Below are positions 1 to 64,000 of a DNA stretch of 64,000 nt, one piece after another. The DNA comes from Defluviitaleaceae bacterium (GTDB taxonomy: Bacteria; Bacillota; Clostridia; Lachnospirales; WRAX01). The number at the start of each line of letters is the position of its first letter. Position 1 is the stretch's first letter. The DNA is taken from positions 1 through 64,000 of the forward strand of contig WRBK01000004.1 of NCBI GenBank assembly GCA_009784575.1. The letters run 5' to 3'. The notes under the pieces are model-generated. The model was given only the letters and a program-made list of their open reading frames with translations. It searched no databases and was not told the DNA's origin. Position numbers and translations under genes: made by a program.

Positions 1-52
1 ATGGCTCTATGATTTTCCATTGTGTATCAGTAATATCTGTTATATACCCCAT
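1..52 (-). mobile_element. IS5-type transposase, N-terminal fragment at window edge
   Basis: Read on the minus strand from an ATG at 52, the edge encodes MGYITDITDTQWKIIEP. This is the typical N-terminus of IS5-family (IS4 superfamily, DUF4096-type) transposases, with the conserved T-D-x-Q-W-x-x-I-E-P block. A GAGGTG ribosome-binding site sits just upstream (about 59-64). The gene runs out of the window, so its integrity is unknown. The element end must lie between 53 and about 180, but I could not pick out the terminal inverted repeat with confidence. Confidence 0.72.
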
Positions 53-181
53 ATTCACACCTCATTTGTTGTTATATGGTATATATCGGCAGATTTTGAT
101 AATTATTGAATACAGGTTCTAAGTTTCGAACTATGCTATAACAGACACAGGATTAAGGAATAATAATGTGGAGGAATAAAA

Positions 182-1156
182 ATGAATATTATGGAAACTA
201 TCACTATAATAGTTATCCCTCTTGCCTTGGGTATTGTTACCTCGGTAATTGCTACATTCATAACTAACAAAATAATAAGTTCAGAGGAAATTATCAAGAG
301 AAGGATAATGAGAATTATCAAAACCTCCTTGAGAGCTTGTGGCAATCCTAGCAATTTACTTGATTTTGATGCTAAAAAGTTTAGAAAAACCATTGTTGTT
401 TGGCAGGAATATAAAAATGAACTGATAAGAAAAATTAACAATTCACAAAATGCCGACATTAAAATTAAAATTGAACCTAAAATGTTTCTCATGAATAAAG
501 GAAATAGCTTCAACGACGAAAAACTAAAAGCCTACAATATGTTTTGTGATATATTTATTCACAACTTTTCAGACGTTTTTTCTATGGATAGCGAATACAT
601 AATATCTAGCCGCCAACAAGAAGTTGTCAATGTAGATAAAAAACAATCTATGGGGGGGCAAGTGATGATGCTTAGAGGTTTATTTAAAAGAATTTCAGAG
701 CGAAGACAAAAGAATAAAATAAATCAAATATCAAAGTCTTTGTATGAAATTGCGAGTAAAAAGCTTAGCCTTCACTTATTTGATGAAGCATTAGAATACT
801 CTTATGCAGCTCTGGAAGCAGAAACCAACGACACAGTAATTAGAGCAGATGTGCTTGTGTTAATATCGCTCGTTTATAGTGCCATGGGTCACTATCAAGA
901 GGAATTAAGTAAACTTAATGAAGCTTTATCTATTAGAGAAAAAACTCTAGGCAAAGAACACCCATCCACAGCCACCACATACAACAATATCGCAAGTGTC
1001 TACGATAACCAAGGCGACCACACCAAAGCCCTAGAGTGGTATAATAAAGCCTCGGGAATCTTCGAAAAGATGTTAGGCGAAAAACATCCATTTACCATAA
1101 CAACTCGTAATAATATTGACATAACAACCAAAAAGCAAAAATCGCAGGAGGAATAA
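182..1156 (+). CDS. Membrane-anchored tetratricopeptide repeat protein
   Basis: Predicted protein of 324 aa. Residues about 5-30 form one hydrophobic segment, so it is probably membrane-anchored with a cytoplasmic body. The C-terminal third carries TPR units of the kinesin-light-chain type (HPSTATTYNNIASVYDNQGD, then a second HPFTITTRNNI half repeat). Such repeats normally mediate protein binding, and the partner cannot be inferred. The middle is charged and not recognisable. The start is supported by GGAGG at 172-176. It abuts the next gene directly (stop at 1156, ATG at 1157), so the two are probably co-transcribed. Base composition in the first 700 bases is noticeably more AT-rich than the genes downstream, and together with the IS edge this hints at an acquired segment. 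Confidence 0.75.
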   Translation: MNIMETITIIVIPLALGIVTSVIATFITNKIISSEEIIKRRIMRIIKTSLRACGNPSNLLDFDAKKFRKTIVVWQEYKNELIRKINNSQNADIKIKIEPKMFLMNKGNSFNDEKLKAYNMFCDIFIHNFSDVFSMDSEYIISSRQQEVVNVDKKQSMGGQVMMLRGLFKRISERRQKNKINQISKSLYEIASKKLSLHLFDEALEYSYAALEAETNDTVIRADVLVLISLVYSAMGHYQEELSKLNEALSIREKTLGKEHPSTATTYNNIASVYDNQGDHTKALEWYNKASGIFEKMLGEKHPFTITTRNNIDITTKKQKSQEE

Positions 1157-1804
1157 ATGCTAGAAACCCTAGCCCGCTACCTATCCCGCCTAGCAACGGG
1201 CTTAATAGACCACCTCCTACAAATAGCCATAGGTGCATTTATCATCATTGTGCTTGGCAGGCTATTTATCTCGTTGCCTGCGTGGCGGCTTGGTTTGCGT
1301 GGGGCTATCAGGCAAAATGGCTATATGCACTATCTTTCTGGCTACTATATGTTTGCATCAGGCGACGACCTGAATATATACATAATCGCTGATGGTGTAT
1401 GGGGTATTAATGCCACGCATCTTGTCTTTTTGCATCGCTCCGCGCCTGATAAGTTGGACGTGGCTATTGAAATTTCTGAGGTTCAAAATATGGAGATATT
1501 TCATTATGACATTAGCGAGTGCATTTTTGCGGAGAATAATGATGCGGATGTTATTGTGCATGGTATAGATAATGCGCTAGAAACACCTAAGCCAATGCGT
1601 GCGGAGTTTGTTATAGAAGAAAAGCTCACAAATGCTATGAAAAAGCCGATGGTAAAGTCTACGTTGGAAATGAAAGCAAATGAGCTTGTGTGTAGAATAA
1701 CGCTGGCGGATGGTGCGGAGAGTTTCTTTTACTACAAAGATACACATAGAAATGCAGATGCTATTAAAGAAATCACTGAAATATTTCGCAGGGACGGCTT
1801 GTAG
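1157..1804 (+). CDS. Uncharacterised single-pass membrane protein
   Basis: Predicted protein of 215 aa. One strong transmembrane segment lies at about residues 22-42 (LLQIAIGAFIIIVLG-type), followed by a soluble domain of about 170 residues rich in beta-like alternation. I recognise no family motif. The ATG follows the preceding TPR gene without a gap, with AGGAGG at 1146-1151 inside that gene's end, so translational coupling is likely. A partner role with the TPR protein at the membrane is an inference from position only. Confidence 0.65.
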   Translation: MLETLARYLSRLATGLIDHLLQIAIGAFIIIVLGRLFISLPAWRLGLRGAIRQNGYMHYLSGYYMFASGDDLNIYIIADGVWGINATHLVFLHRSAPDKLDVAIEISEVQNMEIFHYDISECIFAENNDADVIVHGIDNALETPKPMRAEFVIEEKLTNAMKKPMVKSTLEMKANELVCRITLADGAESFFYYKDTHRNADAIKEITEIFRRDGL

Positions 1805-1845
1805 GTATTTGTATAATAAACGGGCGGTCACAGACCGCCCCTACA
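1800..1845. repeat. Palindromic element between convergent genes
   Basis: A perfect inverted repeat GGGCGGTC-aca-GACCGCCC (1822-1840) is nested inside TGTAGG (1800-1805) and CCTACA (1840-1845). It lies between two convergent genes but lacks a clear T-tract on either strand. It could act as a bidirectional transcript end or be a REP-like repeat. A related GC-rich palindrome is at 20969-20994. Confidence 0.6.
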
Positions 1846-1847
1846 GG

Positions 1848-2240
1848 TTACTTTTTGAAATTTATCCCGATAGCTCCACCTATGCCGCCGCCAACCACCG
1901 AAAGCAGTGTTAAGATGATTTTGCGGCTATCTAGTACAAAGCCGCCGTTAATCCATACGATGATTAAAATTAAAATGACCGCGTATAGTCCGCCTGCTGC
2001 CATGCCCCATAGCCAGCCGCGGCTGGCTGCTTTGCGGGATGCATCAAAGCCAGCTATTATTACGGCTACGACGCAAGTTATCATAACGATGATGGGTATG
2101 GTGGTTTCTTGTAATGATGTGTATGTAATGCCTACGGCTGTGGCTATAAAAGCTGTGGCGGTGATGGCATAGGCAATGACCACGCCCATCACAAGCCCCA
2201 AAATTTGTCGTTTTCTTGTGTCCATCTGCTCTCTATTCAT
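1848..2240 (-). CDS. TIGR04086-family small membrane protein
   Basis: Predicted protein of 130 aa with four hydrophobic helices (about residues 12-36, 45-65, 75-97, 105-125). The loop with ASRKAASRGWLWGMAAGGLYA between helices 2 and 3 matches the GGFYAGRKAGSKGWLNG-like signature of the Clostridia/Bacilli TIGR04086 (YrzE-like) membrane family, whose function is unknown. It is transcribed convergently with the preceding gene and divergently from the next. Confidence 0.65.
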   Translation of the reverse strand: MNREQMDTRKRQILGLVMGVVIAYAITATAFIATAVGITYTSLQETTIPIIVMITCVVAVIIAGFDASRKAASRGWLWGMAAGGLYAVILILIIVWINGGFVLDSRKIILTLLSVVGGGIGGAIGINFKK

Positions 2241-2340
2241 ATTATCTCGTCCCTTGCTTTTTTACAAATATACGATGGCTTATACAAGTTTATGACAAGT
2301 TATAGTGACTTTAGTTTTACGCATTTTATTAAATTAGGGA

Positions 2341-2369
2341 TTGAAAATACGGGCATACTATGGTACAAT
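2341..2369 (+). promoter_or_regulatory. Sigma-A promoter for the 188-aa gene
   Basis: TTGAAA (2341-2346) and TACAAT (2364-2369) are separated by 17 bases. The expected transcript start is about 2376, some 40 bases upstream of the ATG at 2416. Confidence 0.65.
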
Positions 2370-2415
2370 GGAGTATTAACTAAATCACATCCAATTATAT
2401 AACGAGGGGATGCTT

Positions 2416-2976
2416 ATGAATAAAGCACATGCAATTGTTAATAGACTGCTTGAGTTTAACGGCGAAAGACCATTTATTGACCATTTTTATAATGGTGAAC
2501 ACAAATTTGCTTTTGTAGCAGTAAAATTAACAGAAGAAGAACGTGACAAACTAAAGGACTTTGACTGGACTGCCAGCTCTGTAATAGGCAGACCAAACAA
2601 AATAGCACTTTTTCTTAAAATTAAGCCTTTTGCGGCTACAAACACATCCAAAGACCCCATTGGCGATTTTGTTATTCCTTTTAAGGAGCGTCATGTGGCT
2701 GTTGGTTGGCGTAGAAGATACGATGACCTCTCTGTGATTGATAAGGTCAGGGAATTGCTAGAGATTGTGTCGCTTTCGTATCTTAATGCGGAAGATGTTA
2801 TTGGTCATATCGCGCTTAATGATGCTGACCTTAACTACGAAGAAACCATGAGCAAAATTGAGATTCCTGCTGATGTTTTGGCGGATGATAGAAACCATAT
2901 GTTTAAGCTAAGGCTGGGCGATGGTGCGGGTACGAGTCCTGGCGACGGGTATGGGTTTAAGAAGTTTAAGAACTGA
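2416..2976 (+). CDS. Hypothetical cytoplasmic protein
   Basis: Predicted protein of 186 aa. I chose the second ATG (2416) because GAGGGG at 2404-2409 sits 6 bases upstream of it, while the first ATG (2410) touches the Shine-Dalgarno sequence. No signal peptide or membrane segment is present, the composition is charged, and the C-terminus is Gly-rich (GDGAGTSPGDGYGFKKFKN). I recognise no domain. It is monocistronic, with its own promoter and a strong terminator downstream. Confidence 0.65.
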   Translation: MNKAHAIVNRLLEFNGERPFIDHFYNGEHKFAFVAVKLTEEERDKLKDFDWTASSVIGRPNKIALFLKIKPFAATNTSKDPIGDFVIPFKERHVAVGWRRRYDDLSVIDKVRELLEIVSLSYLNAEDVIGHIALNDADLNYEETMSKIEIPADVLADDRNHMFKLRLGDGAGTSPGDGYGFKKFKN

Positions 2977-2981
2977 TAAAA

Positions 2982-3023
2982 AATAACAGCGGCTTTTGGT
3001 ATTGCCCAAAGCCGCTGTTATTT
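2982..3023. terminator. Bidirectional rho-independent terminator
   Basis: The stem ATAACAGCGGCTTT is answered by AAAGCCGCTGTTAT with a short loop. It is flanked by A-rich sequence on the left and TTTT on the right, so it can end both the plus-strand 186-aa gene and the minus-strand tmcAL gene. Confidence 0.85.
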
Positions 3024-3046
3024 TAATGTCCTCTTAATTCAATATT

Positions 3047-4279
3047 CTATACCATTGCCATTGGTCTTTCCAGCTCATTTTTTTCAGGAACGCCTTGAGC
3101 TTTTAATCCTAGCCAATAGGCGCGGGTTGCGGACATTTCTGCTTCTAGCATAATATGTGCATTGCTTGATAGATTTTTTGCGTGTTTTAAATTTGTTACT
3201 ACAGGTAATGCTGAGGTAGCATGGAGACGTTTTAGTAATGCCTCTTTTTTGCGCCTAAAGCCAAGCACGCGGATATATGGGATATCTGCTTTTGCAGAAT
3301 CAGCGTATATGCCAAGAATGATGCGTAAAACGGCGCGCTGTAACGCGGTATGGGTATGGCTTTTGCTTTTTGTTGCTTCTAATACATCGGAAATAAGATA
3401 ATGACTCTTTGCTGTATTTACGAGCCTGTTTAGCATAGATTGTGATAGACCGCTAAGCTTCAATAACTGTTCTTTTGAGGTAGAATGCAATGCATAATGA
3501 AGATATGAACTAAAGTTGTCTAGGCGATTTATGCTGGTTTTGCGATGCTCGCCAACAAGCACCCTAAAGCTGTTTTGTGGCATTAGGGGTAGCAGTCTGG
3601 CTAGGTCGCCTCCTGCATGTATATGCTTGCGAATAGCTCCAGCGGATGCTGTGCCGTATGATGCATGTTCGGTTTGGAGTTGGTCAGAATTATGCGCCGC
3701 ACCTTGGCGTTTTATGGTGCGTACAGCTATGCGAGATACTAGGTCATTATTTATGATGGCTTTGAGGTATTCTATACCCAAGATATTGTTTGGGTGATTG
3801 ATGATATCGGCGGCATCATCGCCCATGGTGGTGGCTATGGCTGTTGCCCGCGCCATAGGAAAAGAAACGCCTTCTGCCAGATTTGTTTTAAGCACCTGCT
3901 TGAACTCATCTGTTTCGCGGCAAAGTTGACGTGCTATGTCCCATAGCGGTGAAATTTCGCCGATTTCTGAGCCAAAGCATAATGTGTCCACTATATTTGT
4001 GGCCGCCAAAACACGACAAGCACCGTCTGCAAAGCCTTCGGCAGAAGAGGTTGCCCATGCCACAGGTAGCTCTAGCACAATGTCCACACCGCAATTTATA
4101 GCCATTTGTGCGCGTCGGTATTTATCTAGCATTGCTGGTTCGCCGCGTTGCACAAAATCACCGCTCATTACGGCTATTACATCTTGCGCGCCTACTTCGC
4201 GCCTACTTCTGTCCAGATGGTAGGCATGACCATTATGAAAAGGGTTATATTCTGTTATTATCCCACAAACTTTGCTCAT
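3047..4279 (-). CDS. tmcAL: tRNA(Met) cytidine acetate ligase TmcAL
   Basis: Predicted protein of 410 aa, the usual family length (formerly DUF795/YlbM). The N-terminus ITEYNPFHNGHAYHL contains the HxGH nucleotidyltransferase motif. MSGDFVQRGEPA and the conserved helix DIVLELP follow. In this family the enzyme activates acetate with ATP and acetylates the wobble cytidine of elongator tRNA-Met. Its place beside the pta/ackA/yceD/rpmF block is common in Clostridia, although here chemotaxis genes lie in between. It is transcribed away from cheR. Confidence 0.9.
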   Translation of the reverse strand: MSKVCGIITEYNPFHNGHAYHLDRSRREVGAQDVIAVMSGDFVQRGEPAMLDKYRRAQMAINCGVDIVLELPVAWATSSAEGFADGACRVLAATNIVDTLCFGSEIGEISPLWDIARQLCRETDEFKQVLKTNLAEGVSFPMARATAIATTMGDDAADIINHPNNILGIEYLKAIINNDLVSRIAVRTIKRQGAAHNSDQLQTEHASYGTASAGAIRKHIHAGGDLARLLPLMPQNSFRVLVGEHRKTSINRLDNFSSYLHYALHSTSKEQLLKLSGLSQSMLNRLVNTAKSHYLISDVLEATKSKSHTHTALQRAVLRIILGIYADSAKADIPYIRVLGFRRKKEALLKRLHATSALPVVTNLKHAKNLSSNAHIMLEAEMSATRAYWLGLKAQGVPEKNELERPMAMV

Positions 4280-4394
4280 AAGCTTCCCTGCTTTTGGTTA
4301 ATCGTTAAGTTAATATGATTATACATCATTTTGCGATTTATGTCCATCATATATTGTACAATAAAGTAGCCATAAAATCAAGATTGCAAAAGAC

Positions 4395-4423
4395 TTGACA
4401 AAGTGGCGAATTTTGGGTATTAT
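4395..4423 (+). promoter_or_regulatory. Strong sigma-A promoter upstream of cheR
   Basis: TTGACA (4395-4400), a 17-base spacer and TATTAT (4418-4423). It gives a leader of about 175 nt before cheR. Confidence 0.75.
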
Positions 4424-4429
4424 TAGGTA

Positions 4430-4607
4430 TATATAGAAGAAATGACAAATGAATCACTGATTATTCATAATAACGCTAGGATGGCGGCTAAAGGCGTTTT
4501 GCTTAAAAATAAGCTTTTGAGGGTATTTCACGCTTCGTTGATGCTAGTATCAACATGAGCTAAGAAAATTTTTAAGTTAAGCGACGAGAGGTGGCGAGGA
4601 TTGAGCC
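4430..4607 (+). other. Long structured leader of cheR
   Basis: The non-coding stretch between the promoter and cheR contains small hairpins (GCTT-aaaaat-AAGC near 4500-4513; TTGAT-gctagt-ATCAA near 4538-4553) and purine-rich GACGAGAGGTGGCGAGGA ahead of the ATG. I could not match it to a known riboswitch class. It could be a plain 5' UTR or a regulatory leader. Confidence 0.4.
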
Positions 4608-5417
4608 ATGGAATTAAAAGAACGGGAATTTAACCAGATAAGGGAGTATATCAAAGAACATTACGGCATATCGCTGGGGGATGAAAAGAGCACCCTTGTT
4701 TTCTCGCGTTTGCGACCATTATTGAAGCAAAAAGGCTTTGGAGATTTCTCTGAATATATTAATTACCTTAAAAATGATAAATCTGGTGAGGCTGCTGTGG
4801 TTTTTATTAATAGATTAACCACAAACCACACATTCTTTATGCGAGAGCCAGAGCATATAGACTTTTTGCGGGCTAATGTGTTTCCTTGGATAGAGGACAA
4901 GCATGGTAAGGCACGAGACCTTCGGTTGTGGTGTGCTGGATGCTCCAGCGGCGAGGAAGCATATACTTTGCAGATGGCGGCGCAGGATTATTTTGACGGA
5001 AAACAGGGCTGGGATACAGAAATCTTAGCGACTGATATTTCTGAGAGGGTATTGCAACAGGCCACTCTTGGGATATATTCTAATGAAAGCCTAAAAACAA
5101 TGCCTGATGACTGGCTTAAAAAATACTTTAAACGCTACGATAATGACAATATGGTAGCTAGAGACGAGCTAAAAAAACACATAACTTATAGGAAATTTAA
5201 CTTGATGGAAGAAAATTTGCCATTCAAAAAGAAGTTCCATGTTATCTTTTGTAGAAATGTTATGATATATTTTGATAACAATACAAGGGAAGCACTGGTC
5301 AATAGATATTATAATGCACTAGAAAATGATGGATATTTGTTCATTGGACATTCGGAATCGCTAAGCAATGTGAAGTCCAATTTTAAATATGTAATGCCAG
5401 CTGTATACAAGAAATAG
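4608..5417 (+). CDS. cheR: Chemotaxis protein methyltransferase CheR
   Basis: Predicted protein of 269 aa, full family length. The N-terminal CheR helical domain (about 1-75, with TTNHTFFMREPEH) is followed by the SAM-binding Rossmann domain with LRLWCAGCSSGEEAYT (motif I) and FHVIFCRNVMIYFD. The enzyme methylates glutamates on chemoreceptors using S-adenosylmethionine. It is followed by cheA and cheW, but no cheB, cheY, cheD or receptor gene is nearby, so the methylation cycle must be completed elsewhere. Confidence 0.93.
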   Translation: MELKEREFNQIREYIKEHYGISLGDEKSTLVFSRLRPLLKQKGFGDFSEYINYLKNDKSGEAAVVFINRLTTNHTFFMREPEHIDFLRANVFPWIEDKHGKARDLRLWCAGCSSGEEAYTLQMAAQDYFDGKQGWDTEILATDISERVLQQATLGIYSNESLKTMPDDWLKKYFKRYDNDNMVARDELKKHITYRKFNLMEENLPFKKKFHVIFCRNVMIYFDNNTREALVNRYYNALENDGYLFIGHSESLSNVKSNFKYVMPAVYKK

Positions 5418-5431
5418 AAATTAGGAAGCTT

Positions 5432-5554
5432 AAGGCATCTCTAAAGGCTGTTTCGCACAATTTATTACGCGCACGGCTTCCGATGTTTTTGCCGAAAATC
5501 ACTGCAAAAACACCTGCCGCCTATCACGCTAATAAATTGGCTCAACGATGCCTT
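5432..5554. repeat. 123-nt nested palindrome between cheR and cheA
   Basis: Nested inverted arms occur in order: AAGGCATC (5432) with GATGCCTT (5547); AATTTATTA (5459) with TAATAAATT (5530); CGGC (5474) with GCCG (5516); TGTTTTTGC (5484) with GCAAAAACA (5504). The RNA would fold into one long imperfect hairpin. No T-tract follows. It may be a MITE-like palindrome or an intercistronic processing element. Confidence 0.65.
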
Positions 5555-5584
5555 TATAGATACCAATGACAGGAGGTTGTGGCT

Positions 5585-7957
5585 ATGGCTGATTTTGACA
5601 GAGAATCCATGCTGGAGATGTTTAGTTTTGAGATGAATCAATTGGTGGACCAATTGGAGCAAACAATCATCGGAAGCGAATCTGGCTTTTCGATGGAATT
5701 TATTAACGAGGTTTTCCGCATCATGCACACAATAAAAGGGTCTGCGGCGATGATGCTCTTTGACACCATTGCTACGGCAACGCACGCCGCCGAGGATTTG
5801 TTTTATTATCTGCGCGAAGAAAACCCCGAAGGCGTTGATTATAGCGAACTAACAGACTATGTGCTTGCGTGCATGGACTTTATTAAGGATGAGCTGGCGA
5901 AGATAGAGCAAAAAGTGCCAGTGGATGGTAATCCTGCGCCTGTGGTGGCCGATATTACGGGCTTTTTGCAACGCCTTAAAGGCGATGAAACAGCAACGCC
6001 AGCAGTGGCATCTGCTCCTGCGACCGCCGCTCCTAGTAGCTCTACGAAAAGCTCAGATAATCCTTTTGGCAAGCATAAATACAAAGCGAAGATACGCTTT
6101 GATGAGAATGCGCAAATGGAAAATGTGCGTGCGTTTACTATTGTGAATAATCTAAAAGATTATGCCATGGGTATACTTCATGAGCCAGAGGATATTATAA
6201 CGGAGGATTCAATAGAGGCTATCCGCAAAAATGGCTTTGCTATTACATTTTCTTCTGATGTATCCTATAAAGAAATGTTTGACATTTTGAGCCGCTCCGT
6301 ATATATAAAGGATATATATCTGGAAGAGTTTACACAGGAGAGCTTTGACCTAGATGGTTTGCATAGCTATTTTGTAAAAATGAAATTTGACGAAGGCGCG
6401 TTGATGGAAAATGTACGTGCATACACTGCTGTTCATAATATCAAGGCGTATGCCGAATATCTTTTACATGTGCCAGAAGATTTGGTAGATGAAACAAATG
6501 CAGAAGTTATAAGAAAAGATGGCTTGAAGCTAGACCTTGTGACGACAAAAGGTTATGATGAGCTAAATGAGATGTTGTCACAAACGGTGTATCTTAAAGA
6601 GTTGAGCATAGAAAAAATAAAACATGAGATTAGCGAACAAGAAATAGCTCCAAAAGAAATGCAAGAAGTAAAACAGGAAGAACAAAAACAAGAGGTTCCA
6701 CAAGAAACTGCAAAACCTGTGGTTGCTCCTGCATCGACCCCTGTACCAAGTGTACCTGCTGTACAGGACAGCCAAAGCGCGATGCCAAAAAAATCAGCTG
6801 CGCAAGCTGTTATTTCCGTAAATGTATCTAAGCTTGACCAGTTGCTAAAATTTATGGGTGAGCTTGTTATAGCGGAAGCTATGGTTACGCAAAACCCAGA
6901 GCTAGAAGGACTTAGTCTTGAAAACTTCAATAAAGAGGCAAGGCAATTGAAAAAGATTATAAATGATGTGCAAGAGACTGTTATGGCTATGCGAATGGTT
7001 TCGCTTTCTAATACATTTTTTAAGATGAACCGTATTGTGCGTGATATGTGCAAAGCCCTTGGCAAAGAGGCTACATTAGAGATAGTGGGCGAAGAAACAG
7101 AAGTGGATAAAAACATAATGGAGCATATAGGCGACCCCCTTATGCATATTATACGTAATTCTCTTGACCATGGCATAGAGTCGCCAGAACGCCGCCGCGC
7201 GGCAGGCAAGCCAGAAAAAGGAAATATACTCTTAGAAGCGCGGAATGTTGGAAGCGAAGTTTGGGTGATTATTGAGGACGACGGCAATGGGCTTAATAAA
7301 GACCGCATAATGGAAAAGGCTAAAAACAATGGTCTGCTTAAAAAGCCAGAAAATGAGTATACGGATAAAGAAATATTCCAATTTATCTTTATGCCTGGCT
7401 TTTCTACTAATGAGCAGGTGACGAGTTATAGCGGTCGCGGTGTTGGCATGGACGTGGTTAATAAAAACCTAGAATTTGTTGGCGGTAGCGTGGTTGTGGA
7501 TAGCATACCTAGTGAAGGTAGCACATTCATACTCAAGATTCCGCTTACTTTGGCTATTATCAAGGGCATGATTGTTCATGTGGCTGGTTGTAAGTATACG
7601 ATACCTATTGTATCTATACGTGATTCGTTCCGTGCTAGCACAGATGATATCTTCATGGATCCAAGTGGCAATGAGATGATAACCGTGCGTGGTGACCATT
7701 ATAATGTGGTACGACTGAACGAGTTTTTTGGTTTGCAAGGCGACGTTAAGGTTATTGAAGATGGTATAATGATGATTATAGAAAATGGCGATGATGCCAT
7801 ATGCCTATTTGTAGACGAGCTTATCGGCGAACAAGCAGTTGTACGTAAGCCCATACCGAAGTATATTAAGCAGATACGCGGTATTTCGGGCTGTACGCTT
7901 CTTGGTAATGGCGATATTAGCTTGATTATTGATGTGGCAGGTTTCTTTGATAAATAG
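5585..7957 (+). CDS. cheA: Chemotaxis histidine kinase CheA
   Basis: Predicted protein of 790 aa. I chose ATG 5585, which has AGGAGG at 5571-5576, over the GTG two codons upstream. Domains in order: an Hpt (P1) with the phospho-acceptor His48 in MHTIKGSAAMM; two consecutive homologous modules (about 160-260 and 265-345, both KF/RFDE-ALMENVRA-like), best read as duplicated P2-type response-regulator docking domains; a Pro/Ala-rich linker; P3 dimerisation; the HATPase core (IRNSLDHGIESPERR, EDDGNGL, GRGVGMDVV); and a CheW-like P5 domain. It phosphorylates CheY and CheB in response to receptor signals. Confidence 0.93.
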   Translation: MADFDRESMLEMFSFEMNQLVDQLEQTIIGSESGFSMEFINEVFRIMHTIKGSAAMMLFDTIATATHAAEDLFYYLREENPEGVDYSELTDYVLACMDFIKDELAKIEQKVPVDGNPAPVVADITGFLQRLKGDETATPAVASAPATAAPSSSTKSSDNPFGKHKYKAKIRFDENAQMENVRAFTIVNNLKDYAMGILHEPEDIITEDSIEAIRKNGFAITFSSDVSYKEMFDILSRSVYIKDIYLEEFTQESFDLDGLHSYFVKMKFDEGALMENVRAYTAVHNIKAYAEYLLHVPEDLVDETNAEVIRKDGLKLDLVTTKGYDELNEMLSQTVYLKELSIEKIKHEISEQEIAPKEMQEVKQEEQKQEVPQETAKPVVAPASTPVPSVPAVQDSQSAMPKKSAAQAVISVNVSKLDQLLKFMGELVIAEAMVTQNPELEGLSLENFNKEARQLKKIINDVQETVMAMRMVSLSNTFFKMNRIVRDMCKALGKEATLEIVGEETEVDKNIMEHIGDPLMHIIRNSLDHGIESPERRRAAGKPEKGNILLEARNVGSEVWVIIEDDGNGLNKDRIMEKAKNNGLLKKPENEYTDKEIFQFIFMPGFSTNEQVTSYSGRGVGMDVVNKNLEFVGGSVVVDSIPSEGSTFILKIPLTLAIIKGMIVHVAGCKYTIPIVSIRDSFRASTDDIFMDPSGNEMITVRGDHYNVVRLNEFFGLQGDVKVIEDGIMMIIENGDDAICLFVDELIGEQAVVRKPIPKYIKQIRGISGCTLLGNGDISLIIDVAGFFDK

Positions 7958-7996
7958 GATGTGTTTGTGACATATTGAAAACAGGAGGTAAAACAT

Positions 7997-8476
7997 ATGT
8001 CAAATATAGTTGAAAATGATGTTTTAATGGAGTCGGGAAATAGCACAGATTCTACAAAAAATATGTATCTGGCTTTTGTGATAGAGGACGAACAGTTTGC
8101 TGTGGACGTTGGACATATCAAGGAGATTATAGGGGTTGAACCTATAACCCTTGTTCCACGTACAGAAGACTATATAAAGGGTATATTCAACCTACGCGGT
8201 GATATTGTACCCGCTATAGATGTACGCTCGCGCTTTCGTAAGCCAGAAATCCCATATAATCAGCTAACATGTATTGTTGTTGTTTTTTATCAAGATTATA
8301 TACTTGGGCTTATTGTTGATAGCATTTTGGGCGTGTATATTATAGAAGAAGACATGATTTCTTCGCCACCAAATGCCAAGTTGAGCTATAGCAATCAATT
8401 TGTGAAGAACATAGGCAAAGCAGATGATGGCATAAAGCTGTTGCTTGACCTAGAGAAGCTGATATTTGATATATAA
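7997..8476 (+). CDS. cheW: Chemotaxis coupling protein CheW
   Basis: Predicted protein of 159 aa, one SH3-like CheW domain (FVIEDEQFAVDVGHIKEII, then GIFNLRGDIVPAIDVRSRF). It bridges receptors to CheA. A non-conserved tail of about 15 residues precedes the domain. The ATG has AGGAGG upstream (7983-7988), and only 39 bases separate it from cheA, so it is co-transcribed. Confidence 0.93.
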   Translation: MSNIVENDVLMESGNSTDSTKNMYLAFVIEDEQFAVDVGHIKEIIGVEPITLVPRTEDYIKGIFNLRGDIVPAIDVRSRFRKPEIPYNQLTCIVVVFYQDYILGLIVDSILGVYIIEEDMISSPPNAKLSYSNQFVKNIGKADDGIKLLLDLEKLIFDI

Positions 8477-8500
8477 TATATCTTGGGAGGGAAAATTCAC

Positions 8501-9490
8501 ATGAACTTTCTAGAAAATATCAAGGCACGTGCGGCAGCGAATATCAAGACCATTGTGCTACCAGAAGCGGGCGACATTCGCACGCTAAAGGCGGCAGATG
8601 CCATCTTAAAACAAGGCTTTGCTAAAGTGATTTTGGTTGGTGATGCAGAAAAGATTGCTTCAGATGGTGCGGGGCTTGATTTGTCTGGTGCTACTATTAT
8701 TGACCCTGTCAGCTATGACAAAAAGCCAGAAATGGCGCAAAAGTTAGCTGAATTGCGTAAAAGTAAGGGTATGACTGTTGATGAAGCTAATGATTTGCTT
8801 AATAATGAGCTGTATTTCGGTAATATGCTTGTGCAGATGGGCTTGGCGGACGGAATGGTGGCTGGTGCGGCTAATTCTACGGCTGATGTTTTGCGCCCTA
8901 GCTTGCAGATTTTAAAGACTGCGCCTGGCACAAAGCTTGTTTCTAGCTTTTTTATTATGGTTGTGCCTGATTGTGACCTTGGTGAGAATGGAATTTTCCT
9001 ATTTTCTGATTGTGGGCTTAACCAAAATCCGAATGCTGAGGAACTTGCTAGCATAGCTATATCTAGTGCGGAATCCTTCCGCGTACTTGTGGGTGCAGAG
9101 CCTGTGGTTGCTATGCTTTCGCACTCTAGCAAGGGCAGTGCAAAGCATGAGCATGTGGATAAGGTTGTTGAAGCCACGAGAATCGCCAAAGAGACCGCGC
9201 CTAGCCTAGCTCTTGATGGCGAATTTCAGCTTGATGCTGCCATAGTACCTGAGATAGGGGCGGCTAAAGCAAAGGGAAGCCCTGTAGCTGGCAAGGCGAA
9301 TTGCCTTATTTTCCCTGACCTTGATGCAGGCAATATAGGATATAAATTGGTGGAACGCCTAGCGAAGGCGCAGGCATATGGGCCTGTTACGCAGGGTATA
9401 GCGAAGCCAGTTAATGACCTTTCGCGTGGATGTTCTTTTGAAGATATTGTAGGGGTTGCGGCGATAACAGCTGTGCAAACCCAGGGGTGA
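8501..9490 (+). CDS. pta: Phosphate acetyltransferase
   Basis: Predicted protein of 329 aa, the length of short-form Pta. It converts acetyl-CoA and acetyl phosphate into each other. Conserved blocks: TIVLPEAGDIRTLKAAD at the N-terminus, GMVAGAANSTADVLRP, MLSHSSKGSAKH and GPVTQGIAKPVNDLSRG. The track's TTG start at 8483 is ignored because GGGAGG (8486-8491) gives ATG 8501 proper spacing. Together with ackA downstream it links acetyl-CoA to substrate-level ATP. Here it also connects the acetyl phosphate made by glycine reductase to the CoA pool. Confidence 0.95.
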   Translation: MNFLENIKARAAANIKTIVLPEAGDIRTLKAADAILKQGFAKVILVGDAEKIASDGAGLDLSGATIIDPVSYDKKPEMAQKLAELRKSKGMTVDEANDLLNNELYFGNMLVQMGLADGMVAGAANSTADVLRPSLQILKTAPGTKLVSSFFIMVVPDCDLGENGIFLFSDCGLNQNPNAEELASIAISSAESFRVLVGAEPVVAMLSHSSKGSAKHEHVDKVVEATRIAKETAPSLALDGEFQLDAAIVPEIGAAKAKGSPVAGKANCLIFPDLDAGNIGYKLVERLAKAQAYGPVTQGIAKPVNDLSRGCSFEDIVGVAAITAVQTQG

Positions 9491-9541
9491 TGGCTTTGTA
9501 GAGGTGAACTTTGTCTGCCCATTTTATGCGGAGGTAAGCAA

Positions 9542-9648
9542 ATGACAATTAATTTTGGTACAACACTTGGAAAGCTCCATGCAAAGTCTGAAAGATAGAC
9601 GGCGCGCTTTGTATGGAGGATAATATAGGTTAGAATGCGCCATTTTTT
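9542..9648 (+). promoter_or_regulatory. Leader-peptide-like ORF and alternative hairpins
   Basis: After a GGAGG at 9530-9534 an 18-codon ORF (MTINFGTTLGKLHAKSER, 9542-9598) is followed by two mutually compatible or competing folds. One is a 12-bp stem, CTCCATGCAAAG (9575-9586) with CTTTGTATGGAG (9607-9618). The other is GGCGC (9601) with GCGCC (9637-9641), followed by ATTTTTT. The layout resembles an attenuator ahead of the methyltransferase gene, or simply the pta terminator. Confidence 0.4.
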
Positions 9649-9696
9649 CGGGCTTTGCATCTTTTTGGATTTTATATCAAAAAGGAGCAAACCGAA

Positions 9697-10418
9697 ATGA
9701 AAGCATATAAAAAAGAATATGATTTTACTTATACATCTGGGGCTTTTGCGACCATTGAAATGCTACTGGCAAAACCTTGGATTGCTGAAAAAATTTATAT
9801 ACATTCTAACTTTGTAGATAAATATGGGCTGGTTCAGCTTTGCAAAGATTTGAATGTGGATTATGAATACAATGATACCGTTTTTAGAAGAGTTAATCAA
9901 AAAGAAAATAGCTATGTTTTGGGAAAGTTTTTAAAATATCTCTCCAAGCTTGATGATGAATTGCCGCATATTGTTTTGGTGAATCCTACAGACATGGGAA
10001 ATTTAGGAACAATAATTAGAACACTGGTAGGTTTTGATATTATCAATCTTGCGATTATAACTCCTGCTACGGATATTTGGAATCCTAAGGTGGTTCGTGC
10101 TTCCATGGGGGCATTTTTTCAGATGAAAATCGAGCTGTTTTCATCTTTCGCTGGATACTGCCAGAGGTTTTTGGGCATCACATATATCCTTTTATGTTGG
10201 ATGGTAAGCTAGAGCTGGATATTGGCAATTGCCCGCAAAACTTAGCCTTGTATTCATTAGTGTTTGGGAATGAAGCAACGGGTCTGCCTGATGATTTTAG
10301 ACATTATGGCACAAGCGTAAAGCTACCTCAGTCATCAAATGTGGATTCTTTGAATTTGTCTATTGCTGTTGGTGTGGGTGCATTTATATTTTCGCAATTT
10401 CAAGCCAAAAGGAGCTAG
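9697..10418 (+). pseudogene. SpoU/TrmH-type RNA 2'-O-methyltransferase, frameshifted
   Basis: Two overlapping ORFs encode one protein. The first (9697-10212) has the substrate-binding N-terminus and the SPOUT motif 1-2 region (HIVLVNPTDMGNLGTIIRTLVGFDI). The second (frame -1, to 10418) has the SPOUT C-terminus (YSLVFGNEATGLPDDF and LPQSSNVDSLNLSIAVGV). Continuity is restored if one T is added to the T5 run at 10168-10172, giving ...YCQRF-F-GHHIYPFMLDG. The class methylates ribose 2'-OH of rRNA or tRNA using SAM. The state could be a true frameshift mutation, a sequencing error in a homopolymer, or (least likely) -1 slippage on GTTTTTG. Confidence 0.75.
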
Positions 10419-10424
10419 AGGGCT

Positions 10425-11051
10425 ATGGTGATATGGAACGATTTGGAGAAACCATGGAAACTTGCAATGGAGTTAGCATGGGAATCCTTTAAATCTGGGT
10501 CATTGCCCATTGCGGCGGTAATTGTGGATTTAGATGAAAATGTGGTGGCTATTGGGCGCAACCGCATACTAGAGCCGCATTTTAAGAATAGAAAGATGGC
10601 TCATGCGGAAATGACTGCGCTAATGGATTTGGACTACAACGAGCATCCAGAAATCCGTAAATATACTATGTATGCCACACTGGAGCCTTGCCCTATGTGC
10701 ATGGGAACTATTGTTATGAGTGATGTGCGAAAGTTGCGCATAGCAAGTAGAGACCCTTGGGCAGGAGCGGTGGGGATATGCGAGTTTCCGTATATAGCCA
10801 GCAAGAATATGGATATAATCTTTGAAGATAGCGATATGTCAAAGATTATTACGGTGGTGTATCTATACAGGTTACTTGAAGGATATAGAACAAATGCTGT
10901 AAATTTTATGAAGTCGCTTGCTAAACATTTTCCTATTGAGATAGAATTTGCGCAGAAATTGTTATCTGAAAATGTACTTAGAGATTTTGCCGATAACGGC
11001 ACTAACATAGAAGAAGCATACAATTATTTAGGAGGGAAATTATCACTATGA
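10425..11051 (+). CDS. Cytidine/deoxycytidylate-type nucleoside deaminase
   Basis: Predicted protein of 208 aa. Zinc-dependent deaminase motifs are present: HAEM (His ligand and catalytic Glu) and PCPMCMGTI (two Cys ligands). The core (about 1-130) resembles guanine/tRNA-adenosine deaminase-like proteins. The extension of about 75 residues after the core is not recognisable, so the substrate is uncertain. Its stop overlaps the ackA start (ATGA at 11048-11051), which implies translational coupling with acetate kinase. Confidence 0.8.
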
Positions 11052-12241
11052 AAATTCTAGTATTGAACTGCGGTTCTTCGTCGCTAAAGTATCAACTTAT
11101 TGACATGACAACCGAGGCGGCGTTGGCAAAAGGCTTGGTTGAGCGTATTGGCATTGCTGGCTCGCGCTTGGTGCATCAAAAAGAGGGCATGGACAAAGTT
11201 ACAATTGAATCTGATATTCCTAATCACGATGTGGCTGTAAAGCTTGTAATAGAGGCATTAATGGATGCTGGACATGGCGTTATTAGCGATGTTAGCGAAA
11301 TCAAGGCGGCTGGACATAGAGTTGTGCATGGCGGCGAATTCTTTACAAAATCTGCTATTGTTACAGATGAGGTTAAAAAAGCGATATCTGAATGTGTTGC
11401 ACTAGCACCTCTTCATAACCCGGCCAATTTAACTGGCATTGAGGCTTGTGAAAAATTGATGGGTGATACTCCGCAGGTAGCTGTATTTGATACGGCTTTT
11501 CATCAAACAATGCCAGAAAAGGCTTTCCTTTATCCCATCCCTTATGGTTTGTATGAGAAATACAAGATTCGTAAATATGGTTTCCATGGCACAAGCCACA
11601 ACTATGTTACCGCTCGTGCGGCGGCTATGCTTGGTAAGCCGATTGAACAATTGAAACTAATTTCTTGTCATCTTGGCAATGGTGCTAGTGTTTGTGCTGT
11701 GGATGGCGGCAAATCTGTGGATACTTCCATGGGCTTGACACCGCTTGAGGGCTTGATGATGGGTACGCGCTCGGGTGATATGGATCCTGCTGCTGTGGCG
11801 TTTATCATGGACAAAGAGGGCTTGACCACTAAACAAATGGAAAATCTTCTTAATAAAGAGAGTGGTGTGCTTGGTATTTCTGGTATCTCCAGCGACTTCC
11901 GCGATATTGAAGATGCTGTTGCCAAGGGCAATGAGCGTGCGAAAACTACGCTTGATATGTTCCATTATCGTGTTGCGAAATATATTGGTAGCTACGCAGC
12001 AGCTATGAATGGCGTAGATGCTGTTATTTTCACCGCTGGTGTTGGCGAGAATGGCACGGATACGAGACTTGCTATATGTGAATACCTTGGATATCTTGGC
12101 GTAAATGCTGATGAGGCTAAAAATAATGTGCGCGGCAAAGAAGTGGACTTCTCGGTGGATGGAGCTAAGGTTCGTGCTTTGGCTATACCTACTAATGAGG
12201 AGCTTGTGATTGCCAGGGATACACATGGTCTTTGCAAATAG
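11048..12241 (+). CDS. ackA: Acetate kinase
   Basis: Predicted protein of 397 aa, full length. It catalyses acetyl phosphate + ADP to acetate + ATP. ASKHA-fold motifs: [70 protein letters not shown] strong AGGAGG precedes the ATG inside the deaminase gene. In this organism it would harvest the acetyl phosphate released by GrdC/GrdD as well as that from Pta. Confidence 0.97.
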
Positions 12242-12263
12242 CATTGACGATTTGAAAAAGTGA

Positions 12264-12292
12264 TTGACAATATGTCAAGACTTTATTATAAT
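12264..12292 (+). promoter_or_regulatory. Sigma-A promoter of the yceD-rpmF-plsX-acpP-rnc operon
   Basis: TTGACA (12264-12269), a spacer of exactly 17 bases and TATAAT (12287-12292). It is a full consensus match placed directly between ackA and the DUF177 gene. The leader is only about 13 nt before ATG 12312. Confidence 0.88.
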
Positions 12293-12311
12293 GGTAGATT
12301 GTAGGGAAAAT

Positions 12312-12785
12312 ATGATTGATACAAGAAAAATAAAGCCAAATGAGAGCATTGTTATTGACCAAATAGTTGAAATAACGGTGTTACCTAAGCTTGATGCCGT
12401 CGAAGCTAAGATTGTTGTGGCTGGTCGGCTTAAAAATGTTGATGATATCTTTATGCTTGATGCACAGGCTGATTGTGAGATAAAGGCGGCATGTTCGAGG
12501 TGCTTGCGGTCTGTGGAGCAGCGGTTTCCTTTCCATATAAGTGAAAAATATGTGGAAGTGGAGAGGGCGGAGGGCGACGACATTGGTTTTTCTGATAAAA
12601 TGATTGATATTTTCCCTGCTATACAGAGAAACTTGTTACTTAATATTCCCATGAAACTACTGTGTGATGAAGATTGTGCAGGGTTGTGTTCTAAGTGCGG
12701 CAGAAACCTTAATGAAGGCGACTGTGACTGCGAGGGAGAGATTAACGAACAGTTTCGTGAGCTATTAGATTTATTTAAAGATTAA
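12312..12785 (+). CDS. DUF177 (YceD-like) protein
   Basis: Predicted protein of 157 aa starting at ATG 12312. The track's TTG at 12264 is inside the -35 box. A beta-rich N-terminal half is followed by paired cysteines (CSRCL at mid-protein, then CDEDCAGLCSKCGRNL near the end), as in the Firmicutes DUF177 proteins. The family is known for its fixed position upstream of rpmF, and a role in 23S rRNA or L32 maturation has been proposed. It is first in the operon. Confidence 0.88.
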   Translation: MIDTRKIKPNESIVIDQIVEITVLPKLDAVEAKIVVAGRLKNVDDIFMLDAQADCEIKAACSRCLRSVEQRFPFHISEKYVEVERAEGDDIGFSDKMIDIFPAIQRNLLLNIPMKLLCDEDCAGLCSKCGRNLNEGDCDCEGEINEQFRELLDLFKD

Positions 12786-12798
12786 GGAGGTGTGTCAT

Positions 12799-12984
12799 AT
12801 GGCAATATGTCCAAAGGGTAAGATTTCTAAGGGCAGACGCGACAAAAGACGTGCTCAAAGCTGGAAAATAAGCACGGCTACGCTTATCAACTGTCCATCT
12901 TGCAATGAGCTTACTTTGCCGCATAGAGCTTGCAAATCTTGCGGTAACTACAAGCGCGTGGAAGTTTTGAAAGTTGGTAACTAA
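12799..12984 (+). CDS. rpmF: 50S ribosomal protein L32
   Basis: Predicted protein of 61 aa, MAICPKGKISKGRRDKRRAQ followed by a four-cysteine zinc ribbon (CPSC...CKSCG). The zinc-binding (C+) form suggests no zinc-independent paralogue is forced here. AAGGAGG at 12784-12790 sets the start at ATG 12799, not the track start 12790. Confidence 0.95.
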   Translation: MAICPKGKISKGRRDKRRAQSWKISTATLINCPSCNELTLPHRACKSCGNYKRVEVLKVGN

Positions 12985-12986
12985 TT

Positions 12987-14018
12987 ATGAATGATGTCAT
13001 TGTTGCAGTGGATGCTATGGGCGGCGACCATGGCGCGCGAACCGTGGTTGCTGGTGCTATTTTAGCACTAGAAGGTGCTGATATCTCAAAGATTGTCTTG
13101 GTGGGGCGCGAAAGTGAGATTCGCCAAGCTTTGGATGCGGCAAACTATGATAAAAGCCGTATTGAGGTTGTTCATGCCGAAGAGGTTATAGGTATGAATG
13201 AAGCTCCTACAACCGCACTAAAATCTAAAAAGAATTCGTCTATCGTGGTTGGGCTAAATCTTGTAAAGGATGGTCGTGCCGCGGCTTTTGTGTCCGCTGG
13301 CTCTACGGGTGCGGTTTTGGCGGGTGGCACGACTATTGTTGGTCGCATAAAGGGCATAGCCAGACCTGCGCTTGGCGTGGTTTTTCCCAGCACAAAGGGT
13401 TATACATTTCTGGTGGATGCTGGCGCAAATGTAGATGCCAAGCCTGAGTATTTATTGCAATTTGCGCAGATGGGTTCTGTTTATATGGAATCTCTAATGG
13501 GCATAAAAAATCCTAGAGTGGGTCTGATAAATGTTGGTGCAGAGCGCGAAAAGGGCAATATGCTAACAAAAGAAGCGTATGGCTTGCTGGAAACTGCGGA
13601 CTTGAACTTCATAGGCAATGTAGAGGGTCGCGAAATACCGCTTGGAGCGGTGGACGTAGCCGTTTGTGATGCTTTTGTGGGCAATATTATCCTAAAGTAT
13701 TCCGAAGGGTTTGCCAAGGGCATAATGTCTATGCTAAAAGAAGAGCTGATGTCTAGCGGCATCTCGAAACTTGGAGCTTTGTTATCTAAGCGGGCATATG
13801 GCAGATTGCGCAAGCGTTTTGACTATACAGAAGTAGGCGGCGCACCATTTGTTGGACTTAATGGACTTGTGGTAAAGGCTCATGGTAGCTCTAATGAATT
13901 AGCTATAAAAAATGCTATCAAGCAGTGTGGTAAGTTCATAAAAGCTGATGTTGTGGGTAAAATTAAAGATAAAATTGATTCTAACAAATCTGAAAGGACG
14001 GAAGACTATGGAATTTGA
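12987..14018 (+). CDS. plsX: Phosphate acyltransferase PlsX
   Basis: Predicted protein of 343 aa. It converts acyl-ACP to acyl-phosphate for phospholipid synthesis at the membrane. Typical N-terminus [19 protein letters not shown], then [11 protein letters not shown] and the [17 protein letters not shown] region. Two bases separate it from rpmF, and its end overlaps the acpP Shine-Dalgarno sequence, so the operon is tightly packed. Confidence 0.95.
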
Positions 14019-14235
14019 AAAAATTAGACAAATTATTGCAGAGCAGTTAGGCAAAGAAGAAAGCGAAATAGCTATGGAAACTAGTTTTAATGATGATTTG
14101 GGTGCGGATTCGCTTGACCTTTTCCAAATCATTTCTGAGCTAGAAGAAGCCTTTGACATGGAATTTCCACAAGACGACCTTGAGAAAATCAAGACTGTTG
14201 GTGATGCTGTAAATTATATACAATCTGCACAATGA
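14008..14235 (+). CDS. acpP: Acyl carrier protein
   Basis: Predicted protein of 75 aa with the phosphopantetheine attachment serine in [16 protein letters not shown]. The start at ATG 14008 (AAAGGACGG upstream) overlaps the plsX end by 11 bases. It carries the acyl chains for the FAS II enzymes encoded at 43.9-50.5 kb. Confidence 0.95.
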
Positions 14236-14921
14236 TGATAGCCAATTTTGAAGAAATTTTGGGATATTCGTTCAAAAATTCTGGCTTACTAGAACATGCA
14301 CTGATTCATAGTTCGTATATAAATGAAAATCGAATGAAACCCCAAGAACACAACGAAAGGTTGGAGTTTTTGGGGGATGCCGTTTTGGAGCTGGTGACAA
14401 GCGAGTACATTTTTACAAATTTCCAAGATATGGCGGAAGGTGAAATGAGCAAGCTTCGCGCGAGCGTTGTTTGTGAGTCTACACTTGCGAAATGCGCTAG
14501 AGAACGTAGCTTTGGCGAGTTTATCAAGCTTGGCAAAGGGGAAATGGTCAATGGTGGGCGTGAGCGTGAATCCATATTGGCTGATACATTCGAGGCTGTG
14601 ATTGGTGCTATATACCTTGATGGTGGATATGATGAAGCCAAGGGGTTTATTTTGTGTGCATTGGAAAATGATATACATTCCATGAAGGGTCTTACTTGGA
14701 TTTCAGACTGCAAGACACATCTTCAGGAGCAATTGCAAAAAAATAGCCAAGACCCGATAGAATACTATGTTGTCAATGAGGAAGGACCAGAGCATAATAA
14801 GATATTTACTGTGGAGCTGGCTCATGGCGGGCGTGTGATGGCGCAGGGTTCTGGGCGCAATAAAAAAGAGGCAGAGCAAGAGGCGGCAAGACATGCTATT
14901 GAGAAGTATGGGTTGCAATAA
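14232..14921 (+). CDS. rnc: Ribonuclease III
   Basis: Predicted protein of 229 aa. It has the nuclease domain with the signature [13 protein letters not shown] and the second acidic helix [16 protein letters not shown], then a C-terminal dsRNA-binding domain ([20 protein letters not shown]). It processes rRNA precursors and structured mRNAs. The start codon overlaps the acpP stop (ATGA), as often seen for acpP-rnc in Firmicutes. Confidence 0.95.
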
Positions 14922-14950
14922 TTTTTTGCAAAGAGACAGACGGAGATTCT

Positions 14951-15262
14951 GTGTTAAATGAAATATTCATTTCTTTTAACTTTGATTGGTGGATTGACTG
15001 CTTATTTTTGATTTCTTGGGCTTGGACACGGATGCCAAACAAGACTGAGGAAGCTTGCGTTGTACTCGTGGATGATAATACATCCAAACATTTCTATTTT
15101 GGGAGCTGTGGTTATAGACGCAATTTTATGAGAGGTCATTATATTTCTTTTGTGCTTGCAAAGAAGAAGGTGAATAAGAGATTTTTTCTTTCGGTAGAAA
15201 AGTATGGCGAAAAGCTTGAGATTGAGGTGGATGACAGAGGGGTTTGTAGAATAAGTGGCTAG
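14951..15262 (+). CDS. Small hypothetical protein, paralogue of the next ORF
   Basis: Predicted protein of 103 aa with a GTG start and GGAG 5 bases upstream. A hydrophobic stretch (about residues 5-25) is followed by a soluble beta-like domain. The pattern EA-VV, GY--NF-RGHYISFVLA and K-FF--VEKYG parallels the ORF at 15307 (EARIV, GYQIDFKRGYDVTFYLF, KVFV), so the two are diverged copies. A DUF2500-like fold is possible but uncertain. This copy lacks the C-terminal G-E-G-I-L strand and may be decaying. Confidence 0.45.
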   Translation: MLNEIFISFNFDWWIDCLFLISWAWTRMPNKTEEACVVLVDDNTSKHFYFGSCGYRRNFMRGHYISFVLAKKKVNKRFFLSVEKYGEKLEIEVDDRGVCRISG

Positions 15263-15306
15263 AGTTTGTGAGGCTTGCTAGGTGAATTTGGGGGGAATTT
15301 GATTTA

Positions 15307-15639
15307 ATGCTAATATTTGAAGCCATTGCGTGGGGCGTCACAAAGTTTATAAGCAGATTTTGTACTGTGTATAAATACGAAGCACGAATTGTAAGAGTAT
15401 ACTACAGAGGAGACCTAGCAACGTCCGAGCAACACCACCTCTCGGGCTATCAAATTGATTTTAAAAGAGGCTATGATGTGACATTTTATCTCTTTTCGCG
15501 AGATAAGTACAAAAAGGTATTTGTGCCTAAGTCAAGCTGGAGATTTGGCTCAAAGGGTGAAGGTATTCTTTATTTGAGAGGTTCAATTTTCCTAGGTTTT
15601 GAGCCAAAAGAGCTTCACTCATTGGATGAGTCTGTTTGA
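15307..15639 (+). CDS. Small membrane-associated protein, DUF2500-like
   Basis: Predicted protein of 110 aa with ATG 15307 and GGGGGGAA 11 bases upstream. It has a short hydrophobic N-terminus, then YEARIVRVYYRG, GYDVTFYLFSRDKYKKVFV and KGEGILYLRGSIFLGFEP. This order resembles DUF2500 proteins (beta-strand core ending in G-x-G-x-L-x-x-x-G-x-x-F-x-x-F). The role is unknown. Its last 21 bases overlap the end of the convergent TerC gene. Confidence 0.5.
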   Translation: MLIFEAIAWGVTKFISRFCTVYKYEARIVRVYYRGDLATSEQHHLSGYQIDFKRGYDVTFYLFSRDKYKKVFVPKSSWRFGSKGEGILYLRGSIFLGFEPKELHSLDESV

Positions 15640-16305
15640 TTTACGATTTATAATCCAACTGATATATGTCACAACCACTCCAACCACTACAGCCAACTGT
15701 GGCACAAATGGGAATTGCATAAAATGAAAAAACGATTCTAGCAGTTCATCTTCAAAAATCATATTGGCTGCAATATAGCCAAGATATCCTGCGGCTAGCG
15801 CGAAAAGCACTGCATAGCGATTTATTAGGTTTATAATGTATTCGCTTGCGATTAGTAATATAGGTACGGATATGGCAAAGCCCAGAAAAGCCATAGAAAG
15901 CCCATGGGCTGTAATGTTTCCAGCATCATCTACTACAATTGAAATAACGGCAATAACATTGTCTAAGGACATCGAAATATCTGCGGCTATTATTGTAAAA
16001 ATTACTTTGATAAACTTTTCGTCGCTTTTTACTTCTTTGTGATTACTTGTGTCACGAAGCATCTGCACTATTACATAAATTAGCATCATTCCGCCGATTA
16101 GACGTATATGTAGCCATGTTATGGTAAATAGCCAACCAACCATAAAAGTGAATACTAACTTTAATGCAAGCGAAAGCCAAATGCCAACAAGACGGGCAGT
16201 GTTGGCTTTTTTTGGTGTTAAACCGCGTGCGGCTAAAGCTATGACACTTATATTATCAAATGAAACTATGAGGTTGATTAAAATCACTTGTATCAGAGTT
16301 GACAT
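15619..16305 (-). CDS. TerC-family integral membrane protein
   Basis: Predicted protein of 228 aa with about seven transmembrane helices. It carries the two acidic TerC signatures, SFDNISVIALAARGL near the N-terminus and SMSLDNVIAVISIV in the middle. The closest type is the YjbE/YkoY branch of Bacilli, linked to manganese export or metalation of exported proteins. I searched the upstream minus strand and saw no yybP-ykoY Mn riboswitch. Confidence 0.85.
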   Translation of the reverse strand: MSTLIQVILINLIVSFDNISVIALAARGLTPKKANTARLVGIWLSLALKLVFTFMVGWLFTITWLHIRLIGGMMLIYVIVQMLRDTSNHKEVKSDEKFIKVIFTIIAADISMSLDNVIAVISIVVDDAGNITAHGLSMAFLGFAISVPILLIASEYIINLINRYAVLFALAAGYLGYIAANMIFEDELLESFFHFMQFPFVPQLAVVVGVVVTYISWIINRKSNRLIQ

Positions 16306-16365
16306 GAATTCACCCGCAGAAAATATTCTTGTTCAAAGATATGCCCAAGCTTTTGTAAATATTTC

Positions 16366-16394
16366 TTGCACGTGCCAAAATGTTATGGTATAAT
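16366..16394 (+). promoter_or_regulatory. Promoter of the glycine reductase operon
   Basis: TTGCAC (16366-16371), a 17-base spacer and a perfect TATAAT (16389-16394). The start near 16401 would place the riboswitch about 20 nt into the transcript. Confidence 0.85.
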
Positions 16395-16421
16395 GTCTTT
16401 ACAATAATATTTTCGTATGAA

Positions 16422-16618
16422 GGTTGCGGGAGAGCTTACTAGGAAAACGGTAGGCACCGAAGGAATAAGCGATGCTTTAGCCGAAATGTCGCGAAAATCT
16501 CAGGTAAACGAACCGCAGCTTGACGAAACTCTGGAAAGTCTTATTTGTCTTGCCTTTGCGGACAAAAGACACCGAAGGGGCAACTTTTACAGGAAACTCT
16601 CAGGTTTGATGACAGAGC
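16422..16618 (+). promoter_or_regulatory. Tandem glycine riboswitch
   Basis: Two glycine aptamers lie in series. Aptamer 1 (about 16422-16524) has GCGGGAGAG, CACCGAAGGAATAAGC and ATCTCAGGTAAA. Aptamer 2 (about 16526-16618) has CTCTGGAAAG, CACCGAAGGGGCAA, AAACTCTCAGG and GACAGAG. These are the conserved glycine riboswitch blocks in the usual order. Aptamer 2's P1 pairs CTCTG (16529-16533) with CAGAG (16613-16617). The track ORF 16417..16683 is an artefact of this RNA. Confidence 0.95.
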
Positions 16619-16649
16619 AAAGGCTATTTCCTTTGTCCTGTCCTTTTTT
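16611..16649 (+). terminator. Glycine-controlled intrinsic terminator (expression platform)
   Basis: GACAG-ag-CAAAGG (16611-16623) pairs with CCTTTG-tc-CTGTC (16630-16642) and is followed by CTTTTTT. Its 5' strand reuses the CAGAG that forms P1 of aptamer 2, so glycine binding should block the terminator. This predicts a glycine ON switch acting by antitermination. Confidence 0.88.
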
Positions 16650-16675
16650 AGTTGAGAGCATTTGGAAAGAAAAGA

Positions 16676-17047
16676 GTGATTGATATAGACAAATTGCTTA
16701 CGAATAATCCTATGGCGGCAGAGCGGTATGTAAGCAGATTTGATATAAATCTGCTTAGGGGATATAGTGTTTTGGGCGTGCTAAAAGAAGTGAGGAATCT
16801 TGTGCATCAAGGCAATAGGCTGCTAACGCACCCTGTTACAAGCGGTACTGCGCCTAACGGCAACCCCTTTTGTTCTGTTGTGGTTTCAGCAGAGGCTGGC
16901 TCAACTGATTTCAATTCTGTGAGCATTATTGAAAATTCAATAGCTGTGCGCGAAAAAATAAGCATGAATTTGAAATTGCCAGATACAGCGATTGAGGACT
17001 TTATGTTAATAGATTGTGATATGATAGCAAAGGGCGGTACGATTTGA
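16676..17047 (+). CDS. grdX: GrdX protein of glycine reductase operon
   Basis: Predicted protein of 123 aa from GTG 16676. The track's TTG 16652 lies next to the terminator hairpin. The motif LLTNNPMAAE at the start and LVHQGNRLLTHPVTSG in the middle match GrdX, a small protein encoded at the head of grd operons in Clostridia. Its biochemical role is unknown. It is the first gene behind the glycine riboswitch. Confidence 0.85.
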   Translation: MIDIDKLLTNNPMAAERYVSRFDINLLRGYSVLGVLKEVRNLVHQGNRLLTHPVTSGTAPNGNPFCSVVVSAEAGSTDFNSVSIIENSIAVREKISMNLKLPDTAIEDFMLIDCDMIAKGGTI

Positions 17048-17102
17048 TTTTGGTAGTAAATGATAGACAAGATATAATACACACCGATAAGGAGGGAACG
17101 AT

Positions 17103-18383
17103 TTGAAACTAACCATTGGCAATATTAGAATTACTAATATTGTACTGGGTGAGCAGAGCAAAGTCGAAAGCGGCACACTCTATGTAAACCCAAAGGAGCT
17201 GGAGGCAGTGGTGCTAGAAGATAGCAATATTGTTTCTGTAAAATTTGATGTGGCAAAGCCAGGTGAGAGTACCCGCATAACGCCTGTTAAAGATGTTATT
17301 GAACCACGCACAAAAGCACAAGGTGAGGGCGGCATGTTTCCTGGCGTTATTGCCAAAGTTGATACTGTTGGTAGTGGCGTGACACATGTGCTAAAAGGTG
17401 CTGCGGTTGTCACTGTAGGTAAGATTGTTGGCTTCCAAGAAGGCATTATCGACATGACTGGTCTAGGGGCGGAATATACACCGTTTTCTAAGACTATCAA
17501 TCTTGTGATGGATTTTGTGCCGCGCGATGGTCTTGCTGCTCATGATTATGAGAAATCATTGCGTCTTGCTGGTCTTAAAGCCGCATCATGGCTAGGGGGC
17601 TTGGGTAAAAATGTAAAACCTGATGAAGAGATTGTTTATGATTTCTCATCTGTGACTGAGGGCATCAAGAAATATCCTGACCTTCCGCGTGTGGGCTATG
17701 TGCAAATGCTACAATCCCAAGGTCTTTTGCATGATACCTATGTTTATGGCGTGGATATGAAGCAGTCTTTGACAACGATGATTTGCCCAACAGAGGTATT
17801 TGATGGAGCAATTATTAGCGGTAACTGTGTTTCTGCTTGCGATAAGAACACCACTTATCATCATCAAAATAATCCTGTCGTAACTGACCTTTTTGCGCGG
17901 CATGGTAAGGATTTGAATTTTGCTGGTATGATTATTACAAATGAAAATGTGTATCTTGCTGATAAGGAGCGTAGCAGTGATTGGACGGCAAAGCTTGTTG
18001 CTATGATGGGCTTTGACGGCGTTATAATCTCTCAAGAGGGCTTTGGTAATCCTGATACTGACCTTATCATGAACTGCAAGAAGGTTGAAGCTCTAGGTGT
18101 TGATACGGTTATCATCACTGATGAATATGCTGGACGTGACGGCACAAGCCAATCTCTTGCGGACGTTGACGTATCTGCAAATGCCGTGGTTACAGGCGGC
18201 AATGCTAACCAAGTTATTACTTTGCCTAAGTTGGACAAAGTTATCGGCACGCAAGAGTATGTAGATGTGATTGCTGGCGGCTTTGAAAACAATGTGCAAG
18301 CCGACGGTAGCATAGTTGTTGAAATTCAAGCCATTATCGGTGCTACAAACGAAATGGGCTTTAACAAAATGTCTGCACGATAA
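17103..18383 (+). CDS. grdE: Glycine reductase component B, proprotein GrdE
   Basis: Predicted protein of 426 aa with a TTG start and GGAGGG 6 bases upstream. In this family the proprotein is cut before a cysteine that becomes a pyruvoyl group. Here SGNCVSACDKNTTYHH places this cysteine at residue 242, preceded by Asn241, the same position as in characterised GrdE. The pyruvoyl group forms a Schiff base with glycine, so GrdE with selenoprotein GrdB makes protein B specific for glycine. All key residues are present. Confidence 0.96.
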   Translation: MKLTIGNIRITNIVLGEQSKVESGTLYVNPKELEAVVLEDSNIVSVKFDVAKPGESTRITPVKDVIEPRTKAQGEGGMFPGVIAKVDTVGSGVTHVLKGAAVVTVGKIVGFQEGIIDMTGLGAEYTPFSKTINLVMDFVPRDGLAAHDYEKSLRLAGLKAASWLGGLGKNVKPDEEIVYDFSSVTEGIKKYPDLPRVGYVQMLQSQGLLHDTYVYGVDMKQSLTTMICPTEVFDGAIISGNCVSACDKNTTYHHQNNPVVTDLFARHGKDLNFAGMIITNENVYLADKERSSDWTAKLVAMMGFDGVIISQEGFGNPDTDLIMNCKKVEALGVDTVIITDEYAGRDGTSQSLADVDVSANAVVTGGNANQVITLPKLDKVIGTQEYVDVIAGGFENNVQADGSIVVEIQAIIGATNEMGFNKMSAR

Positions 18384-18385
18384 AA

Positions 18386-19606
18386 ATGGCAACGCGCAGT
18401 ATTATCCATGTGGATATGGATGCGTTTTTTGCCGCGGTGGAGATTTTGCATGACCCATCGCTTGCTGGCAAGCCGCTTATAATAGGTGCTTTGCCGCATG
18501 AGCGCGGCGTAGTGGCTACATGCAGCTATGAGGCTCGCGTATTTGGCGTTCGTTCCGCTATGAATATCAAAGAGGCATATAGGCTATGTCCGCATGGGAT
18601 TTATATGCATCCGAATGGTGGCAGATATGTGGAGGCATCTCGGCAGATTCATAAAATTTGGGATGATTATACAGATTTGGCGGAATATGTTTCTCTTGAT
18701 GAGGGATATTTGGATGTTACACATAGTGCGCATTTGTTTGGTGGAACTTCAAAAATTGGTCACGAGATAAAAGAGCGTACGCTTGATGAAATTGGGCTTT
18801 CGTGCTCTGTGGGCATTGGTTATTCTATGATGAGTGCTAAAATTGCCAGTGAAGAAGGCAAGCCTGGTGGCATTTTTGAAATTGCGGATGCGGAAGCTCT
18901 GCAACGGCTGATTATAGACCGCAATGTGCGTGTGATATATGGTGTTGGGGCTAAGTCGGCAGAGGTATTAGCGAAAAATGGCATACAAACTGTGCGAGAT
19001 ATTTTGGCTAATGTGGATAAAGTTCGTGACCTATTGGGCAAGCATGGGCATGATATTGTTCGGCTGTCAAACGGTGAGGATGTAAGGCGCGTGGCTACAC
19101 CGTCAAAGTCAAAATCTATTGGCAAAGAACATACATTCCAAAAGGATGTTACGGATTTTGAATATCTGCGTGATTCTTTACGGCTTATGGCAAAGCGGCT
19201 TAGCTTCAAGATTTGTATGGGTGGGCTTTCTGCCAAGACAGTTACGCTAAAGGTTACGTACGGCAATATGAAGCAGATAACGCGTAGCAAGACTGGCTCA
19301 CATGTTAGCAGCACGCGTGAGATATTTGAGATTGTGTCGGCTTTGCTTGATAAGGTAGAACGGCGACCTGTGCGGCTTGTGGGGATTAGCCTTGGTGGTT
19401 TGATGAATGAGTCTGTGGAGCAGATTAGTTTGTTTGATGCAGGAGCTGGCGACCAAAAGCTGCCCCTACAAGAGTTACTGTTAGAACTACATTATCGCTA
19501 TGGGTTAGACAAGATTGGCACGGCTCAGGAGATGTTGGCGCGTGAGAATTTGCGGGAACACTCTGGTGATGAAATAGAAGAAGATGGATTTAATAAACGA
19601 ATGTAA
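18386..19606 (+). CDS. dinB: Y-family DNA polymerase IV
   Basis: Predicted protein of 406 aa. Palm motifs HVDMDAFFAAVEI and SLDEGYLDVT carry the catalytic Asp/Asp-Glu residues. Helix-hairpin-helix, thumb and little-finger regions follow. It performs low-fidelity translesion synthesis. It starts 2 bases after grdE and ends 39 bases before grdB without its own visible promoter or terminator, so it would be co-transcribed with glycine reductase. This is not a normal member of grd operons, and base use looks like its neighbours. Confidence 0.95.
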   Translation: MATRSIIHVDMDAFFAAVEILHDPSLAGKPLIIGALPHERGVVATCSYEARVFGVRSAMNIKEAYRLCPHGIYMHPNGGRYVEASRQIHKIWDDYTDLAEYVSLDEGYLDVTHSAHLFGGTSKIGHEIKERTLDEIGLSCSVGIGYSMMSAKIASEEGKPGGIFEIADAEALQRLIIDRNVRVIYGVGAKSAEVLAKNGIQTVRDILANVDKVRDLLGKHGHDIVRLSNGEDVRRVATPSKSKSIGKEHTFQKDVTDFEYLRDSLRLMAKRLSFKICMGGLSAKTVTLKVTYGNMKQITRSKTGSHVSSTREIFEIVSALLDKVERRPVRLVGISLGGLMNESVEQISLFDAGAGDQKLPLQELLLELHYRYGLDKIGTAQEMLARENLREHSGDEIEEDGFNKRM

Positions 19607-19645
19607 ATAACATCAGAATCAAGAAACATAAAGGAGGAAAGAGAC

Positions 19646-20956
19646 TTGCTAAAGATTTTGCATTATATTAATCAATTTTATGGCGGCATAGGCGGCGAAG
19701 AACACGCTGGACATCTGCCAGAAATGCGCGAAGGAGCTGTGGGTCCTGGCACTGCTTTTGCGGCGGCTTTCGGCGCAGATGCGACTATTACGCATACAAT
19801 TATTTGCGGCGATTCTTATTTTGGTGAAAATTTGGAAGAAGCCAAAAAGACTATACTTGAAATGGTGCGCGGTGTAAAACCAGACCTGTTTTTAGCTGGC
19901 CCTGCTTTTAATGCGGGACGTTATGGCGTGGCTTGCGGTACTATTTGTGATGCTGTTAAAGAAGAGCTTGGCATACCTGTTCTTACGGGCATGTATATAG
20001 AAAACCCAGGCGCAGAGATGTTTGTAGATAAAATGCATATTGTTTCTACAAAAGACAGTGCTGTTGGTATGCGTGATGCTGTGCCGAAAATGGCTAAACT
20101 TGCGCTAAAGCTTGCCCGTGGCGAGAATATCGGTGCGTCTATTGAAGAGGGTTATATGCCTGGCTATATGCGTGTTAATTTCTTTGAAGAAAAGCGCGGT
20201 AGCGAGCGTGCTGTAGACATGCTTTTAGCTAAAATGAAGAAAGAACCATTTACAACAGAGTTTCCAATGCCTGATTTTGACCGCGTTGAGGCGTTGCCAC
20301 CTGTTTTGGACATATCTAAAGCCAAGATTGCTTTGGTGACATCTGGCGGCATTGTGCCAAAGGGTAATCCTGATAGAATTGAGGCATCTTCTGCTTCTAA
20401 GTATGGCGAATACGATATCGCTGGCGTGGATGACCTTACAGAGGCAACATACGAAACAGCGCATGGCGGTTATGACCCAACCTATGCAAATGTGGACTCT
20501 GACCGCGTTTTGCCTGTGGATGTATTGCGTGAAATGGAAAATGCTGGCAAGATTGGTTCTTTGCATAACAAATTTTATACCACAACAGGTAACGGTACGG
20601 CTGTTAAATCCTCTGCGGCATTTGCTATTGAGTTTGCGGCTAAACTAAAGAATGATGGTGTTGATGCTGTTATTCTTACCTCTACCTGAGGTACATGTAC
20701 TCGTTGCGGTGCAACGATGGTTAAAGAAGTAGAGCGCGCGGGCATTCCTGTTGTGCATATTTGTACAGTAACACCAATATCGATGACAGTAGGCGCGAAC
20801 CGCATTGTTCCTGCTATTGCTATTCCTCATCCGCTTGGTAATCCAAAGCTAAGCATGGCTGAGGAAAAAGAAATCCGCACGAAAATTGTGGAAACTTCTC
20901 TGCAAGCATTAGCTACGCCTGTTGATGGACAGACTATATTTGAAGTGAAGTATTAA
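19646..20956 (+). CDS. grdB: Glycine reductase component B selenoprotein GrdB (Sec)
   Basis: Predicted protein of 436 aa read through an in-frame UGA at 20687-20689 (codon 348). The two track ORFs (19646-20689 and 20717-20956) are one gene. The site reads LTST-U-GTCTRCG, the GrdB U-x-x-C-x-x-C motif, and the downstream part (TVTPISMTVGANRIVPAIAI) is fully conserved in kind. TTG start with AAGGAGG at 19631-19637. With GrdE it converts glycine to a form passed to the GrdA selenol. Confidence 0.96.
20687..20716 (+). promoter_or_regulatory. Candidate bacterial SECIS hairpin of grdB
   Basis: Immediately downstream of the UGA, CGTTGC-GGT-GCAACG (20702-20716) forms a perfect 6-bp stem with the GGU loop about 20 nt past the UGA. 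This is the distance and loop type SelB recognises. Confidence 0.65.
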
Positions 20957-20968
20957 AATTTGATTGCG

Positions 20969-20994
20969 GGAGCGGTCGTAAAATCGACCGCTCC
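20969..20994. repeat. GC-rich palindrome between grdB and trxB
   Basis: GGAGCGGTCG-taaaat-CGACCGCTCC is a perfect 10-bp stem with no T-tract, so it is more likely an mRNA-processing or stabilising hairpin, or a REP-like repeat, than a terminator. It resembles the element at 1822-1840 (shared CGGTC/GACCG core). Confidence 0.6.
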
Positions 20995-21020
20995 GAAGCA
21001 ACCATAAATAGGTGATTATT

Positions 21021-21956
21021 ATGGAAAATATCTATGACGTTATAATTCTTGGCGGTGGACCTGGCGGGCTTTCTGCTGGTCTTTATGCAGGGCGCAGCCG
21101 CCTGAAAACACTGCTTATTGAAAAAGCCTTTGATGGTGGGCAGATAGCAACCACAGCCGAGATTGAGAATTATCCTGGGCAGATGGAACATGATTCTGGA
21201 CCTAGCTTGGTAGAGCGCATGAGTGCGCAGGCTACAAAGTTTGGCATAGAAAAGGTATATGAGACCGTTGAAGAAGTGAAGCTTGAAGGTGCTGTAAAGA
21301 TAGTTAAGACTTCTGAAAATACCTACCAAACAAAGACTATTATCATTGCTACAGGCGCAAATCCACGCCCAATTGGCTGCCCAGGTGAAAAAGAGCTTGT
21401 TGGCAAGGGCGTAAGTTATTGCGCTACCTGTGACGGTGCTTTTTTTGAAGATTTGGAAGTATATGTAATCGGTGGCGGTGATACTGCTGTAGAAGAGGGC
21501 GTATACCTTACACGATTTGCTCGCAAGGTCACAATTGTGCATAGACGCGATGAGCTACGTGCTGCAAAATACCTTCAAGAACATGCCATGGAAAATCCTA
21601 AGATAGACTTTATGTGGAATAGCGTGGTTGTGGAAGTTAAGGGCGACGAGATTGTCGAGGGCATGGTTGTAGAGGACACCAAGACAGGCGAAAGGCGAGA
21701 AATAATGGCAGATGATGAAGACGGCACATTCGGCATTTTTGTATTTGTTGGTTTCTTGCCGAACTCTGGTCTGTATGAAGGTCAAATAACCATGCAAGAC
21801 GGCTATATTGTTACTGATGAAGATATGCGCACTAATATTGACGGCGTTTTTGCTGTGGGTGATATACGTGTGAAGAGCCTTCGCCAAGTGGTAACTGCGG
21901 CGGCTGATGGGGCTATTGCGGCTACTCAGGTAGATAAGTACCTTATGGGGCATTAA
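21021..21956 (+). CDS. trxB: Thioredoxin reductase
   Basis: Predicted protein of 311 aa from ATG 21021 (AGGTGAT upstream). It has the FAD-binding ILGGGPGGLSAGLYAG, the redox dithiol CATCDG, an NADPH-binding VIGGGDTAVEEG and the C-terminal FAD motif AVGDIR. It passes electrons from NADPH (or a related donor) to the TrxA encoded next. In grd operons this pair regenerates the reduced GrdA selenoprotein. Confidence 0.95.
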   Translation: MENIYDVIILGGGPGGLSAGLYAGRSRLKTLLIEKAFDGGQIATTAEIENYPGQMEHDSGPSLVERMSAQATKFGIEKVYETVEEVKLEGAVKIVKTSENTYQTKTIIIATGANPRPIGCPGEKELVGKGVSYCATCDGAFFEDLEVYVIGGGDTAVEEGVYLTRFARKVTIVHRRDELRAAKYLQEHAMENPKIDFMWNSVVVEVKGDEIVEGMVVEDTKTGERREIMADDEDGTFGIFVFVGFLPNSGLYEGQITMQDGYIVTDEDMRTNIDGVFAVGDIRVKSLRQVVTAAADGAIAATQVDKYLMGH

Positions 21957-21978
21957 TATTGATTTAGGAGGATGAAGC

Positions 21979-22296
21979 ATGTTAGAATTTAACAAAGAAA
22001 ATTTTGCTAGTGAAGTTTTAGAAGCATCTGGCAAAATATTCGTTATGTTTTCTGGGGCTGGTTGAGCTCCGTGTGCGGCTATTAAGCCCTTCGTTGTAGG
22101 TTGCAGCGAAAAATACGGCGATAAAATAAAGTTTGGCACAGTGGACACAGGTACAAATAAGCGGTTGGCTATTGGGCAAAGAGTTATGGGCATACCTACA
22201 TTTGTTGTCTATGAAGGCGGCGAAAAGATAGAGACCCTTGGAAAAGATGATACAACAGAGACTAATATTGAAGCTTTGATAGAGCGTCATATATAA
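21979..22296 (+). CDS. trxA: Selenocysteine-containing thioredoxin TrxA (Sec)
   Basis: Absent from the ORF track because of an in-frame UGA at 22063-22065 (codon 29). Read as Sec it gives a 105-aa thioredoxin: MLEFNKENFASEVLEASGKI, then FSGAG-U-APC, FGTVDTG and the cis-Pro loop GIPTFVVYEGG. The UGA replaces the first cysteine of the CxxC site (U-A-P-C), and the Trp usually before it is Gly. AGGAGG at 21967-21972. It presumably transfers electrons from TrxB to the GrdA selenoether intermediate. A nonsense mutation is less likely because everything after the UGA remains thioredoxin. Confidence 0.9.
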
Positions 22297-22319
22297 TAGG
22301 CGTAAAGGAGGCTACAATC

Positions 22320-22457
22320 ATGAAAATACTAAAAGCTTTAGGGTTAATGCTTTAGGGACTGTTAGCCTTGTTTATATTTGGCTACTCATCTGGAGCGGAT
22401 TGGAGAAGCGCAAGGGTGAAATCTCCGACTGTGAGAAGGTTTGATTCAGGTATGTGA
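22320..22457 (+). CDS. Small ORF with internal UAG between trxA and grdA
   Basis: ATG 22320 follows a consensus AAAGGAGG (22304-22311). The frame reads MKILKALGLML, then TAG (22353-22355), then GLLALFIFGYSSGADW and on to a TGA at 22455. The hydrophobic stretch runs across the amber codon, as if one 44-residue signal-anchor peptide had been interrupted. Possibilities are an 11-residue leader peptide, a nonsense-mutated small membrane protein, or UAG readthrough. TAG is an ordinary stop in this window (cheR, cheA, ackA and grdC end in it), which argues against general recoding. Confidence 0.4.
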
Positions 22458-22508
22458 TGAGTATAGCCTACTGAAATGTAAATTCTTATATAAAGGAGGA
22501 ATATAAAA

Positions 22509-22979
22509 ATGGCAATTTTAGCAAACAAAAAAATCGTTGCCATTGGCGACCGTGACGGCGTGCCAGGTCCAGCTATCGAAGAAGTTGTAAAGACGGCTGG
22601 CGGCGAAATCGTGTTCTCTTCCACAGAGTGCTTTGTCTGAACGGCCGCTGGTGCAATGGACTTGGAAAATCAAAAGAGGGTTAAAGAGCTATCTGAAACC
22701 CACGGTGCAGAAAATGTAGTTGTTATCCTTGGTGCCGCCGAAGGCGAAGCATCTGGCATAGCAGCAGAAACCGTGACAGCAGGCGACCCTACTTTTGCAG
22801 GACCATTGACAGGGGTCTCGTTGGGACTCAAAGTATATCATATTTGTGAAGAAGAAATTAAAGCAGAAGTTGATGCTGGCGTGTATGATGAACAGGTTGG
22901 CATGATGGAAATGGTATTGAATTTGGACGAGATAGCGGCAGAAATGCAATCTATCCGCAGTCAATACACAAAATTCTAA
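22509..22979 (+). CDS. grdA: Glycine reductase selenoprotein A GrdA (Sec)
   Basis: Predicted protein of 156 aa read through UGA at 22638-22640 (codon 44). The site is TECFV-U-TAAGAMD, the GrdA C-x-x-U redox motif. The track shows only the part after the UGA. AAAGGAGG at 22493-22500 sets the ATG at 22509. The selenol accepts the carboxymethyl group from protein B, and GrdC/GrdD then split off acetyl phosphate, leaving an oxidised Se-S bond that thioredoxin reduces. Confidence 0.97.
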
Positions 22980-22992
22980 AAGAATTAATTTG

Positions 22993-23019
22993 GGCGGGCT
23001 TAATATGCCCGCCTGTTTT
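22993..23019 (+). terminator. Weak intercistronic hairpin after grdA
   Basis: GGCGGGC (22993-22999) and GCCCGCC (23007-23013) enclose a 7-base loop and are followed by TGTTTTC. It looks like a partial terminator or attenuator that would let grdA, needed in excess, be more abundant than grdC and grdD. Confidence 0.55.
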
Positions 23020-23034
23020 CAAATGGAGGTTTAT

Positions 23035-24564
23035 ATGAATTCTGTGATAAAATCAGTGGCGTATACGCTAACACATGCGCCTGATTTGGTGATACATGCA
23101 GGAACAACGCAAACAACAGAGCGCATTGTTAATCCTGAAAGTGAGTATTTGGTTGCTTTGCCTAAGGCTTTGCGCAAATACGAAGATGCGGTGAACTATC
23201 CGCCGAATCAAACATATATAGGTGGTATGACACCAGCAGATTTGGAAAAGATATCCATGCCATGGTATGAAAATGGCACAAAATCTGATAGATTCGGCAA
23301 GTTTGGGGAAATCACTCCGCAAGAAGAGTTGTACTTGGTCATGCAGATTTGTGATTGCTTTGATTTGGTTATGCTAGAAGCAAGCTTTGCGGCTGGTGCG
23401 GCAAAGCAGATAGAGAGTCATCCGCTTTTTACTGATGAAATTAAGGCTCGCATAAAGCCTGGCACAGAGATTGCGGTTATTGAAAATGAAGTAAAAGAAA
23501 ATGGGGCAGAGGGCTTGTATCACGACAACAAGCTTGTGGGCTGTGTGAAAAAAGCGCATAGTATAGACGAAAATCTAAGTGCTCATGTAATTCTTGAAAA
23601 TCTTGTGTCGAAGTCTACATCTGTGATATCTATGATGAATCTTGTGAAAAACAGCGGCATAAACATTGCTTCTGTGGATTGTGTAATAGATTGTTCAGAA
23701 GAAGCTGTGGGCGATATGAACCAGCGCGGTGGTGGTAACCTTGCTAAAGCATCTGCTGAAATTGTGGGCTTTACGGGCGCAACTGGCTTTGACGTGCGTG
23801 GTTTTTGTGCGGCACCTGTTCATGCTATTATTACAGCGGCATCTTTAGTAAAATCTGGCACATACAAAAATGTGATTGTTACTGCTGGTGGTAGCACTGC
23901 GAAGCTGGGTATGAACGGCAAAGACCATGTGAAGAAGGGTCTGCCTGTGCTTGAGGATGTGCTTGGCGGATTTGCTGTACTTATAAGTGAAAATGATGGA
24001 ATCAATCCAGAGATACTTTCTGAATATGTTGGTCGCCATGTGGTGGGTAGCGGCTCTAGCCCACAGGCCGTTATCACGGCTCTTGTGACTAATCCGCTTG
24101 ATGCTATGGGCATCAAAATTACTGATGTGGATAAGTTCTCGCCAGAAATGCATAATCCTGATGTTACAAAGCCTGCGGGTGCTGGTGATGTACCAGAATC
24201 TAACTATAAGATGATTGGTGCGCTTGCTGTTAAGCGGGGCGAACTAGATAGAACAGAGCTGCCCAATTTCGTGACAAAGCACGGCATGGTGGGCTTTGCG
24301 CCTACACAGGGTCATATACCTTCTGGCATACCATATCTTGGCTTTGGACGTGAGGACATTTTAGAAGGGAAAATTACGCGAACTATGATAGTGGGCAAGG
24401 GTAGCTTGTTTCTTGGGCGCATGACGAATCTCTTTGATGGTGCATCATTTGTGGTTGAGAAAAATAGCGGCACTACTGATACTGGTAGCATATCTGAAGA
24501 GCAAGTGAGGTCGCTTATTGCAGAAAGCTTGCGTGATTTTGCGAAAAGTCTTGGGGGTGAATAG
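23035..24564 (+). CDS. grdC: Glycine reductase component C, beta subunit GrdC
   Basis: Predicted protein of 509 aa from ATG 23035 (ATGGAGG upstream), close to the 512 aa of known GrdC. The C-terminal two thirds have a thiolase/FabH-like fold (DCSEEAVGDMNQRGGGNLAK, AATGFDVRGFCAAPVHA region). With GrdD it takes the carboxymethyl group from GrdA and releases acetyl phosphate. Confidence 0.95.
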   Translation: MNSVIKSVAYTLTHAPDLVIHAGTTQTTERIVNPESEYLVALPKALRKYEDAVNYPPNQTYIGGMTPADLEKISMPWYENGTKSDRFGKFGEITPQEELYLVMQICDCFDLVMLEASFAAGAAKQIESHPLFTDEIKARIKPGTEIAVIENEVKENGAEGLYHDNKLVGCVKKAHSIDENLSAHVILENLVSKSTSVISMMNLVKNSGINIASVDCVIDCSEEAVGDMNQRGGGNLAKASAEIVGFTGATGFDVRGFCAAPVHAIITAASLVKSGTYKNVIVTAGGSTAKLGMNGKDHVKKGLPVLEDVLGGFAVLISENDGINPEILSEYVGRHVVGSGSSPQAVITALVTNPLDAMGIKITDVDKFSPEMHNPDVTKPAGAGDVPESNYKMIGALAVKRGELDRTELPNFVTKHGMVGFAPTQGHIPSGIPYLGFGREDILEGKITRTMIVGKGSLFLGRMTNLFDGASFVVEKNSGTTDTGSISEEQVRSLIAESLRDFAKSLGGE

Positions 24565-25686
24565 ATGGAGGCCACAATCAAGAAAATTATCGCAAAGACC
24601 TTTGATGAACTGGCTACAGGGCTTGAAACTGGTAGCTTTGGTGGCGCGCCAAAAATTGCGCTAATGGGTGTTGGTAGTGAGCATGGCGAGGCAGAGATGC
24701 AAGAAGGTGCAGACATGGCGGCTTCACGCGGACTTGAGGCAAAATTCATAGGTGGTGTAACGGAAGCCGAAGCAACAGAGATAATTGAAAAGATGCTGAA
24801 AAGTGGCGAGGCTGATGGTGCCGTTGCTATGCACTATACTTTCCCTATTGGTGTTGCTACTGTAGGTAAAGTTGTGACACCTGCTACGGGTCGTTCGCTT
24901 TATATCACCACAACCACGGGTAGCTCTGCTACAGACAGAGTTGCGGCAATGGTGCGTAATGCTATATATGGCATTATTGCGGCTAAAGCTAGCGGAGTGG
25001 CGAATCCTTCCGTAGGTATTTTGAACATAGATGGCGCAAGGCAAGTAGAGCGTGCATTGCGTGAGATTGCAGACAATGGTTATAATATAAACTTCGCACA
25101 ATCCAAGAGGTCAGACGGTGGCGTGTTTATGCGCGGCAATGATGTTTTGAACAATCCTTGCGATGTACTTGTTTGCGATTCTTTGACAGGCAATGTATTG
25201 ATGAAGCTGCTATCCGGCTTTACAACAGGCGGTAGCTACGAAGCCACAGGCTTTGGATATGGCCCTGGTATAGGCGAAAATAGCGACCAATTGGTGCTGA
25301 TTGTATCACGTGCATCTGGCGCACCTGTGGTTGCAGGTGCTATGGAATACGCGGCACAACTGGTAAAAGGTGATTGGAAAAAGGTGCTAAAGGCGGAGTT
25401 TGCGGCAGCAAATGCGGCAGGCTTGCGGGCTGTTCTCGAGAAAATCACAGAAAAATCTGCGCCTGTTGCCACTGAAACTGTTGTTGCCCCTCCAAAAGAG
25501 ATTGTGACAGCCGAGATTTCTGGCATAGAGATTACAGAGCTTGACGATGCTGTGAATGTGTTATGGAAAGCATCTATCTATGCTGAAAGCGGCATGGGTT
25601 GCACAGGACCGATTGTACTTGTAAATGAAAGTAAACTAGAAACCGCACAGAAGATACTGAAAGATGCAGGATTTGTGAGCGAATGA
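24565..25686 (+). CDS. grdD: Glycine reductase component C, alpha subunit GrdD
   Basis: Predicted protein of 373 aa with a PlsX-like fold. Near the C-terminus, ESGMGCTGPIVLVNE carries the conserved cysteine (residue 346) that forms the acetyl-thioester in protein C before phosphorolysis to acetyl phosphate. The ATG follows the grdC stop without a gap, and the stop overlaps the selA start, so translation is coupled across grdC-grdD-selA. Confidence 0.95.
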   Translation: MEATIKKIIAKTFDELATGLETGSFGGAPKIALMGVGSEHGEAEMQEGADMAASRGLEAKFIGGVTEAEATEIIEKMLKSGEADGAVAMHYTFPIGVATVGKVVTPATGRSLYITTTTGSSATDRVAAMVRNAIYGIIAAKASGVANPSVGILNIDGARQVERALREIADNGYNINFAQSKRSDGGVFMRGNDVLNNPCDVLVCDSLTGNVLMKLLSGFTTGGSYEATGFGYGPGIGENSDQLVLIVSRASGAPVVAGAMEYAAQLVKGDWKKVLKAEFAAANAAGLRAVLEKITEKSAPVATETVVAPPKEIVTAEISGIEITELDDAVNVLWKASIYAESGMGCTGPIVLVNESKLETAQKILKDAGFVSE

Positions 25687-27047
25687 TGATGAGTAAAAAT
25701 GATATTTTGCGGAAAATACCACAGGTAGACTCTTTGTTGCAAGAGCTAGGTGATAGCAATGTGCGAGCGAAAGATATTAGGGCGGTTTTGAATAAATTGC
25801 GCTCTGATGTACTGTCGGGCAAAATTGCAGAAATTCCTAGTGTTGATGAAATTTTGTCGGCGGCTGTGACTAAAGGCAATGAGAGTTCCACCTTTGGTTT
25901 TCGTAGAATGATAAATGCTACAGGCATTGTATTGCATACCAATTTGGGGCGTGCGCCACTGCCGCCTGAAGTTGCGAAACATGTGGCACAAATTGCTATG
26001 GGTTATTGCAATCTGGAATATGATATCGAAACAGGCCGTCGTGGTAGCCGCATGAGTGCTATACAAAACCGCCTAACAAAGCTATGTGGAGCAGAAGCTG
26101 CCGTCTGTGTTAATAATAATGCGGCGGCAGTGCTTCTGGTGCTTTCTGCGCTGTGCGCGGGTGGCGAGGTTATAGTTTCGCGTGGAGAGTTGGTAGAAAT
26201 TGGAGGCTCTTTTCGTGTGCCTGAAGTGATTTCGCAGGGCGGCGCAAGGCTTGTGGAGATAGGCACCACAAATAAAACCCACACATCCGATTATGTGAAG
26301 GCGATTTGTGATAGCACATCTGCTATACTGAAAGTTCACACATCGAATTATCGCATTGTGGGTTTTACAGAAGAAGTGGGGATTACAGAGTTGTCGGAAA
26401 TAACCAAAGAGAGCGGGTTGCCACTAATCTATGACCTTGGCGGAGGTGCGCTGATTGAGCTATCGCAAAGTGAGCCAACAGTACAAAAAACTATGGTTCA
26501 AGGTGTGGATGTGCTGTGTTTTAGCGGCGACAAGCTGCTCGGTGGTCCGCAATGTGGCATTATTGTTGGTAAAAAGAAGTATATCGACAAAATTGCAAAG
26601 CATCCGCTGTATCGCGCATTGCGTATGGATAAACTCACAATAGCGGCCTTGGAAGGCATGTTAATGATGTATGAAAATGGTAAGGCAAGTGAAATTCCGA
26701 CTATAGCCTTGCTAACTAAGAGTACTGATGAATTAAAGGTAGATGCCGAAAAATTAATTAATATACTCAAACCCATGACAGAAAAATTTTCTGTGAGTAT
26801 AGTTGAAACAAGTGGTCAAGTGGGCGGTGGCTCATTGCCAACGGAAGAATTTCCTTCTTTTGCTGTTGCTATAACAACCGAAGCTATGCCGTTGCAAGAA
26901 TTAGAACATAAATTGCGGCAATGGGATATACCAATTGTATCAAGAATTTATAGAGAGCAATTGTTGCTGGATGTGCGAACCGTATCATGTGCTGATTTTT
27001 ATGTGATTGCCGATGCAGTGAAATCTATATTCGGAGGATGCCTTTGA
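25683..27047 (+). CDS. selA: L-seryl-tRNA(Sec) selenium transferase
   Basis: Predicted protein of 454 aa. It is a PLP enzyme that converts seryl-tRNA(Sec) to selenocysteyl-tRNA(Sec) with selenophosphate. The N-terminal domain is followed by RRMINATGIVLHTNLGRAPL and the PLP-lysine region DVLCFSGDKLLGGPQCGIIVG. It overlaps grdD by 4 bases (ATGA). Selenocysteine machinery inside a riboswitch-controlled grd transcript would tie Sec supply to glycine. Confidence 0.96.
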   Translation: MMMSKNDILRKIPQVDSLLQELGDSNVRAKDIRAVLNKLRSDVLSGKIAEIPSVDEILSAAVTKGNESSTFGFRRMINATGIVLHTNLGRAPLPPEVAKHVAQIAMGYCNLEYDIETGRRGSRMSAIQNRLTKLCGAEAAVCVNNNAAAVLLVLSALCAGGEVIVSRGELVEIGGSFRVPEVISQGGARLVEIGTTNKTHTSDYVKAICDSTSAILKVHTSNYRIVGFTEEVGITELSEITKESGLPLIYDLGGGALIELSQSEPTVQKTMVQGVDVLCFSGDKLLGGPQCGIIVGKKKYIDKIAKHPLYRALRMDKLTIAALEGMLMMYENGKASEIPTIALLTKSTDELKVDAEKLINILKPMTEKFSVSIVETSGQVGGGSLPTEEFPSFAVAITTEAMPLQELEHKLRQWDIPIVSRIYREQLLLDVRTVSCADFYVIADAVKSIFGGCL

Positions 27048-27048
27048 A

Positions 27049-28956
27049 ATGAATGTAAATAATGCGATTATAGGCACTGCTGGTCATGTAGACCACGGGA
27101 AAACCCTGCTAATTAAAGCATTAACAGGTATGGATACAGACCGTCTTGCTGAGGAGAAAAAACGTGGCATAACTATAGAGCTTGGCTTTGCATATCTTAT
27201 ATTGCCAAATGGGGAGAAGGCTGGCATTGTTGATGTGCCTGGCCACGAAAAATTTGTGCGTAATATGCTTGCGGGAGCGGGGAGTATAGACCTTGCTATG
27301 CTTGTGGTGGCAGCAGATGAAGGCATCATGCCGCAAACGCGTGAACATTTAGCCATATTGAAAACATTGGGTATTGAACGCGGCTTGGTCGTGCTTAATA
27401 AGGTTGACCTTGTGGATGATGACTGGCTGGCGATGGTCACGCTGGACATTGAGGATGAGCTAAGCGGCTGCTTTCTTGAAGATGCTGCTATTATGCCAGT
27501 TTCAGCAACTACAGGGCAAGGCATTGATGACCTGCGCCATATGATTTTTGATATGCTCGCCAAATCGCCGCCAAAAAATCTGGATATACCTTTTCGTATG
27601 CCTATTGACCGTGTGTTTACTATGGGTGGCTTTGGCACTGTTGTAACTGGCACGCTAATTGAGGGTAGCCTTATGCTTGGGCAGGATGTTACTTTGTATC
27701 CATCTGGGCTGACTACAAAGGCGCGCCGCATACAGGTTCACGGCGAAGAAAATGAGAAAGCAACGGCTGGGCAACGTGTTGCAGTAAATTTGGCTGGACT
27801 AAAAGTTTCGGATATATCCAAAGGTGACCTTATTGCACAATCGCAAAGCCTAGAAACTTCACAACTTTTAGATGTTGTAATAGAGGTTGATGCTGATTTC
27901 AAGCGAGATATACGTCACAATTCTCGGTTGCATTTATATCATGGCACAGCGGATATATTATGTAGTCTTACATTATTTGATAAAGACATGATAACAAGCG
28001 GCGACCGAGTGTATGCGCAATTGCGCCTAGCGGAGCCGCTTGCCGCAAAAACAGGTGACCGCTTTGTGTTGCGCTTTTATTCACCTGTGGAAACTGTGGG
28101 CGGCGGCGTTATTTTGGATGCGGTGGCTGTGCGAGCGAAGCGCGATTCTGATATGGCTAAAAAGCTCAAAGTTAAAGAAATGGGTAGTGTAAAAGAATGT
28201 ATTTCTGTAATTTTTGCTGAAAGAAGTGCTTATTTCCCTGACATCGAGAGAATTAAGAGGCAGTATTTTTTGGAAGACAATTTTGATAATGAATTTAAAA
28301 AGCTCTTGGGTGATGGTGAACTGATTGTAGTTGGTAAAACTTTTGCTGTGCATAAAAATTACGTGAATGAATTAGGCAAGCGGGCGCAGAATATACTTAA
28401 CGGATATCATAAAGAAAACCCTTTGCAGGCGGGCATGGCTGCCCCAGAGCTACACACACGCATGTTGCCTCACCTAGAGCGCGGACTGGTGGAAAATGTT
28501 GTGAATGCCTTAGTGGAGCTGGGTTTTGTGAAGCGACATGGCTTGGCTGTGGCTCATGCTGGTTTTGTGCCAAAAGCTACTGATGGACATAAGAAAATCG
28601 CAGACAAAATTTTAGGCATATATGGTAGTGCGAGCTTTGCTACGCCATCTTATGAAGAGGTGGCGGCCGACTTTGTGAAGGAAAAACGAGACTTTGCACA
28701 AGTTTTTCAATCGCTTGTAAAAAGTGGCGAGCTAGTTGCTTTAACGCCGCAAATACATATGCGTAAAGATTTTTATGATAGAGCTTTGGGCATATTTTCT
28801 GAACTTGCAAAAACCAAGGATGAAGTGCTTTTAGGAGATTTTAGGGATGCAATAGCTGCTAGCCGCAAATATGCTCTTGCATTACTAGATTATTTTGATA
28901 AAAGGAATATTACCAAGAAGGCTGGCGAAGGCAGGGTTCTAATTAATAAAATTTAA
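27049..28956 (+). CDS. selB: Selenocysteine-specific elongation factor SelB
   Basis: Predicted protein of 635 aa. The EF-Tu-like GTPase (GTAGHVDHGKTLLIKAL, DVPGHEKFVRNML, NKVDLVDD) is followed by beta-barrel domains and a C-terminal array of winged helices (about 380-635) that binds the SECIS hairpin. It delivers Sec-tRNA to UGA codons such as those of grdA, grdB and trxA. It starts one base after the selA stop and ends the operon. Confidence 0.96.
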   Translation: MNVNNAIIGTAGHVDHGKTLLIKALTGMDTDRLAEEKKRGITIELGFAYLILPNGEKAGIVDVPGHEKFVRNMLAGAGSIDLAMLVVAADEGIMPQTREHLAILKTLGIERGLVVLNKVDLVDDDWLAMVTLDIEDELSGCFLEDAAIMPVSATTGQGIDDLRHMIFDMLAKSPPKNLDIPFRMPIDRVFTMGGFGTVVTGTLIEGSLMLGQDVTLYPSGLTTKARRIQVHGEENEKATAGQRVAVNLAGLKVSDISKGDLIAQSQSLETSQLLDVVIEVDADFKRDIRHNSRLHLYHGTADILCSLTLFDKDMITSGDRVYAQLRLAEPLAAKTGDRFVLRFYSPVETVGGGVILDAVAVRAKRDSDMAKKLKVKEMGSVKECISVIFAERSAYFPDIERIKRQYFLEDNFDNEFKKLLGDGELIVVGKTFAVHKNYVNELGKRAQNILNGYHKENPLQAGMAAPELHTRMLPHLERGLVENVVNALVELGFVKRHGLAVAHAGFVPKATDGHKKIADKILGIYGSASFATPSYEEVAADFVKEKRDFAQVFQSLVKSGELVALTPQIHMRKDFYDRALGIFSELAKTKDEVLLGDFRDAIAASRKYALALLDYFDKRNITKKAGEGRVLINKI

Positions 28957-28964
28957 ATTCCTAG

Positions 28965-28993
28965 TTGACAAGTAGGGATTAATGTGATATAGT
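28965..28993 (+). promoter_or_regulatory. Sigma-A promoter of the superoxide dismutase gene
   Basis: TTGACA (28965-28970), a 17-base spacer and TATAGT (28988-28993). It lies in the 77-base gap after selB. Confidence 0.82.
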
Positions 28994-29033
28994 TAATTCA
29001 ACGATAAAAACTATATTAATTTGGAGGTATATT

Positions 29034-29675
29034 ATGAGCAATTATCCTTTTAAGCTTCAGCCGTTGCCGTACGCATATGATGCGTTAGAGCCGTATATTG
29101 ATGCAAAGACAATGGAAATCCATCACAGTAAGCATGTTCAGACCTATATTGACAACCTAAACAAAGCTTTAGAAAACCAACCAGACTATCAGAAATGGTC
29201 GCTAGAGCGACTTTTGTATAATCTTGAAAAATTGCCGCAGGAGATACAAGCCCCTGTGCGCAATAGTGGTGGCGGTGTATATAATCACAATCTATACTTT
29301 GCTATTATGACACCAAATGGCAAACCATTAGCTGACGGCACACTAAAAACCGCCATAGAAAAGGACTTTGGTTCGCTTGATGCGTTAAAAGAGCAGCTAA
29401 AAGCCGCAGGGCTTTCTGTGTTTGGTAGCGGTTGGGCATGGCTTGTGGCAGATGATGAGGGTCGCCTCTCTATCTACAAAACGCCTAACCAAGATACACA
29501 AATCCCTGCAAATCTAACCCCTGTAATCAATTTGGATGTATGGGAACATGCATATTATCTAAAAGTGCAAAATCGCCGCGCGGAGTATATTGATAATTGG
29601 TTTAATGTGATTGACTGGGATGCGGCGCAGAAAAATTATGATAAGTTTGGGGAAGTGGATTTTTCTAAGATGTAA
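29034..29675 (+). CDS. sod: Superoxide dismutase, Fe/Mn type
   Basis: Predicted protein of 213 aa. It turns superoxide into H2O2 and O2 in the cytoplasm. Metal ligands are in HHSKHVQTYIDNLN, GGGVYNHNLYF and the DVWEHAYYL motif. Fe or Mn preference cannot be settled by eye. TTGGAGG precedes the ATG. It is monocistronic with its own promoter and terminator. It probably protects the oxygen-sensitive selenol and pyruvoyl enzymes, although that link is inference from position. Confidence 0.95.
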   Translation: MSNYPFKLQPLPYAYDALEPYIDAKTMEIHHSKHVQTYIDNLNKALENQPDYQKWSLERLLYNLEKLPQEIQAPVRNSGGGVYNHNLYFAIMTPNGKPLADGTLKTAIEKDFGSLDALKEQLKAAGLSVFGSGWAWLVADDEGRLSIYKTPNQDTQIPANLTPVINLDVWEHAYYLKVQNRRAEYIDNWFNVIDWDAAQKNYDKFGEVDFSKM

Positions 29676-29681
29676 TAATGG

Positions 29682-29729
29682 AAAAAACCAAGGGTGACAC
29701 TTTATAAGAGGTGTTACCCTTGGTTTTTT
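29682..29729. terminator. Bidirectional terminator after sod
   Basis: AAAAAACCAAGGGTgACAC pairs with GTGTtACCCTTGGTTTTTT. Long A and T flanks allow termination from both strands. Confidence 0.9.
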
Positions 29730-30370
29730 ATTGGCGATGGTAAATATGCTGGGAAAAAGTTAAGGTATTTGGTGTGCTTCGGAAACTTGCAAACTTCAAT
29801 TCTTCCATTATCATGTGTAAACTCAATTCTGTCTTCTGAGATTAAGAATGTGCCAGAATAGGTTATTCTAAGCAAGGCTTGGGGCAGTTCTCCTGCTACC
29901 AAATATACACCAGAGCCGATACGGACTACAGCTTCATCGGCTAAATGGGCCCTCCCCACTGTGGACCGACTTGAGTCTGCCAAGGACGCTAGGATATCCA
30001 ATGATTATTATGCCAAGCCTTTCTGTCTGGCAAATCATCAACCATAGATGTGCCTAAGAGGCTATTTGAATCTTGCATATACCATGTACCCTCAAGTTTT
30101 GTTATATATGTTGCGGCTTCGATCTCCGCTTCCGCATCTGTCGATTTGTTATCATTTTGCTGGCTATATTGCTCAAACTCAAGTTCATCAACCATTTGGA
30201 AAAGCATTTCAATTTCGACACTTTGGGATGATACCAAAGACCGCAATGTGTCAATTTCTGCTTGCATTTCTGATATTGTATCATATGAGCCACTATCTGC
30301 ATTTGAATCACATCCAGACAGTGCCAAAGATTAGCAAGTACGATGCAAACCCCACTAACAATCTTCTCAT
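29714..30370 (-). pseudogene. Putative lipoprotein gene with two compensating frameshifts
   Basis: On the minus strand, ATG 30370 (preceded by TAGGAGGG) starts a signal peptide, MRRLLVGFASYLLI. The lipobox LALSGC and coiled-coil-like middle (ISEMQAEIDTLRSLVSSQ) lie one frame away. After KLEGTWYMQDSNSLLG the frame returns to the first one for the C-terminal IGSGVYLVAGELPQALLRI part, which ends at 29714. Two shifts are therefore needed, one near 30325 in a CTTT run and one near 29990-30005. The intact product would be a secreted lipoprotein of about 215 aa of unknown function. It could be truly broken or suffer from assembly errors. Confidence 0.6.
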
Positions 30371-30410
30371 TTTTATAAAACCCTCCTAAAATTACGTTAT
30401 ATATTTTACA

Positions 30411-30423
30411 GGGGGGGGGGGGG
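30411..30423. repeat. G13 homopolymer (C13 on minus strand)
   Basis: Thirteen consecutive G lie about 41 bases upstream of the lipoprotein start codon. On the coding strand the C-tract sits just before TGTAAAAT, a plausible -10, so tract length would alter -35/-10 spacing. Such tracts vary in length by replication slippage and by sequencing error. Confidence 0.75.
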
Positions 30424-30461
30424 AAATAGTTATTTGATTTTTTTAATAAAATTGTAATATC

Positions 30462-30497
30462 AAAAAATCTTCTGCCTGTTTATGCAGAAGATTTTTT
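30462..30497. terminator. Terminator of the ECF sigma/anti-sigma operon
   Basis: AAAAAATCTTCTGC and GCAGAAGATTTTTT form a perfect 14-bp stem around an 8-base loop. On the minus strand it follows the DUF4367 gene stop by about 30 bases. Confidence 0.9.
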
Positions 30498-30524
30498 GGG
30501 TTGAACATGGAACTGTATTTATTT

Positions 30525-31337
30525 CTACTGTAACGACTCCGCCATAGCAATCAACTCAGCATCTGTCAACTGCCCTTGGCTCAAAAACATATACAACACA
30601 TCGTCTATAAGCAAGCTCAAAATATTATCATCAATGATAGCCTCGTGACCACCTATTTCAATTTCACGAATATTTGGAGATGCAGTCATCATAAAGCCTG
30701 TTTCTTCGGTAACATAGCGGATTGACAAAGAAAATTCGTTGGTGCCATCGCTAAAGACCGCGCTCATGAACATATTTGCACCATATTGCGATAGCTCCTC
30801 CAATGTTTCTACGAAAAAGTGGATGTGGTCGAGCTCAAAGCCGTCTGGAAGATTGGCAGGCAGCATTACATCTGTGATAAAATGGCTTTTGCCTTCGTAT
30901 ATATCAGTAAATGTTAGCCAGTCTGGCTGTGTCCAGCTATCCCAACTATATGAGGTAATACGCTCAAGTTCGCCTGCATCAATCATATTCTGTATCTCTT
31001 CTTCTGTAAGCTCTGGACCTCTCACGAAATGCTGACCTTCTGGTATAAGTTCAAAATTCACATGTTCGCCTAGCGTTATATTTCTAAAATAATTTATGAC
31101 ATCTTGCCCAAAAACCACGGCAGACATGGATAGGATAAGTACCAAGCATGCTGCAATAACAACTGGCTTTCTAACTCTCACTCTTCTTTCATTCATATAA
31201 TTCTCCCTCTCTTCGTTTAAAATTGGTAGTTTGGTTTGCAAGGCTACAAGATTTGCTGCCTTGTTTTTGCTTTCGGAAGAAAAATCCGTTCGACCATGCT
31301 CTTTTATAAATTTTTTGACTAAATCCTCTTGTCTCAT
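30525..31337 (-). CDS. Membrane anti-sigma-like protein, DUF4367 domain
   Basis: Predicted protein of 270 aa. A cytoplasmic N-terminal segment (about 1-55) is followed by one transmembrane helix (VVIAACLVLILSMSAVVFG, about 57-76) and an extracellular domain ending in VLYMFLSQGQLTDAELIAMAESL, typical of DUF4367. Its start overlaps the stop of the ECF sigma gene (ATGA), the standard arrangement for a sigma/anti-sigma pair. It would hold the sigma factor at the membrane until an envelope signal arrives. No classical ZAS zinc motif is visible. Confidence 0.82.
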   Translation of the reverse strand: MRQEDLVKKFIKEHGRTDFSSESKNKAANLVALQTKLPILNEERENYMNERRVRVRKPVVIAACLVLILSMSAVVFGQDVINYFRNITLGEHVNFELIPEGQHFVRGPELTEEEIQNMIDAGELERITSYSWDSWTQPDWLTFTDIYEGKSHFITDVMLPANLPDGFELDHIHFFVETLEELSQYGANMFMSAVFSDGTNEFSLSIRYVTEETGFMMTASPNIREIEIGGHEAIIDDNILSLLIDDVLYMFLSQGQLTDAELIAMAESLQ

Positions 31338-31909
31338 AGCTTCTCCTCCCTCTTCATAATCTTTTTTAGTTTGATAATAGCGCGATTGGCTATTGTTGCT
31401 ACATTTGTATTGCTCACGCCCATTATATCTGCGATTTCGCTATTTCTTAGGTCGGTTGCAAATTTCATAGATAATATTTGCCGCTCCTTATCTTTTAGAG
31501 CTGACATTGCTCGCATCAAGGCTCTATTGGTTTCGTTAAAGACGACCACATCTTCTGGCTGGCGAGCAAGCGATGCTAACTCTACAACATCATCTAACGG
31601 AACAAATGTTTTGCGCTTTTTAGCTCTAAAGTAGTCTACTATAGTATTTTTTGCGATACCTATGAGCCATGCCTGCACTGGTGCTAGATGAGGTCTGTAA
31701 GTATCATATCGCTTGATAGCATTAATGAAAACATCATTAGCCAGCTCTTCAGCATCAAAATGGTTATTAATTCTAAAGCAAATATAATTGTGTACATTGT
31801 CGTAATGCTCATTGTATATTGCTTCCAAAAGTGTTGCATTCATTTGCGGCAATGCATGTTGTTTGCGAACGCTTGCTGTCAGTGGCGCCACTTCTTTATA
31901 GGCGTTCAT
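31334..31909 (-). CDS. ECF-type RNA polymerase sigma factor
   Basis: Predicted protein of 191 aa. Region 2 (YDNVHNYICFRINNHFDAEELANDVFINAIKRY) and region 4 (MSALKDKERQILSMKFATDLRNSEIADIMGVSNTNV) are complete. It directs transcription of a stress regulon. It is followed by its probable anti-sigma gene with a 4-base overlap. GGGGGA precedes the ATG. Upstream lies an ECF-like promoter (31952-31979), which suggests autoregulation. Confidence 0.92.
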   Translation of the reverse strand: MNAYKEVAPLTASVRKQHALPQMNATLLEAIYNEHYDNVHNYICFRINNHFDAEELANDVFINAIKRYDTYRPHLAPVQAWLIGIAKNTIVDYFRAKKRKTFVPLDDVVELASLARQPEDVVVFNETNRALMRAMSALKDKERQILSMKFATDLRNSEIADIMGVSNTNVATIANRAIIKLKKIMKREEKL

Positions 31910-31951
31910 GCAATCCCCCTTCCTTGGTTTTGGATTTGCTTCTCAATAGGG

Positions 31952-31979
31952 TATACGTAAAAAAATCATTTTTGTCACA
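31952..31979 (-). promoter_or_regulatory. Probable self-recognised ECF promoter
   Basis: On the minus strand, TGTGAC (31979-31974), a 16-base T-rich spacer and CGTATA (31957-31952) lie about 43 bases before the sigma gene. This matches the TG-AAC-N16-CGTA pattern of Bacillus SigW/SigM/SigV-type promoters. Confidence 0.7.
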
Positions 31980-32061
31980 AGAAAATTTTGGCTTTACTGT
32001 TACGGGGGTTTCTGTTATAATTTTTTAGTGATTTTATTATGTAGAAATGGTGATTAAACTT

Positions 32062-32607
32062 ATGAAAACTAGAGAGCTTGTGCTTGCGGCACTATTTATA
32101 GCTATTGTATATCTTGCCACGGCACATTTGCGCATACCTTCACCTGATGTTACGGGGGCGGGTCAGGTGCATACAGGTACGGCTGTTGTGTTTATTGTAT
32201 CTATAGTGTTTGGGGCTAAGATGGGGGCTATTAGCTCGTTTGGCATGGTTTTATTTAATCTTACATGGGGGCTGGTGCCATGGGCTCCTATTAATTTGAT
32301 AAGCCGCCCTATTATGGCTTTTATTTTTGCTAAAATTGCGCATTCTGGTGGCGCGGGCGGAAAAAAATTGCCCCGAAACATACTTGCTGCTCTTGTGGGC
32401 GGCGTATGGCTTGTTGCCACTATGTATGCGGGGCAGATTATTATGTTCGGTGTGCCTTGGGTGATTCCTGCTGCTTTTATTCCTAATAATATAGCGCAGA
32501 TAGTGCTTGCCATTGTGCTTGGTTTACCTATGATTCGGGTGTTACAAAAGTATAAATTCAATGACCATCCTGCGCCAAAGCACACCCCTCCAAAATCTGA
32601 GGATTAA
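32062..32607 (+). CDS. ECF transporter S component
   Basis: Predicted protein of 181 aa from ATG 32062 (GGTGATT upstream; the track start 32047 is the less likely one). It has six or so hydrophobic helices, RELVLAALFIAIVYLATAHLRIP at the N-terminus and the GAGQVHTGTAVVFIVSIVFGAKMGA segment, typical of vitamin-binding S subunits of energy-coupling factor transporters (HmpT/DUF1393-like). The ligand is not deducible. The shared A/A'/T module must be elsewhere. Confidence 0.8.
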   Translation: MKTRELVLAALFIAIVYLATAHLRIPSPDVTGAGQVHTGTAVVFIVSIVFGAKMGAISSFGMVLFNLTWGLVPWAPINLISRPIMAFIFAKIAHSGGAGGKKLPRNILAALVGGVWLVATMYAGQIIMFGVPWVIPAAFIPNNIAQIVLAIVLGLPMIRVLQKYKFNDHPAPKHTPPKSED

Positions 32608-34244
32608 TGCGGGATATGCGAGTGCGGATAAATTTTGGATAGTGGCAAAACCTTATTGCATAGATTTTTTAAAACATAGTCACTATGAGTGACCACAATT
32701 AGGATTTTGCCTTTTTGCTTCAGCAGGGTTTTTAGATTTTCAACAATTTGGGCTTCTGTGGCTAGGTCTAGGTCAGATGTTGGCTCGTCTAGCACTAGGA
32801 TGTCATAGTCACAGGCAAGCGCACGAGCCAGACCCATACGCTGTCTTTCGCCTCCAGAGAGGTTTTTTGCGTTATCATCCAAGTTAATATCGCCCAATGC
32901 GCAAAATTTGGCTAACGCATCTATTCTTTCGCTAGGGATATCTTTACCAAAGCGTATGTTTTCGCGTATGCTTGCATCAAAAGCGAACACTTCTTGAGAT
33001 AACACCGCCACGCGTTCAAGATAGCTCTCGGGGTTGAAACCCTCGCGGTCTTTGCCATTTACAAGCACCTTGCCTAATGTAGGCACGAGCTGTCGCTTTA
33101 ACAAGCGCAAGAATGTTGTCTTGCCTGTGCCAGAAGGACCAATGATAGCTAGCGCATCCCCTTCGCTTATATCAAAGCAAACATCTGTAAGGACTTCATG
33201 TTCGTCATTACCATCATAACTATAGCTAATATCAACAAATTCAAGCGACTGTATTTTTTTAACTTCCTCTAAATTGCTGTAATTGTTGTCATCATGACTG
33301 GTGTCTAGGAGTTCCTCAAGGCGACCTTCCACGGCACGAGCGGTCTGTAGGCTAATATTAAAGTCGGCTAAGCTTTTGATGGGATAGCTAAGGCGAGGCA
33401 AAAATAGGAAAAATGCGACAATTCCACCCATTGTAATATAGCCCGTGGTGGCAAGACCAATACCAATCAAAACAGCGATAACTGGTATTATGGACATGAT
33501 GCTATCTGTAGCGGAATACGCAAGGGCTTGCCATTTGCGTAGGCGTATCAAAAACCCCTCGTATTTTTCTACGGCATGTTCGAAATGTTTATCAAAATAA
33601 CTCTCGGCATTGTATAACTGTATTGTGTTTATGCCCATCAGGGTCTCATTTGCGGTATTTAGTAGCTCAGAAAAGCCCTCGCGTTCATGCTTTGATGTTT
33701 TGCGCAAAAGTTTGTTTATGCGTGCATATATCAGATAAAACAAGCCGCATAGCCCGACCACCACAAAAGTTTTCTCCATATGCATACTGGTTAAAAATGC
33801 GAGTATTATAACGATGTGCAGGATATTTAGACATAGCATAGGCATCATTGATAATTTTGCCTTGGCGTAATATTCGGCATCGTGTATCACTTTGTTTTCG
33901 ATATCGCCAACGGAATGCTCCATAAAAAACCTATAATCCTTATGCAAAACATTAGAAAATAGGTAGCTGCGTACCATACCAGCACCTGTGTATAGCATCT
34001 TGTACCAGAAAAAATCCTGTGTCCAGTCCAAAAAGAAATATACGACCAAAACACCAACAGTTATAGCGATTAGATGCAATGCATTTTCACCGCCTGTTGT
34101 GTTTAGGTCATCTGCCAGCATAGATATTAAGTATGGCGGCAATAAAGAAACCAATATGTTAATTGCTTTTAAGGTTATTGCGCCATAGCGAAAAGCAAAA
34201 AGCGGGCGCAAAATTTGGTTGATTCTTGTACTAAGTTTGGGCAT
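32604..34244 (-). CDS. ABC exporter, fused permease and ATPase
   Basis: Predicted protein of 546 aa from ATG 34244, which has AAAGGAGG upstream. The track's longer 645-aa version merely reads antisense through aroC. The N-terminal membrane domain has six helices. The nucleotide-binding domain has Walker A GPSGTGKTT, signature NLSGGERQRM, Walker B ILVLDEPTSDLD and H-loop VVTHSD. It is a half-transporter that works as a homo- or heterodimer. The DSIMSIIPVIAVLIGIGLATTG segment is CydCD/lipid-exporter-like, but the substrate is unknown. Confidence 0.88.
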   Translation of the reverse strand: MPKLSTRINQILRPLFAFRYGAITLKAINILVSLLPPYLISMLADDLNTTGGENALHLIAITVGVLVVYFFLDWTQDFFWYKMLYTGAGMVRSYLFSNVLHKDYRFFMEHSVGDIENKVIHDAEYYAKAKLSMMPMLCLNILHIVIILAFLTSMHMEKTFVVVGLCGLFYLIYARINKLLRKTSKHEREGFSELLNTANETLMGINTIQLYNAESYFDKHFEHAVEKYEGFLIRLRKWQALAYSATDSIMSIIPVIAVLIGIGLATTGYITMGGIVAFFLFLPRLSYPIKSLADFNISLQTARAVEGRLEELLDTSHDDNNYSNLEEVKKIQSLEFVDISYSYDGNDEHEVLTDVCFDISEGDALAIIGPSGTGKTTFLRLLKRQLVPTLGKVLVNGKDREGFNPESYLERVAVLSQEVFAFDASIRENIRFGKDIPSERIDALAKFCALGDINLDDNAKNLSGGERQRMGLARALACDYDILVLDEPTSDLDLATEAQIVENLKTLLKQKGKILIVVTHSDYVLKNLCNKVLPLSKIYPHSHIPH

Positions 34245-34320
34245 ATCTAATGCCTCCTTTGAAAAATTTAAGATTAAAACATACCATATATTGAAAGACT
34301 TGTCAAGGGGGAAAATTTGC

Positions 34321-35379
34321 ATGGGTTCTATATTTGGAGATATATTTCGTGTGGCAACTTTTGGTGAAAGCCATGGTATGGCTATAGGATGTGTGATAGA
34401 CGGCTGTCCGTCAGGTCTTGCGCTTGATGTACAGGATTTTGTTGAGGATATGGCTAGGCGCGCACCAGGGAATTCGCAATATGCCAGCAAGCGTAAAGAG
34501 CCAGATAATGTGGAAATTTTGTCTGGTGTGTTTGAGGGCATGACGACAGGTGCGCCAATAGCATTGTTAATATATAATCGTGACCAAAAATCTGCTGACT
34601 ATGATGACCTTGCACGGGTTTTTAGGGCTGGGCATGGTGATTATACATATATAGCAAAATATGGGTTACGTGACCATCGCGGCGGCGGGCGCGCCTCGGG
34701 TAGAGAGACTTCGGCAAGAGTGGCGGCGGGTGTGGTGGCTAAAAAAATTTTAGCAGAGCTTGGCGCAACTGCTACCTCGCATGTAGCGGCTATTGGTCGC
34801 GTGGAAATAGCTGATGGCGAGGATTTTACGCAAAATAAAGAGGCAGTTGCACATTTGGATGACTGCATAGCGGCGGGGGATTCTATTGGCTCTGCTGTTG
34901 TGTGTAAGATAAATGGCTTACCTACGGGGATTGGCGTGCCCGTGGCAGATAAACTCTCTGCTGACCTTGCTAAGGCTATGATGAGCATTGGCGGGGCTGT
35001 TGGCGTGGAGTTTGGCGCAGGGTTTGCATCTGTAGCTAGACGTGGCAGCGAAAATAATGATGGCTTTGCTTGGTGCGATGGCAAATTGGTAAAGACAAGC
35101 AATAATGCGGGCGGCATAATGGCAGGGATAAGCGATGGGGCGGAAATATATATGAAGATAGGCTTTAAGCCGCCATCGTCCATAGCTATGATGCAAAAAA
35201 CCGCAACGATAGATGGTGATAATATAGAAATAGCAATAAAAGGTCGTCATGACCCCGTGATAGCACCACGCGCTTGCGCGGTGGTAGGAGCAATGGCGGC
35301 TATTGTGGTGGTTAATCATGTTTTTGGTGGGCTTAGTGATACGATGGAGAAGGTGAAGAGGTTGTTCGTATTAGGTTAG
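34321..35379 (+). CDS. aroC: Chorismate synthase
   Basis: Predicted protein of 352 aa from ATG 34321 (AAGGGGGAAAA upstream). It converts EPSP to chorismate with reduced FMN. Signatures: ATFGESHGMAIGCVIDGCPSG at the N-terminus, the RGGGRASGRETSARVAAG loop and KGRHDPVIAPRACAVVGAMAA. It stands alone without other shikimate genes and is divergent from the ABC exporter. Confidence 0.96.
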   Translation: MGSIFGDIFRVATFGESHGMAIGCVIDGCPSGLALDVQDFVEDMARRAPGNSQYASKRKEPDNVEILSGVFEGMTTGAPIALLIYNRDQKSADYDDLARVFRAGHGDYTYIAKYGLRDHRGGGRASGRETSARVAAGVVAKKILAELGATATSHVAAIGRVEIADGEDFTQNKEAVAHLDDCIAAGDSIGSAVVCKINGLPTGIGVPVADKLSADLAKAMMSIGGAVGVEFGAGFASVARRGSENNDGFAWCDGKLVKTSNNAGGIMAGISDGAEIYMKIGFKPPSSIAMMQKTATIDGDNIEIAIKGRHDPVIAPRACAVVGAMAAIVVVNHVFGGLSDTMEKVKRLFVLG

Positions 35380-35424
35380 TTATTTATATGCAGACACCTT
35401 CTTTAATCTTGATGAGTAACTATT

Positions 35425-35490
35425 ACATAGTGAACATACTATAGTGTTTTGCAACTATAAAGTTGTGTTTCGCTATAATATGTGCTATAC
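35425..35490 (+). promoter_or_regulatory. Controller-type operator/promoter region of the R-M island
   Basis: Short symmetric elements cluster before the HTH gene: ACTATAGT (35438-35445) and CAACT-ATAA-AGTTG (35452-35465), with CATAGTG repeats nearby. Promoter hexamers follow (TTGTGT 35463, 17-base gap, TATACT near 35486; also TATAAT near 35474). This is the layout expected of C-boxes bound by a restriction-modification controller protein. Confidence 0.5.
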
Positions 35491-35520
35491 TGTATCTCGT
35501 GGGGGTTTGCGATAGTGACC

Positions 35521-35703
35521 ATGGACGAGATTTTGAAAGCAGCCCGCAAGGAATTGAATATTTCGCAAGAAGCTCTTGCTTGGGATTTGAGTGTTAGCTA
35601 CACCGCTCTCAATCGTTGGAGGGACAACCATTCTAAGCTGAGCAAACTTGCGATGTTGCAAATAAAGATTATTGCATTAGCAAAGGCATTTCTGCCGAGG
35701 TAG
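35521..35703 (+). CDS. Small HTH regulator, probable R-M controller
   Basis: Predicted protein of 60 aa from ATG 35521 (GTG 35515 is also possible). It has a five-helix XRE/Cro-type fold: ILKAARKELNISQEALAWDLSVSYTALNRW covers the helix-turn-helix. It is the first gene of an island encoding two cytosine methyltransferases and an endonuclease, where C-proteins time endonuclease expression after methylation. It is shorter than typical C-proteins (about 80 aa), and a plasmid-type regulator is the alternative. Confidence 0.65.
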   Translation: MDEILKAARKELNISQEALAWDLSVSYTALNRWRDNHSKLSKLAMLQIKIIALAKAFLPR

Positions 35704-35777
35704 TTACGGCGTTGGGACAAAATAAATTATAGAGGTAGGAACATAAGATGTTGCAAAGCTAAAGGAGCACTATTCAA

Positions 35778-36860
35778 ATGAGAAAACAAAGTTTAATAGG
35801 CTTGTCTTTGTTCGCGGGAGCAGGAATCGGAGAAACATATCTATCGCAAGCAGGTGTAAATATAATAGTTGCTAATGAACTCGTACCTCGACGAGCGGAA
35901 CTGCATAGGCATATTTACCCTAATTGCAATATGGTTTGTGGTGATATAACTAATGAAAATGTTTTCGAAGAAATAATGTCAGCCTGTAACTCTAAAATTG
36001 ATTTTCTCATAGCCTCGCCGCCATGTCAAGGATTGAGCGTAGCAGGGAAAAACCGAAAACAAAGTCAAATGCAAGACGATGATAGGAATTATTTATTCAC
36101 TCATGTAGTGAAAGCTATAAAACGCCTTTCGCCTGATTATATTCTCATAGAGAATGTGCCTATGTTGTTAAAAGTGAAAATAATATACGACGGCAAGTTG
36201 TGTCCAATTGAAGAAATACTGTGCTTTGAGTTTGGCGAAAAATATGACATAACATCCGCTGTATTAGATGCGGCTGATTATGGTGTTCCGCAAACAAGAC
36301 TTCGTGCTATTATAAAAATGAAATGCAAAGGCACTTCTTGGAACTTCCCGTGCAAAGTAATTGAAAAGGTTACAGTAAAAGATGCTATAGGGCATTTGCC
36401 GTCTTTAGAATCGGGAGAAAGTTCGAATATAAAGTGGCATTATGCACGAAAACATACTTCTGATAATGTTTTATGGATGAAACATACACCGACAGGCAAA
36501 ACCGCTTTTTGCAACGAGGAATATTTCCCCAAGAAAAAAGACGGAACACGCATCAAAGGCTATGAATCATCATACAGGCGAATAAGATGGGATGTACCGT
36601 CGCCGACCATAACCATCAGGAACGACTGCATAGCTTCTCAAAGAAATGTTCACCCAGGGAGATTATTAGAAGACGGAACATATTCCGATGCACGAGCATT
36701 GACTGTGTTAGAAATAATGCTACTAAACTCTTTGCCTGTGGATTGGAATATACCCGACAACACACCAGAGATTTTAATCAGACAATGTATCGGTGAATCA
36801 ATACCGCCATTGATGATAAAAGAAATCGCAAAAATGATAGGAGTGAAGTCAGATGAGTAA
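35778..36860 (+). CDS. C5-cytosine DNA methyltransferase 1
   Basis: Predicted protein of 360 aa. The m5C-MTase motifs run in order: I (SLFAGAGIGETYLSQAG), IV (ASPPCQGLSVAGKN, catalytic Cys), VI (ILIENVPML), VIII (PQTRLRAI), a target recognition region and X near IGESIPPLM. AAAGGAGC precedes the ATG. It overlaps the second MTase by 8 bases. Paired m5C enzymes usually methylate the two strands of an asymmetric site. Confidence 0.9.
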   Translation: MRKQSLIGLSLFAGAGIGETYLSQAGVNIIVANELVPRRAELHRHIYPNCNMVCGDITNENVFEEIMSACNSKIDFLIASPPCQGLSVAGKNRKQSQMQDDDRNYLFTHVVKAIKRLSPDYILIENVPMLLKVKIIYDGKLCPIEEILCFEFGEKYDITSAVLDAADYGVPQTRLRAIIKMKCKGTSWNFPCKVIEKVTVKDAIGHLPSLESGESSNIKWHYARKHTSDNVLWMKHTPTGKTAFCNEEYFPKKKDGTRIKGYESSYRRIRWDVPSPTITIRNDCIASQRNVHPGRLLEDGTYSDARALTVLEIMLLNSLPVDWNIPDNTPEILIRQCIGESIPPLMIKEIAKMIGVKSDE

Positions 36861-37920
36861 AAAACTTAAAGCTGTATCTTTGTTTTCGAGCGCGGGCATA
36901 GCCGAATTGCTCCTCGACGACACTTTTCTTGAAGTTGCTGTTGCAAACGAGCTCGTGCCGCAGCGCGCTAAATGTTTTTCGCATTTTTATCCTAGTGCAG
37001 ATATGATTTGTGGTGATATAGCTGATGACTATGTAAAAGAAAATATTATCAAAAAATCAAATGTCGCTGAAGCAACGGTTCTTATCGCAACACCTCCGTG
37101 TCAAGGGTTAAGCACTATAGGAAAAAATAAAAAGCAAGAGCATTATGAAACAGATAAGCGCAATTTTTTGGTGCTTGAAATGCTGGATATAATTGATAAA
37201 TGCGACTTTGATTATGTCCTAATCGAGAATGTGCCAAAATTTTTAGATATGTATTTTCCGTACGAAAATGATTATTTGAAACTTGTTGATATACTTAAAA
37301 ATAGATATACTGAAAAATATGAAGTTGATGGCTCTGTGTTAAATGCTAAGGATTACGGTGTCTGCCAACTGCGTCCACGTGTGATTATAAGACTTTATAA
37401 GAAGGGGTTGAAGTGGTCTCTCCCAAAAAAAGAAACAGAAATACCTCTCTCGACAGCTATAAGTCATTTGCCTTCTTTGGAGGCTGGTGAAGACTCGGGA
37501 ATTCCACTGCATTATGCAAAGAATGTAAATGAGCGTTCAATATTAGCTTTAAGGCATACGCCAACGGGCAAGAGTGCGATATATAATGAAGTCCATTATC
37601 CTAAAAAAGAAGATGGCTCTCGAATCAGCGGGCAACATAATACTTACAAACGTGTTTCTTGGGATATGCCTTGCCCTGCTCGAACTACTTACAGCGGTAG
37701 TGTGAGTTCTCATAATAATGTGCATCCAGGAAGACTTTTGCCCGACGGAACTTATTCTGATGCGCGAGTTTTTACTTTATTGGAAACATATATTATTTCG
37801 TCAATTCCTGAATCTGTCCGCTTTCCTGAATGGGCATCAGAAACTTTTATAAGAACTATGATAGGAGAGGCAATTCCGCCAAAATTGCTAACCAAAATCA
37901 TAGAAGGGATTGGTGTATAA
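36853..37920 (+). CDS. C5-cytosine DNA methyltransferase 2
   Basis: Predicted protein of 355 aa, clearly homologous to the preceding enzyme (shared VANELVPQRAK, HFYPSADMICGDI, HPGRLLPDGTYSDAR). Catalytic ATPPCQGLSTIG, then ENVPKF and CQLRPRVI. Motif I is atypical (SLFSSAGIAELLL), with the usual Gly-x-Gly weakened to Ser-Ser-Ala-Gly, so its SAM binding deserves a check. It overlaps MTase 1. Confidence 0.88.
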   Translation: MSKKLKAVSLFSSAGIAELLLDDTFLEVAVANELVPQRAKCFSHFYPSADMICGDIADDYVKENIIKKSNVAEATVLIATPPCQGLSTIGKNKKQEHYETDKRNFLVLEMLDIIDKCDFDYVLIENVPKFLDMYFPYENDYLKLVDILKNRYTEKYEVDGSVLNAKDYGVCQLRPRVIIRLYKKGLKWSLPKKETEIPLSTAISHLPSLEAGEDSGIPLHYAKNVNERSILALRHTPTGKSAIYNEVHYPKKEDGSRISGQHNTYKRVSWDMPCPARTTYSGSVSSHNNVHPGRLLPDGTYSDARVFTLLETYIISSIPESVRFPEWASETFIRTMIGEAIPPKLLTKIIEGIGV

Positions 37921-37931
37921 GCGTGCCGAAA

Positions 37932-39389
37932 ATGGTTAAGCGCGATAGAATAATACTTTATAAACACACTTGCAACTTTGAGTTAATTAAAGCAGTTGCC
38001 ATGGATATTAAAAACGCTTGTAAAACTGATATTTCTGTTGCTCAGCGTTATAAAATGCAAGACAGGCTTACCGCTTTGGACTTATACAAAACACGCAATC
38101 TAAAAGAAAAGCCGCTTGATGCGATAGGGCATCGTATAAACACTCTTGAATATTGGATGTTCGGCTACGAATACAAAGAAAACAAGAGCAAGCGGTTTAT
38201 GTTCGGTCCGCTTGGAAACTTGTTTTTAAAGTACATAAATGATGACGAAAAATTGCGTAAAATATTTATTACTATGTTGTTTGCTTTCCAATTTGAGCAT
38301 CAGGGGAGCGGAACGAGTAAAAATATTCAACTTTTCTTATTTAGACTATTGTTTCAGTTGTTATGCGACGATAGGCTTGGCGGCAAACTATATCATCGTG
38401 AAGTGGAATACTTGATACTTGTTTCCGTAAAAAAAATTGATTACAGCAGTTATGAAAAACTGGTAAAAGACATCCTTGCACTCCGTGATAAAAGCGACGA
38501 AGACATGGCAACAATGTTCAAGAAAGATGAACACACCTTTGTAAATTCGGTTCACGAGTGGGAGTATTTTACTGTTACGTTATTTTCGCAAATCGGCATA
38601 ATCAATGAGTTTAAGGGTGAGCCGATATGCAAGTTATTCCATCCTACAAAAACTAATTCCAAAAGCGTTCCTACGGCAAGAACTGTGACAAATGGACATA
38701 TCACTCTTGCTGACGAACATAAGGATTTCGTAAAGCGTATGCTCGCTGTGTACAGTTATGCTGAAATGCCACTTCGTCTTGATGACCCTGAGCGAATGAA
38801 ATATGATGTAATCAAGGAAATTTACAGCTTTTATCCAAAGCTGCTGCTTGATGAACTTGGAGAAACAGACGAATTGAGTTCGTTGCTTGAATTACCTAAA
38901 ATGATTGAAGAATATTCTAAAAATCCGCAAAATAATACTGCCTATAAGTTTGAGGAAGTATTGGAAGAAGGGTTCAATATGTTTGTAAATGTGGATGCTA
39001 AGAGAATCGGCGGAGCTGGCAATACGGACATTGAGTGTCTTTATATCACCAACAAAAAGAAATTTGCGGTTGATGCAAAATCTACAGTGAACAAATTGTT
39101 GGGAGTAAACGCTGGTCGTTTGCGCGAACACAGAGAGAAAATTGGTGGTGAATATACAATTGTTGTTACGCCAAGATATGCGCCTGCTACGATTAGCGAT
39201 ATCAAAGGACAGAACATAGTAATTTTACTCGCAAGTACATTTGCCGAATATCTGTATAATCATATTTTCCATGAGGTAAGGGAAATTGATTATGCTGATT
39301 TTTATGATGTCATTATAAACAATCTCGGCAGTGATATAAGCAAATTGATATCGAATGTAACCATTGAAAAGTTTGCTGCTACGGGATGA
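37932..39389 (+). CDS. Type II restriction endonuclease, AlwI-like
   Basis: Predicted protein of 485 aa from ATG 37932. GTG 37923, three codons upstream, is also possible, and the track start 37830 lies inside MTase 2. The domain order resembles AlwI/BspD6I-type type IIS enzymes: helical DNA-recognition N-terminal half, then a PD-(D/E)xK core with NTDIECLYITNKKKFAVDAKST (D ... DAK) and YTIVVTPRY. It would cut DNA lacking the methylation added by the two preceding enzymes. The recognition sequence cannot be read from the protein. Confidence 0.75.
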   Translation: MVKRDRIILYKHTCNFELIKAVAMDIKNACKTDISVAQRYKMQDRLTALDLYKTRNLKEKPLDAIGHRINTLEYWMFGYEYKENKSKRFMFGPLGNLFLKYINDDEKLRKIFITMLFAFQFEHQGSGTSKNIQLFLFRLLFQLLCDDRLGGKLYHREVEYLILVSVKKIDYSSYEKLVKDILALRDKSDEDMATMFKKDEHTFVNSVHEWEYFTVTLFSQIGIINEFKGEPICKLFHPTKTNSKSVPTARTVTNGHITLADEHKDFVKRMLAVYSYAEMPLRLDDPERMKYDVIKEIYSFYPKLLLDELGETDELSSLLELPKMIEEYSKNPQNNTAYKFEEVLEEGFNMFVNVDAKRIGGAGNTDIECLYITNKKKFAVDAKSTVNKLLGVNAGRLREHREKIGGEYTIVVTPRYAPATISDIKGQNIVILLASTFAEYLYNHIFHEVREIDYADFYDVIINNLGSDISKLISNVTIEKFAATG

Positions 39390-39823
39390 TAAATTGAGAG
39401 ATATTAAAACAAAGGGGATTTTGTGATTAATTCTTAGCATTGTCCATGATGAAAACCCATAAAATGCTCCATTGATTCAAAGACTGACGGAAAGTTGAGC
39501 GGGCTTACATCAACTGGGGAATGAATGGTGTCCATGGAATACCAATTGAAAAAGAATAAAACAACACTTATTGTAGATAGAGTTAATAGTGCGCAAAACA
39601 TAATGGCATCGGGGGCTGGATGTGGGTTAGATAACGCCACCACCCTCTGGCGACTTTATAATGCCTTCCAGCGGTATAATCACTTGCCTTGCCCCACAAT
39701 TCAAGCAATAATATCATGCAAAAAATGGCAAACAAAATCGGGAAATATTATGGGAATGTAATATTTATGTATAGAACCTCCCTACTGCACCATTTTTGGG
39801 TGCTGAGGGTGGTTCTTGTTCAA
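39390..39823. other. Intergenic region downstream of the R-M island
   Basis: 434 bases without a convincing gene. Short ORFs on both strands (39525-39761 plus; 39434-39643 minus, with one hydrophobic stretch CALLTLSTISVVLFFFNWY) lack ribosome-binding sites and could be remnants. A long imperfect palindrome, AGAACCtCCCTaCtGCACC and its complement (about 39775-39819), closes the region and may end transcription of the next minus-strand gene. Confidence 0.5.
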
Positions 39824-40579
39824 TTACACAGGAATATCGCCAATACGATACATTGTTAGTGTGTATGCATAGCTTGGTGAGCCATATGTTACGGCATTGC
39901 TTGTATGGATAGGACCATCACTAACCAATGCCAGCGAAACAATGTCACCCACTTCTAGCGGCAAAATAGTGGTGGAAGACGATGAGCCGCTGCTTACGCG
40001 GAAGGTGCTGTAGGCGAATTGGTCATTTACATCGATGGCAACAGATTCATTTACACTTCCACTTTGTGCAAGGCTTACGGTCGTACTGATGCTATAAAGT
40101 CCAGCCTTGCCCACCTGAACACCACCACCAGTAATACTTAGCTCTCCGCTACCTGCCAATTCCACATTAAGTGGCATGAGGGCAGGGATGCCGCTACCGC
40201 CATCGCTAAACACTTGGTCGCTTAGGCTAGTAGCAAACTCGCCAAAGACTGGGATAACTGCGGGATTTGGCGCAGGTTGGGCTTGTAAAGAGTCTAACGC
40301 ATCACTCATCTTGGATTTTAGAAACATTGTTTTATACATTGTGGTCTCTAAGAGTTTTTGCACAGAATTGTTTACCTGCATTATTTGGTCTACTGTTGGC
40401 GGCTCTGGAGGTGTGCTACCATTTTCTAATGTACCCAGCACATACTGAATTTTTTCGCCCTCGGCGTTAAGAATGTGACTTAGGCTTAGTTCTTCCATGG
40501 CTATAGATGCTAAAATCATGTTTACAGCATCGTCACGGGTGATGTTGAGAGCTTCATCTGGAAATTTTGGCATGGACAT
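39824..40579 (-). CDS. Putative exosporium/BclA-type surface protein
   Basis: Predicted protein of 251 aa. The N-terminal helical part (DAVNMILASIAMEELSLSHILNAEGEKIQYVLGTLE) is a type found in collagen-like and spore-surface proteins of Firmicutes. The C-terminal half (about 115-250) is Gly/Ser-rich beta-structure (GGGVQVGKAGLYSISTTVSLAQSG ... LEVGDIVSLAL) resembling the BclA C-terminal TNF/C1q-like jelly roll. The collagen repeat normally between them is missing. GGAGGG precedes the ATG. It is a spore-coat candidate by resemblance only. Confidence 0.6.
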   Translation of the reverse strand: MSMPKFPDEALNITRDDAVNMILASIAMEELSLSHILNAEGEKIQYVLGTLENGSTPPEPPTVDQIMQVNNSVQKLLETTMYKTMFLKSKMSDALDSLQAQPAPNPAVIPVFGEFATSLSDQVFSDGGSGIPALMPLNVELAGSGELSITGGGVQVGKAGLYSISTTVSLAQSGSVNESVAIDVNDQFAYSTFRVSSGSSSSTTILPLEVGDIVSLALVSDGPIHTSNAVTYGSPSYAYTLTMYRIGDIPV

Positions 40580-40642
40580 AGTTGATACCCTCCTTAATTA
40601 AGGAAATATAATGCAATATATGCCATTGTCGCTGTAAGCGTT

Positions 40643-40677
40643 AAAAAACGCCCAAGGACTGTTAATCCAAGGGCGTT
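40643..40677 (-). terminator. Terminator of the folC-folT-lipid kinase operon
   Basis: On the minus strand, AACGCCC-tt-GGA pairs with TCC-tt-GGGCGTT and is followed by TTTTT. The 5' arm overlaps the last codons of the lipid kinase gene. Confidence 0.8.
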
Positions 40678-41567
40678 GGAACGATTAATGGTATTTTTTT
40701 GTGCATATTACGAATTTCTACGGGCAGATTTGGTCCGAATTCTCCGTCTATATCGCAGGTATTGTATTTATCACTAGGTGAAAGTAGCTCCACCTTCACA
40801 TAATTATCCTGAAAATATATGACATTGGGTTCGTTCAGATAATCTTGCCGCATGACCTTAATAAAAAGACGGCCTAGCTCAAAAATGGGACAGGCGCGAA
40901 AGGCGATAAAGTCAAGCAGACCATCTGTGATGGATGCTTTGGGTACTAATTTATCAAAACCACCTGTACCTGCTGAGTTAAGGGCTAAAAATAGGAAAAT
41001 TTCCTCTTCGAATACCGTATGCGAATTTGTTATACGCACGGGTATGGGCTGAAAACTAGGTATTTCTTCCAAACCCTTGAGATAATAGGCTAGCTTGCCC
41101 AATGTTGTTTTTAAGCCATGGTCTACTTGTTGAGAAACATGGGTAAAAAGACCCGCGCCGCATACATTCATGAAATAACTATCATTTGCTTGTCCTGCAT
41201 CCGCCCAAATGATATTTCCGCTTGCTAGTGCCTTGGCAACCATGCCAACATTCTTGGACATGCCAATAAAACTTGCAAAATCATTGGCTGTGCCAGATGG
41301 AATAATAGCAAGCGGGATGTTGTGACCACATGAAATAAGGGCGTTTAACGCCTGATTAAGAGAACCATCGCCGCCAGAAATGGCTATGGCATCATAAAAA
41401 TCTGGCGGCATGGCGGCTATATGACGACCTATATCTCCTGCCGCCGCAGAGCGATATAGGTGTGTCTCATAACCTACTTGTTGAAAAGCAGTGATATATG
41501 CATCAAGTGCGCTTTTGAATGAGCGGTCGCCAGATGCAGGATTGTATATTAATTTTAGTTTTTTCAT
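40662..41567 (-). CDS. YegS/DgkB-type diacylglycerol (lipid) kinase
   Basis: Predicted protein of 301 aa. DAGK catalytic domain: KLIYNPASGDRSFK, AISGGDGSLNQALNAL (the GGDG nucleotide motif) and IPSGTANDFA, then a C-terminal beta-domain with DGLLDFIAFR and CDIDGEF. It phosphorylates diacylglycerol or a related lipid at the membrane. It is 8 bases after folT and shares its transcript. Confidence 0.88.
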   Translation of the reverse strand: MKKLKLIYNPASGDRSFKSALDAYITAFQQVGYETHLYRSAAAGDIGRHIAAMPPDFYDAIAISGGDGSLNQALNALISCGHNIPLAIIPSGTANDFASFIGMSKNVGMVAKALASGNIIWADAGQANDSYFMNVCGAGLFTHVSQQVDHGLKTTLGKLAYYLKGLEEIPSFQPIPVRITNSHTVFEEEIFLFLALNSAGTGGFDKLVPKASITDGLLDFIAFRACPIFELGRLFIKVMRQDYLNEPNVIYFQDNYVKVELLSPSDKYNTCDIDGEFGPNLPVEIRNMHKKIPLIVPTPLD

Positions 41568-41575
41568 AAATGAAC

Positions 41576-42097
41576 CTATGCTAGCTTCGCAACCCTCATG
41601 CCTGTTGCCGCTAGCTTTATAACTACGAATTGTAAAGGTAACATGATGACAGTACGTATGATGCGTCCGCCAAGCAGCACCATATATGCATCACCAAACA
41701 TTATGGAGAGCCATAAGGTTTCTAAACCAAGCTGTATAAAAACAACCACTGCAATTGCTGCTAAAGCGGCATTTAAATTGTTCGTTGGCTTTTTGTATAA
41801 GAAGAAACCATAGGCAGAACCTGCTAAAAATGCAGTGAAGGTAAAGCCTGGAAAATAGATACCGCGAGGAAAAAGCCAAAAGGCTATCAAGTCCACCATC
41901 ATATATGCTGTACCTGCCTTCCAAGGGCCATACTTCATGGCTATAATGGCAATGGGTAAAAACTCGAAACTTAATCTGAATTGCGGCGTTACCATAATAG
42001 CTAGATAACTACGGAAAACTACTGCCATAGCGACCATAAGACCTATGGTTGTCAGCATTAAAATATCTGTTTTTGTTCCGTTTTCATTTGTGTTCAA
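41576..42097 (-). CDS. folT: Folate ECF transporter S component FolT
   Basis: Predicted protein of 173 aa with five or six transmembrane helices. It has the FolT-type segment RLSFEFLPIAIIAMKYGPWKAGTAYMMVDLIAFWLFP. It is the substrate-binding membrane subunit for folate uptake. Two independent context signals support folate: a THF riboswitch ends 8 bases before its ATG, and folC lies upstream. Confidence 0.9.
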   Translation of the reverse strand: MNTNENGTKTDILMLTTIGLMVAMAVVFRSYLAIMVTPQFRLSFEFLPIAIIAMKYGPWKAGTAYMMVDLIAFWLFPRGIYFPGFTFTAFLAGSAYGFFLYKKPTNNLNAALAAIAVVVFIQLGLETLWLSIMFGDAYMVLLGGRIIRTVIMLPLQFVVIKLAATGMRVAKLA

Positions 42098-42105
42098 TTA
42101 AAAAA

Positions 42106-42204
42106 CCTCCCAGCGGATGCGAAAATATACCGCGCCCCATAGGGGCTTCGTCCGACGGCAACTTCCCATCCGCCGACACTTAACGCATATTTTCTACTCT
42201 GAAT
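42106..42204 (-). promoter_or_regulatory. Tetrahydrofolate (THF) riboswitch
   Basis: On the minus strand the order AGAGTAGA, GCGTTAAGTG, GGATGGGAAGTTG, CGAAG, GCGCGGTA and CGCATCCGCTGGGAGG matches the THF riboswitch consensus. P1 would pair TTCAG with CTGGG, which overlaps the folT Shine-Dalgarno GGGAGG. Ligand binding should therefore hide the ribosome site (OFF switch acting on translation). Confidence 0.93.
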
Positions 42205-42209
42205 TTAAG

Positions 42210-43445
42210 TTACAGTAAATTTTTTCTTACTTCTCCTATTAAGTACAATGACCCTATAGCGCAGATGACACCATCTTTTTCTGCTATAGTCAAGGCTTGC
42301 TCTACTCCTTTCTCTATGGATTTGCAATCCTCGGCATTGCCTCCTTGACAATGTATATATTCAGCCAAGACATTAGAAAGCAGCGCGCGCGGATTGTCTG
42401 GTGTTACTGCTATAAAATCCTTTGCCAGTGGCAATAGGGTTTTTATTATGTATTCATAGTCTTTATCGGCAAGCACACCGATTATAAAAGTAATTTTTTT
42501 ATTTGGATAAAGCATTTGCAGAGTGCTTGCCGCTGCATCAATGCTTTGCGAATTATGCGCTCCATCTATGATAAAATCAGGATTTTTACGCAATATTTCA
42601 AACCTACCAGCCCATTTTGTTTTTGCCAAACCTTGTTGCAGAGCCTCTTTGGGTACATTCCATCCGCGCTCTTGCAGAGCATATATCGTGCTTATGGCCA
42701 CGCAAGCGTTTAATAGCTGATGATGACCAAACAGAGAAATGGTGTATCTTTTGGCGATTTCAATATCAGCTTCTTTTAAGAAAACTGCTTGAACCCCTTG
42801 TTCCTGGCATTTTTGACGAATAACATCCTCAACAGATTCTTTTTGCGGATAGCAAACACATGCTGCTCCTGACTTTATGATTCCTGCTTTTTCTGCCGCA
42901 ATTTTTTCTATTGTGTTGCCTAAAAATTCCATATGGTCCATGCCGATATTGGTGATAACGGCGACTTCTGGCGCATCTATTACATTAGTGGAATCTAGGC
43001 GACCACCCATACCTACCTCTAGCACAACGATATCGCAATCTTGCCTGAAAAAATGCAAAAAGGCTAATGAGGTGATGATTTCGAATTCTGTTGGCTTGTC
43101 TACCATCAAGGATAAATGGGGTCGTATTTTATTTGCTAGAGCAATTAAACCATTATCGTCAAGCGGGATGTGATTAATCTGTATCATCTCGGTAAAACAG
43201 TCTATATAGGGAGATGTGAACAACCCAACCCTAAAACCTGCTTCGACCAAGACAGAAGAAAGCATAGCGGCGGTAGAGCCTTTGCCATTTGTACCAGCAA
43301 CATGTATGAATTTTAATTGATTTTGGGGGCTGCCAATGCGAAAAAGCAAATCCTGAATACGCTCCAGCCCTAAGACACTACCCTTGTAAGCTGTGCTAAA
43401 AATAAATTCCTTTGCTTGGTCAATATTGCGGATTTCTTCCATCAT
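42210..43445 (-). CDS. folC: Folylpolyglutamate/dihydrofolate synthase
   Basis: Predicted protein of 411 aa. Mur-ligase fold with P-loop VAGTNGKGSTAAML, the EVGMGGRLDSTNVI loop and DGAHNSQSIDAAA. It adds glutamates to folate, which traps it inside the cell. It is followed by the THF riboswitch and folT, so salvage uptake and retention are encoded together. GAAGGGA lies upstream of tandem ATGs (43445 and 43442). Confidence 0.94.
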   Translation of the reverse strand: MMEEIRNIDQAKEFIFSTAYKGSVLGLERIQDLLFRIGSPQNQLKFIHVAGTNGKGSTAAMLSSVLVEAGFRVGLFTSPYIDCFTEMIQINHIPLDDNGLIALANKIRPHLSLMVDKPTEFEIITSLAFLHFFRQDCDIVVLEVGMGGRLDSTNVIDAPEVAVITNIGMDHMEFLGNTIEKIAAEKAGIIKSGAACVCYPQKESVEDVIRQKCQEQGVQAVFLKEADIEIAKRYTISLFGHHQLLNACVAISTIYALQERGWNVPKEALQQGLAKTKWAGRFEILRKNPDFIIDGAHNSQSIDAAASTLQMLYPNKKITFIIGVLADKDYEYIIKTLLPLAKDFIAVTPDNPRALLSNVLAEYIHCQGGNAEDCKSIEKGVEQALTIAEKDGVICAIGSLYLIGEVRKNLL

Positions 43446-43494
43446 AAGTCAACGTCCCTTCTATATCAACGATATCACAACAATTTGCTAAAGT

Positions 43495-43527
43495 CAAGTG
43501 GACAGGCAAATTTCACCTGTCCACTTG
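43495..43527. terminator. Hairpin between the 66-aa ORF and folC
   Basis: CAAGTGGACAGG and CCTGTCCACTTG form a perfect 12-bp stem with a 9-base loop. The flanking T content is modest (minus strand GACTTTAGC), so termination may be partial and allow readthrough into folC. Confidence 0.65.
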
Positions 43528-43533
43528 TGAATT

Positions 43534-43734
43534 TTATAATTGGTCGCGCTTTAACCGCTTTTTCATTTCTGCTGTTTGATGTGCCTGTAAATATGGATAT
43601 GCTTGTCTCGCGCCTTTTGCTACGCCGCTGTTAATGTCAGCAGAAGACTCTACGCCAGTAAAATCGGTTGCGCTGGCTACATTTACCTGTATGCCAGGCG
43701 CAGACATGTCTGGGTTTGGATATTTTTTGTTCAT
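43534..43734 (-). CDS. Small hypothetical protein
   Basis: Predicted protein of 66 aa from ATG 43734, with AAGGAGG 11 bases upstream (the track start 43794 has none). Sequence NKKYPNPDMSAPGIQVNVAS ... YLQAHQTAEMKKRLKRDQL: hydrophilic, no membrane segment, basic end. The strong ribosome-binding site and a terminator-like hairpin support a real gene. I do not recognise the family. Confidence 0.55.
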   Translation of the reverse strand: MNKKYPNPDMSAPGIQVNVASATDFTGVESSADINSGVAKGARQAYPYLQAHQTAEMKKRLKRDQL

Positions 43735-43801
43735 TTTGTGATAACACCTCCTTGTAAATATTATGTCAAGATTTGCTGTATACCACAATGACATTTTTTG
43801 G

Positions 43802-43831
43802 TTGACAATTCTATCAAAAATATTTTATTAT
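43802..43831 (+). promoter_or_regulatory. Promoter of the fatty acid synthesis operon
   Basis: TTGACA (43802-43807) and TATTAT (43826-43831) with an 18-base spacer. TTGA...TCAA symmetry (43802-43817) overlaps the -35 and could be an operator. It does not match the spacing of the FabT or FapR consensus. Confidence 0.65.
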
Positions 43832-43900
43832 TATGTGCAACGAACTTGTACATTTTTCTGTCATTAATATGAAAGCTGAAATTAATTAAGGAGGGCTGTG

Positions 43901-44863
43901 ATGAGAAGCGTAAAAATACTGGCTCACGCCCATTATGTACCGCCAAGGGTGCTGACGAACGACGAAATAAGCACATGGGTGGATACATCGGACGAATGGA
44001 TTACAAAGCGAACAGGTATTAACTCAAGGCATATCTCTGAAGGCGAGAACACATCAGATTTATGTGTGAATGTGGCGCAAAAGCTGATAAGCCAAGCTGG
44101 ATTAAACCCGCAGGACATAGATTTGCTGTTGGTAGCTACTGTCACGCCAGACTATCTTTCGCCATCGGTGGCGTGTATCGTGCAAAGTGCTATTGGTGCT
44201 ACCAATGCGCTTGCGTTTGACATCAATGCTGCTTGTACGGGCTTTGTATATGGATTTTCTACGGCGCAAAAGTTCCTTGTTAGCGGCGGATACCGCAATA
44301 TTATGGTGATTGGCGCAGAGGTTTTGTCGAAATACACAGACTGGACGGATAGAAACACCTGTGTGCTTTTTGGTGATGGTGCTGGTGGCATGATTTTATC
44401 TTTAGCTGATGATGATAGGGCTTACGCCGAAAAGCTTCATGCGCGCGGGGCAATGCCTATTACTGTGTCGCATCAAAGGGTAGTAAACCCTTTTGTGGAG
44501 GGGTCAAGGGAGCTAGACCACATAAAGGTAGATGGGCGCGAAGTATTTGAGTTTGCGGTGAAGAGCGTTTCTGATAATATAAAAGAAGTTCTTGATATTG
44601 CAGGTCTAAGTACGGATGATATCAAATATATCATACCACATCAAGCGAATGGACGTATAATTGAAGGAATCTCGAAAAAATTAAAACTTGATATTGGAAA
44701 ATTCTACATTAATATAGAAAAATATGGAAATACATCATCTGCCAGTATACCTATTGCTTTTGATGAGATGATGATAAAGGGTTTGCTGAAAAGTGGAGAT
44801 AAGGTGATATTTTCGGGCTTTGGCGGTGGGCTAACATGGGGAAGTATATTGATAGAATTGTAG
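43901..44863 (+). CDS. fabH: 3-oxoacyl-ACP synthase III
   Basis: Predicted protein of 320 aa from ATG 43901 (AAGGAGGG upstream; GTG 43898 is possible). Catalytic triad visible: Cys in FDINAACTGFVYG, His in IIPHQANGRI, Asn in KYGNTSSAS. It starts fatty acid synthesis by condensing acetyl-CoA (or a branched starter) with malonyl-ACP. First gene of the FAS II/ACC cluster. Confidence 0.95.
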   Translation: MRSVKILAHAHYVPPRVLTNDEISTWVDTSDEWITKRTGINSRHISEGENTSDLCVNVAQKLISQAGLNPQDIDLLLVATVTPDYLSPSVACIVQSAIGATNALAFDINAACTGFVYGFSTAQKFLVSGGYRNIMVIGAEVLSKYTDWTDRNTCVLFGDGAGGMILSLADDDRAYAEKLHARGAMPITVSHQRVVNPFVEGSRELDHIKVDGREVFEFAVKSVSDNIKEVLDIAGLSTDDIKYIIPHQANGRIIEGISKKLKLDIGKFYINIEKYGNTSSASIPIAFDEMMIKGLLKSGDKVIFSGFGGGLTWGSILIEL

Positions 44864-44875
44864 GTGAAATAGATT

Positions 44876-45808
44876 ATGAATCGAATTTGTGAGCTGCTTG
44901 GAATTGAATACCCTATTTTGCAAGGCGGCATGGCATGGATATCGGAGGCTAATCTCGCGGCGGCGGTTTCTAATGCTGGCGGGCTAGGCATTGTGGCGGC
45001 AGGTAATGCCCTAGGTGACGTGATACGAGCAGAAATACGAAAGACAAAAGAGTTGACAGATAAGCCTTTTGGTGTGAATATTATGCTACTTTCGCTACAT
45101 GCTGACGAAATAGCGCGGGCATGCTGTGAAGAGGGCGTGAAAGTGGTGACCACGGGCGCGGGAACGCCAGCAAAATATATGGAAATGTTTAAGGCAGCGG
45201 GCATAATTGTTATTCCCGTTGTGCCTTCGGTTGCTATAGCAAAGATGATGGAAAAAGTCGGCGCACATGCCGTAATAGCAGAGGGCATGGAGGCTGGTGG
45301 GCATATAGGCAAGCTAACTACGATGTGCCTTGTGCCGCAGGTGGTAGATGCTGTGAATATACCTGTGATAGCGGCTGGTGGAATTGCTGATGGGCGCGGC
45401 GCGGCTGCGGCGCATATGCTTGGGGCTGAGGGTTTTCAGTTGGGTACATGTTTTTTGGTGGCAAATGAATGTATTGTGCATGAAAACTACAAAAAGTTTG
45501 TGATAAAGGCAAAAGATATAGATAGCGTGATAACGGGCAATATTACTGGGCATCCTGTGCGCAGTTTGCGCAATAAATTTACTACAGCATTTTTGGAACT
45601 AGAGAAGCAAGAAGCAAAAAAGGATGAGCCAGATATCGCAAAAATAGAAGAAATGGGCATGGGGGCTTTACGCCGCGCAGTTATTGAAGGCGATGTGCAG
45701 GGCGGAACGGTAATGGCGGGTCAGATAGCGGCTCTGGTGAAAGAAGAACAAACTGCCGCAGAAATAATTACTAAAATATGGAGCGACTACAGGGGGCTGA
45801 TAGGGTGA
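44876..45808 (+). CDS. fabK: Enoyl-ACP reductase, FabK type
   Basis: Predicted protein of 310 aa, FMN-dependent TIM barrel of the 2-nitropropane dioxygenase family: YPILQGGMAWIS, KVVTTGAGTPAKY, VIAEGMEAGGHIG, VIAAGGIADGRGAAAA. It reduces enoyl-ACP with NAD(P)H, replacing FabI in many Clostridia and streptococci. It sits between fabH and fabD, and its stop overlaps the fabD GTG. Confidence 0.94.
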   Translation: MNRICELLGIEYPILQGGMAWISEANLAAAVSNAGGLGIVAAGNALGDVIRAEIRKTKELTDKPFGVNIMLLSLHADEIARACCEEGVKVVTTGAGTPAKYMEMFKAAGIIVIPVVPSVAIAKMMEKVGAHAVIAEGMEAGGHIGKLTTMCLVPQVVDAVNIPVIAAGGIADGRGAAAAHMLGAEGFQLGTCFLVANECIVHENYKKFVIKAKDIDSVITGNITGHPVRSLRNKFTTAFLELEKQEAKKDEPDIAKIEEMGMGALRRAVIEGDVQGGTVMAGQIAALVKEEQTAAEIITKIWSDYRGLIG

Positions 45809-46719
45809 AAAATTTTGCGGTGATGTTTAGCGGGCAAGGTGCGCAGAAAACAGGCATGGGCAAGGAATTTTATGATAATTTTGATATATGTAAAAAGACC
45901 TTTGATGAGGCAAGCGAGGCTTTGGGCATGGATGTCGCCGCCCTTTGCTTCAAACCAGACGAAAGGCTAAATCAAACAGAATATGCACAGCCTGCATTAT
46001 TAACTGTGAGCATTGCTGCATACAGACTATTGCATAGCGAAGGTTTTACACCAGATGTCCTCATGGGGCTTTCCCTTGGTGAATATTCCGCGCTTTGTGC
46101 CGCTGGTGCTATAGACTTTGAAGATGCTGTGAAGCTAGTGCGCAACCGTGGGCGCATAATGACAGAGTTTGCGCAAGCTGGTGGGATGATGGCGGCTATT
46201 GGTTTATCAAAAGAAATTTTGGATGAGATATGTGTTAGGGCTAAAGTTGAAGGCTATGTTACTTGTGCCAATTTTAATACACCAGACCAAACTGTGCTAG
46301 CAGGCGAAAAAGCCGCGCTGGATTTTTGCGTACCAGAAATAAGAGCGGCAGGCGGAAAAGCTATGCTGCTAAAAGTTTCTGGGCCTTTTCACTCTAAACT
46401 GTTGGAAAAAGCCGCTGAGGAGTTTGCAAAAGAGTTAGCGGGGCTGAGAGTTTTGCAAACCAATATACCTGTTATATCCAATTTAACTGCTGATATTTTT
46501 GATGCAAAAAGTTATATTGAACAATTGACACAACATATGATATCGCCTGTTAGATGGGTGGAATGTGTGCGAAAGGCTGAGAATATGGGTATTTCAGCAT
46601 ATATCGAATTGGGCAGTGGTAAAACATTAGTAAATTTTGTCAAGAAAATTGATGATAACTCGGAGGCATTTTCTGTGGAGAATATAAAAGATTTGGAGGG
46701 ATTGCGTGAACGAAAATAA
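45805..46719 (+). CDS. fabD: Malonyl-CoA:ACP transacylase
   Basis: Predicted protein of 304 aa from GTG 45805 overlapping the fabK stop (GTGA). The track start 45778 lies inside fabK. FSGQGAQKTGMG at the N-terminus and the active serine in GLSLGEYSALCAAG, with the later histidine in VSGPFHSKLL. It transfers malonyl from CoA to ACP. Confidence 0.94.
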   Translation: MKNFAVMFSGQGAQKTGMGKEFYDNFDICKKTFDEASEALGMDVAALCFKPDERLNQTEYAQPALLTVSIAAYRLLHSEGFTPDVLMGLSLGEYSALCAAGAIDFEDAVKLVRNRGRIMTEFAQAGGMMAAIGLSKEILDEICVRAKVEGYVTCANFNTPDQTVLAGEKAALDFCVPEIRAAGGKAMLLKVSGPFHSKLLEKAAEEFAKELAGLRVLQTNIPVISNLTADIFDAKSYIEQLTQHMISPVRWVECVRKAENMGISAYIELGSGKTLVNFVKKIDDNSEAFSVENIKDLEGLRERK

Positions 46720-47437
46720 ACGTAAAACAGCCATAATTACGGGTGCGGCAAAGGGCATAGGACGTGCCATAGCATTAAAATTTGCGCAAAATGGTGTAAA
46801 TGTTGTGATTAATTATCGTACAACTGACCCTGCGGAGCTGGTGGCAGAAATCGAACAGATGAATGTAGATTGCCTAGCTGTGCAAGCTGATGTGGGTGAT
46901 TTTGAGCAGGCGAAGCAACTTATTAGTACAGCGCAAGAAAAATTTGGAAGTGTGGACTATCTTGTAAACAACGCGGGCATTACGAAAGATGGTCTGATAT
47001 TAAAAATGGGCGAAAATGATTTTGATGCTGTTGTAGAGACTAATCTAAAAGGCGCGTTTAACACCATGCGCCATGCATCACCGATAATGTTAAAACAAAA
47101 ATCTGGTGCTATTGTAAATATCACAAGTGTTGTAGGATTGCACGGCAATGGTGGGCAAGCAAATTATTCGGCGGCAAAGGCGGGGCTTGTTGGGCTTACA
47201 AAATCTGTGGCAAAAGAGCTTGGTAGCCGCGGCATTACGGTAAATGCTATTGCGCCAGGCTTTATAGAAACTGATATGACGGACAATCTGCCAGAGGTCG
47301 TAAAAACTAAGCTGCTTGAATCGATTGCATTACGCCGCTATGGGCAAGCTGAAGAAGTTGCGGATTTGGTATATTTTATCGCTAATAGCAAATATATCAC
47401 GGCTCAAGTTGTAACCATTGATGGGGGAATGAGCTAA
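46706..47437 (+). CDS. fabG: 3-oxoacyl-ACP reductase
   Basis: Predicted protein of 243 aa, SDR fold with nucleotide motif TGAAKGIGRAIALKFA, NNAG, and the catalytic Ser/Tyr/Lys set (ITSVVGLHGNGGQANYSAAKAG). GTG start 46706 with GGAGGG 5 bases upstream, overlapping fabD by 14 bases. It reduces 3-ketoacyl-ACP with NADPH. Confidence 0.95.
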   Translation: MNENKRKTAIITGAAKGIGRAIALKFAQNGVNVVINYRTTDPAELVAEIEQMNVDCLAVQADVGDFEQAKQLISTAQEKFGSVDYLVNNAGITKDGLILKMGENDFDAVVETNLKGAFNTMRHASPIMLKQKSGAIVNITSVVGLHGNGGQANYSAAKAGLVGLTKSVAKELGSRGITVNAIAPGFIETDMTDNLPEVVKTKLLESIALRRYGQAEEVADLVYFIANSKYITAQVVTIDGGMS

Positions 47438-48372
47438 TGCGGCTCAAAATCAAGCAACTAGAAATATCGCGCGAAAAGCGGCTTATCTGTATTAGTGATA
47501 TACATGGCGAATTGGATTTGTTTAAGAGGTTGCTTGAAAAAGTCGAATTTTGCGATAATGACACATTGGTTTTGCTAGGTGATTTGTTTTTGAAGGGTAG
47601 CCAGCCTAGGGAATGTCTTAAATATATTATCGAGCTGGCAAAACGGTCGAATGTACATGTTTTGAGAGGTAACTGCGATTGGGATTACCACAATTACCTT
47701 GATGAACTTGATAAGGCTTGGCTAGAAGAACTGCCGCATATCATCGAATCTGATGAGTTTGTCTTTGTTCATGCGGGAATAGAGTCTGCGGATTTGCAAA
47801 AGCAAGACCCTGCTTTCTGTATGAGAAATGATGCGTTTTTGGAGAGTTATAACGGCATATTCTTTGAAAAATGGGTAGTGGTTGGGCATTGGCCTAACAT
47901 TAATTACTGTCATGATATCCCATGCGATAACCCTATTATCAACCGTGATAAGCGCATTATTGCTATAGATGGTGGTATAGTTGTGAAAGATACTGGTCAA
48001 CTAAACGCTTTTATTGCGGATAGCTTTGGGTTTTCTTGGATGTATGCCGATAAACTGCCAGTTATGACTGCGAACCGAGCACAAGACCAAGGCACGGGAA
48101 CATTAAATATAGGGTGGCTTAATCGCTTTGTTGACATAGTGGAAGATGGCGAGGAATTTAGTTTCGTACATCATAAGGCTAGTGGCAAGAAATTGCATGT
48201 ACCGACAAATAAAATATGGCAGGACGATGAGGGTAATATGTGCGTAGGCTCTATGGCTACTGACAATTGGCTTGCCATAAGCGAGGGTGATGTAATTTCC
48301 ATAGTTGAAACTTTTTCTGACAGAATATATGCAAAAAAAGATGGAATATCGGGTTGGATATGGAATGATTAG
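47437..48372 (+). CDS. Calcineurin-like metallophosphoesterase
   Basis: Predicted protein of 311 aa. Metal-binding motifs run in order: SDIHGELDLF, LLGDLFLKG, LRGNCDWD, FVHAGIES and VVGHWP, the PPP-type phosphatase set. A C-terminal tail of about 80 residues looks SH3-like (FVDIVEDGEEFSFVHHKASG ... KDGISGWIWND). It is embedded between fabG and fabF with TAATG overlap, so it is co-expressed with fatty acid synthesis. The substrate is unknown. Confidence 0.85.
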   Translation: MRLKIKQLEISREKRLICISDIHGELDLFKRLLEKVEFCDNDTLVLLGDLFLKGSQPRECLKYIIELAKRSNVHVLRGNCDWDYHNYLDELDKAWLEELPHIIESDEFVFVHAGIESADLQKQDPAFCMRNDAFLESYNGIFFEKWVVVGHWPNINYCHDIPCDNPIINRDKRIIAIDGGIVVKDTGQLNAFIADSFGFSWMYADKLPVMTANRAQDQGTGTLNIGWLNRFVDIVEDGEEFSFVHHKASGKKLHVPTNKIWQDDEGNMCVGSMATDNWLAISEGDVISIVETFSDRIYAKKDGISGWIWND

Positions 48373-48390
48373 CAAGGAGGAGAAAATTTT

Positions 48391-49629
48391 ATGAAACACA
48401 GAGTTGTTGTTACGGGGATGGGGGTTATTTCTTCCATCGGGCAAGATATACCGACTTTTACAGATAATTTGCGCAATGGCGTGATTGGAATTAAGCCAAT
48501 AACGAAGGTTCAAGTGCCAGAATCGCCTGTGAAACTAGCTTCTGAGGTGCAAGACTATGACCCAGAGCCAGAGATAGCAAAAAAAGATGCAAAACGCATG
48601 GATACCTTCACGCAATACGCGCTTTCTGCTGCGGCGCAGGCTATGGAACAAAGCGGGCTAGACCTTGACAATATTGATAAAAAGCGGCTTGGGGTTATTA
48701 TTGGCACGGGCATTGGCGGCATGGAAACTTTTGAGACCGAAGTTGTTAAGATGTACGAAAAAGGTGGCATACGCATTGCGCCTCTGTTTATCCCTATGAT
48801 GATAGGCAATATGGCGGCGGGCATGGTTGCCATACGCTATGGTGCAAAGGGTGTTTGCACAAATGTTGTGACTGCTTGTGCCAGCTCTAGTAATACTATT
48901 GGTGAAGCTTTTCGCAGTATACGTCATGGTTACAGTGATGTGATAATAGCGGGCGGTACGGAAGCGACAGTTACAAGAGCGACAGTTGCTGGCTTTAATG
49001 CGTTAAAGGCTATTAGCCAAGCTGACGACCCTCTGAGAGCATCCATACCATTTGATGCTGAACGCAATGGCTTTATACTTGGCGAAGGTGCGGGAATCCT
49101 TGTTTTGGAGAATTACGAAAAAGCCAAGGCGCGCGGTGCGAAGATTTTAGCGGAGATTGTGGGATATGGAACAAATTGTGATGCACATCACATGACTGCG
49201 CCAACGCCTGATGGGCAAGGTGCGGCAGATTGCATGACATTAGCCGTGGAAGATGCAGAATTAGACCCGACAGCAATTGACTATATCAATGCCCATGGTA
49301 CAAGCACGCCTCTTAATGATGCGGCAGAAACAGCGGCGATAAAGCGTGCCTTTGGCACACATGCGGTAAATCTTTTAGTTAGCTCTACAAAGTCGCAGAT
49401 AGGGCATTTGCTTGGTGCGGCAGGGGCTGTGGAGGCTATAGCCACGATATCTGCCATGCTGGAGGGTTTTGTGCCGCCAACCATGGGACTTAAAAAACCA
49501 GACCCCGAATGTGACCTTAATTATGTACCAAATGCGGCTATTGATAAACAAATAAATTATGCATTGTCCAACAACTTTGGCTTTGGCGGACATAATGCTA
49601 CTATATGTATTAAGAGATGGGAGGAATAA
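48391..49629 (+). CDS. fabF: 3-oxoacyl-ACP synthase II
   Basis: Predicted protein of 412 aa. Elongating KAS with catalytic Cys in VVTACASSSNTIGEA, His in INAHGTSTPLNDAAE and His in SSTKSQIGHLLGAAGAVEA. AAGGAGGAG precedes the ATG. It carries out the condensation steps of chain elongation. Confidence 0.96.
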   Translation: MKHRVVVTGMGVISSIGQDIPTFTDNLRNGVIGIKPITKVQVPESPVKLASEVQDYDPEPEIAKKDAKRMDTFTQYALSAAAQAMEQSGLDLDNIDKKRLGVIIGTGIGGMETFETEVVKMYEKGGIRIAPLFIPMMIGNMAAGMVAIRYGAKGVCTNVVTACASSSNTIGEAFRSIRHGYSDVIIAGGTEATVTRATVAGFNALKAISQADDPLRASIPFDAERNGFILGEGAGILVLENYEKAKARGAKILAEIVGYGTNCDAHHMTAPTPDGQGAADCMTLAVEDAELDPTAIDYINAHGTSTPLNDAAETAAIKRAFGTHAVNLLVSSTKSQIGHLLGAAGAVEAIATISAMLEGFVPPTMGLKKPDPECDLNYVPNAAIDKQINYALSNNFGFGGHNATICIKRWEE

Positions 49630-49631
49630 TT

Positions 49632-50123
49632 ATGAATTTTAAAGAAATTATGGAGCTAACACAATGGGTAGAAAAATCTGCCTTTACGACATATTCGCTT
49701 AGTGTGGGTGCGATTCATCTTAATATGAGCAAGCAAGCGGCGAGCTACCCTATATATCCACCTATTGCCGCGCCTGTGGCAACACCTATAACCATGCCTG
49801 CACCGCAACCACCTATAGATGTACAAATACCAACAGTATCAGCTTCTCAGACTGAAGAAGCTCCGAAAGCTCAGTCATCATCGGCAGGGCATGTTGTGGC
49901 ATCACCAATTGTAGGGACTTTCTATGATAGGTCAAACCCTGAAAGCAAGCCTTTTGTGTCTGTTGGGCAAAGTGTAAAGAAAGGCGATGTGCTGTGTATA
50001 CTTGAGGCAATGAAGATAATGAATGAGATAACAGCGGATGTGGATGGTGTTGTTTCTGAAATTCTTGTGAAAAACGGAGATATGGTAGAAGCTAGGCAGT
50101 CATTATTTAATATAGAGGTATAA
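49632..50123 (+). CDS. accB: Biotin carboxyl carrier protein of acetyl-CoA carboxylase
   Basis: Predicted protein of 163 aa from ATG 49632. A Pro/Ala-rich flexible linker (about 45-85) leads into the biotinyl domain, with the biotin lysine in LEAMKIMNEI. GGGAGG lies at the end of fabF. It shuttles carboxyl groups between AccC and the AccDA fusion. Confidence 0.95.
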   Translation: MNFKEIMELTQWVEKSAFTTYSLSVGAIHLNMSKQAASYPIYPPIAAPVATPITMPAPQPPIDVQIPTVSASQTEEAPKAQSSSAGHVVASPIVGTFYDRSNPESKPFVSVGQSVKKGDVLCILEAMKIMNEITADVDGVVSEILVKNGDMVEARQSLFNIEV

Positions 50124-50124
50124 T

Positions 50125-50544
50125 ATGGAAATTAATGAAATTATGCAGATTATCCCGCATAGACCACCATTTTTACTGATAGACCGAGTGGTGGAGATGG
50201 TAGCTGGTAAGCGCGTGGTTGCTATTAAAAATGTGACTATGAATGAGCCGTATTTTGTGGGACATTTTCCGCAAGAGCCTGTTATGCCTGGGGTTCTCAT
50301 TATTGAGTCTATGGCGCAAGCGGGAGCGGTTGCTCTATTATCCATGCCTGAATATGTAGGCAAAATAGCATATTTTGGAGCTATAGATAATGCGAAATTC
50401 CGCCGCAAGGTTGTGCCTGGTGATACATTGCGCTTAGAAGTTGAGTTTGTAAAACTAAAAAAATCTGCGGGAATTGGCAAAGCGGTGGCTTATGTGGGCG
50501 ACACCAAAGCGGCAGAGGCAGAGCTAACATTCCTAATTGGTTGA
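50125..50544 (+). CDS. fabZ: 3-hydroxyacyl-ACP dehydratase FabZ
   Basis: Predicted protein of 139 aa, hot-dog fold. IPHRPPFLLIDRV at the start and VGHFPQEPVMPGVLIIESMAQAG with the catalytic His and Glu. It dehydrates 3-hydroxyacyl-ACP to enoyl-ACP for FabK. It starts one base after accB. Confidence 0.95.
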   Translation: MEINEIMQIIPHRPPFLLIDRVVEMVAGKRVVAIKNVTMNEPYFVGHFPQEPVMPGVLIIESMAQAGAVALLSMPEYVGKIAYFGAIDNAKFRRKVVPGDTLRLEVEFVKLKKSAGIGKAVAYVGDTKAAEAELTFLIG

Positions 50545-50568
50545 TACTAAAAGTTTATGAGGTGAGAT

Positions 50569-51894
50569 ATGTTTAGCAAAATATTGATAGCAAACCGCGG
50601 CGAAATAGCCGTGCGCGTGATACGCGCCTGCAAGGAGCTTGGAATAGCTACTGTAGCTGTGTTTTCGGAAGCAGACAGACATGCCCTGCATGTGCAAATG
50701 GCAGACCAAGCTGTATGTGTGGGTGATTCCCCTAGTAAAGACAGCTACCTAAACATGCAAAATGTAATATCTGCGGCGATTTTGACCAAAGCAGAAGCAA
50801 TACATCCTGGCTTTGGCTTTTTATCTGAAAACACTACATTTGCTAGTATGTGTGAGGATTGCAATATAAAATTCATAGGTCCATCTGCGGCGGCGATTGA
50901 TGCTATGGGCAATAAAGCCAATGCGCGTGACGTTATGAAAGCAGCTGGGGTGCCTGTTATCCCTGGTAGTGACGGTACTGTGGATAGCATGGAACAAGCT
51001 TTAGAATTTGCGGAAAAATATGGATACCCTGTGTTGTTGAAGGCATCTGCTGGCGGTGGCGGTAAGGGCATACGCCGCTGTAATAATGCAGAAGAATTGA
51101 AGAAGGGCTATGAAGCTGCAAAAAGTGAAGCTCGCCTAGCTTTTTCGGATGATTCTATATATATGGAAAAAGCCATTATCAATGCGCGGCACATAGAGGT
51201 GCAGGTTATTGGAGATGAACATGGTAATATTATACATCTAGGTGAGCGTGAATGCTCCATGCAAATTCGTAATCAAAAGGTGCTGGAGGAAGCCCCATCG
51301 CCTGTTTTATCGCCAGAGATGCGTAAAAAATTCGGTGATGCGGCTATTTTGGCGGCTAAAGCTTGCGACTACAAAAATGCGGGTACGCTAGAGTTTCTGC
51401 TAGATGCAAATGGTAAAGACTTCTATTTTATGGAGATGAATACCAGAATACAGGTGGAACACCCTATAACAGAGATGATTACAAATTTTGACATTGTGAA
51501 AGAACAGATATCCATAGCGGCGGGCAATAAGTTATCAATAAAACAAGAAGATGTGGAAATAAATGGTCATTCTATAGAATGCCGTATAAACGCGCAAACA
51601 ACAGGACTTATAGACTATATGTTTTTGCCTGCGGGTTGTTTGGGTATTCGCGTTGATAGCGGAATTTATGCGGGCTATACCATGCCGCCATTTTATGACA
51701 GTATGGTTGCAAAAGTTATTAGCCACGGCAAAGACCGCAATGAGGCTATAGCCAAGATGAAGCGTGCGCTAGATGAACTTGTGATAAATGGTATTGAAAC
51801 AAATATCGATGTTCAGCATCAGATACTCGAGAATGAGGATTTTCTTAATGGAGAGTATTATACAACAACTTTGACACAAATGCTGGGATTGTAG
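50569..51894 (+). CDS. accC: Acetyl-CoA carboxylase, biotin carboxylase subunit
   Basis: Predicted protein of 441 aa, ATP-grasp enzyme. ILIANRGEIAVRVIRACKELG at the N-terminus, Gly-rich loop ASAGGGGKGIRR, and MNTRIQVEHPITEM. It carboxylates biotin on AccB using ATP and bicarbonate. Full length. Confidence 0.96.
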   Translation: MFSKILIANRGEIAVRVIRACKELGIATVAVFSEADRHALHVQMADQAVCVGDSPSKDSYLNMQNVISAAILTKAEAIHPGFGFLSENTTFASMCEDCNIKFIGPSAAAIDAMGNKANARDVMKAAGVPVIPGSDGTVDSMEQALEFAEKYGYPVLLKASAGGGGKGIRRCNNAEELKKGYEAAKSEARLAFSDDSIYMEKAIINARHIEVQVIGDEHGNIIHLGERECSMQIRNQKVLEEAPSPVLSPEMRKKFGDAAILAAKACDYKNAGTLEFLLDANGKDFYFMEMNTRIQVEHPITEMITNFDIVKEQISIAAGNKLSIKQEDVEINGHSIECRINAQTTGLIDYMFLPAGCLGIRVDSGIYAGYTMPPFYDSMVAKVISHGKDRNEAIAKMKRALDELVINGIETNIDVQHQILENEDFLNGEYYTTTLTQMLGL

Positions 51895-51906
51895 GGGGCG
51901 TAGTGC

Positions 51907-53595
51907 ATGAATCTTTTTAACCGCAAAAAATATGTTACTTTGCCGCAAACTAACTTTACCATTGAGCCTAGTGTACCAGACGGCATGTGGGCGCAGTGCA
52001 AAAAATGTGATAAAACCATATACAATCGACAACTGGGCATATATAAGATATGCCCGGCTTGCGGTGCGCATTTTCGCATATCTGCACCTGAGATGCTTTC
52101 TATTGTAACGGATGAGGGCAGCTTTGATGAGCGTGATGCCGATTTAGTGCCTGAAAATCCTATAAACTATCCTGATTATGTATCTAAAATTGCAAAATTG
52201 GGGGAAACTTTGGATGTAAAAGAGGCTGTGGTATCAGGGAGATGTACTATTAATGGCATAGAAACCATGATATGCATTATGGATAATCGCTTTATCATGG
52301 GCTCTATGGGTTCTGTGGTGGGCGAGAAGATTACGCGTGCCTTTGAAGAGGCCATCGAAAACCGCTTACCCGTCATTGTCTTTACGGCATCTGGCGGTGC
52401 GCGTATGCAAGAGGGCATTGTATCTTTGATGCAGATGGGCAAAGTTAGTGCCGCTGTGAAACGTCACAGCGATGCAGGGTTGCTATATATTAGCGTGCTA
52501 ACAGACCCGACAACGGGTGGCGTAACGGCTAGCTATGCCATGCAGGCTGACATTATATTAGCTGAACCTAGCGCACTGGTAGGCTTTGCGGGGCGGCGCG
52601 TTATAGAGCAGACTATGAAACAAACCTTGCCTGATGATTTTCAGAGTGCAGAGTTTGTGCTAGAGCATGGTTTCATTGACAAAATTGTTCCTCGTAACCA
52701 GATGCGTGACACTTTAGCGAGCATTTTGTGCCTACATGCTACCAAACATACCGCATCTGCCACAATCACAATACCGAAAGTTGAACATTATTGTGGTAGC
52801 GAAACAATAGAGCCATCCGAAGCTGTCGAAATTTCCCGAAAAATATCGCGCCCAACGTCCAAGGATATTATTGGCATTATTTTAACTGATTTTATTGAGT
52901 TTCATGGCGACCGTAACTTTCGCGACGACACGGCGGTTGTAGGTGGTGTGGGATATCTTAATGGTATGCCTGTCACGGTAGTTGGCACACAAAAAGGGCG
53001 CAATCTTGAAGAAAATGTGGCAAATAATTTTGGTCAACCTCATCCTGAGGGTTATCGTAAAGCTTTGCGCCTTATGAAGCAAGCCGAAAAATTTGGCCGC
53101 CCTGTAATTTCTCTTGTAAACACATCTGGCGCGTATTGCGCTACTGGTGCGGAAGAACGCGGGCAGGGTGAAGCAATAGCGCAAAATCTTTTGCAAATGT
53201 CGGGGTTGCAAGTTCCGATAATAACTGTTATAGTAGGAGAGGGCGGTAGCGGTGGTGCATTAGCACTTGCTGTGGCAGACCAAGTGTATATGTTTGAATA
53301 CTCCATGTATTCGATATTGTCGCCAGAGGGCTTTGCGAGTATATTATGGAAAGATGCAAAACGCGCAAAAGAAGCCGCCGCTGTAATGAAGTTACGCCCT
53401 ATAGACCTGCTTGGTCTACAGATTATTGAAGGAATAATACCAGAAGTGGCAGGTGGTTTTGATAATGACGTATCCTTTTCGCTTGATTATTTAAAGAGAC
53501 TACTGATACATGAATTTTCTGCGCTGCTACAACTGACGACTCAGGAGATGTTAGACAAAAGATATGAAAGATTTAGAAAATTTGGGGCATACTGA
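51907..53595 (+). CDS. accDA: Fused acetyl-CoA carboxylase carboxyltransferase AccD-AccA
   Basis: Predicted protein of 562 aa in one uninterrupted frame. Residues about 1-275 are AccD (zinc ribbon CKKC...CPAC, then [12 protein letters not shown]). Residues about 300-560 are AccA ([62 protein letters not shown]). The usual beta and alpha subunits are separate genes in E. coli and Bacillus. The fusion would ensure 1:1 stoichiometry of the transferase that makes malonyl-CoA. Confidence 0.93.
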
Positions 53596-55696
53596 TGTCC
53601 AAGCTAAAAAGGCTAAACTTGTGGAATTTATAAATTCCAAAGAGTATAGCCCGATGACACCCGATGATATGATATTTTTGCTAGATGTGCCGCCTAGGGA
53701 TGTCGATTTGTTTCGTCGGCTTTTAGACGAAATTGTTGACGAAGGCGGCGCGTTTTTTTCACGCAAAAACCGCGTGCTTTCATTAGAACAGGCTGATTTG
53801 GTGACTGGGATTTATGAGCGTCACCCAAGAGGCTTTGGTTTTGTAATTTTGGGAGATGGCGAAGATATTTTTATTAGTGGTTCTTTTTCGGGCGCGGCTA
53901 TACATGGCGATAGGGTGCTTTGTCGCGTAACAGAGCGCAGGAGAACAAGGTCTGAAGGTGTGATTGAACGTGTATTGCAAAGGAAACGGCGGACTGTGGT
54001 TGGCACATATCGCGATGGCTTTGTAATGCCTACAGACAAGCGGTTGCCGAAGGTTTCTGTAGTGCGAAGGGACAGGCATAAAATTAAAAGCGGGCAAACA
54101 GTTATGCTCAATTTAACAAAAGGTTTGAAAGAAACGGAACATAGCGGCTCGATAGCTGAAGTTCTGGGGAATATGCATGATATAGGCATGGATGTGCTGA
54201 CAATTGTGCTTGGGCATGAGATTCCGCATGAATTCCCTAAAAATGTGCTAAAAGCGGCAGATGAAACGCCAGAGGTTGTGACGGATGCTGATATGAAAGG
54301 TCGTCGTGATTTTCGTGACCTGCTAACTGTAACCATTGATGGCTCTGACACAAAAGATATTGATGACGCTGTGTCCATTGAAATGTTGGACAATGGTATT
54401 TTTCGTCTTTATGTTCATATTGCGGATGTAAACCATTATGTACCTGTGGGGTCTGCCATGTGGAAAGAAGCTCTGCGGCGCGGCACGAGCGTATATCTTG
54501 CTGACCGCGTGATACCTATGTTGCCCAAGCGGCTTTCAAATGGCATATGCTCGCTTAATCCGCGCGTGGACAGGCTTGCGCTTACATGCATGATGGATTT
54601 TGATGCCAAGGGTGATGTAGTTAATCACGAAATATGCGAGTCCGTGATACATTCCAATGATGCTGTGACATACGAGAACCTAGCGGATATGTTGGAAAAT
54701 CCTAAATCATCACATATTGTACAATATGCTGAATACATGCCCATGTTCCAAAACATGGAGAAACTAGCAAAGATATTGAAAGAAAGACGGCTAAAACAAG
54801 GTGCTATGGAATTTGACTTTCCAGAGGCAAAGATTGTGGTAGATGCGCACGGTCGCGCCATTGATGTTGTAAAGAGGGATAGAAGCACGGCTACATCAAT
54901 CATAGAAGAGTTTATGGTAGCGGCAAATGAGGTGGTGTCCACAGAATATCATTGGCTTGATATGCCATTTATTTATAGAACACATGAAGAGCCGGACCGC
55001 GAGAAAATAGAGGCTTTGATGAGTTTTATAAGTAATTTTGGCTATAGCTTACGCGGCACTGTAGCACGCACAAAATCTCTGCAAAATCTGCTAGAGCGCA
55101 TAGAGGGAAAGCCAGAGGCTATGCTGATATCCAAACAAGTGCTACGCAGCATGAAGCAAGCGAGGTATGCTTCCGTAGCTCTAGGGCATTTTGGGCTTGC
55201 AAAGCAGTTTTACAGCCATTTTACCTCTCCTATACGCCGCTTTCCAGACCTTGCTATACACGCCATCATAAAGGCGAATATTGCAGGCAGAATTAATGCT
55301 AAAAGTATCAAAGAATTTACGAATAAGCTGCCTGATATCTGCATAAAATGCTCCGAAAATGAACGCAGAGCAGATGCCGCACAGCGTGACGTGGAAGACC
55401 TAAAGAAAGTGGAATATATGGCGGATAAGGTTGGGCAAAGTTTTAAAGGTATAATTTCACATGTGACAGGGCGTGGCTTTTTTGTGGAGCTACCTAACAC
55501 TGTGGAGGGCTTTGTGGATGCCTCAACGCTTATGGATGATTTCTATGTCTTTTTTGAAGGGCAAAGTGCCATGGTCGGTGAGCGCACAGGTAAAACATTT
55601 AGGATAGGCGATGCTGTAAAGATAATTGTTACAAAAGCTGATATGGATATGCGTAGGCTAGATTTTGAAATACATGACAAAAAGCGCAAAGGTTAA
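53564..55696 (+). CDS. rnr: Ribonuclease R
   Basis: Predicted protein of 710 aa. An N-terminal winged-helix region and cold-shock domains ([19 protein letters not shown]) precede the RNB catalytic domain ([17 protein letters not shown] with the metal-binding Asp cluster; SPIRRFPDL) and a C-terminal S1 domain ([17 protein letters not shown]). It is a processive 3'-5' exoribonuclease for structured RNA and rRNA quality control. It overlaps accDA by 32 bases. No smpB follows, unlike many Firmicutes. Confidence 0.93.
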
Positions 55697-55697
55697 A

Positions 55698-56471
55698 TTA
55701 TCTTAACATTGCCTTCGTGATTGGATTTGTGATAAATTCAGGCAGTAACATTGTAGACATCACAAGCAATTTATTATATGTCCCTGCAACAACACGGGAC
55801 TTGCCGCGCATCATAGCTCTATAGCCGATGCTTGCTACGGATTCAGGCTTCATCACGAACGCCCTAAAAAGCAAGGTGTGTTCCATTTTTGCCTTATGAG
55901 CAAAAGCAGTGTTTGTTGCGCCTGGGCATAGAGCCGTTACTGTTACGCCAGTCTTCTTTAGCTCCTCAGATATGCCCTTTGAAACATATAGCACATATGC
56001 TTTTGTTGCGCCATATACAGAGCTATTGGGGCAGGGCATAAAGGATGCTGTGGAACCAAGGTTAAGCACGCGCCCATACCCGTTCTTTACCATGTTAGGG
56101 ATGAAAAATTTCATCATTTCTGTAGTATGAATAACATGGACTTTTATCATGTCAATTTCATTTGATAAGCTGGTTTCTAAAAATGTGCCTCTTTCGTTAA
56201 ACCCTGCGTTATTAATCAAATACTGAATATTTATGCCGATTTCTTTGGTTTTCTTATAAATCATATGAGCGGCATTTTCTTGCTTTAAATCTGCAACAAT
56301 TGCGTGGATTTCTATGGCATATTTGGTCGAAAGAAAATCTGCTTGTTTGCTTAATTTCTGCAAATCCCGTGAAACGAGTATAAGATTGATTCCTTCCTGT
56401 GCAAATTTTTCTGATAATGCCCTACCTATGCCACTTGTTGTATCTGTTATTAATGCATATTTATTAGTCAT
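55698..56471 (-). CDS. SDR-family oxidoreductase
   Basis: Predicted protein of 257 aa from ATG 56471 (GGAGGTC directly upstream; longer track start rejected). Classical short-chain dehydrogenase: ALITDTTSGIGRALSEKFA, NNAGFNERG, and Tyr/Lys in SSVYGATKAYVL. It resembles the DltE/YqjQ-like group acting on unknown carbonyl substrates. It lies downstream of, and slightly overlaps, a frameshifted MerR regulator gene that may have controlled it. Confidence 0.85.
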   Translation of the reverse strand: MTNKYALITDTTSGIGRALSEKFAQEGINLILVSRDLQKLSKQADFLSTKYAIEIHAIVADLKQENAAHMIYKKTKEIGINIQYLINNAGFNERGTFLETSLSNEIDMIKVHVIHTTEMMKFFIPNMVKNGYGRVLNLGSTASFMPCPNSSVYGATKAYVLYVSKGISEELKKTGVTVTALCPGATNTAFAHKAKMEHTLLFRAFVMKPESVASIGYRAMMRGKSRVVAGTYNKLLVMSTMLLPEFITNPITKAMLR

Positions 56472-56825
56472 AATGACCTCCATAAAACTCGATTTTCTTT
56501 TCAATTAGCTCTTGTCGATTTTGGAATATTCTAATTCTCCTCGTCAAAAATTTGCTATGTTCTCTTAGTATGTCACGTTTTTGCGGAATGGATTCTCCAC
56601 CATCTCTCACTAACAAAGAAACATACTGCTTAATTTTAGCAATCGGCATATCTGTATCGCGCATACATCGTATCAAGAAAATCCATTTCACATCGGATTC
56701 CAAATACACTTGATGACCAGATTTATTTCTTGCTATGGGAGGCAAAAGCCCCTCTTTTCGTAGTAACACAGTTCATCTTTAGTAAAGCCAAGTTTGGCGG
56801 TCACCTCACTAGTGTCGTAGCTCAT
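56464..56825 (-). pseudogene. MerR-family regulator with a one-base frameshift
   Basis: From ATG 56825 (AGAGGTGA upstream) the frame gives MSYDTSEVTAKLGFTKDELCYY, the start of a MerR helix-turn-helix. The continuing EGLLPPIARNKSGHQVYLESDVKWIF and the C-terminal coiled coil lie in the next frame. Adding one A to the A4 run at 56755-56758 (minus strand) restores YYEKEGLLPP. The product would be about 120 aa and is expected to regulate the overlapping SDR gene. Confidence 0.75.
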
Positions 56826-56905
56826 ATAAATCACCTCTTTAAAATAATTTTACCTCATGGAGCGCGCACCATGTCAAGTAAAAAATAAATTTCTGTGATT
56901 TTGAT

Positions 56906-56934
56906 TTGCAAACACTCAAAATATGTGCTATAAT
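56906..56934 (+). promoter_or_regulatory. Promoter of ppdK
   Basis: TTGCAA (56906-56911), a 17-base spacer and a perfect TATAAT (56929-56934). The start is about 35 bases before the ATG. Confidence 0.82.
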
Positions 56935-56976
56935 GTTGGGGTTGATAGAATTTATACAATTTTTGGGAGGTAAGAG

Positions 56977-59625
56977 ATGGCTGAGAAGTATGTATACATG
57001 TTTAAAGAAGGTAATGGCAAAATGCGCAATCTTCTGGGGGGCAAAGGTGCTAACTTAGCGGAGATGACTGCACTTGGGCTGCCTATTCCACAAGGTTTTG
57101 TAGTAACTACAGAGGCTTGCACGCTGTACAACACATCGGGCAAGGTGATGAGCGATGAGGTAAAAAACCAAATCGATGCGGCCATCGTCCAACTAGAGCA
57201 AATTGAAAATAAAAAATTTGGCGACGACCAAAACCCACTTTTGGTTTCTGTGCGCTCTGGCTCTCGTGCATCTATGCCAGGTATGATGGATACAGTTTTG
57301 AACCTTGGGCTTAATGATGTATCTGCAGAGGCAATGGCTAAAAGTACCGACAATCCACGCTTTGCATATGACAATTACCGTCGTTTTATCATGATGTTTT
57401 CTGATGTTGTTATTGGCGTAAGTAAGCATAAATTTGAGAAAGTTTTTGATGAATATAAAGAAAAAGTTGGCGCGAAAGAAGATTTGGATCTTAATGGCGA
57501 GCAAATGAAAGAAGTTGCGGAAATCTTCAAGCAAGTTTATCGTGATGACCAAGGCAAGGATTTTCCTTCTGATGCCAAGGAACAGCTTTATGAGGCTGTT
57601 TGTGCTGTTTTCCGCTCTTGGGATAATGAACGTGCATTTATCTATCGCCGCATACACGATATTCCATATGATTGGGGTACAGCTGTAAATGTACAAGCTA
57701 TGGTATTTGGTAATACGGGCGACGACAGCGGCACAGGCGTTGTGTTTAGTCGTAATGCTGCCACAGGCGAAAAAGAGATTTATGGCGAATATATGATGAA
57801 CGCGCAAGGCGAGGACGTTGTTGCTGGCGTACGTACACCAAAGCCATTTGCGGAGCTTAAAGAAGAAAATCCTGCCATCTATGATGAATTTGTAAAATGG
57901 TGTGATGTTCTTGAAAAGCACTACAAAGATGTACAGGATATGGAAATTACTATCGAGAAGGGCAAGCTATACTTCTTGCAAACAAGAAATGCTAAAACTA
58001 CGGCGGCGGCGGCTCTTCGCATTGCCATAGACCTTGTTAAAGAGGGTCTGATAACAGAAGAAGATGCACTAATGAAAGTCGATGCTAAACAGCTAGACCA
58101 ACTATTGCATCCTGTATTTGACGAAGCGGCTCTTAAAAAAGCTACTGGTATAGGCAAAGCTCTCGGTGCATCTCCTGGTGCTGCTTGCGGTAAAGTTTAT
58201 TTCACATCTGAAGATGCTGAAATGGCGGCTGAAAGAGGTGAAAAGGTTATTCTTGTGCGTAATGAGACCTCTCCAGAAGATATCCGTGGTATGCAGGTTT
58301 CTGAAGGTATCTTGACAGTTAAAGGCGGCATGACATCTCACGCGGCACTTGTTGCGCGCCAAATGGGTACATGCTGTATCTCTGGTTGCGAAGCTATCAA
58401 GCTAAACGAAGCTGGTAAGTGCTTTACGCTTGGCGGCAACACATATAATGAAGGCGATGTTATTTCTCTTGATGGTACAAGTGGTATCGTTTATGGCGAA
58501 GGCATTGCTACTGTAGAAAGCGAAATATCTGGTGACTTTGCTACATTTATGGCATGGGCAGACAAAGCGAGAAAACTGCGCGTACGCACAAATGCTGATA
58601 CGCCAGATGATGCGAAAAGAGCTATAGAGTTCGGCGCAGAAGGCATTGGTCTTGTTCGTTCTGAGCATATGTTCTTTGACAAAGAACGCCTGCCAAAAAT
58701 CCAAGTGATGATTCTGGCAGAAACCACAGAAGAACGCCGCAAGGCTTGTGACGACCTATTAGGCTTCCAAAAAGCTGACTATGCTGGCATCTTTGAGGCT
58801 ATGGGCGGCTTGCCTGTTACTATCCGTCTTCTTGACCCGCCATTGCATGAGTTTGTACCAAAAACAGACCAAGAGTTTGATACTTTAGCAAAGCTAACAG
58901 GCAAATCTGTAGCGGAGCTAAAAGAAAAGAGTCATGCCCTGCATGAAATTAATCCAATGATGGGTCATCGCGGTTTACGCCTTGCTGTTAGCTATCCTGA
59001 GCTTGCAGAAATGCAAACAACTGCTATCATTGAAGCGGCTATAGAAGTAAACAAAAAAGGCATCAAAATTGTACCAGAAATGATGATTCCGCTTACTACT
59101 GACAAAAAAGAATTTGATTTTGTTAAGAGCGTTGTCGAAAAAACAGCCAAAGAAATTCTTGCAAAGTCTGACATAAAAGTGGAATACATGATAGGTACAA
59201 TGATTGAGATTCCTCGCGCTTGCTTGATTTCTGATGAGCTTGCTAAAGAAGCCGAGTTCTTCTCATTTGGTACAAATGACCTTACACAAATGACATATGG
59301 CATTTCTCGCGATGATGCGGGTAAAATTATGGCAGACTACTTAGAACGCAATATCTTTGAAGTAGACCCAACGGCACGTCTTGACCAAATTGGTGTGGGC
59401 GAGCTTATGAAGATATCTGTTGAGCGAGGTCGCAAGACCCGCCCGAATATCAAGCTTGGTATTTGCGGTGAGCATGGTGGCGACCCGAGTTCTATCAACT
59501 TCTGCCATCTATTAGGACTTGACTATGTATCTTGCTCGCCATATCGCGTACCTATCGCGCGCTTGGCGGCGGCGCAGTCTGCTATAGCTGATAAGCGCGG
59601 CGAAGCTTTGGTAAGTATCGGATAA
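56977..59625 (+). CDS. ppdK: Pyruvate, phosphate dikinase
   Basis: Predicted protein of 882 aa, full length. ATP-grasp N-terminal domain (GGKGANLAEMTALGLPIPQGF), phosphohistidine domain (GGMTSHAALVARQMGTCC) and PEP/pyruvate barrel with the catalytic Cys in LGICGEHGGDP. It converts pyruvate and PEP into each other using ATP/AMP and Pi/PPi. In anaerobes it serves PPi-based glycolysis or gluconeogenesis. TTGGGAGG precedes the ATG. It is monocistronic. Confidence 0.97.
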   Translation: MAEKYVYMFKEGNGKMRNLLGGKGANLAEMTALGLPIPQGFVVTTEACTLYNTSGKVMSDEVKNQIDAAIVQLEQIENKKFGDDQNPLLVSVRSGSRASMPGMMDTVLNLGLNDVSAEAMAKSTDNPRFAYDNYRRFIMMFSDVVIGVSKHKFEKVFDEYKEKVGAKEDLDLNGEQMKEVAEIFKQVYRDDQGKDFPSDAKEQLYEAVCAVFRSWDNERAFIYRRIHDIPYDWGTAVNVQAMVFGNTGDDSGTGVVFSRNAATGEKEIYGEYMMNAQGEDVVAGVRTPKPFAELKEENPAIYDEFVKWCDVLEKHYKDVQDMEITIEKGKLYFLQTRNAKTTAAAALRIAIDLVKEGLITEEDALMKVDAKQLDQLLHPVFDEAALKKATGIGKALGASPGAACGKVYFTSEDAEMAAERGEKVILVRNETSPEDIRGMQVSEGILTVKGGMTSHAALVARQMGTCCISGCEAIKLNEAGKCFTLGGNTYNEGDVISLDGTSGIVYGEGIATVESEISGDFATFMAWADKARKLRVRTNADTPDDAKRAIEFGAEGIGLVRSEHMFFDKERLPKIQVMILAETTEERRKACDDLLGFQKADYAGIFEAMGGLPVTIRLLDPPLHEFVPKTDQEFDTLAKLTGKSVAELKEKSHALHEINPMMGHRGLRLAVSYPELAEMQTTAIIEAAIEVNKKGIKIVPEMMIPLTTDKKEFDFVKSVVEKTAKEILAKSDIKVEYMIGTMIEIPRACLISDELAKEAEFFSFGTNDLTQMTYGISRDDAGKIMADYLERNIFEVDPTARLDQIGVGELMKISVERGRKTRPNIKLGICGEHGGDPSSINFCHLLGLDYVSCSPYRVPIARLAAAQSAIADKRGEALVSIG

Positions 59626-59645
59626 TTATTATAAATAATAAAATA

Positions 59646-59664
59646 TTTATCGAAAAACGATAAA
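59646..59664. promoter_or_regulatory. Palindrome upstream of the DUF2975/HTH cassette
   Basis: TTTATCG-aaaaa-CGATAAA is a perfect 7-bp inverted repeat ending 7 bases before the -35 box of the next promoter. It may be an operator for the HTH protein encoded in that cassette. As a ppdK terminator it would lack a T-tract. Confidence 0.5.
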
Positions 59665-59670
59665 AAATAC

Positions 59671-59700
59671 TTGACAAACATAAAATCTCTATGATATGAT
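59671..59700 (+). promoter_or_regulatory. Promoter of the DUF2975/HTH cassette
   Basis: TTGACA (59671-59676), an 18-base spacer and TATGAT (59695-59700), about 30 bases before the ATG at 59731. Confidence 0.75.
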
Positions 59701-59730
59701 AAGTTAAAGTCATGCCATGGGGGTTTTGTT

Positions 59731-60261
59731 ATGGAGAAAAAACGCGAAAGAATTATGAAAATATGCGGCGTTGTATATTGGGTTATGACGGTAGCTGTGG
59801 TGTTGTTCGTACTCTTTGGTTTGTCATTTTTGGCACGAGAAATTTGGCCACTTGTTGGTTCACATGAAATTTGGGTACAAATAGCTGGTATTGAGGTTGC
59901 TTTTTTATATTTTGACCTACTACCGATTGCTATACCGTTTATAGATATTGGGCTGACTGGCCCGCAGGCTGGTCCTATAGGCAATATCTTTTTCGTTATT
60001 TCTGTTAATCTATTTGGCATTGGCGTTTTGACAGGTCTTTTACTGTATATTCGCCATATATTCAAAGATTTGAGCCGTGGCGGGTCGCCTTTCAGCAAAC
60101 GTATTGTAAACGGCGCGTATTTTCTAATGACTATATTGCTGTGGTCGGCAATTCTTGATAGGGATTTGATTGGTCTTTTCATTGCGGCATTGGTAGGTCT
60201 TTTCTGTCTTATTCTTGACTATGGACGCATTTTGCAAGAGGATGCCGATACCACGCTGTAA
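59731..60261 (+). CDS. DUF2975 membrane protein
   Basis: Predicted protein of 176 aa with four transmembrane helices (about 12-36, 52-78, 85-115, 128-160). The FSKRIVNGAYFLMTILLWSAI segment matches the DUF2975 pattern. The family is widespread in Firmicutes, nearly always beside a small Cro/CI-type HTH gene, as here. The function is unknown. Confidence 0.82.
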   Translation: MEKKRERIMKICGVVYWVMTVAVVLFVLFGLSFLAREIWPLVGSHEIWVQIAGIEVAFLYFDLLPIAIPFIDIGLTGPQAGPIGNIFFVISVNLFGIGVLTGLLLYIRHIFKDLSRGGSPFSKRIVNGAYFLMTILLWSAILDRDLIGLFIAALVGLFCLILDYGRILQEDADTTL

Positions 60262-60274
60262 AGGGGCTGATGAT

Positions 60275-60490
60275 ATGATTATCCTTCGTCTTGATAGAAT
60301 GATGGCAGATAGAAAAATGCCGCTGGGTGAGCTTGCAAAGCGCGTAGGCATATCAAATGCCAATCTTTCTAATATCAAAACAGGTAAAATCAGTGCGATT
60401 CGCTTTTCTACACTTGATGCTATTTGTGAAGTGCTGGATTGTCAGCCTGGAGATATTTTAGAATATAAGCCAAAGGAGGAATTGCAGTGA
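60275..60490 (+). CDS. Small Cro/CI-type HTH regulator (YozG-like)
   Basis: Predicted protein of 71 aa from ATG 60275 (the track start is 20 codons too early). One XRE helix-turn-helix (MPLGELAKRVGISNANLSNIKTGKISAIRFSTLDAIC) with the LDCQPGDILEY ending. It is the usual partner of DUF2975 proteins, probably an autoregulator. It ends overlapping the next small gene (GTGA). Confidence 0.88.
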   Translation: MIILRLDRMMADRKMPLGELAKRVGISNANLSNIKTGKISAIRFSTLDAICEVLDCQPGDILEYKPKEELQ

Positions 60491-60699
60491 AAAAGAATTT
60501 TGTGAAAACTTGGTGGACACTTATAGTGCTGTTTGCTTTTATGCTCGCTGGACCGATTGGGACGTTAGTTTACCGAACATGGTTTTTTGGCTATGTACCG
60601 AGGGAAATTGCTATATTTATGGCTCTTGTTCTAGCTCTTCAAATATGGTGTGTTATCAGATTTATAAAGAGCAAAGCCAAAAAAAGTTCTTGCTTGTGA
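60487..60699 (+). CDS. Small two-helix membrane protein
   Basis: Predicted protein of 70 aa with a GTG start overlapping the HTH stop and AAAGGAGG at 60472-60479. Two hydrophobic helices (about 8-30 and 42-62) and a lysine-rich tail. It belongs to the DUF2975/HTH cassette by position. I do not recognise a family. Confidence 0.6.
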   Translation: MKKNFVKTWWTLIVLFAFMLAGPIGTLVYRTWFFGYVPREIAIFMALVLALQIWCVIRFIKSKAKKSSCL

Positions 60700-60743
60700 C
60701 GTTGGGTAATGAGTTATAATATCTGTAAGGGAGGGTCATGAGC

Positions 60744-61523
60744 ATGTATAATCAAAAAGCAATACCCGAAGGCTATATGACTGTGGGGCAAATAGCGAAA
60801 AAGATGGGCATAACCGTTCGCACTTTACAATATTATGACAAGCAGAGCGTGCTTTCGCCTTCGGCGCAAAGCGAGGGAGGTCGCAGGCTCTATACTGATA
60901 AAGACATGATAAGTCTGCACCAAATATTATCAATGAAATATTTAGGGTTTTCGCTAGAGGACATTAAGGCACGCCTTGTCTCTCTGGATACACCGACTGA
61001 TGTTGCTAATGCACTAACGGAACATGCTGCCGTAATTCGACAGAAAATAGATATTTTATCAGAATCTTTGCAAGCTATAAAGTTGCTAAAGGATGAAGTG
61101 CTGCAAATGCAGTCGGTAGACTTTAGGAAATACTCTGATATTATTGTCAATTTGAAAATGAAAAATGATATGTATTGGGTTATCAAACATTTTGACGATA
61201 GTACTATGGACTATTTTCGGGGTCGCTTTAATGAAGAGACCGCGCAAATGATGATGAAGAGTTTGAACGAATTGCAAAATGAGGCAATACATCTTAAAAA
61301 TAGTGGTGTGTCACCAGAAAGCGAAAAAGGTCATGAATTTGCAAAGGCTTTTTGGGATGTTATCATGAAGTTTGCAGGTGACGACACGTCTATATTATCA
61401 AAAATGCTTGAAATTTCAGATAAGGTAAGTTGTGTCGATTTTGACGACTTTATCAGTCAAGCCTTGGATGCTTATTTTGAAAAAATAGGATATAATCCAT
61501 TTAAGAAGGAGGAAATGATTTGA
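60744..61523 (+). CDS. MerR-family transcriptional regulator
   Basis: Predicted protein of 259 aa from ATG 60744 (AAGGGAGGG at 60727-60735 fits this better than ATG 60738). The N-terminal winged HTH (YMTVGQIAKKMGITVRTLQYYDKQSVL) and coiled coil are followed by an effector-like helical C-terminal domain (about 130-255). It overlaps the ABC ATPase gene by 4 bases, so it probably controls its own efflux operon in response to a ligand. Confidence 0.88.
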   Translation: MYNQKAIPEGYMTVGQIAKKMGITVRTLQYYDKQSVLSPSAQSEGGRRLYTDKDMISLHQILSMKYLGFSLEDIKARLVSLDTPTDVANALTEHAAVIRQKIDILSESLQAIKLLKDEVLQMQSVDFRKYSDIIVNLKMKNDMYWVIKHFDDSTMDYFRGRFNEETAQMMMKSLNELQNEAIHLKNSGVSPESEKGHEFAKAFWDVIMKFAGDDTSILSKMLEISDKVSCVDFDDFISQALDAYFEKIGYNPFKKEEMI

Positions 61524-62221
61524 TTTCAATGACAAATGTTGTCAAAAGATTTAATGGCAACACCGTATTAAAAGATGTTAGCTTTGAGGTAAAAGCAGGC
61601 GAGATTTTTGGTCTGCTTGGTCCATCGGGTGCTGGCAAGACTACTATCATCAATATTCTTGCTAAACAACTAACAGCTGAAGGTGGCACACATACTGTAG
61701 CTGTTGATGATTTTACGCAAGTAGGGCTGATGCTTGAGGAAGATGGGTTATATGGCCGCCTATCGGCTATGCAAAACCTTAATTTGTTTGCGGGCATATA
61801 TGGCGTGGGCAAGGCAAAGGCAGAAGAGGCTTTGGCTAGCGTGGGTCTGATAGATGCTGCTAAAAGGCCTGTTGCAAAGCTTTCAAAGGGTATGCGTCAG
61901 AGGCTTGCTTTGGCACGGGCTATACTGCATTCGCCCAAGGTGCTGTTCTTAGATGAACCAACGGCAAATCTTGACCCAAATACAGCGCGTGGGATACACA
62001 AGCTTGTTTTTGCTTTGCGCGACGAAGGCACAACGGTGTTTTTGACAACCCATAATATGGAAGAAGCCGTAAACCTTTGTAATAATGTGGCATTGCTACA
62101 TAAAGGCGAGATTGTGGAATATGGTGCGCCAAAAGAAATCTGTGAGCGACATGATTCTTTTAAAACTGTGCCAGATTTGGAGTCTGTTTTTGTAAAATTA
62201 ACGGGGGTGGTGCTAGAATGA
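61520..62221 (+). CDS. ABC transporter ATP-binding protein
   Basis: Predicted protein of 233 aa with a TTG start 61520 and AAGGAGG 7 bases upstream. Walker A GPSGAGKTT, signature LSKGMRQRL, Walker B VLFLDEPTANLDP and H-loop LTTHNMEEAV. NatA/DrrA-like. It works with the ABC-2 permease encoded next, probably for drug or peptide export. Confidence 0.92.
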   Translation: MISMTNVVKRFNGNTVLKDVSFEVKAGEIFGLLGPSGAGKTTIINILAKQLTAEGGTHTVAVDDFTQVGLMLEEDGLYGRLSAMQNLNLFAGIYGVGKAKAEEALASVGLIDAAKRPVAKLSKGMRQRLALARAILHSPKVLFLDEPTANLDPNTARGIHKLVFALRDEGTTVFLTTHNMEEAVNLCNNVALLHKGEIVEYGAPKEICERHDSFKTVPDLESVFVKLTGVVLE

Positions 62222-62940
62222 GAGCTATTAGCGCGATTTTTAATAAGCAAGTCAGCGATTTTCCTAAAAATATATCTGTAGCATTTTTGTATGTAATGTA
62301 TCCTGTTTTGGCTGCTGTGATGACATTTTTTATGGGCGGCGAAATGGAGGATGGCGGCGTTGGTGCTGGATTTTTTACGGTAGTGTTTGCTATGATGTTT
62401 GTAGGTTCTACGCCGATGATAAGTGTAGCTAATACCATTGCGGAGGATAATGAATATAAGTCTTTGCGCTTTTTGGTAATGGCGGGTGTTAAGCCACATC
62501 AGTATATGCTTGGTCTTGGTACTTTTGTAATGATATTTTCGCTATTCCCTATCGTAGTTTTTGGTATTATTGGAGGCTTTGCGCCAGAGGTGTATTTGAC
62601 ATTTATTCCTATTGCCCTATTGGGTTGTACGACATCTGTTATTTTGGGCGGTGTTGTTGGCATATTTTCTAAAAATGTGCAGCAATGCGCGGCTATCTAT
62701 ACTCCGCTGATGCTTGTGCTTGGCTTTATGCCATTTCTAGCCACCTTTAACGAGACCATGATGAATATATCACAAGTGCTTTTTACACACCAAATATTTC
62801 TGATTTTTAGCTATGTGTCGGAAGGTTTGGTGCTAGGCAATTTCACAATGACATCAGCCATGGCTATTATAGGGGCGAATGTGCTAGTTTTTGCTGTACT
62901 TTTTGTTGTGGCGTATAAGAAAAAGGGGTTGAAAGGATAG
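62218..62940 (+). CDS. ABC-2 type transporter permease
   Basis: Predicted protein of 240 aa with six transmembrane helices and the ABC-2 pattern (NTIAEDNEYKSLRFLVMAGVKPHQYMLG after helix 2). It overlaps the ATPase gene by 4 bases. Membrane half of the MerR-controlled exporter. Confidence 0.88.
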   Translation: MRAISAIFNKQVSDFPKNISVAFLYVMYPVLAAVMTFFMGGEMEDGGVGAGFFTVVFAMMFVGSTPMISVANTIAEDNEYKSLRFLVMAGVKPHQYMLGLGTFVMIFSLFPIVVFGIIGGFAPEVYLTFIPIALLGCTTSVILGGVVGIFSKNVQQCAAIYTPLMLVLGFMPFLATFNETMMNISQVLFTHQIFLIFSYVSEGLVLGNFTMTSAMAIIGANVLVFAVLFVVAYKKKGLKG

Positions 62941-63009
62941 GGGTGAATAAATAGCACTGCTATAGCAACATATGTCTTAATAACAGAAAAACTAAGACAC
63001 TACAAGAAA

Positions 63010-63069
63010 CGTCATTGTGAGGGCAATGAGGATGCTAACGGCAATAGCTATATAGCCCGAAGCAATCCA
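63010..63069. repeat. Degenerate CGTCATTG...GAAGCAATCCA repeat element
   Basis: CGTCATTGTGAGGGCAATGA at one end and GCCCGAAGCAATCCA at the other resemble the widespread bacterial CGTCATTGCGAG...GAAGCAATCC palindromic repeats. The interior is diverged. Non-coding. Confidence 0.5.
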
Positions 63070-63148
63070 TTAACGCCTCATATCAACGCAAATGTCCGCT
63101 ACAAAAAGGATAAAGGAATTTGCAAAATTTATAGCTATGAGTTAAAAT

Positions 63149-63190
63149 AAAAGAGATAGCCATATCGTAATAGGCAGGCTATCTCTTTTT
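63149..63190 (+). terminator. Rho-independent terminator of the ABC operon
   Basis: AAAAGAGATAGCC pairs with GGCTATCTCTTTT, followed by further T, about 210 bases after the permease stop. Confidence 0.85.
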
Positions 63191-63216
63191 GAGTATGAAG
63201 ATTTAGGAGTATAATT

Positions 63217-63579
63217 GTGAAAACAAAGCAAGAGAGGTCAATGATTTTTAAACAATTTCAAGCCTGCATTTTGTAATAAAAATGACTTTTGTAAAATGTA
63301 TCTTGCTAAAGACAAGACCCTTGCGTATTATCTATATCACACATTGCGCATTGAGGATATTATATAAAATTCCTTAACTGCGGACAAAAACCAAATATTT
63401 TTCTCTGATAATTTTGCTACATTGTTAAATTTGCCAATTGTTACTATAGGTAACGAACTGGCTCGCGCAAATGAAATAATACCAATGCGGGTTTGTTGAT
63501 GATGCCCCTTTATCTAGGCATCTTATGATGTATCTTGATGACCGATGTATGAGGATAATTAGAAAAATTATGAAATGAT
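63217..63579 (+). pseudogene. Decayed DinB-superfamily (DUF1572-like) gene
   Basis: The frame from 63281 reads KDKTLAYYLYHTLRIEDII, then a TAA (63365), then NSLTADKNQIFFSDNFATLL and TIGNELARANEI. The C-terminal LSRHLMMYLDD and MRIIRKIMK lie in another frame after an internal deletion. These blocks match DinB-like metal-binding four-helix proteins (thiol-transferase superfamily). One in-frame stop, stops near the start (63271-63279) and a deletion make it a clear pseudogene. No relation to the dinB polymerase at 18.4 kb. Confidence 0.7.
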
Positions 63580-63621
63580 TTTGTTCTAAACGCATATTCC
63601 CCGATTTTTATAACATTTTCC

Positions 63622-63650
63622 TTGAAAAAAATCCCAAAATGCTGTATAAT
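63622..63650 (+). promoter_or_regulatory. Promoter of mreB
   Basis: TTGAAA (63622-63627), a 17-base spacer and TATAAT (63645-63650). It gives a leader of about 70 nt. Confidence 0.8.
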
Positions 63651-63729
63651 CTAATAATGGGCTTATGAGGACTAATTATACTATTTTGAGGTTATAATCC
63701 ACACATTGGATATTGAAGGGAGAAACTGA

Positions 63730-64000
<271 letters not shown>

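Follow-up and report, generated by a model that had tools for sequence, protein, structure and literature searches.

In C. difficile, glycine riboswitches are found at gcv, at a symporter and at the grd operon CD2357-48 (reviewed in PMC11477304). Glycine raises grd transcription in this organism (PMC11477304), as is repeated in a study of thioredoxin (PMC10880999). A large comparative study of glycine riboswitches describes singlets that retain a "ghost" aptamer and does not mention reductases (PMC6944388). For B. subtilis gcvT, the mechanism is established as antitermination, and the device is a proven ON switch (PMC5666159).

The DNA analysed here (the window) consists of 64,000 nt of contig WRBK01000004.1 from a Defluviitaleaceae bacterium (assembly GCA_009784575.1). 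As in C. difficile CD2357-48, a glycine riboswitch precedes grdX-led glycine reductase genes that include trxA and trxB; unlike CD2357-48, the window operon also contains dinB, selA and selB, and its gene order differs (Table 1). As in B. subtilis gcvT, two aptamers are followed by a rho-independent terminator, and the switch, proven to be ON at gcvT, is predicted to be ON in the window. The gcvT switch controls glycine cleavage, whereas no gcvT was found in the window's 81%-complete assembly. Many grd leaders from related genomes resemble type-1 singlets with a ghost aptamer and likewise share P1 with the terminator; in contrast, the second aptamer of the window is complete. A reading of the sequence without database searches (the sequence-only reading) had suggested that the gating of glycine reductase is unusual. 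This does not hold, because the C. difficile switch was already published and a model built from 20 aptamers finds glycine aptamers at 52 of 80 named grdE loci of Clostridia (Terrisporobacter, Sedimentibacter and Flavonifractor among them), a lower bound since upstream sequence is missing at some loci. Thus, a glycine riboswitch at a grd operon is a known and widespread use, of which the window is a clear and well-supported further example.

Table 1. Features of the leader and operon (window coordinates)
Feature	Position	Strand	Basis or remark
Probable promoter	16366..16394	+	TTGCAC 16366-16371 (3/6 of -35), 17-nt spacer, extended -10 TGGTATAAT ending at 16394; inferred by reading the sequence
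Glycine aptamer 1 with leader/linker P0	16413..16525	+	RF00504, RF03166 outer helix, model R1
Glycine aptamer 2	16524..16622	+	RF00504
Intrinsic terminator (5' arm includes the 3' strand of aptamer 2 P1)	16611..16650	+	
grdX	16676..17047	+	NF038093, 91.6 bits; start comparison
grdE, protein B alpha subunit	17103..18383	+	PF09338, E 1.6e-201
dinB, Y-family DNA polymerase IV	18386..19606	+	NF002677, 318 bits (cut-off 256); PF00817 and PF11799
grdB, glycine reductase selenoprotein B	19646..20956	+	TIGR01917, 676.1 bits (cut-off 602.2)
trxB, thioredoxin reductase	21012..21956	+	TIGR01292, 377 bits
trxA, thioredoxin with U-x-x-C	21979..22296	+	NF047697, 117 bits (below cut-off 140)
grdA, selenoprotein A	22509..22979	+	NF040748, 264.8 bits; in-frame TGA (Sec)
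grdC, component C beta subunit	22990..24564	+	NF040746, 772.9 bits
grdD, component C alpha subunit	24565..25686	+	NF040747, 526.1 bits
selA	25683..27047	+	TIGR00474, 554.2 bits; start overlaps grdD stop (ATGA)
selB	27049..28956	+	TIGR00475, 376.6 bits

The tandem aptamers

From the position of the probable promoter, whose extended -10 element is kept in two genomes of the same genus (G001, TGATATAAT; G002, TGGTATACT), transcription would start at about 16401. Two adjacent glycine aptamers, recognized in the sequence-only reading, are borne out by the RF00504 covariance search that it had proposed: both exceed the gathering cut-off of 32 bits. Aptamer 1 matches at 16417-16525 on the + strand (55.3 bits, E 1.1e-8; 84.9 bits with model R1), and aptamer 2, when scanned alone, matches at 16524-16622 (46.6 bits, E 3.5e-9). 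A separate scan is needed since clan competition masks aptamer 2 in a scan of the whole tandem. The two follow each other closely (total span 16413-16622) and are joined by a leader-linker with a kink-turn region, in which UCG (16413-16415) pairs with CGA (16523-16525) to form P0, a 3-base outer helix seen in the RF03166 alignment. P1 of aptamer 2 is formed by CTCTG (16529-16533) and CAGAG (16613-16617). Judged on these features, the leader is a true two-sensor (tandem) glycine riboswitch, and glycine binding is predicted. No further RF00504 match was found in the rest of the assembly (1.84 Mb, 81.3% complete). Elsewhere in the window, a THF riboswitch (42109-42203, - strand, 84.1 bits) lies 5' of a gene for an ECF transporter substrate-binding component (41576-42097), which probably serves folate uptake.

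It is possible, but doubtful, that aptamer 2 is decaying and that glycine is sensed by aptamer 1 only. Aptamer 2 would then serve mainly for docking and as a P1 scaffold, on its way to becoming the ghost aptamer of a type-1 singlet, and the leader would still be a glycine ON switch. Such decay is suggested by the lower score of aptamer 2, by its usual GGAC, which reads UGAC in 5/5 tandem relatives, and by the many grd leaders of the order in which one full aptamer is followed by just a short CTCTG...CAGAG stem (L010, L014, L009, L002); published work also finds aptamer 1 to be the better kept in ON contexts (PMC6944388). However, aptamer 2 scores above the Rfam cut-off and retains CACCGAAGG and CUCUCAGG, and its same-genus copies reach 45.5 and 43.1 bits, which argues against decay. 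Sensing of some other ligand, as by a variant such as glycine-GGAnGA, is very improbable: the full tandem does align to RF03166, but its 69 bits fall far under that family's gathering score (110), each aptamer on its own passes RF00504 and has a canonical motif (GGAGAG in aptamer 1, GGAAAG in aptamer 2), and the substrate of the operon is glycine.

Switching between P1 and the terminator

The arms of the terminator, GACAGAGCAAAGG (16611-16623) and CCTTTGTCCTGTC (16630-16642), are followed by CTTTTTTA, with a U-tract at 16644-16649. The predicted fold (-15.3 kcal/mol, z = -3.73) is matched in stability by none of 200 shuffled sequences; the promoter/terminator scanner's own call at the leader covers just the inner stem. 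As the sequence-only reading had noticed, the 5' arm reuses CAGAG, the 3' strand of aptamer 2 P1. Because this strand belongs to both structures, P1 and the terminator are mutually exclusive, the arrangement of an ON switch. That reading had also spoken of an explicit antitermination platform. The sharing of the strand stands, but a separate antiterminator does not: in the best model, P1 of aptamer 2 itself fills that role.

When successive transcript lengths are folded, P1 forms first and is later lost to the terminator. Its pairing probability is ~0.98 for a transcript that extends to 16622 and falls to 0 for one that extends to 16642, at which point the terminator reaches ~0.99. If P1 is forced, only the inner 6-bp hairpin is left, apart from the U-tract, at -28.4 versus -35.3 kcal/mol. 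Given the ~7 kcal/mol by which the terminator is favoured over the P1-forced state, switching has to depend on kinetics and on help from the ligand.

Taken together, the leader is very likely a transcriptional ON switch that, as predicted from sequence, works by antitermination for the ~12-kb glycine-reductase operon. RNA polymerase would start near 16401 and make aptamers 1 and 2, docked through P0 and the kink-turn. Binding of glycine would hold P1 of aptamer 2 shut and so bar CAGAG from the terminator; just the short inner hairpin, too far from the U-tract, could then form, and polymerase would read through into grdX-grdE-dinB-grdB-trxB-trxA-grdA-grdC-grdD-selA-selB. When glycine is lacking, invasion of P1 by the 3' arm (16630-16642) would complete the terminator and stop polymerase at ~16645-16650. 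The earlier proposal that glycine stabilises P1 and lets polymerase pass into grdX-grdE and onward is therefore one that the tandem aptamers, the P1/terminator sharing and the comparison of leaders support. We infer glycine binding, the direction of the response and cotranscription as far as selB. An OFF switch, like those of glycine transporter leaders, is hardly credible here even though some glycine riboswitches do act in this way (PMC11477304), since the glycine-stabilised P1 overlaps the terminator stem itself rather than an anti-terminator, and the controlled genes degrade glycine.

Comparison of grd leaders

The terminator and, as far as contig ends allow, the tandem aptamers are kept in G001, G002 and a further genome of the same family, G007, in whose terminator 13/13 positions pair. 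Among 60 grd operon leaders, a terminator pairs with the P1 3' strand in 57, which is not an unbiased rate because the script picked hairpins that pair with P1. In a placement control with the literal CAGAG, the motif overlaps the terminator 5' half in 36 of the 37 grd leaders that carry it; random placement predicts 8.7 overlaps and, over 200,000 trials, never gave more than 22. In addition, the C/T of the P1 5' strand, the G/A of the P1 3' strand and the C/T of the terminator 3' arm vary together across the 60 leaders: the usual partner of CTCTG is CAGAG and that of TTCTG is CAGAA, with matching changes in the terminator 3' arm. Refolding of the G072 terminator gave -12.0 kcal/mol.

Other arrangements were seen at grd loci. 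Terrisporobacter L112 and L141 have two separate glycine riboswitches within ~4 kb, each before its own grdE-grdB set, and in three related genomes a tRNA-Sec gene lies immediately 5' of the grd riboswitch, at L004 (979-1072), L007 (1163-1256) and L029 (870-963).

Genes of the operon

The scan for promoters and terminators found no terminator-like site on the + strand between the operon genes. Promoter-like matches occur within the operon (for example, 17050-17078), from which a degree of expression independent of glycine could arise. The strong promoter-like site at 28965 is that of the following superoxide dismutase gene.

The grdX reading frame is open from TTG 16652, and its start is probably further 3', for example at GTG 16676, or at a rare codon close by. 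Start codons of grdX look unusual in the riboswitch clade (16676-16690 in the window): TTG is used in G001 and G007, and grdX of L005 (G072) has no in-frame ATG, GTG or TTG and may start at an ATC behind AGGAGG. GrdB is of the glycine type, as it passes TIGR01917, the equivalog model specific for glycine reductase, and the sarcosine and betaine models stay under their cut-offs (686.3 < 800 and 555.2 < 775, respectively). Its gene has an in-frame TGA (Sec) at 20687, followed by a SECIS_4 element (20690-20727; RF01990, 63.1 bits). Between grdB and trxB, a perfect 10-bp hairpin without a T tail (GGAGCGGTCG-TAAAAT-CGACCGCTCC, 20969-20994) may have a role in RNA processing or stability. In trxA, a TGA stands at the first active-site cysteine position (selenocysteine), as it does in G001. 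The cargo of the trxA-grdA gap differs by species; judged by eye, it is an acetyltransferase-like ORF in G001 (L142 7566-8063) and a HicB/HicA-like pair in G002 (L143 7590-8030), and in the window (22300-22480) it is a small ORF interrupted by TAG.

The suggestion that Sec synthesis answers to the same ligand is right in part. It applies to selA, which overlaps grdD, and selB, not to all Sec genes, because selC and selD are together on another contig (G000:C1:84154-85246), where selD has one in-frame TGA. The order grdX-grdE-dinB-...-grdD-selA-selB is the same in G002 and G007, and G001 agrees to its contig end; in several other Clostridia, selA-selB lie upstream of grdX instead.

The least expected content of the operon is dinB, located between grdE and grdB with its start 2 nt past the grdE stop. 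Its position is unchanged in G001, G002 and G007 (L142 3168-4382, L143 2636-3853 and L144 8381-9547), making four genomes of one family with the window. The protein keeps both Pfam domains, and the gene is the only one for a Y-family polymerase found in the window's assembly; when other grd-bearing family members have such a gene, grd and the polymerase gene are on separate contigs. SOS control was considered and rejected: no perfect GAAC-N4-GTTC is nearby, the nearest one-mismatch site is inside the gene (19127), and the total of SOS-like sites in the window is near chance. A literature search pairing dinB with glycine reductase found nothing relevant. By subjecting this polymerase, selA and selB jointly to control by glycine, the riboswitch might raise mutagenic/translesion capacity and Sec decoding during glycine fermentation, an idea that we regard as unlikely.

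Conclusions

Besides glycine cleavage and transport, glycine reductase operons make up a third context in which glycine riboswitches are common. The covariation of P1 and terminator in the set of 60 leaders supplied here directly supports, on evolutionary grounds, the antitermination model for grd operons, and a known regulatory device is extended to an uncultured Clostridia family. As predicted from its leader, this gut bacterium very probably turns on the enzymes that burn glycine only in the presence of glycine.
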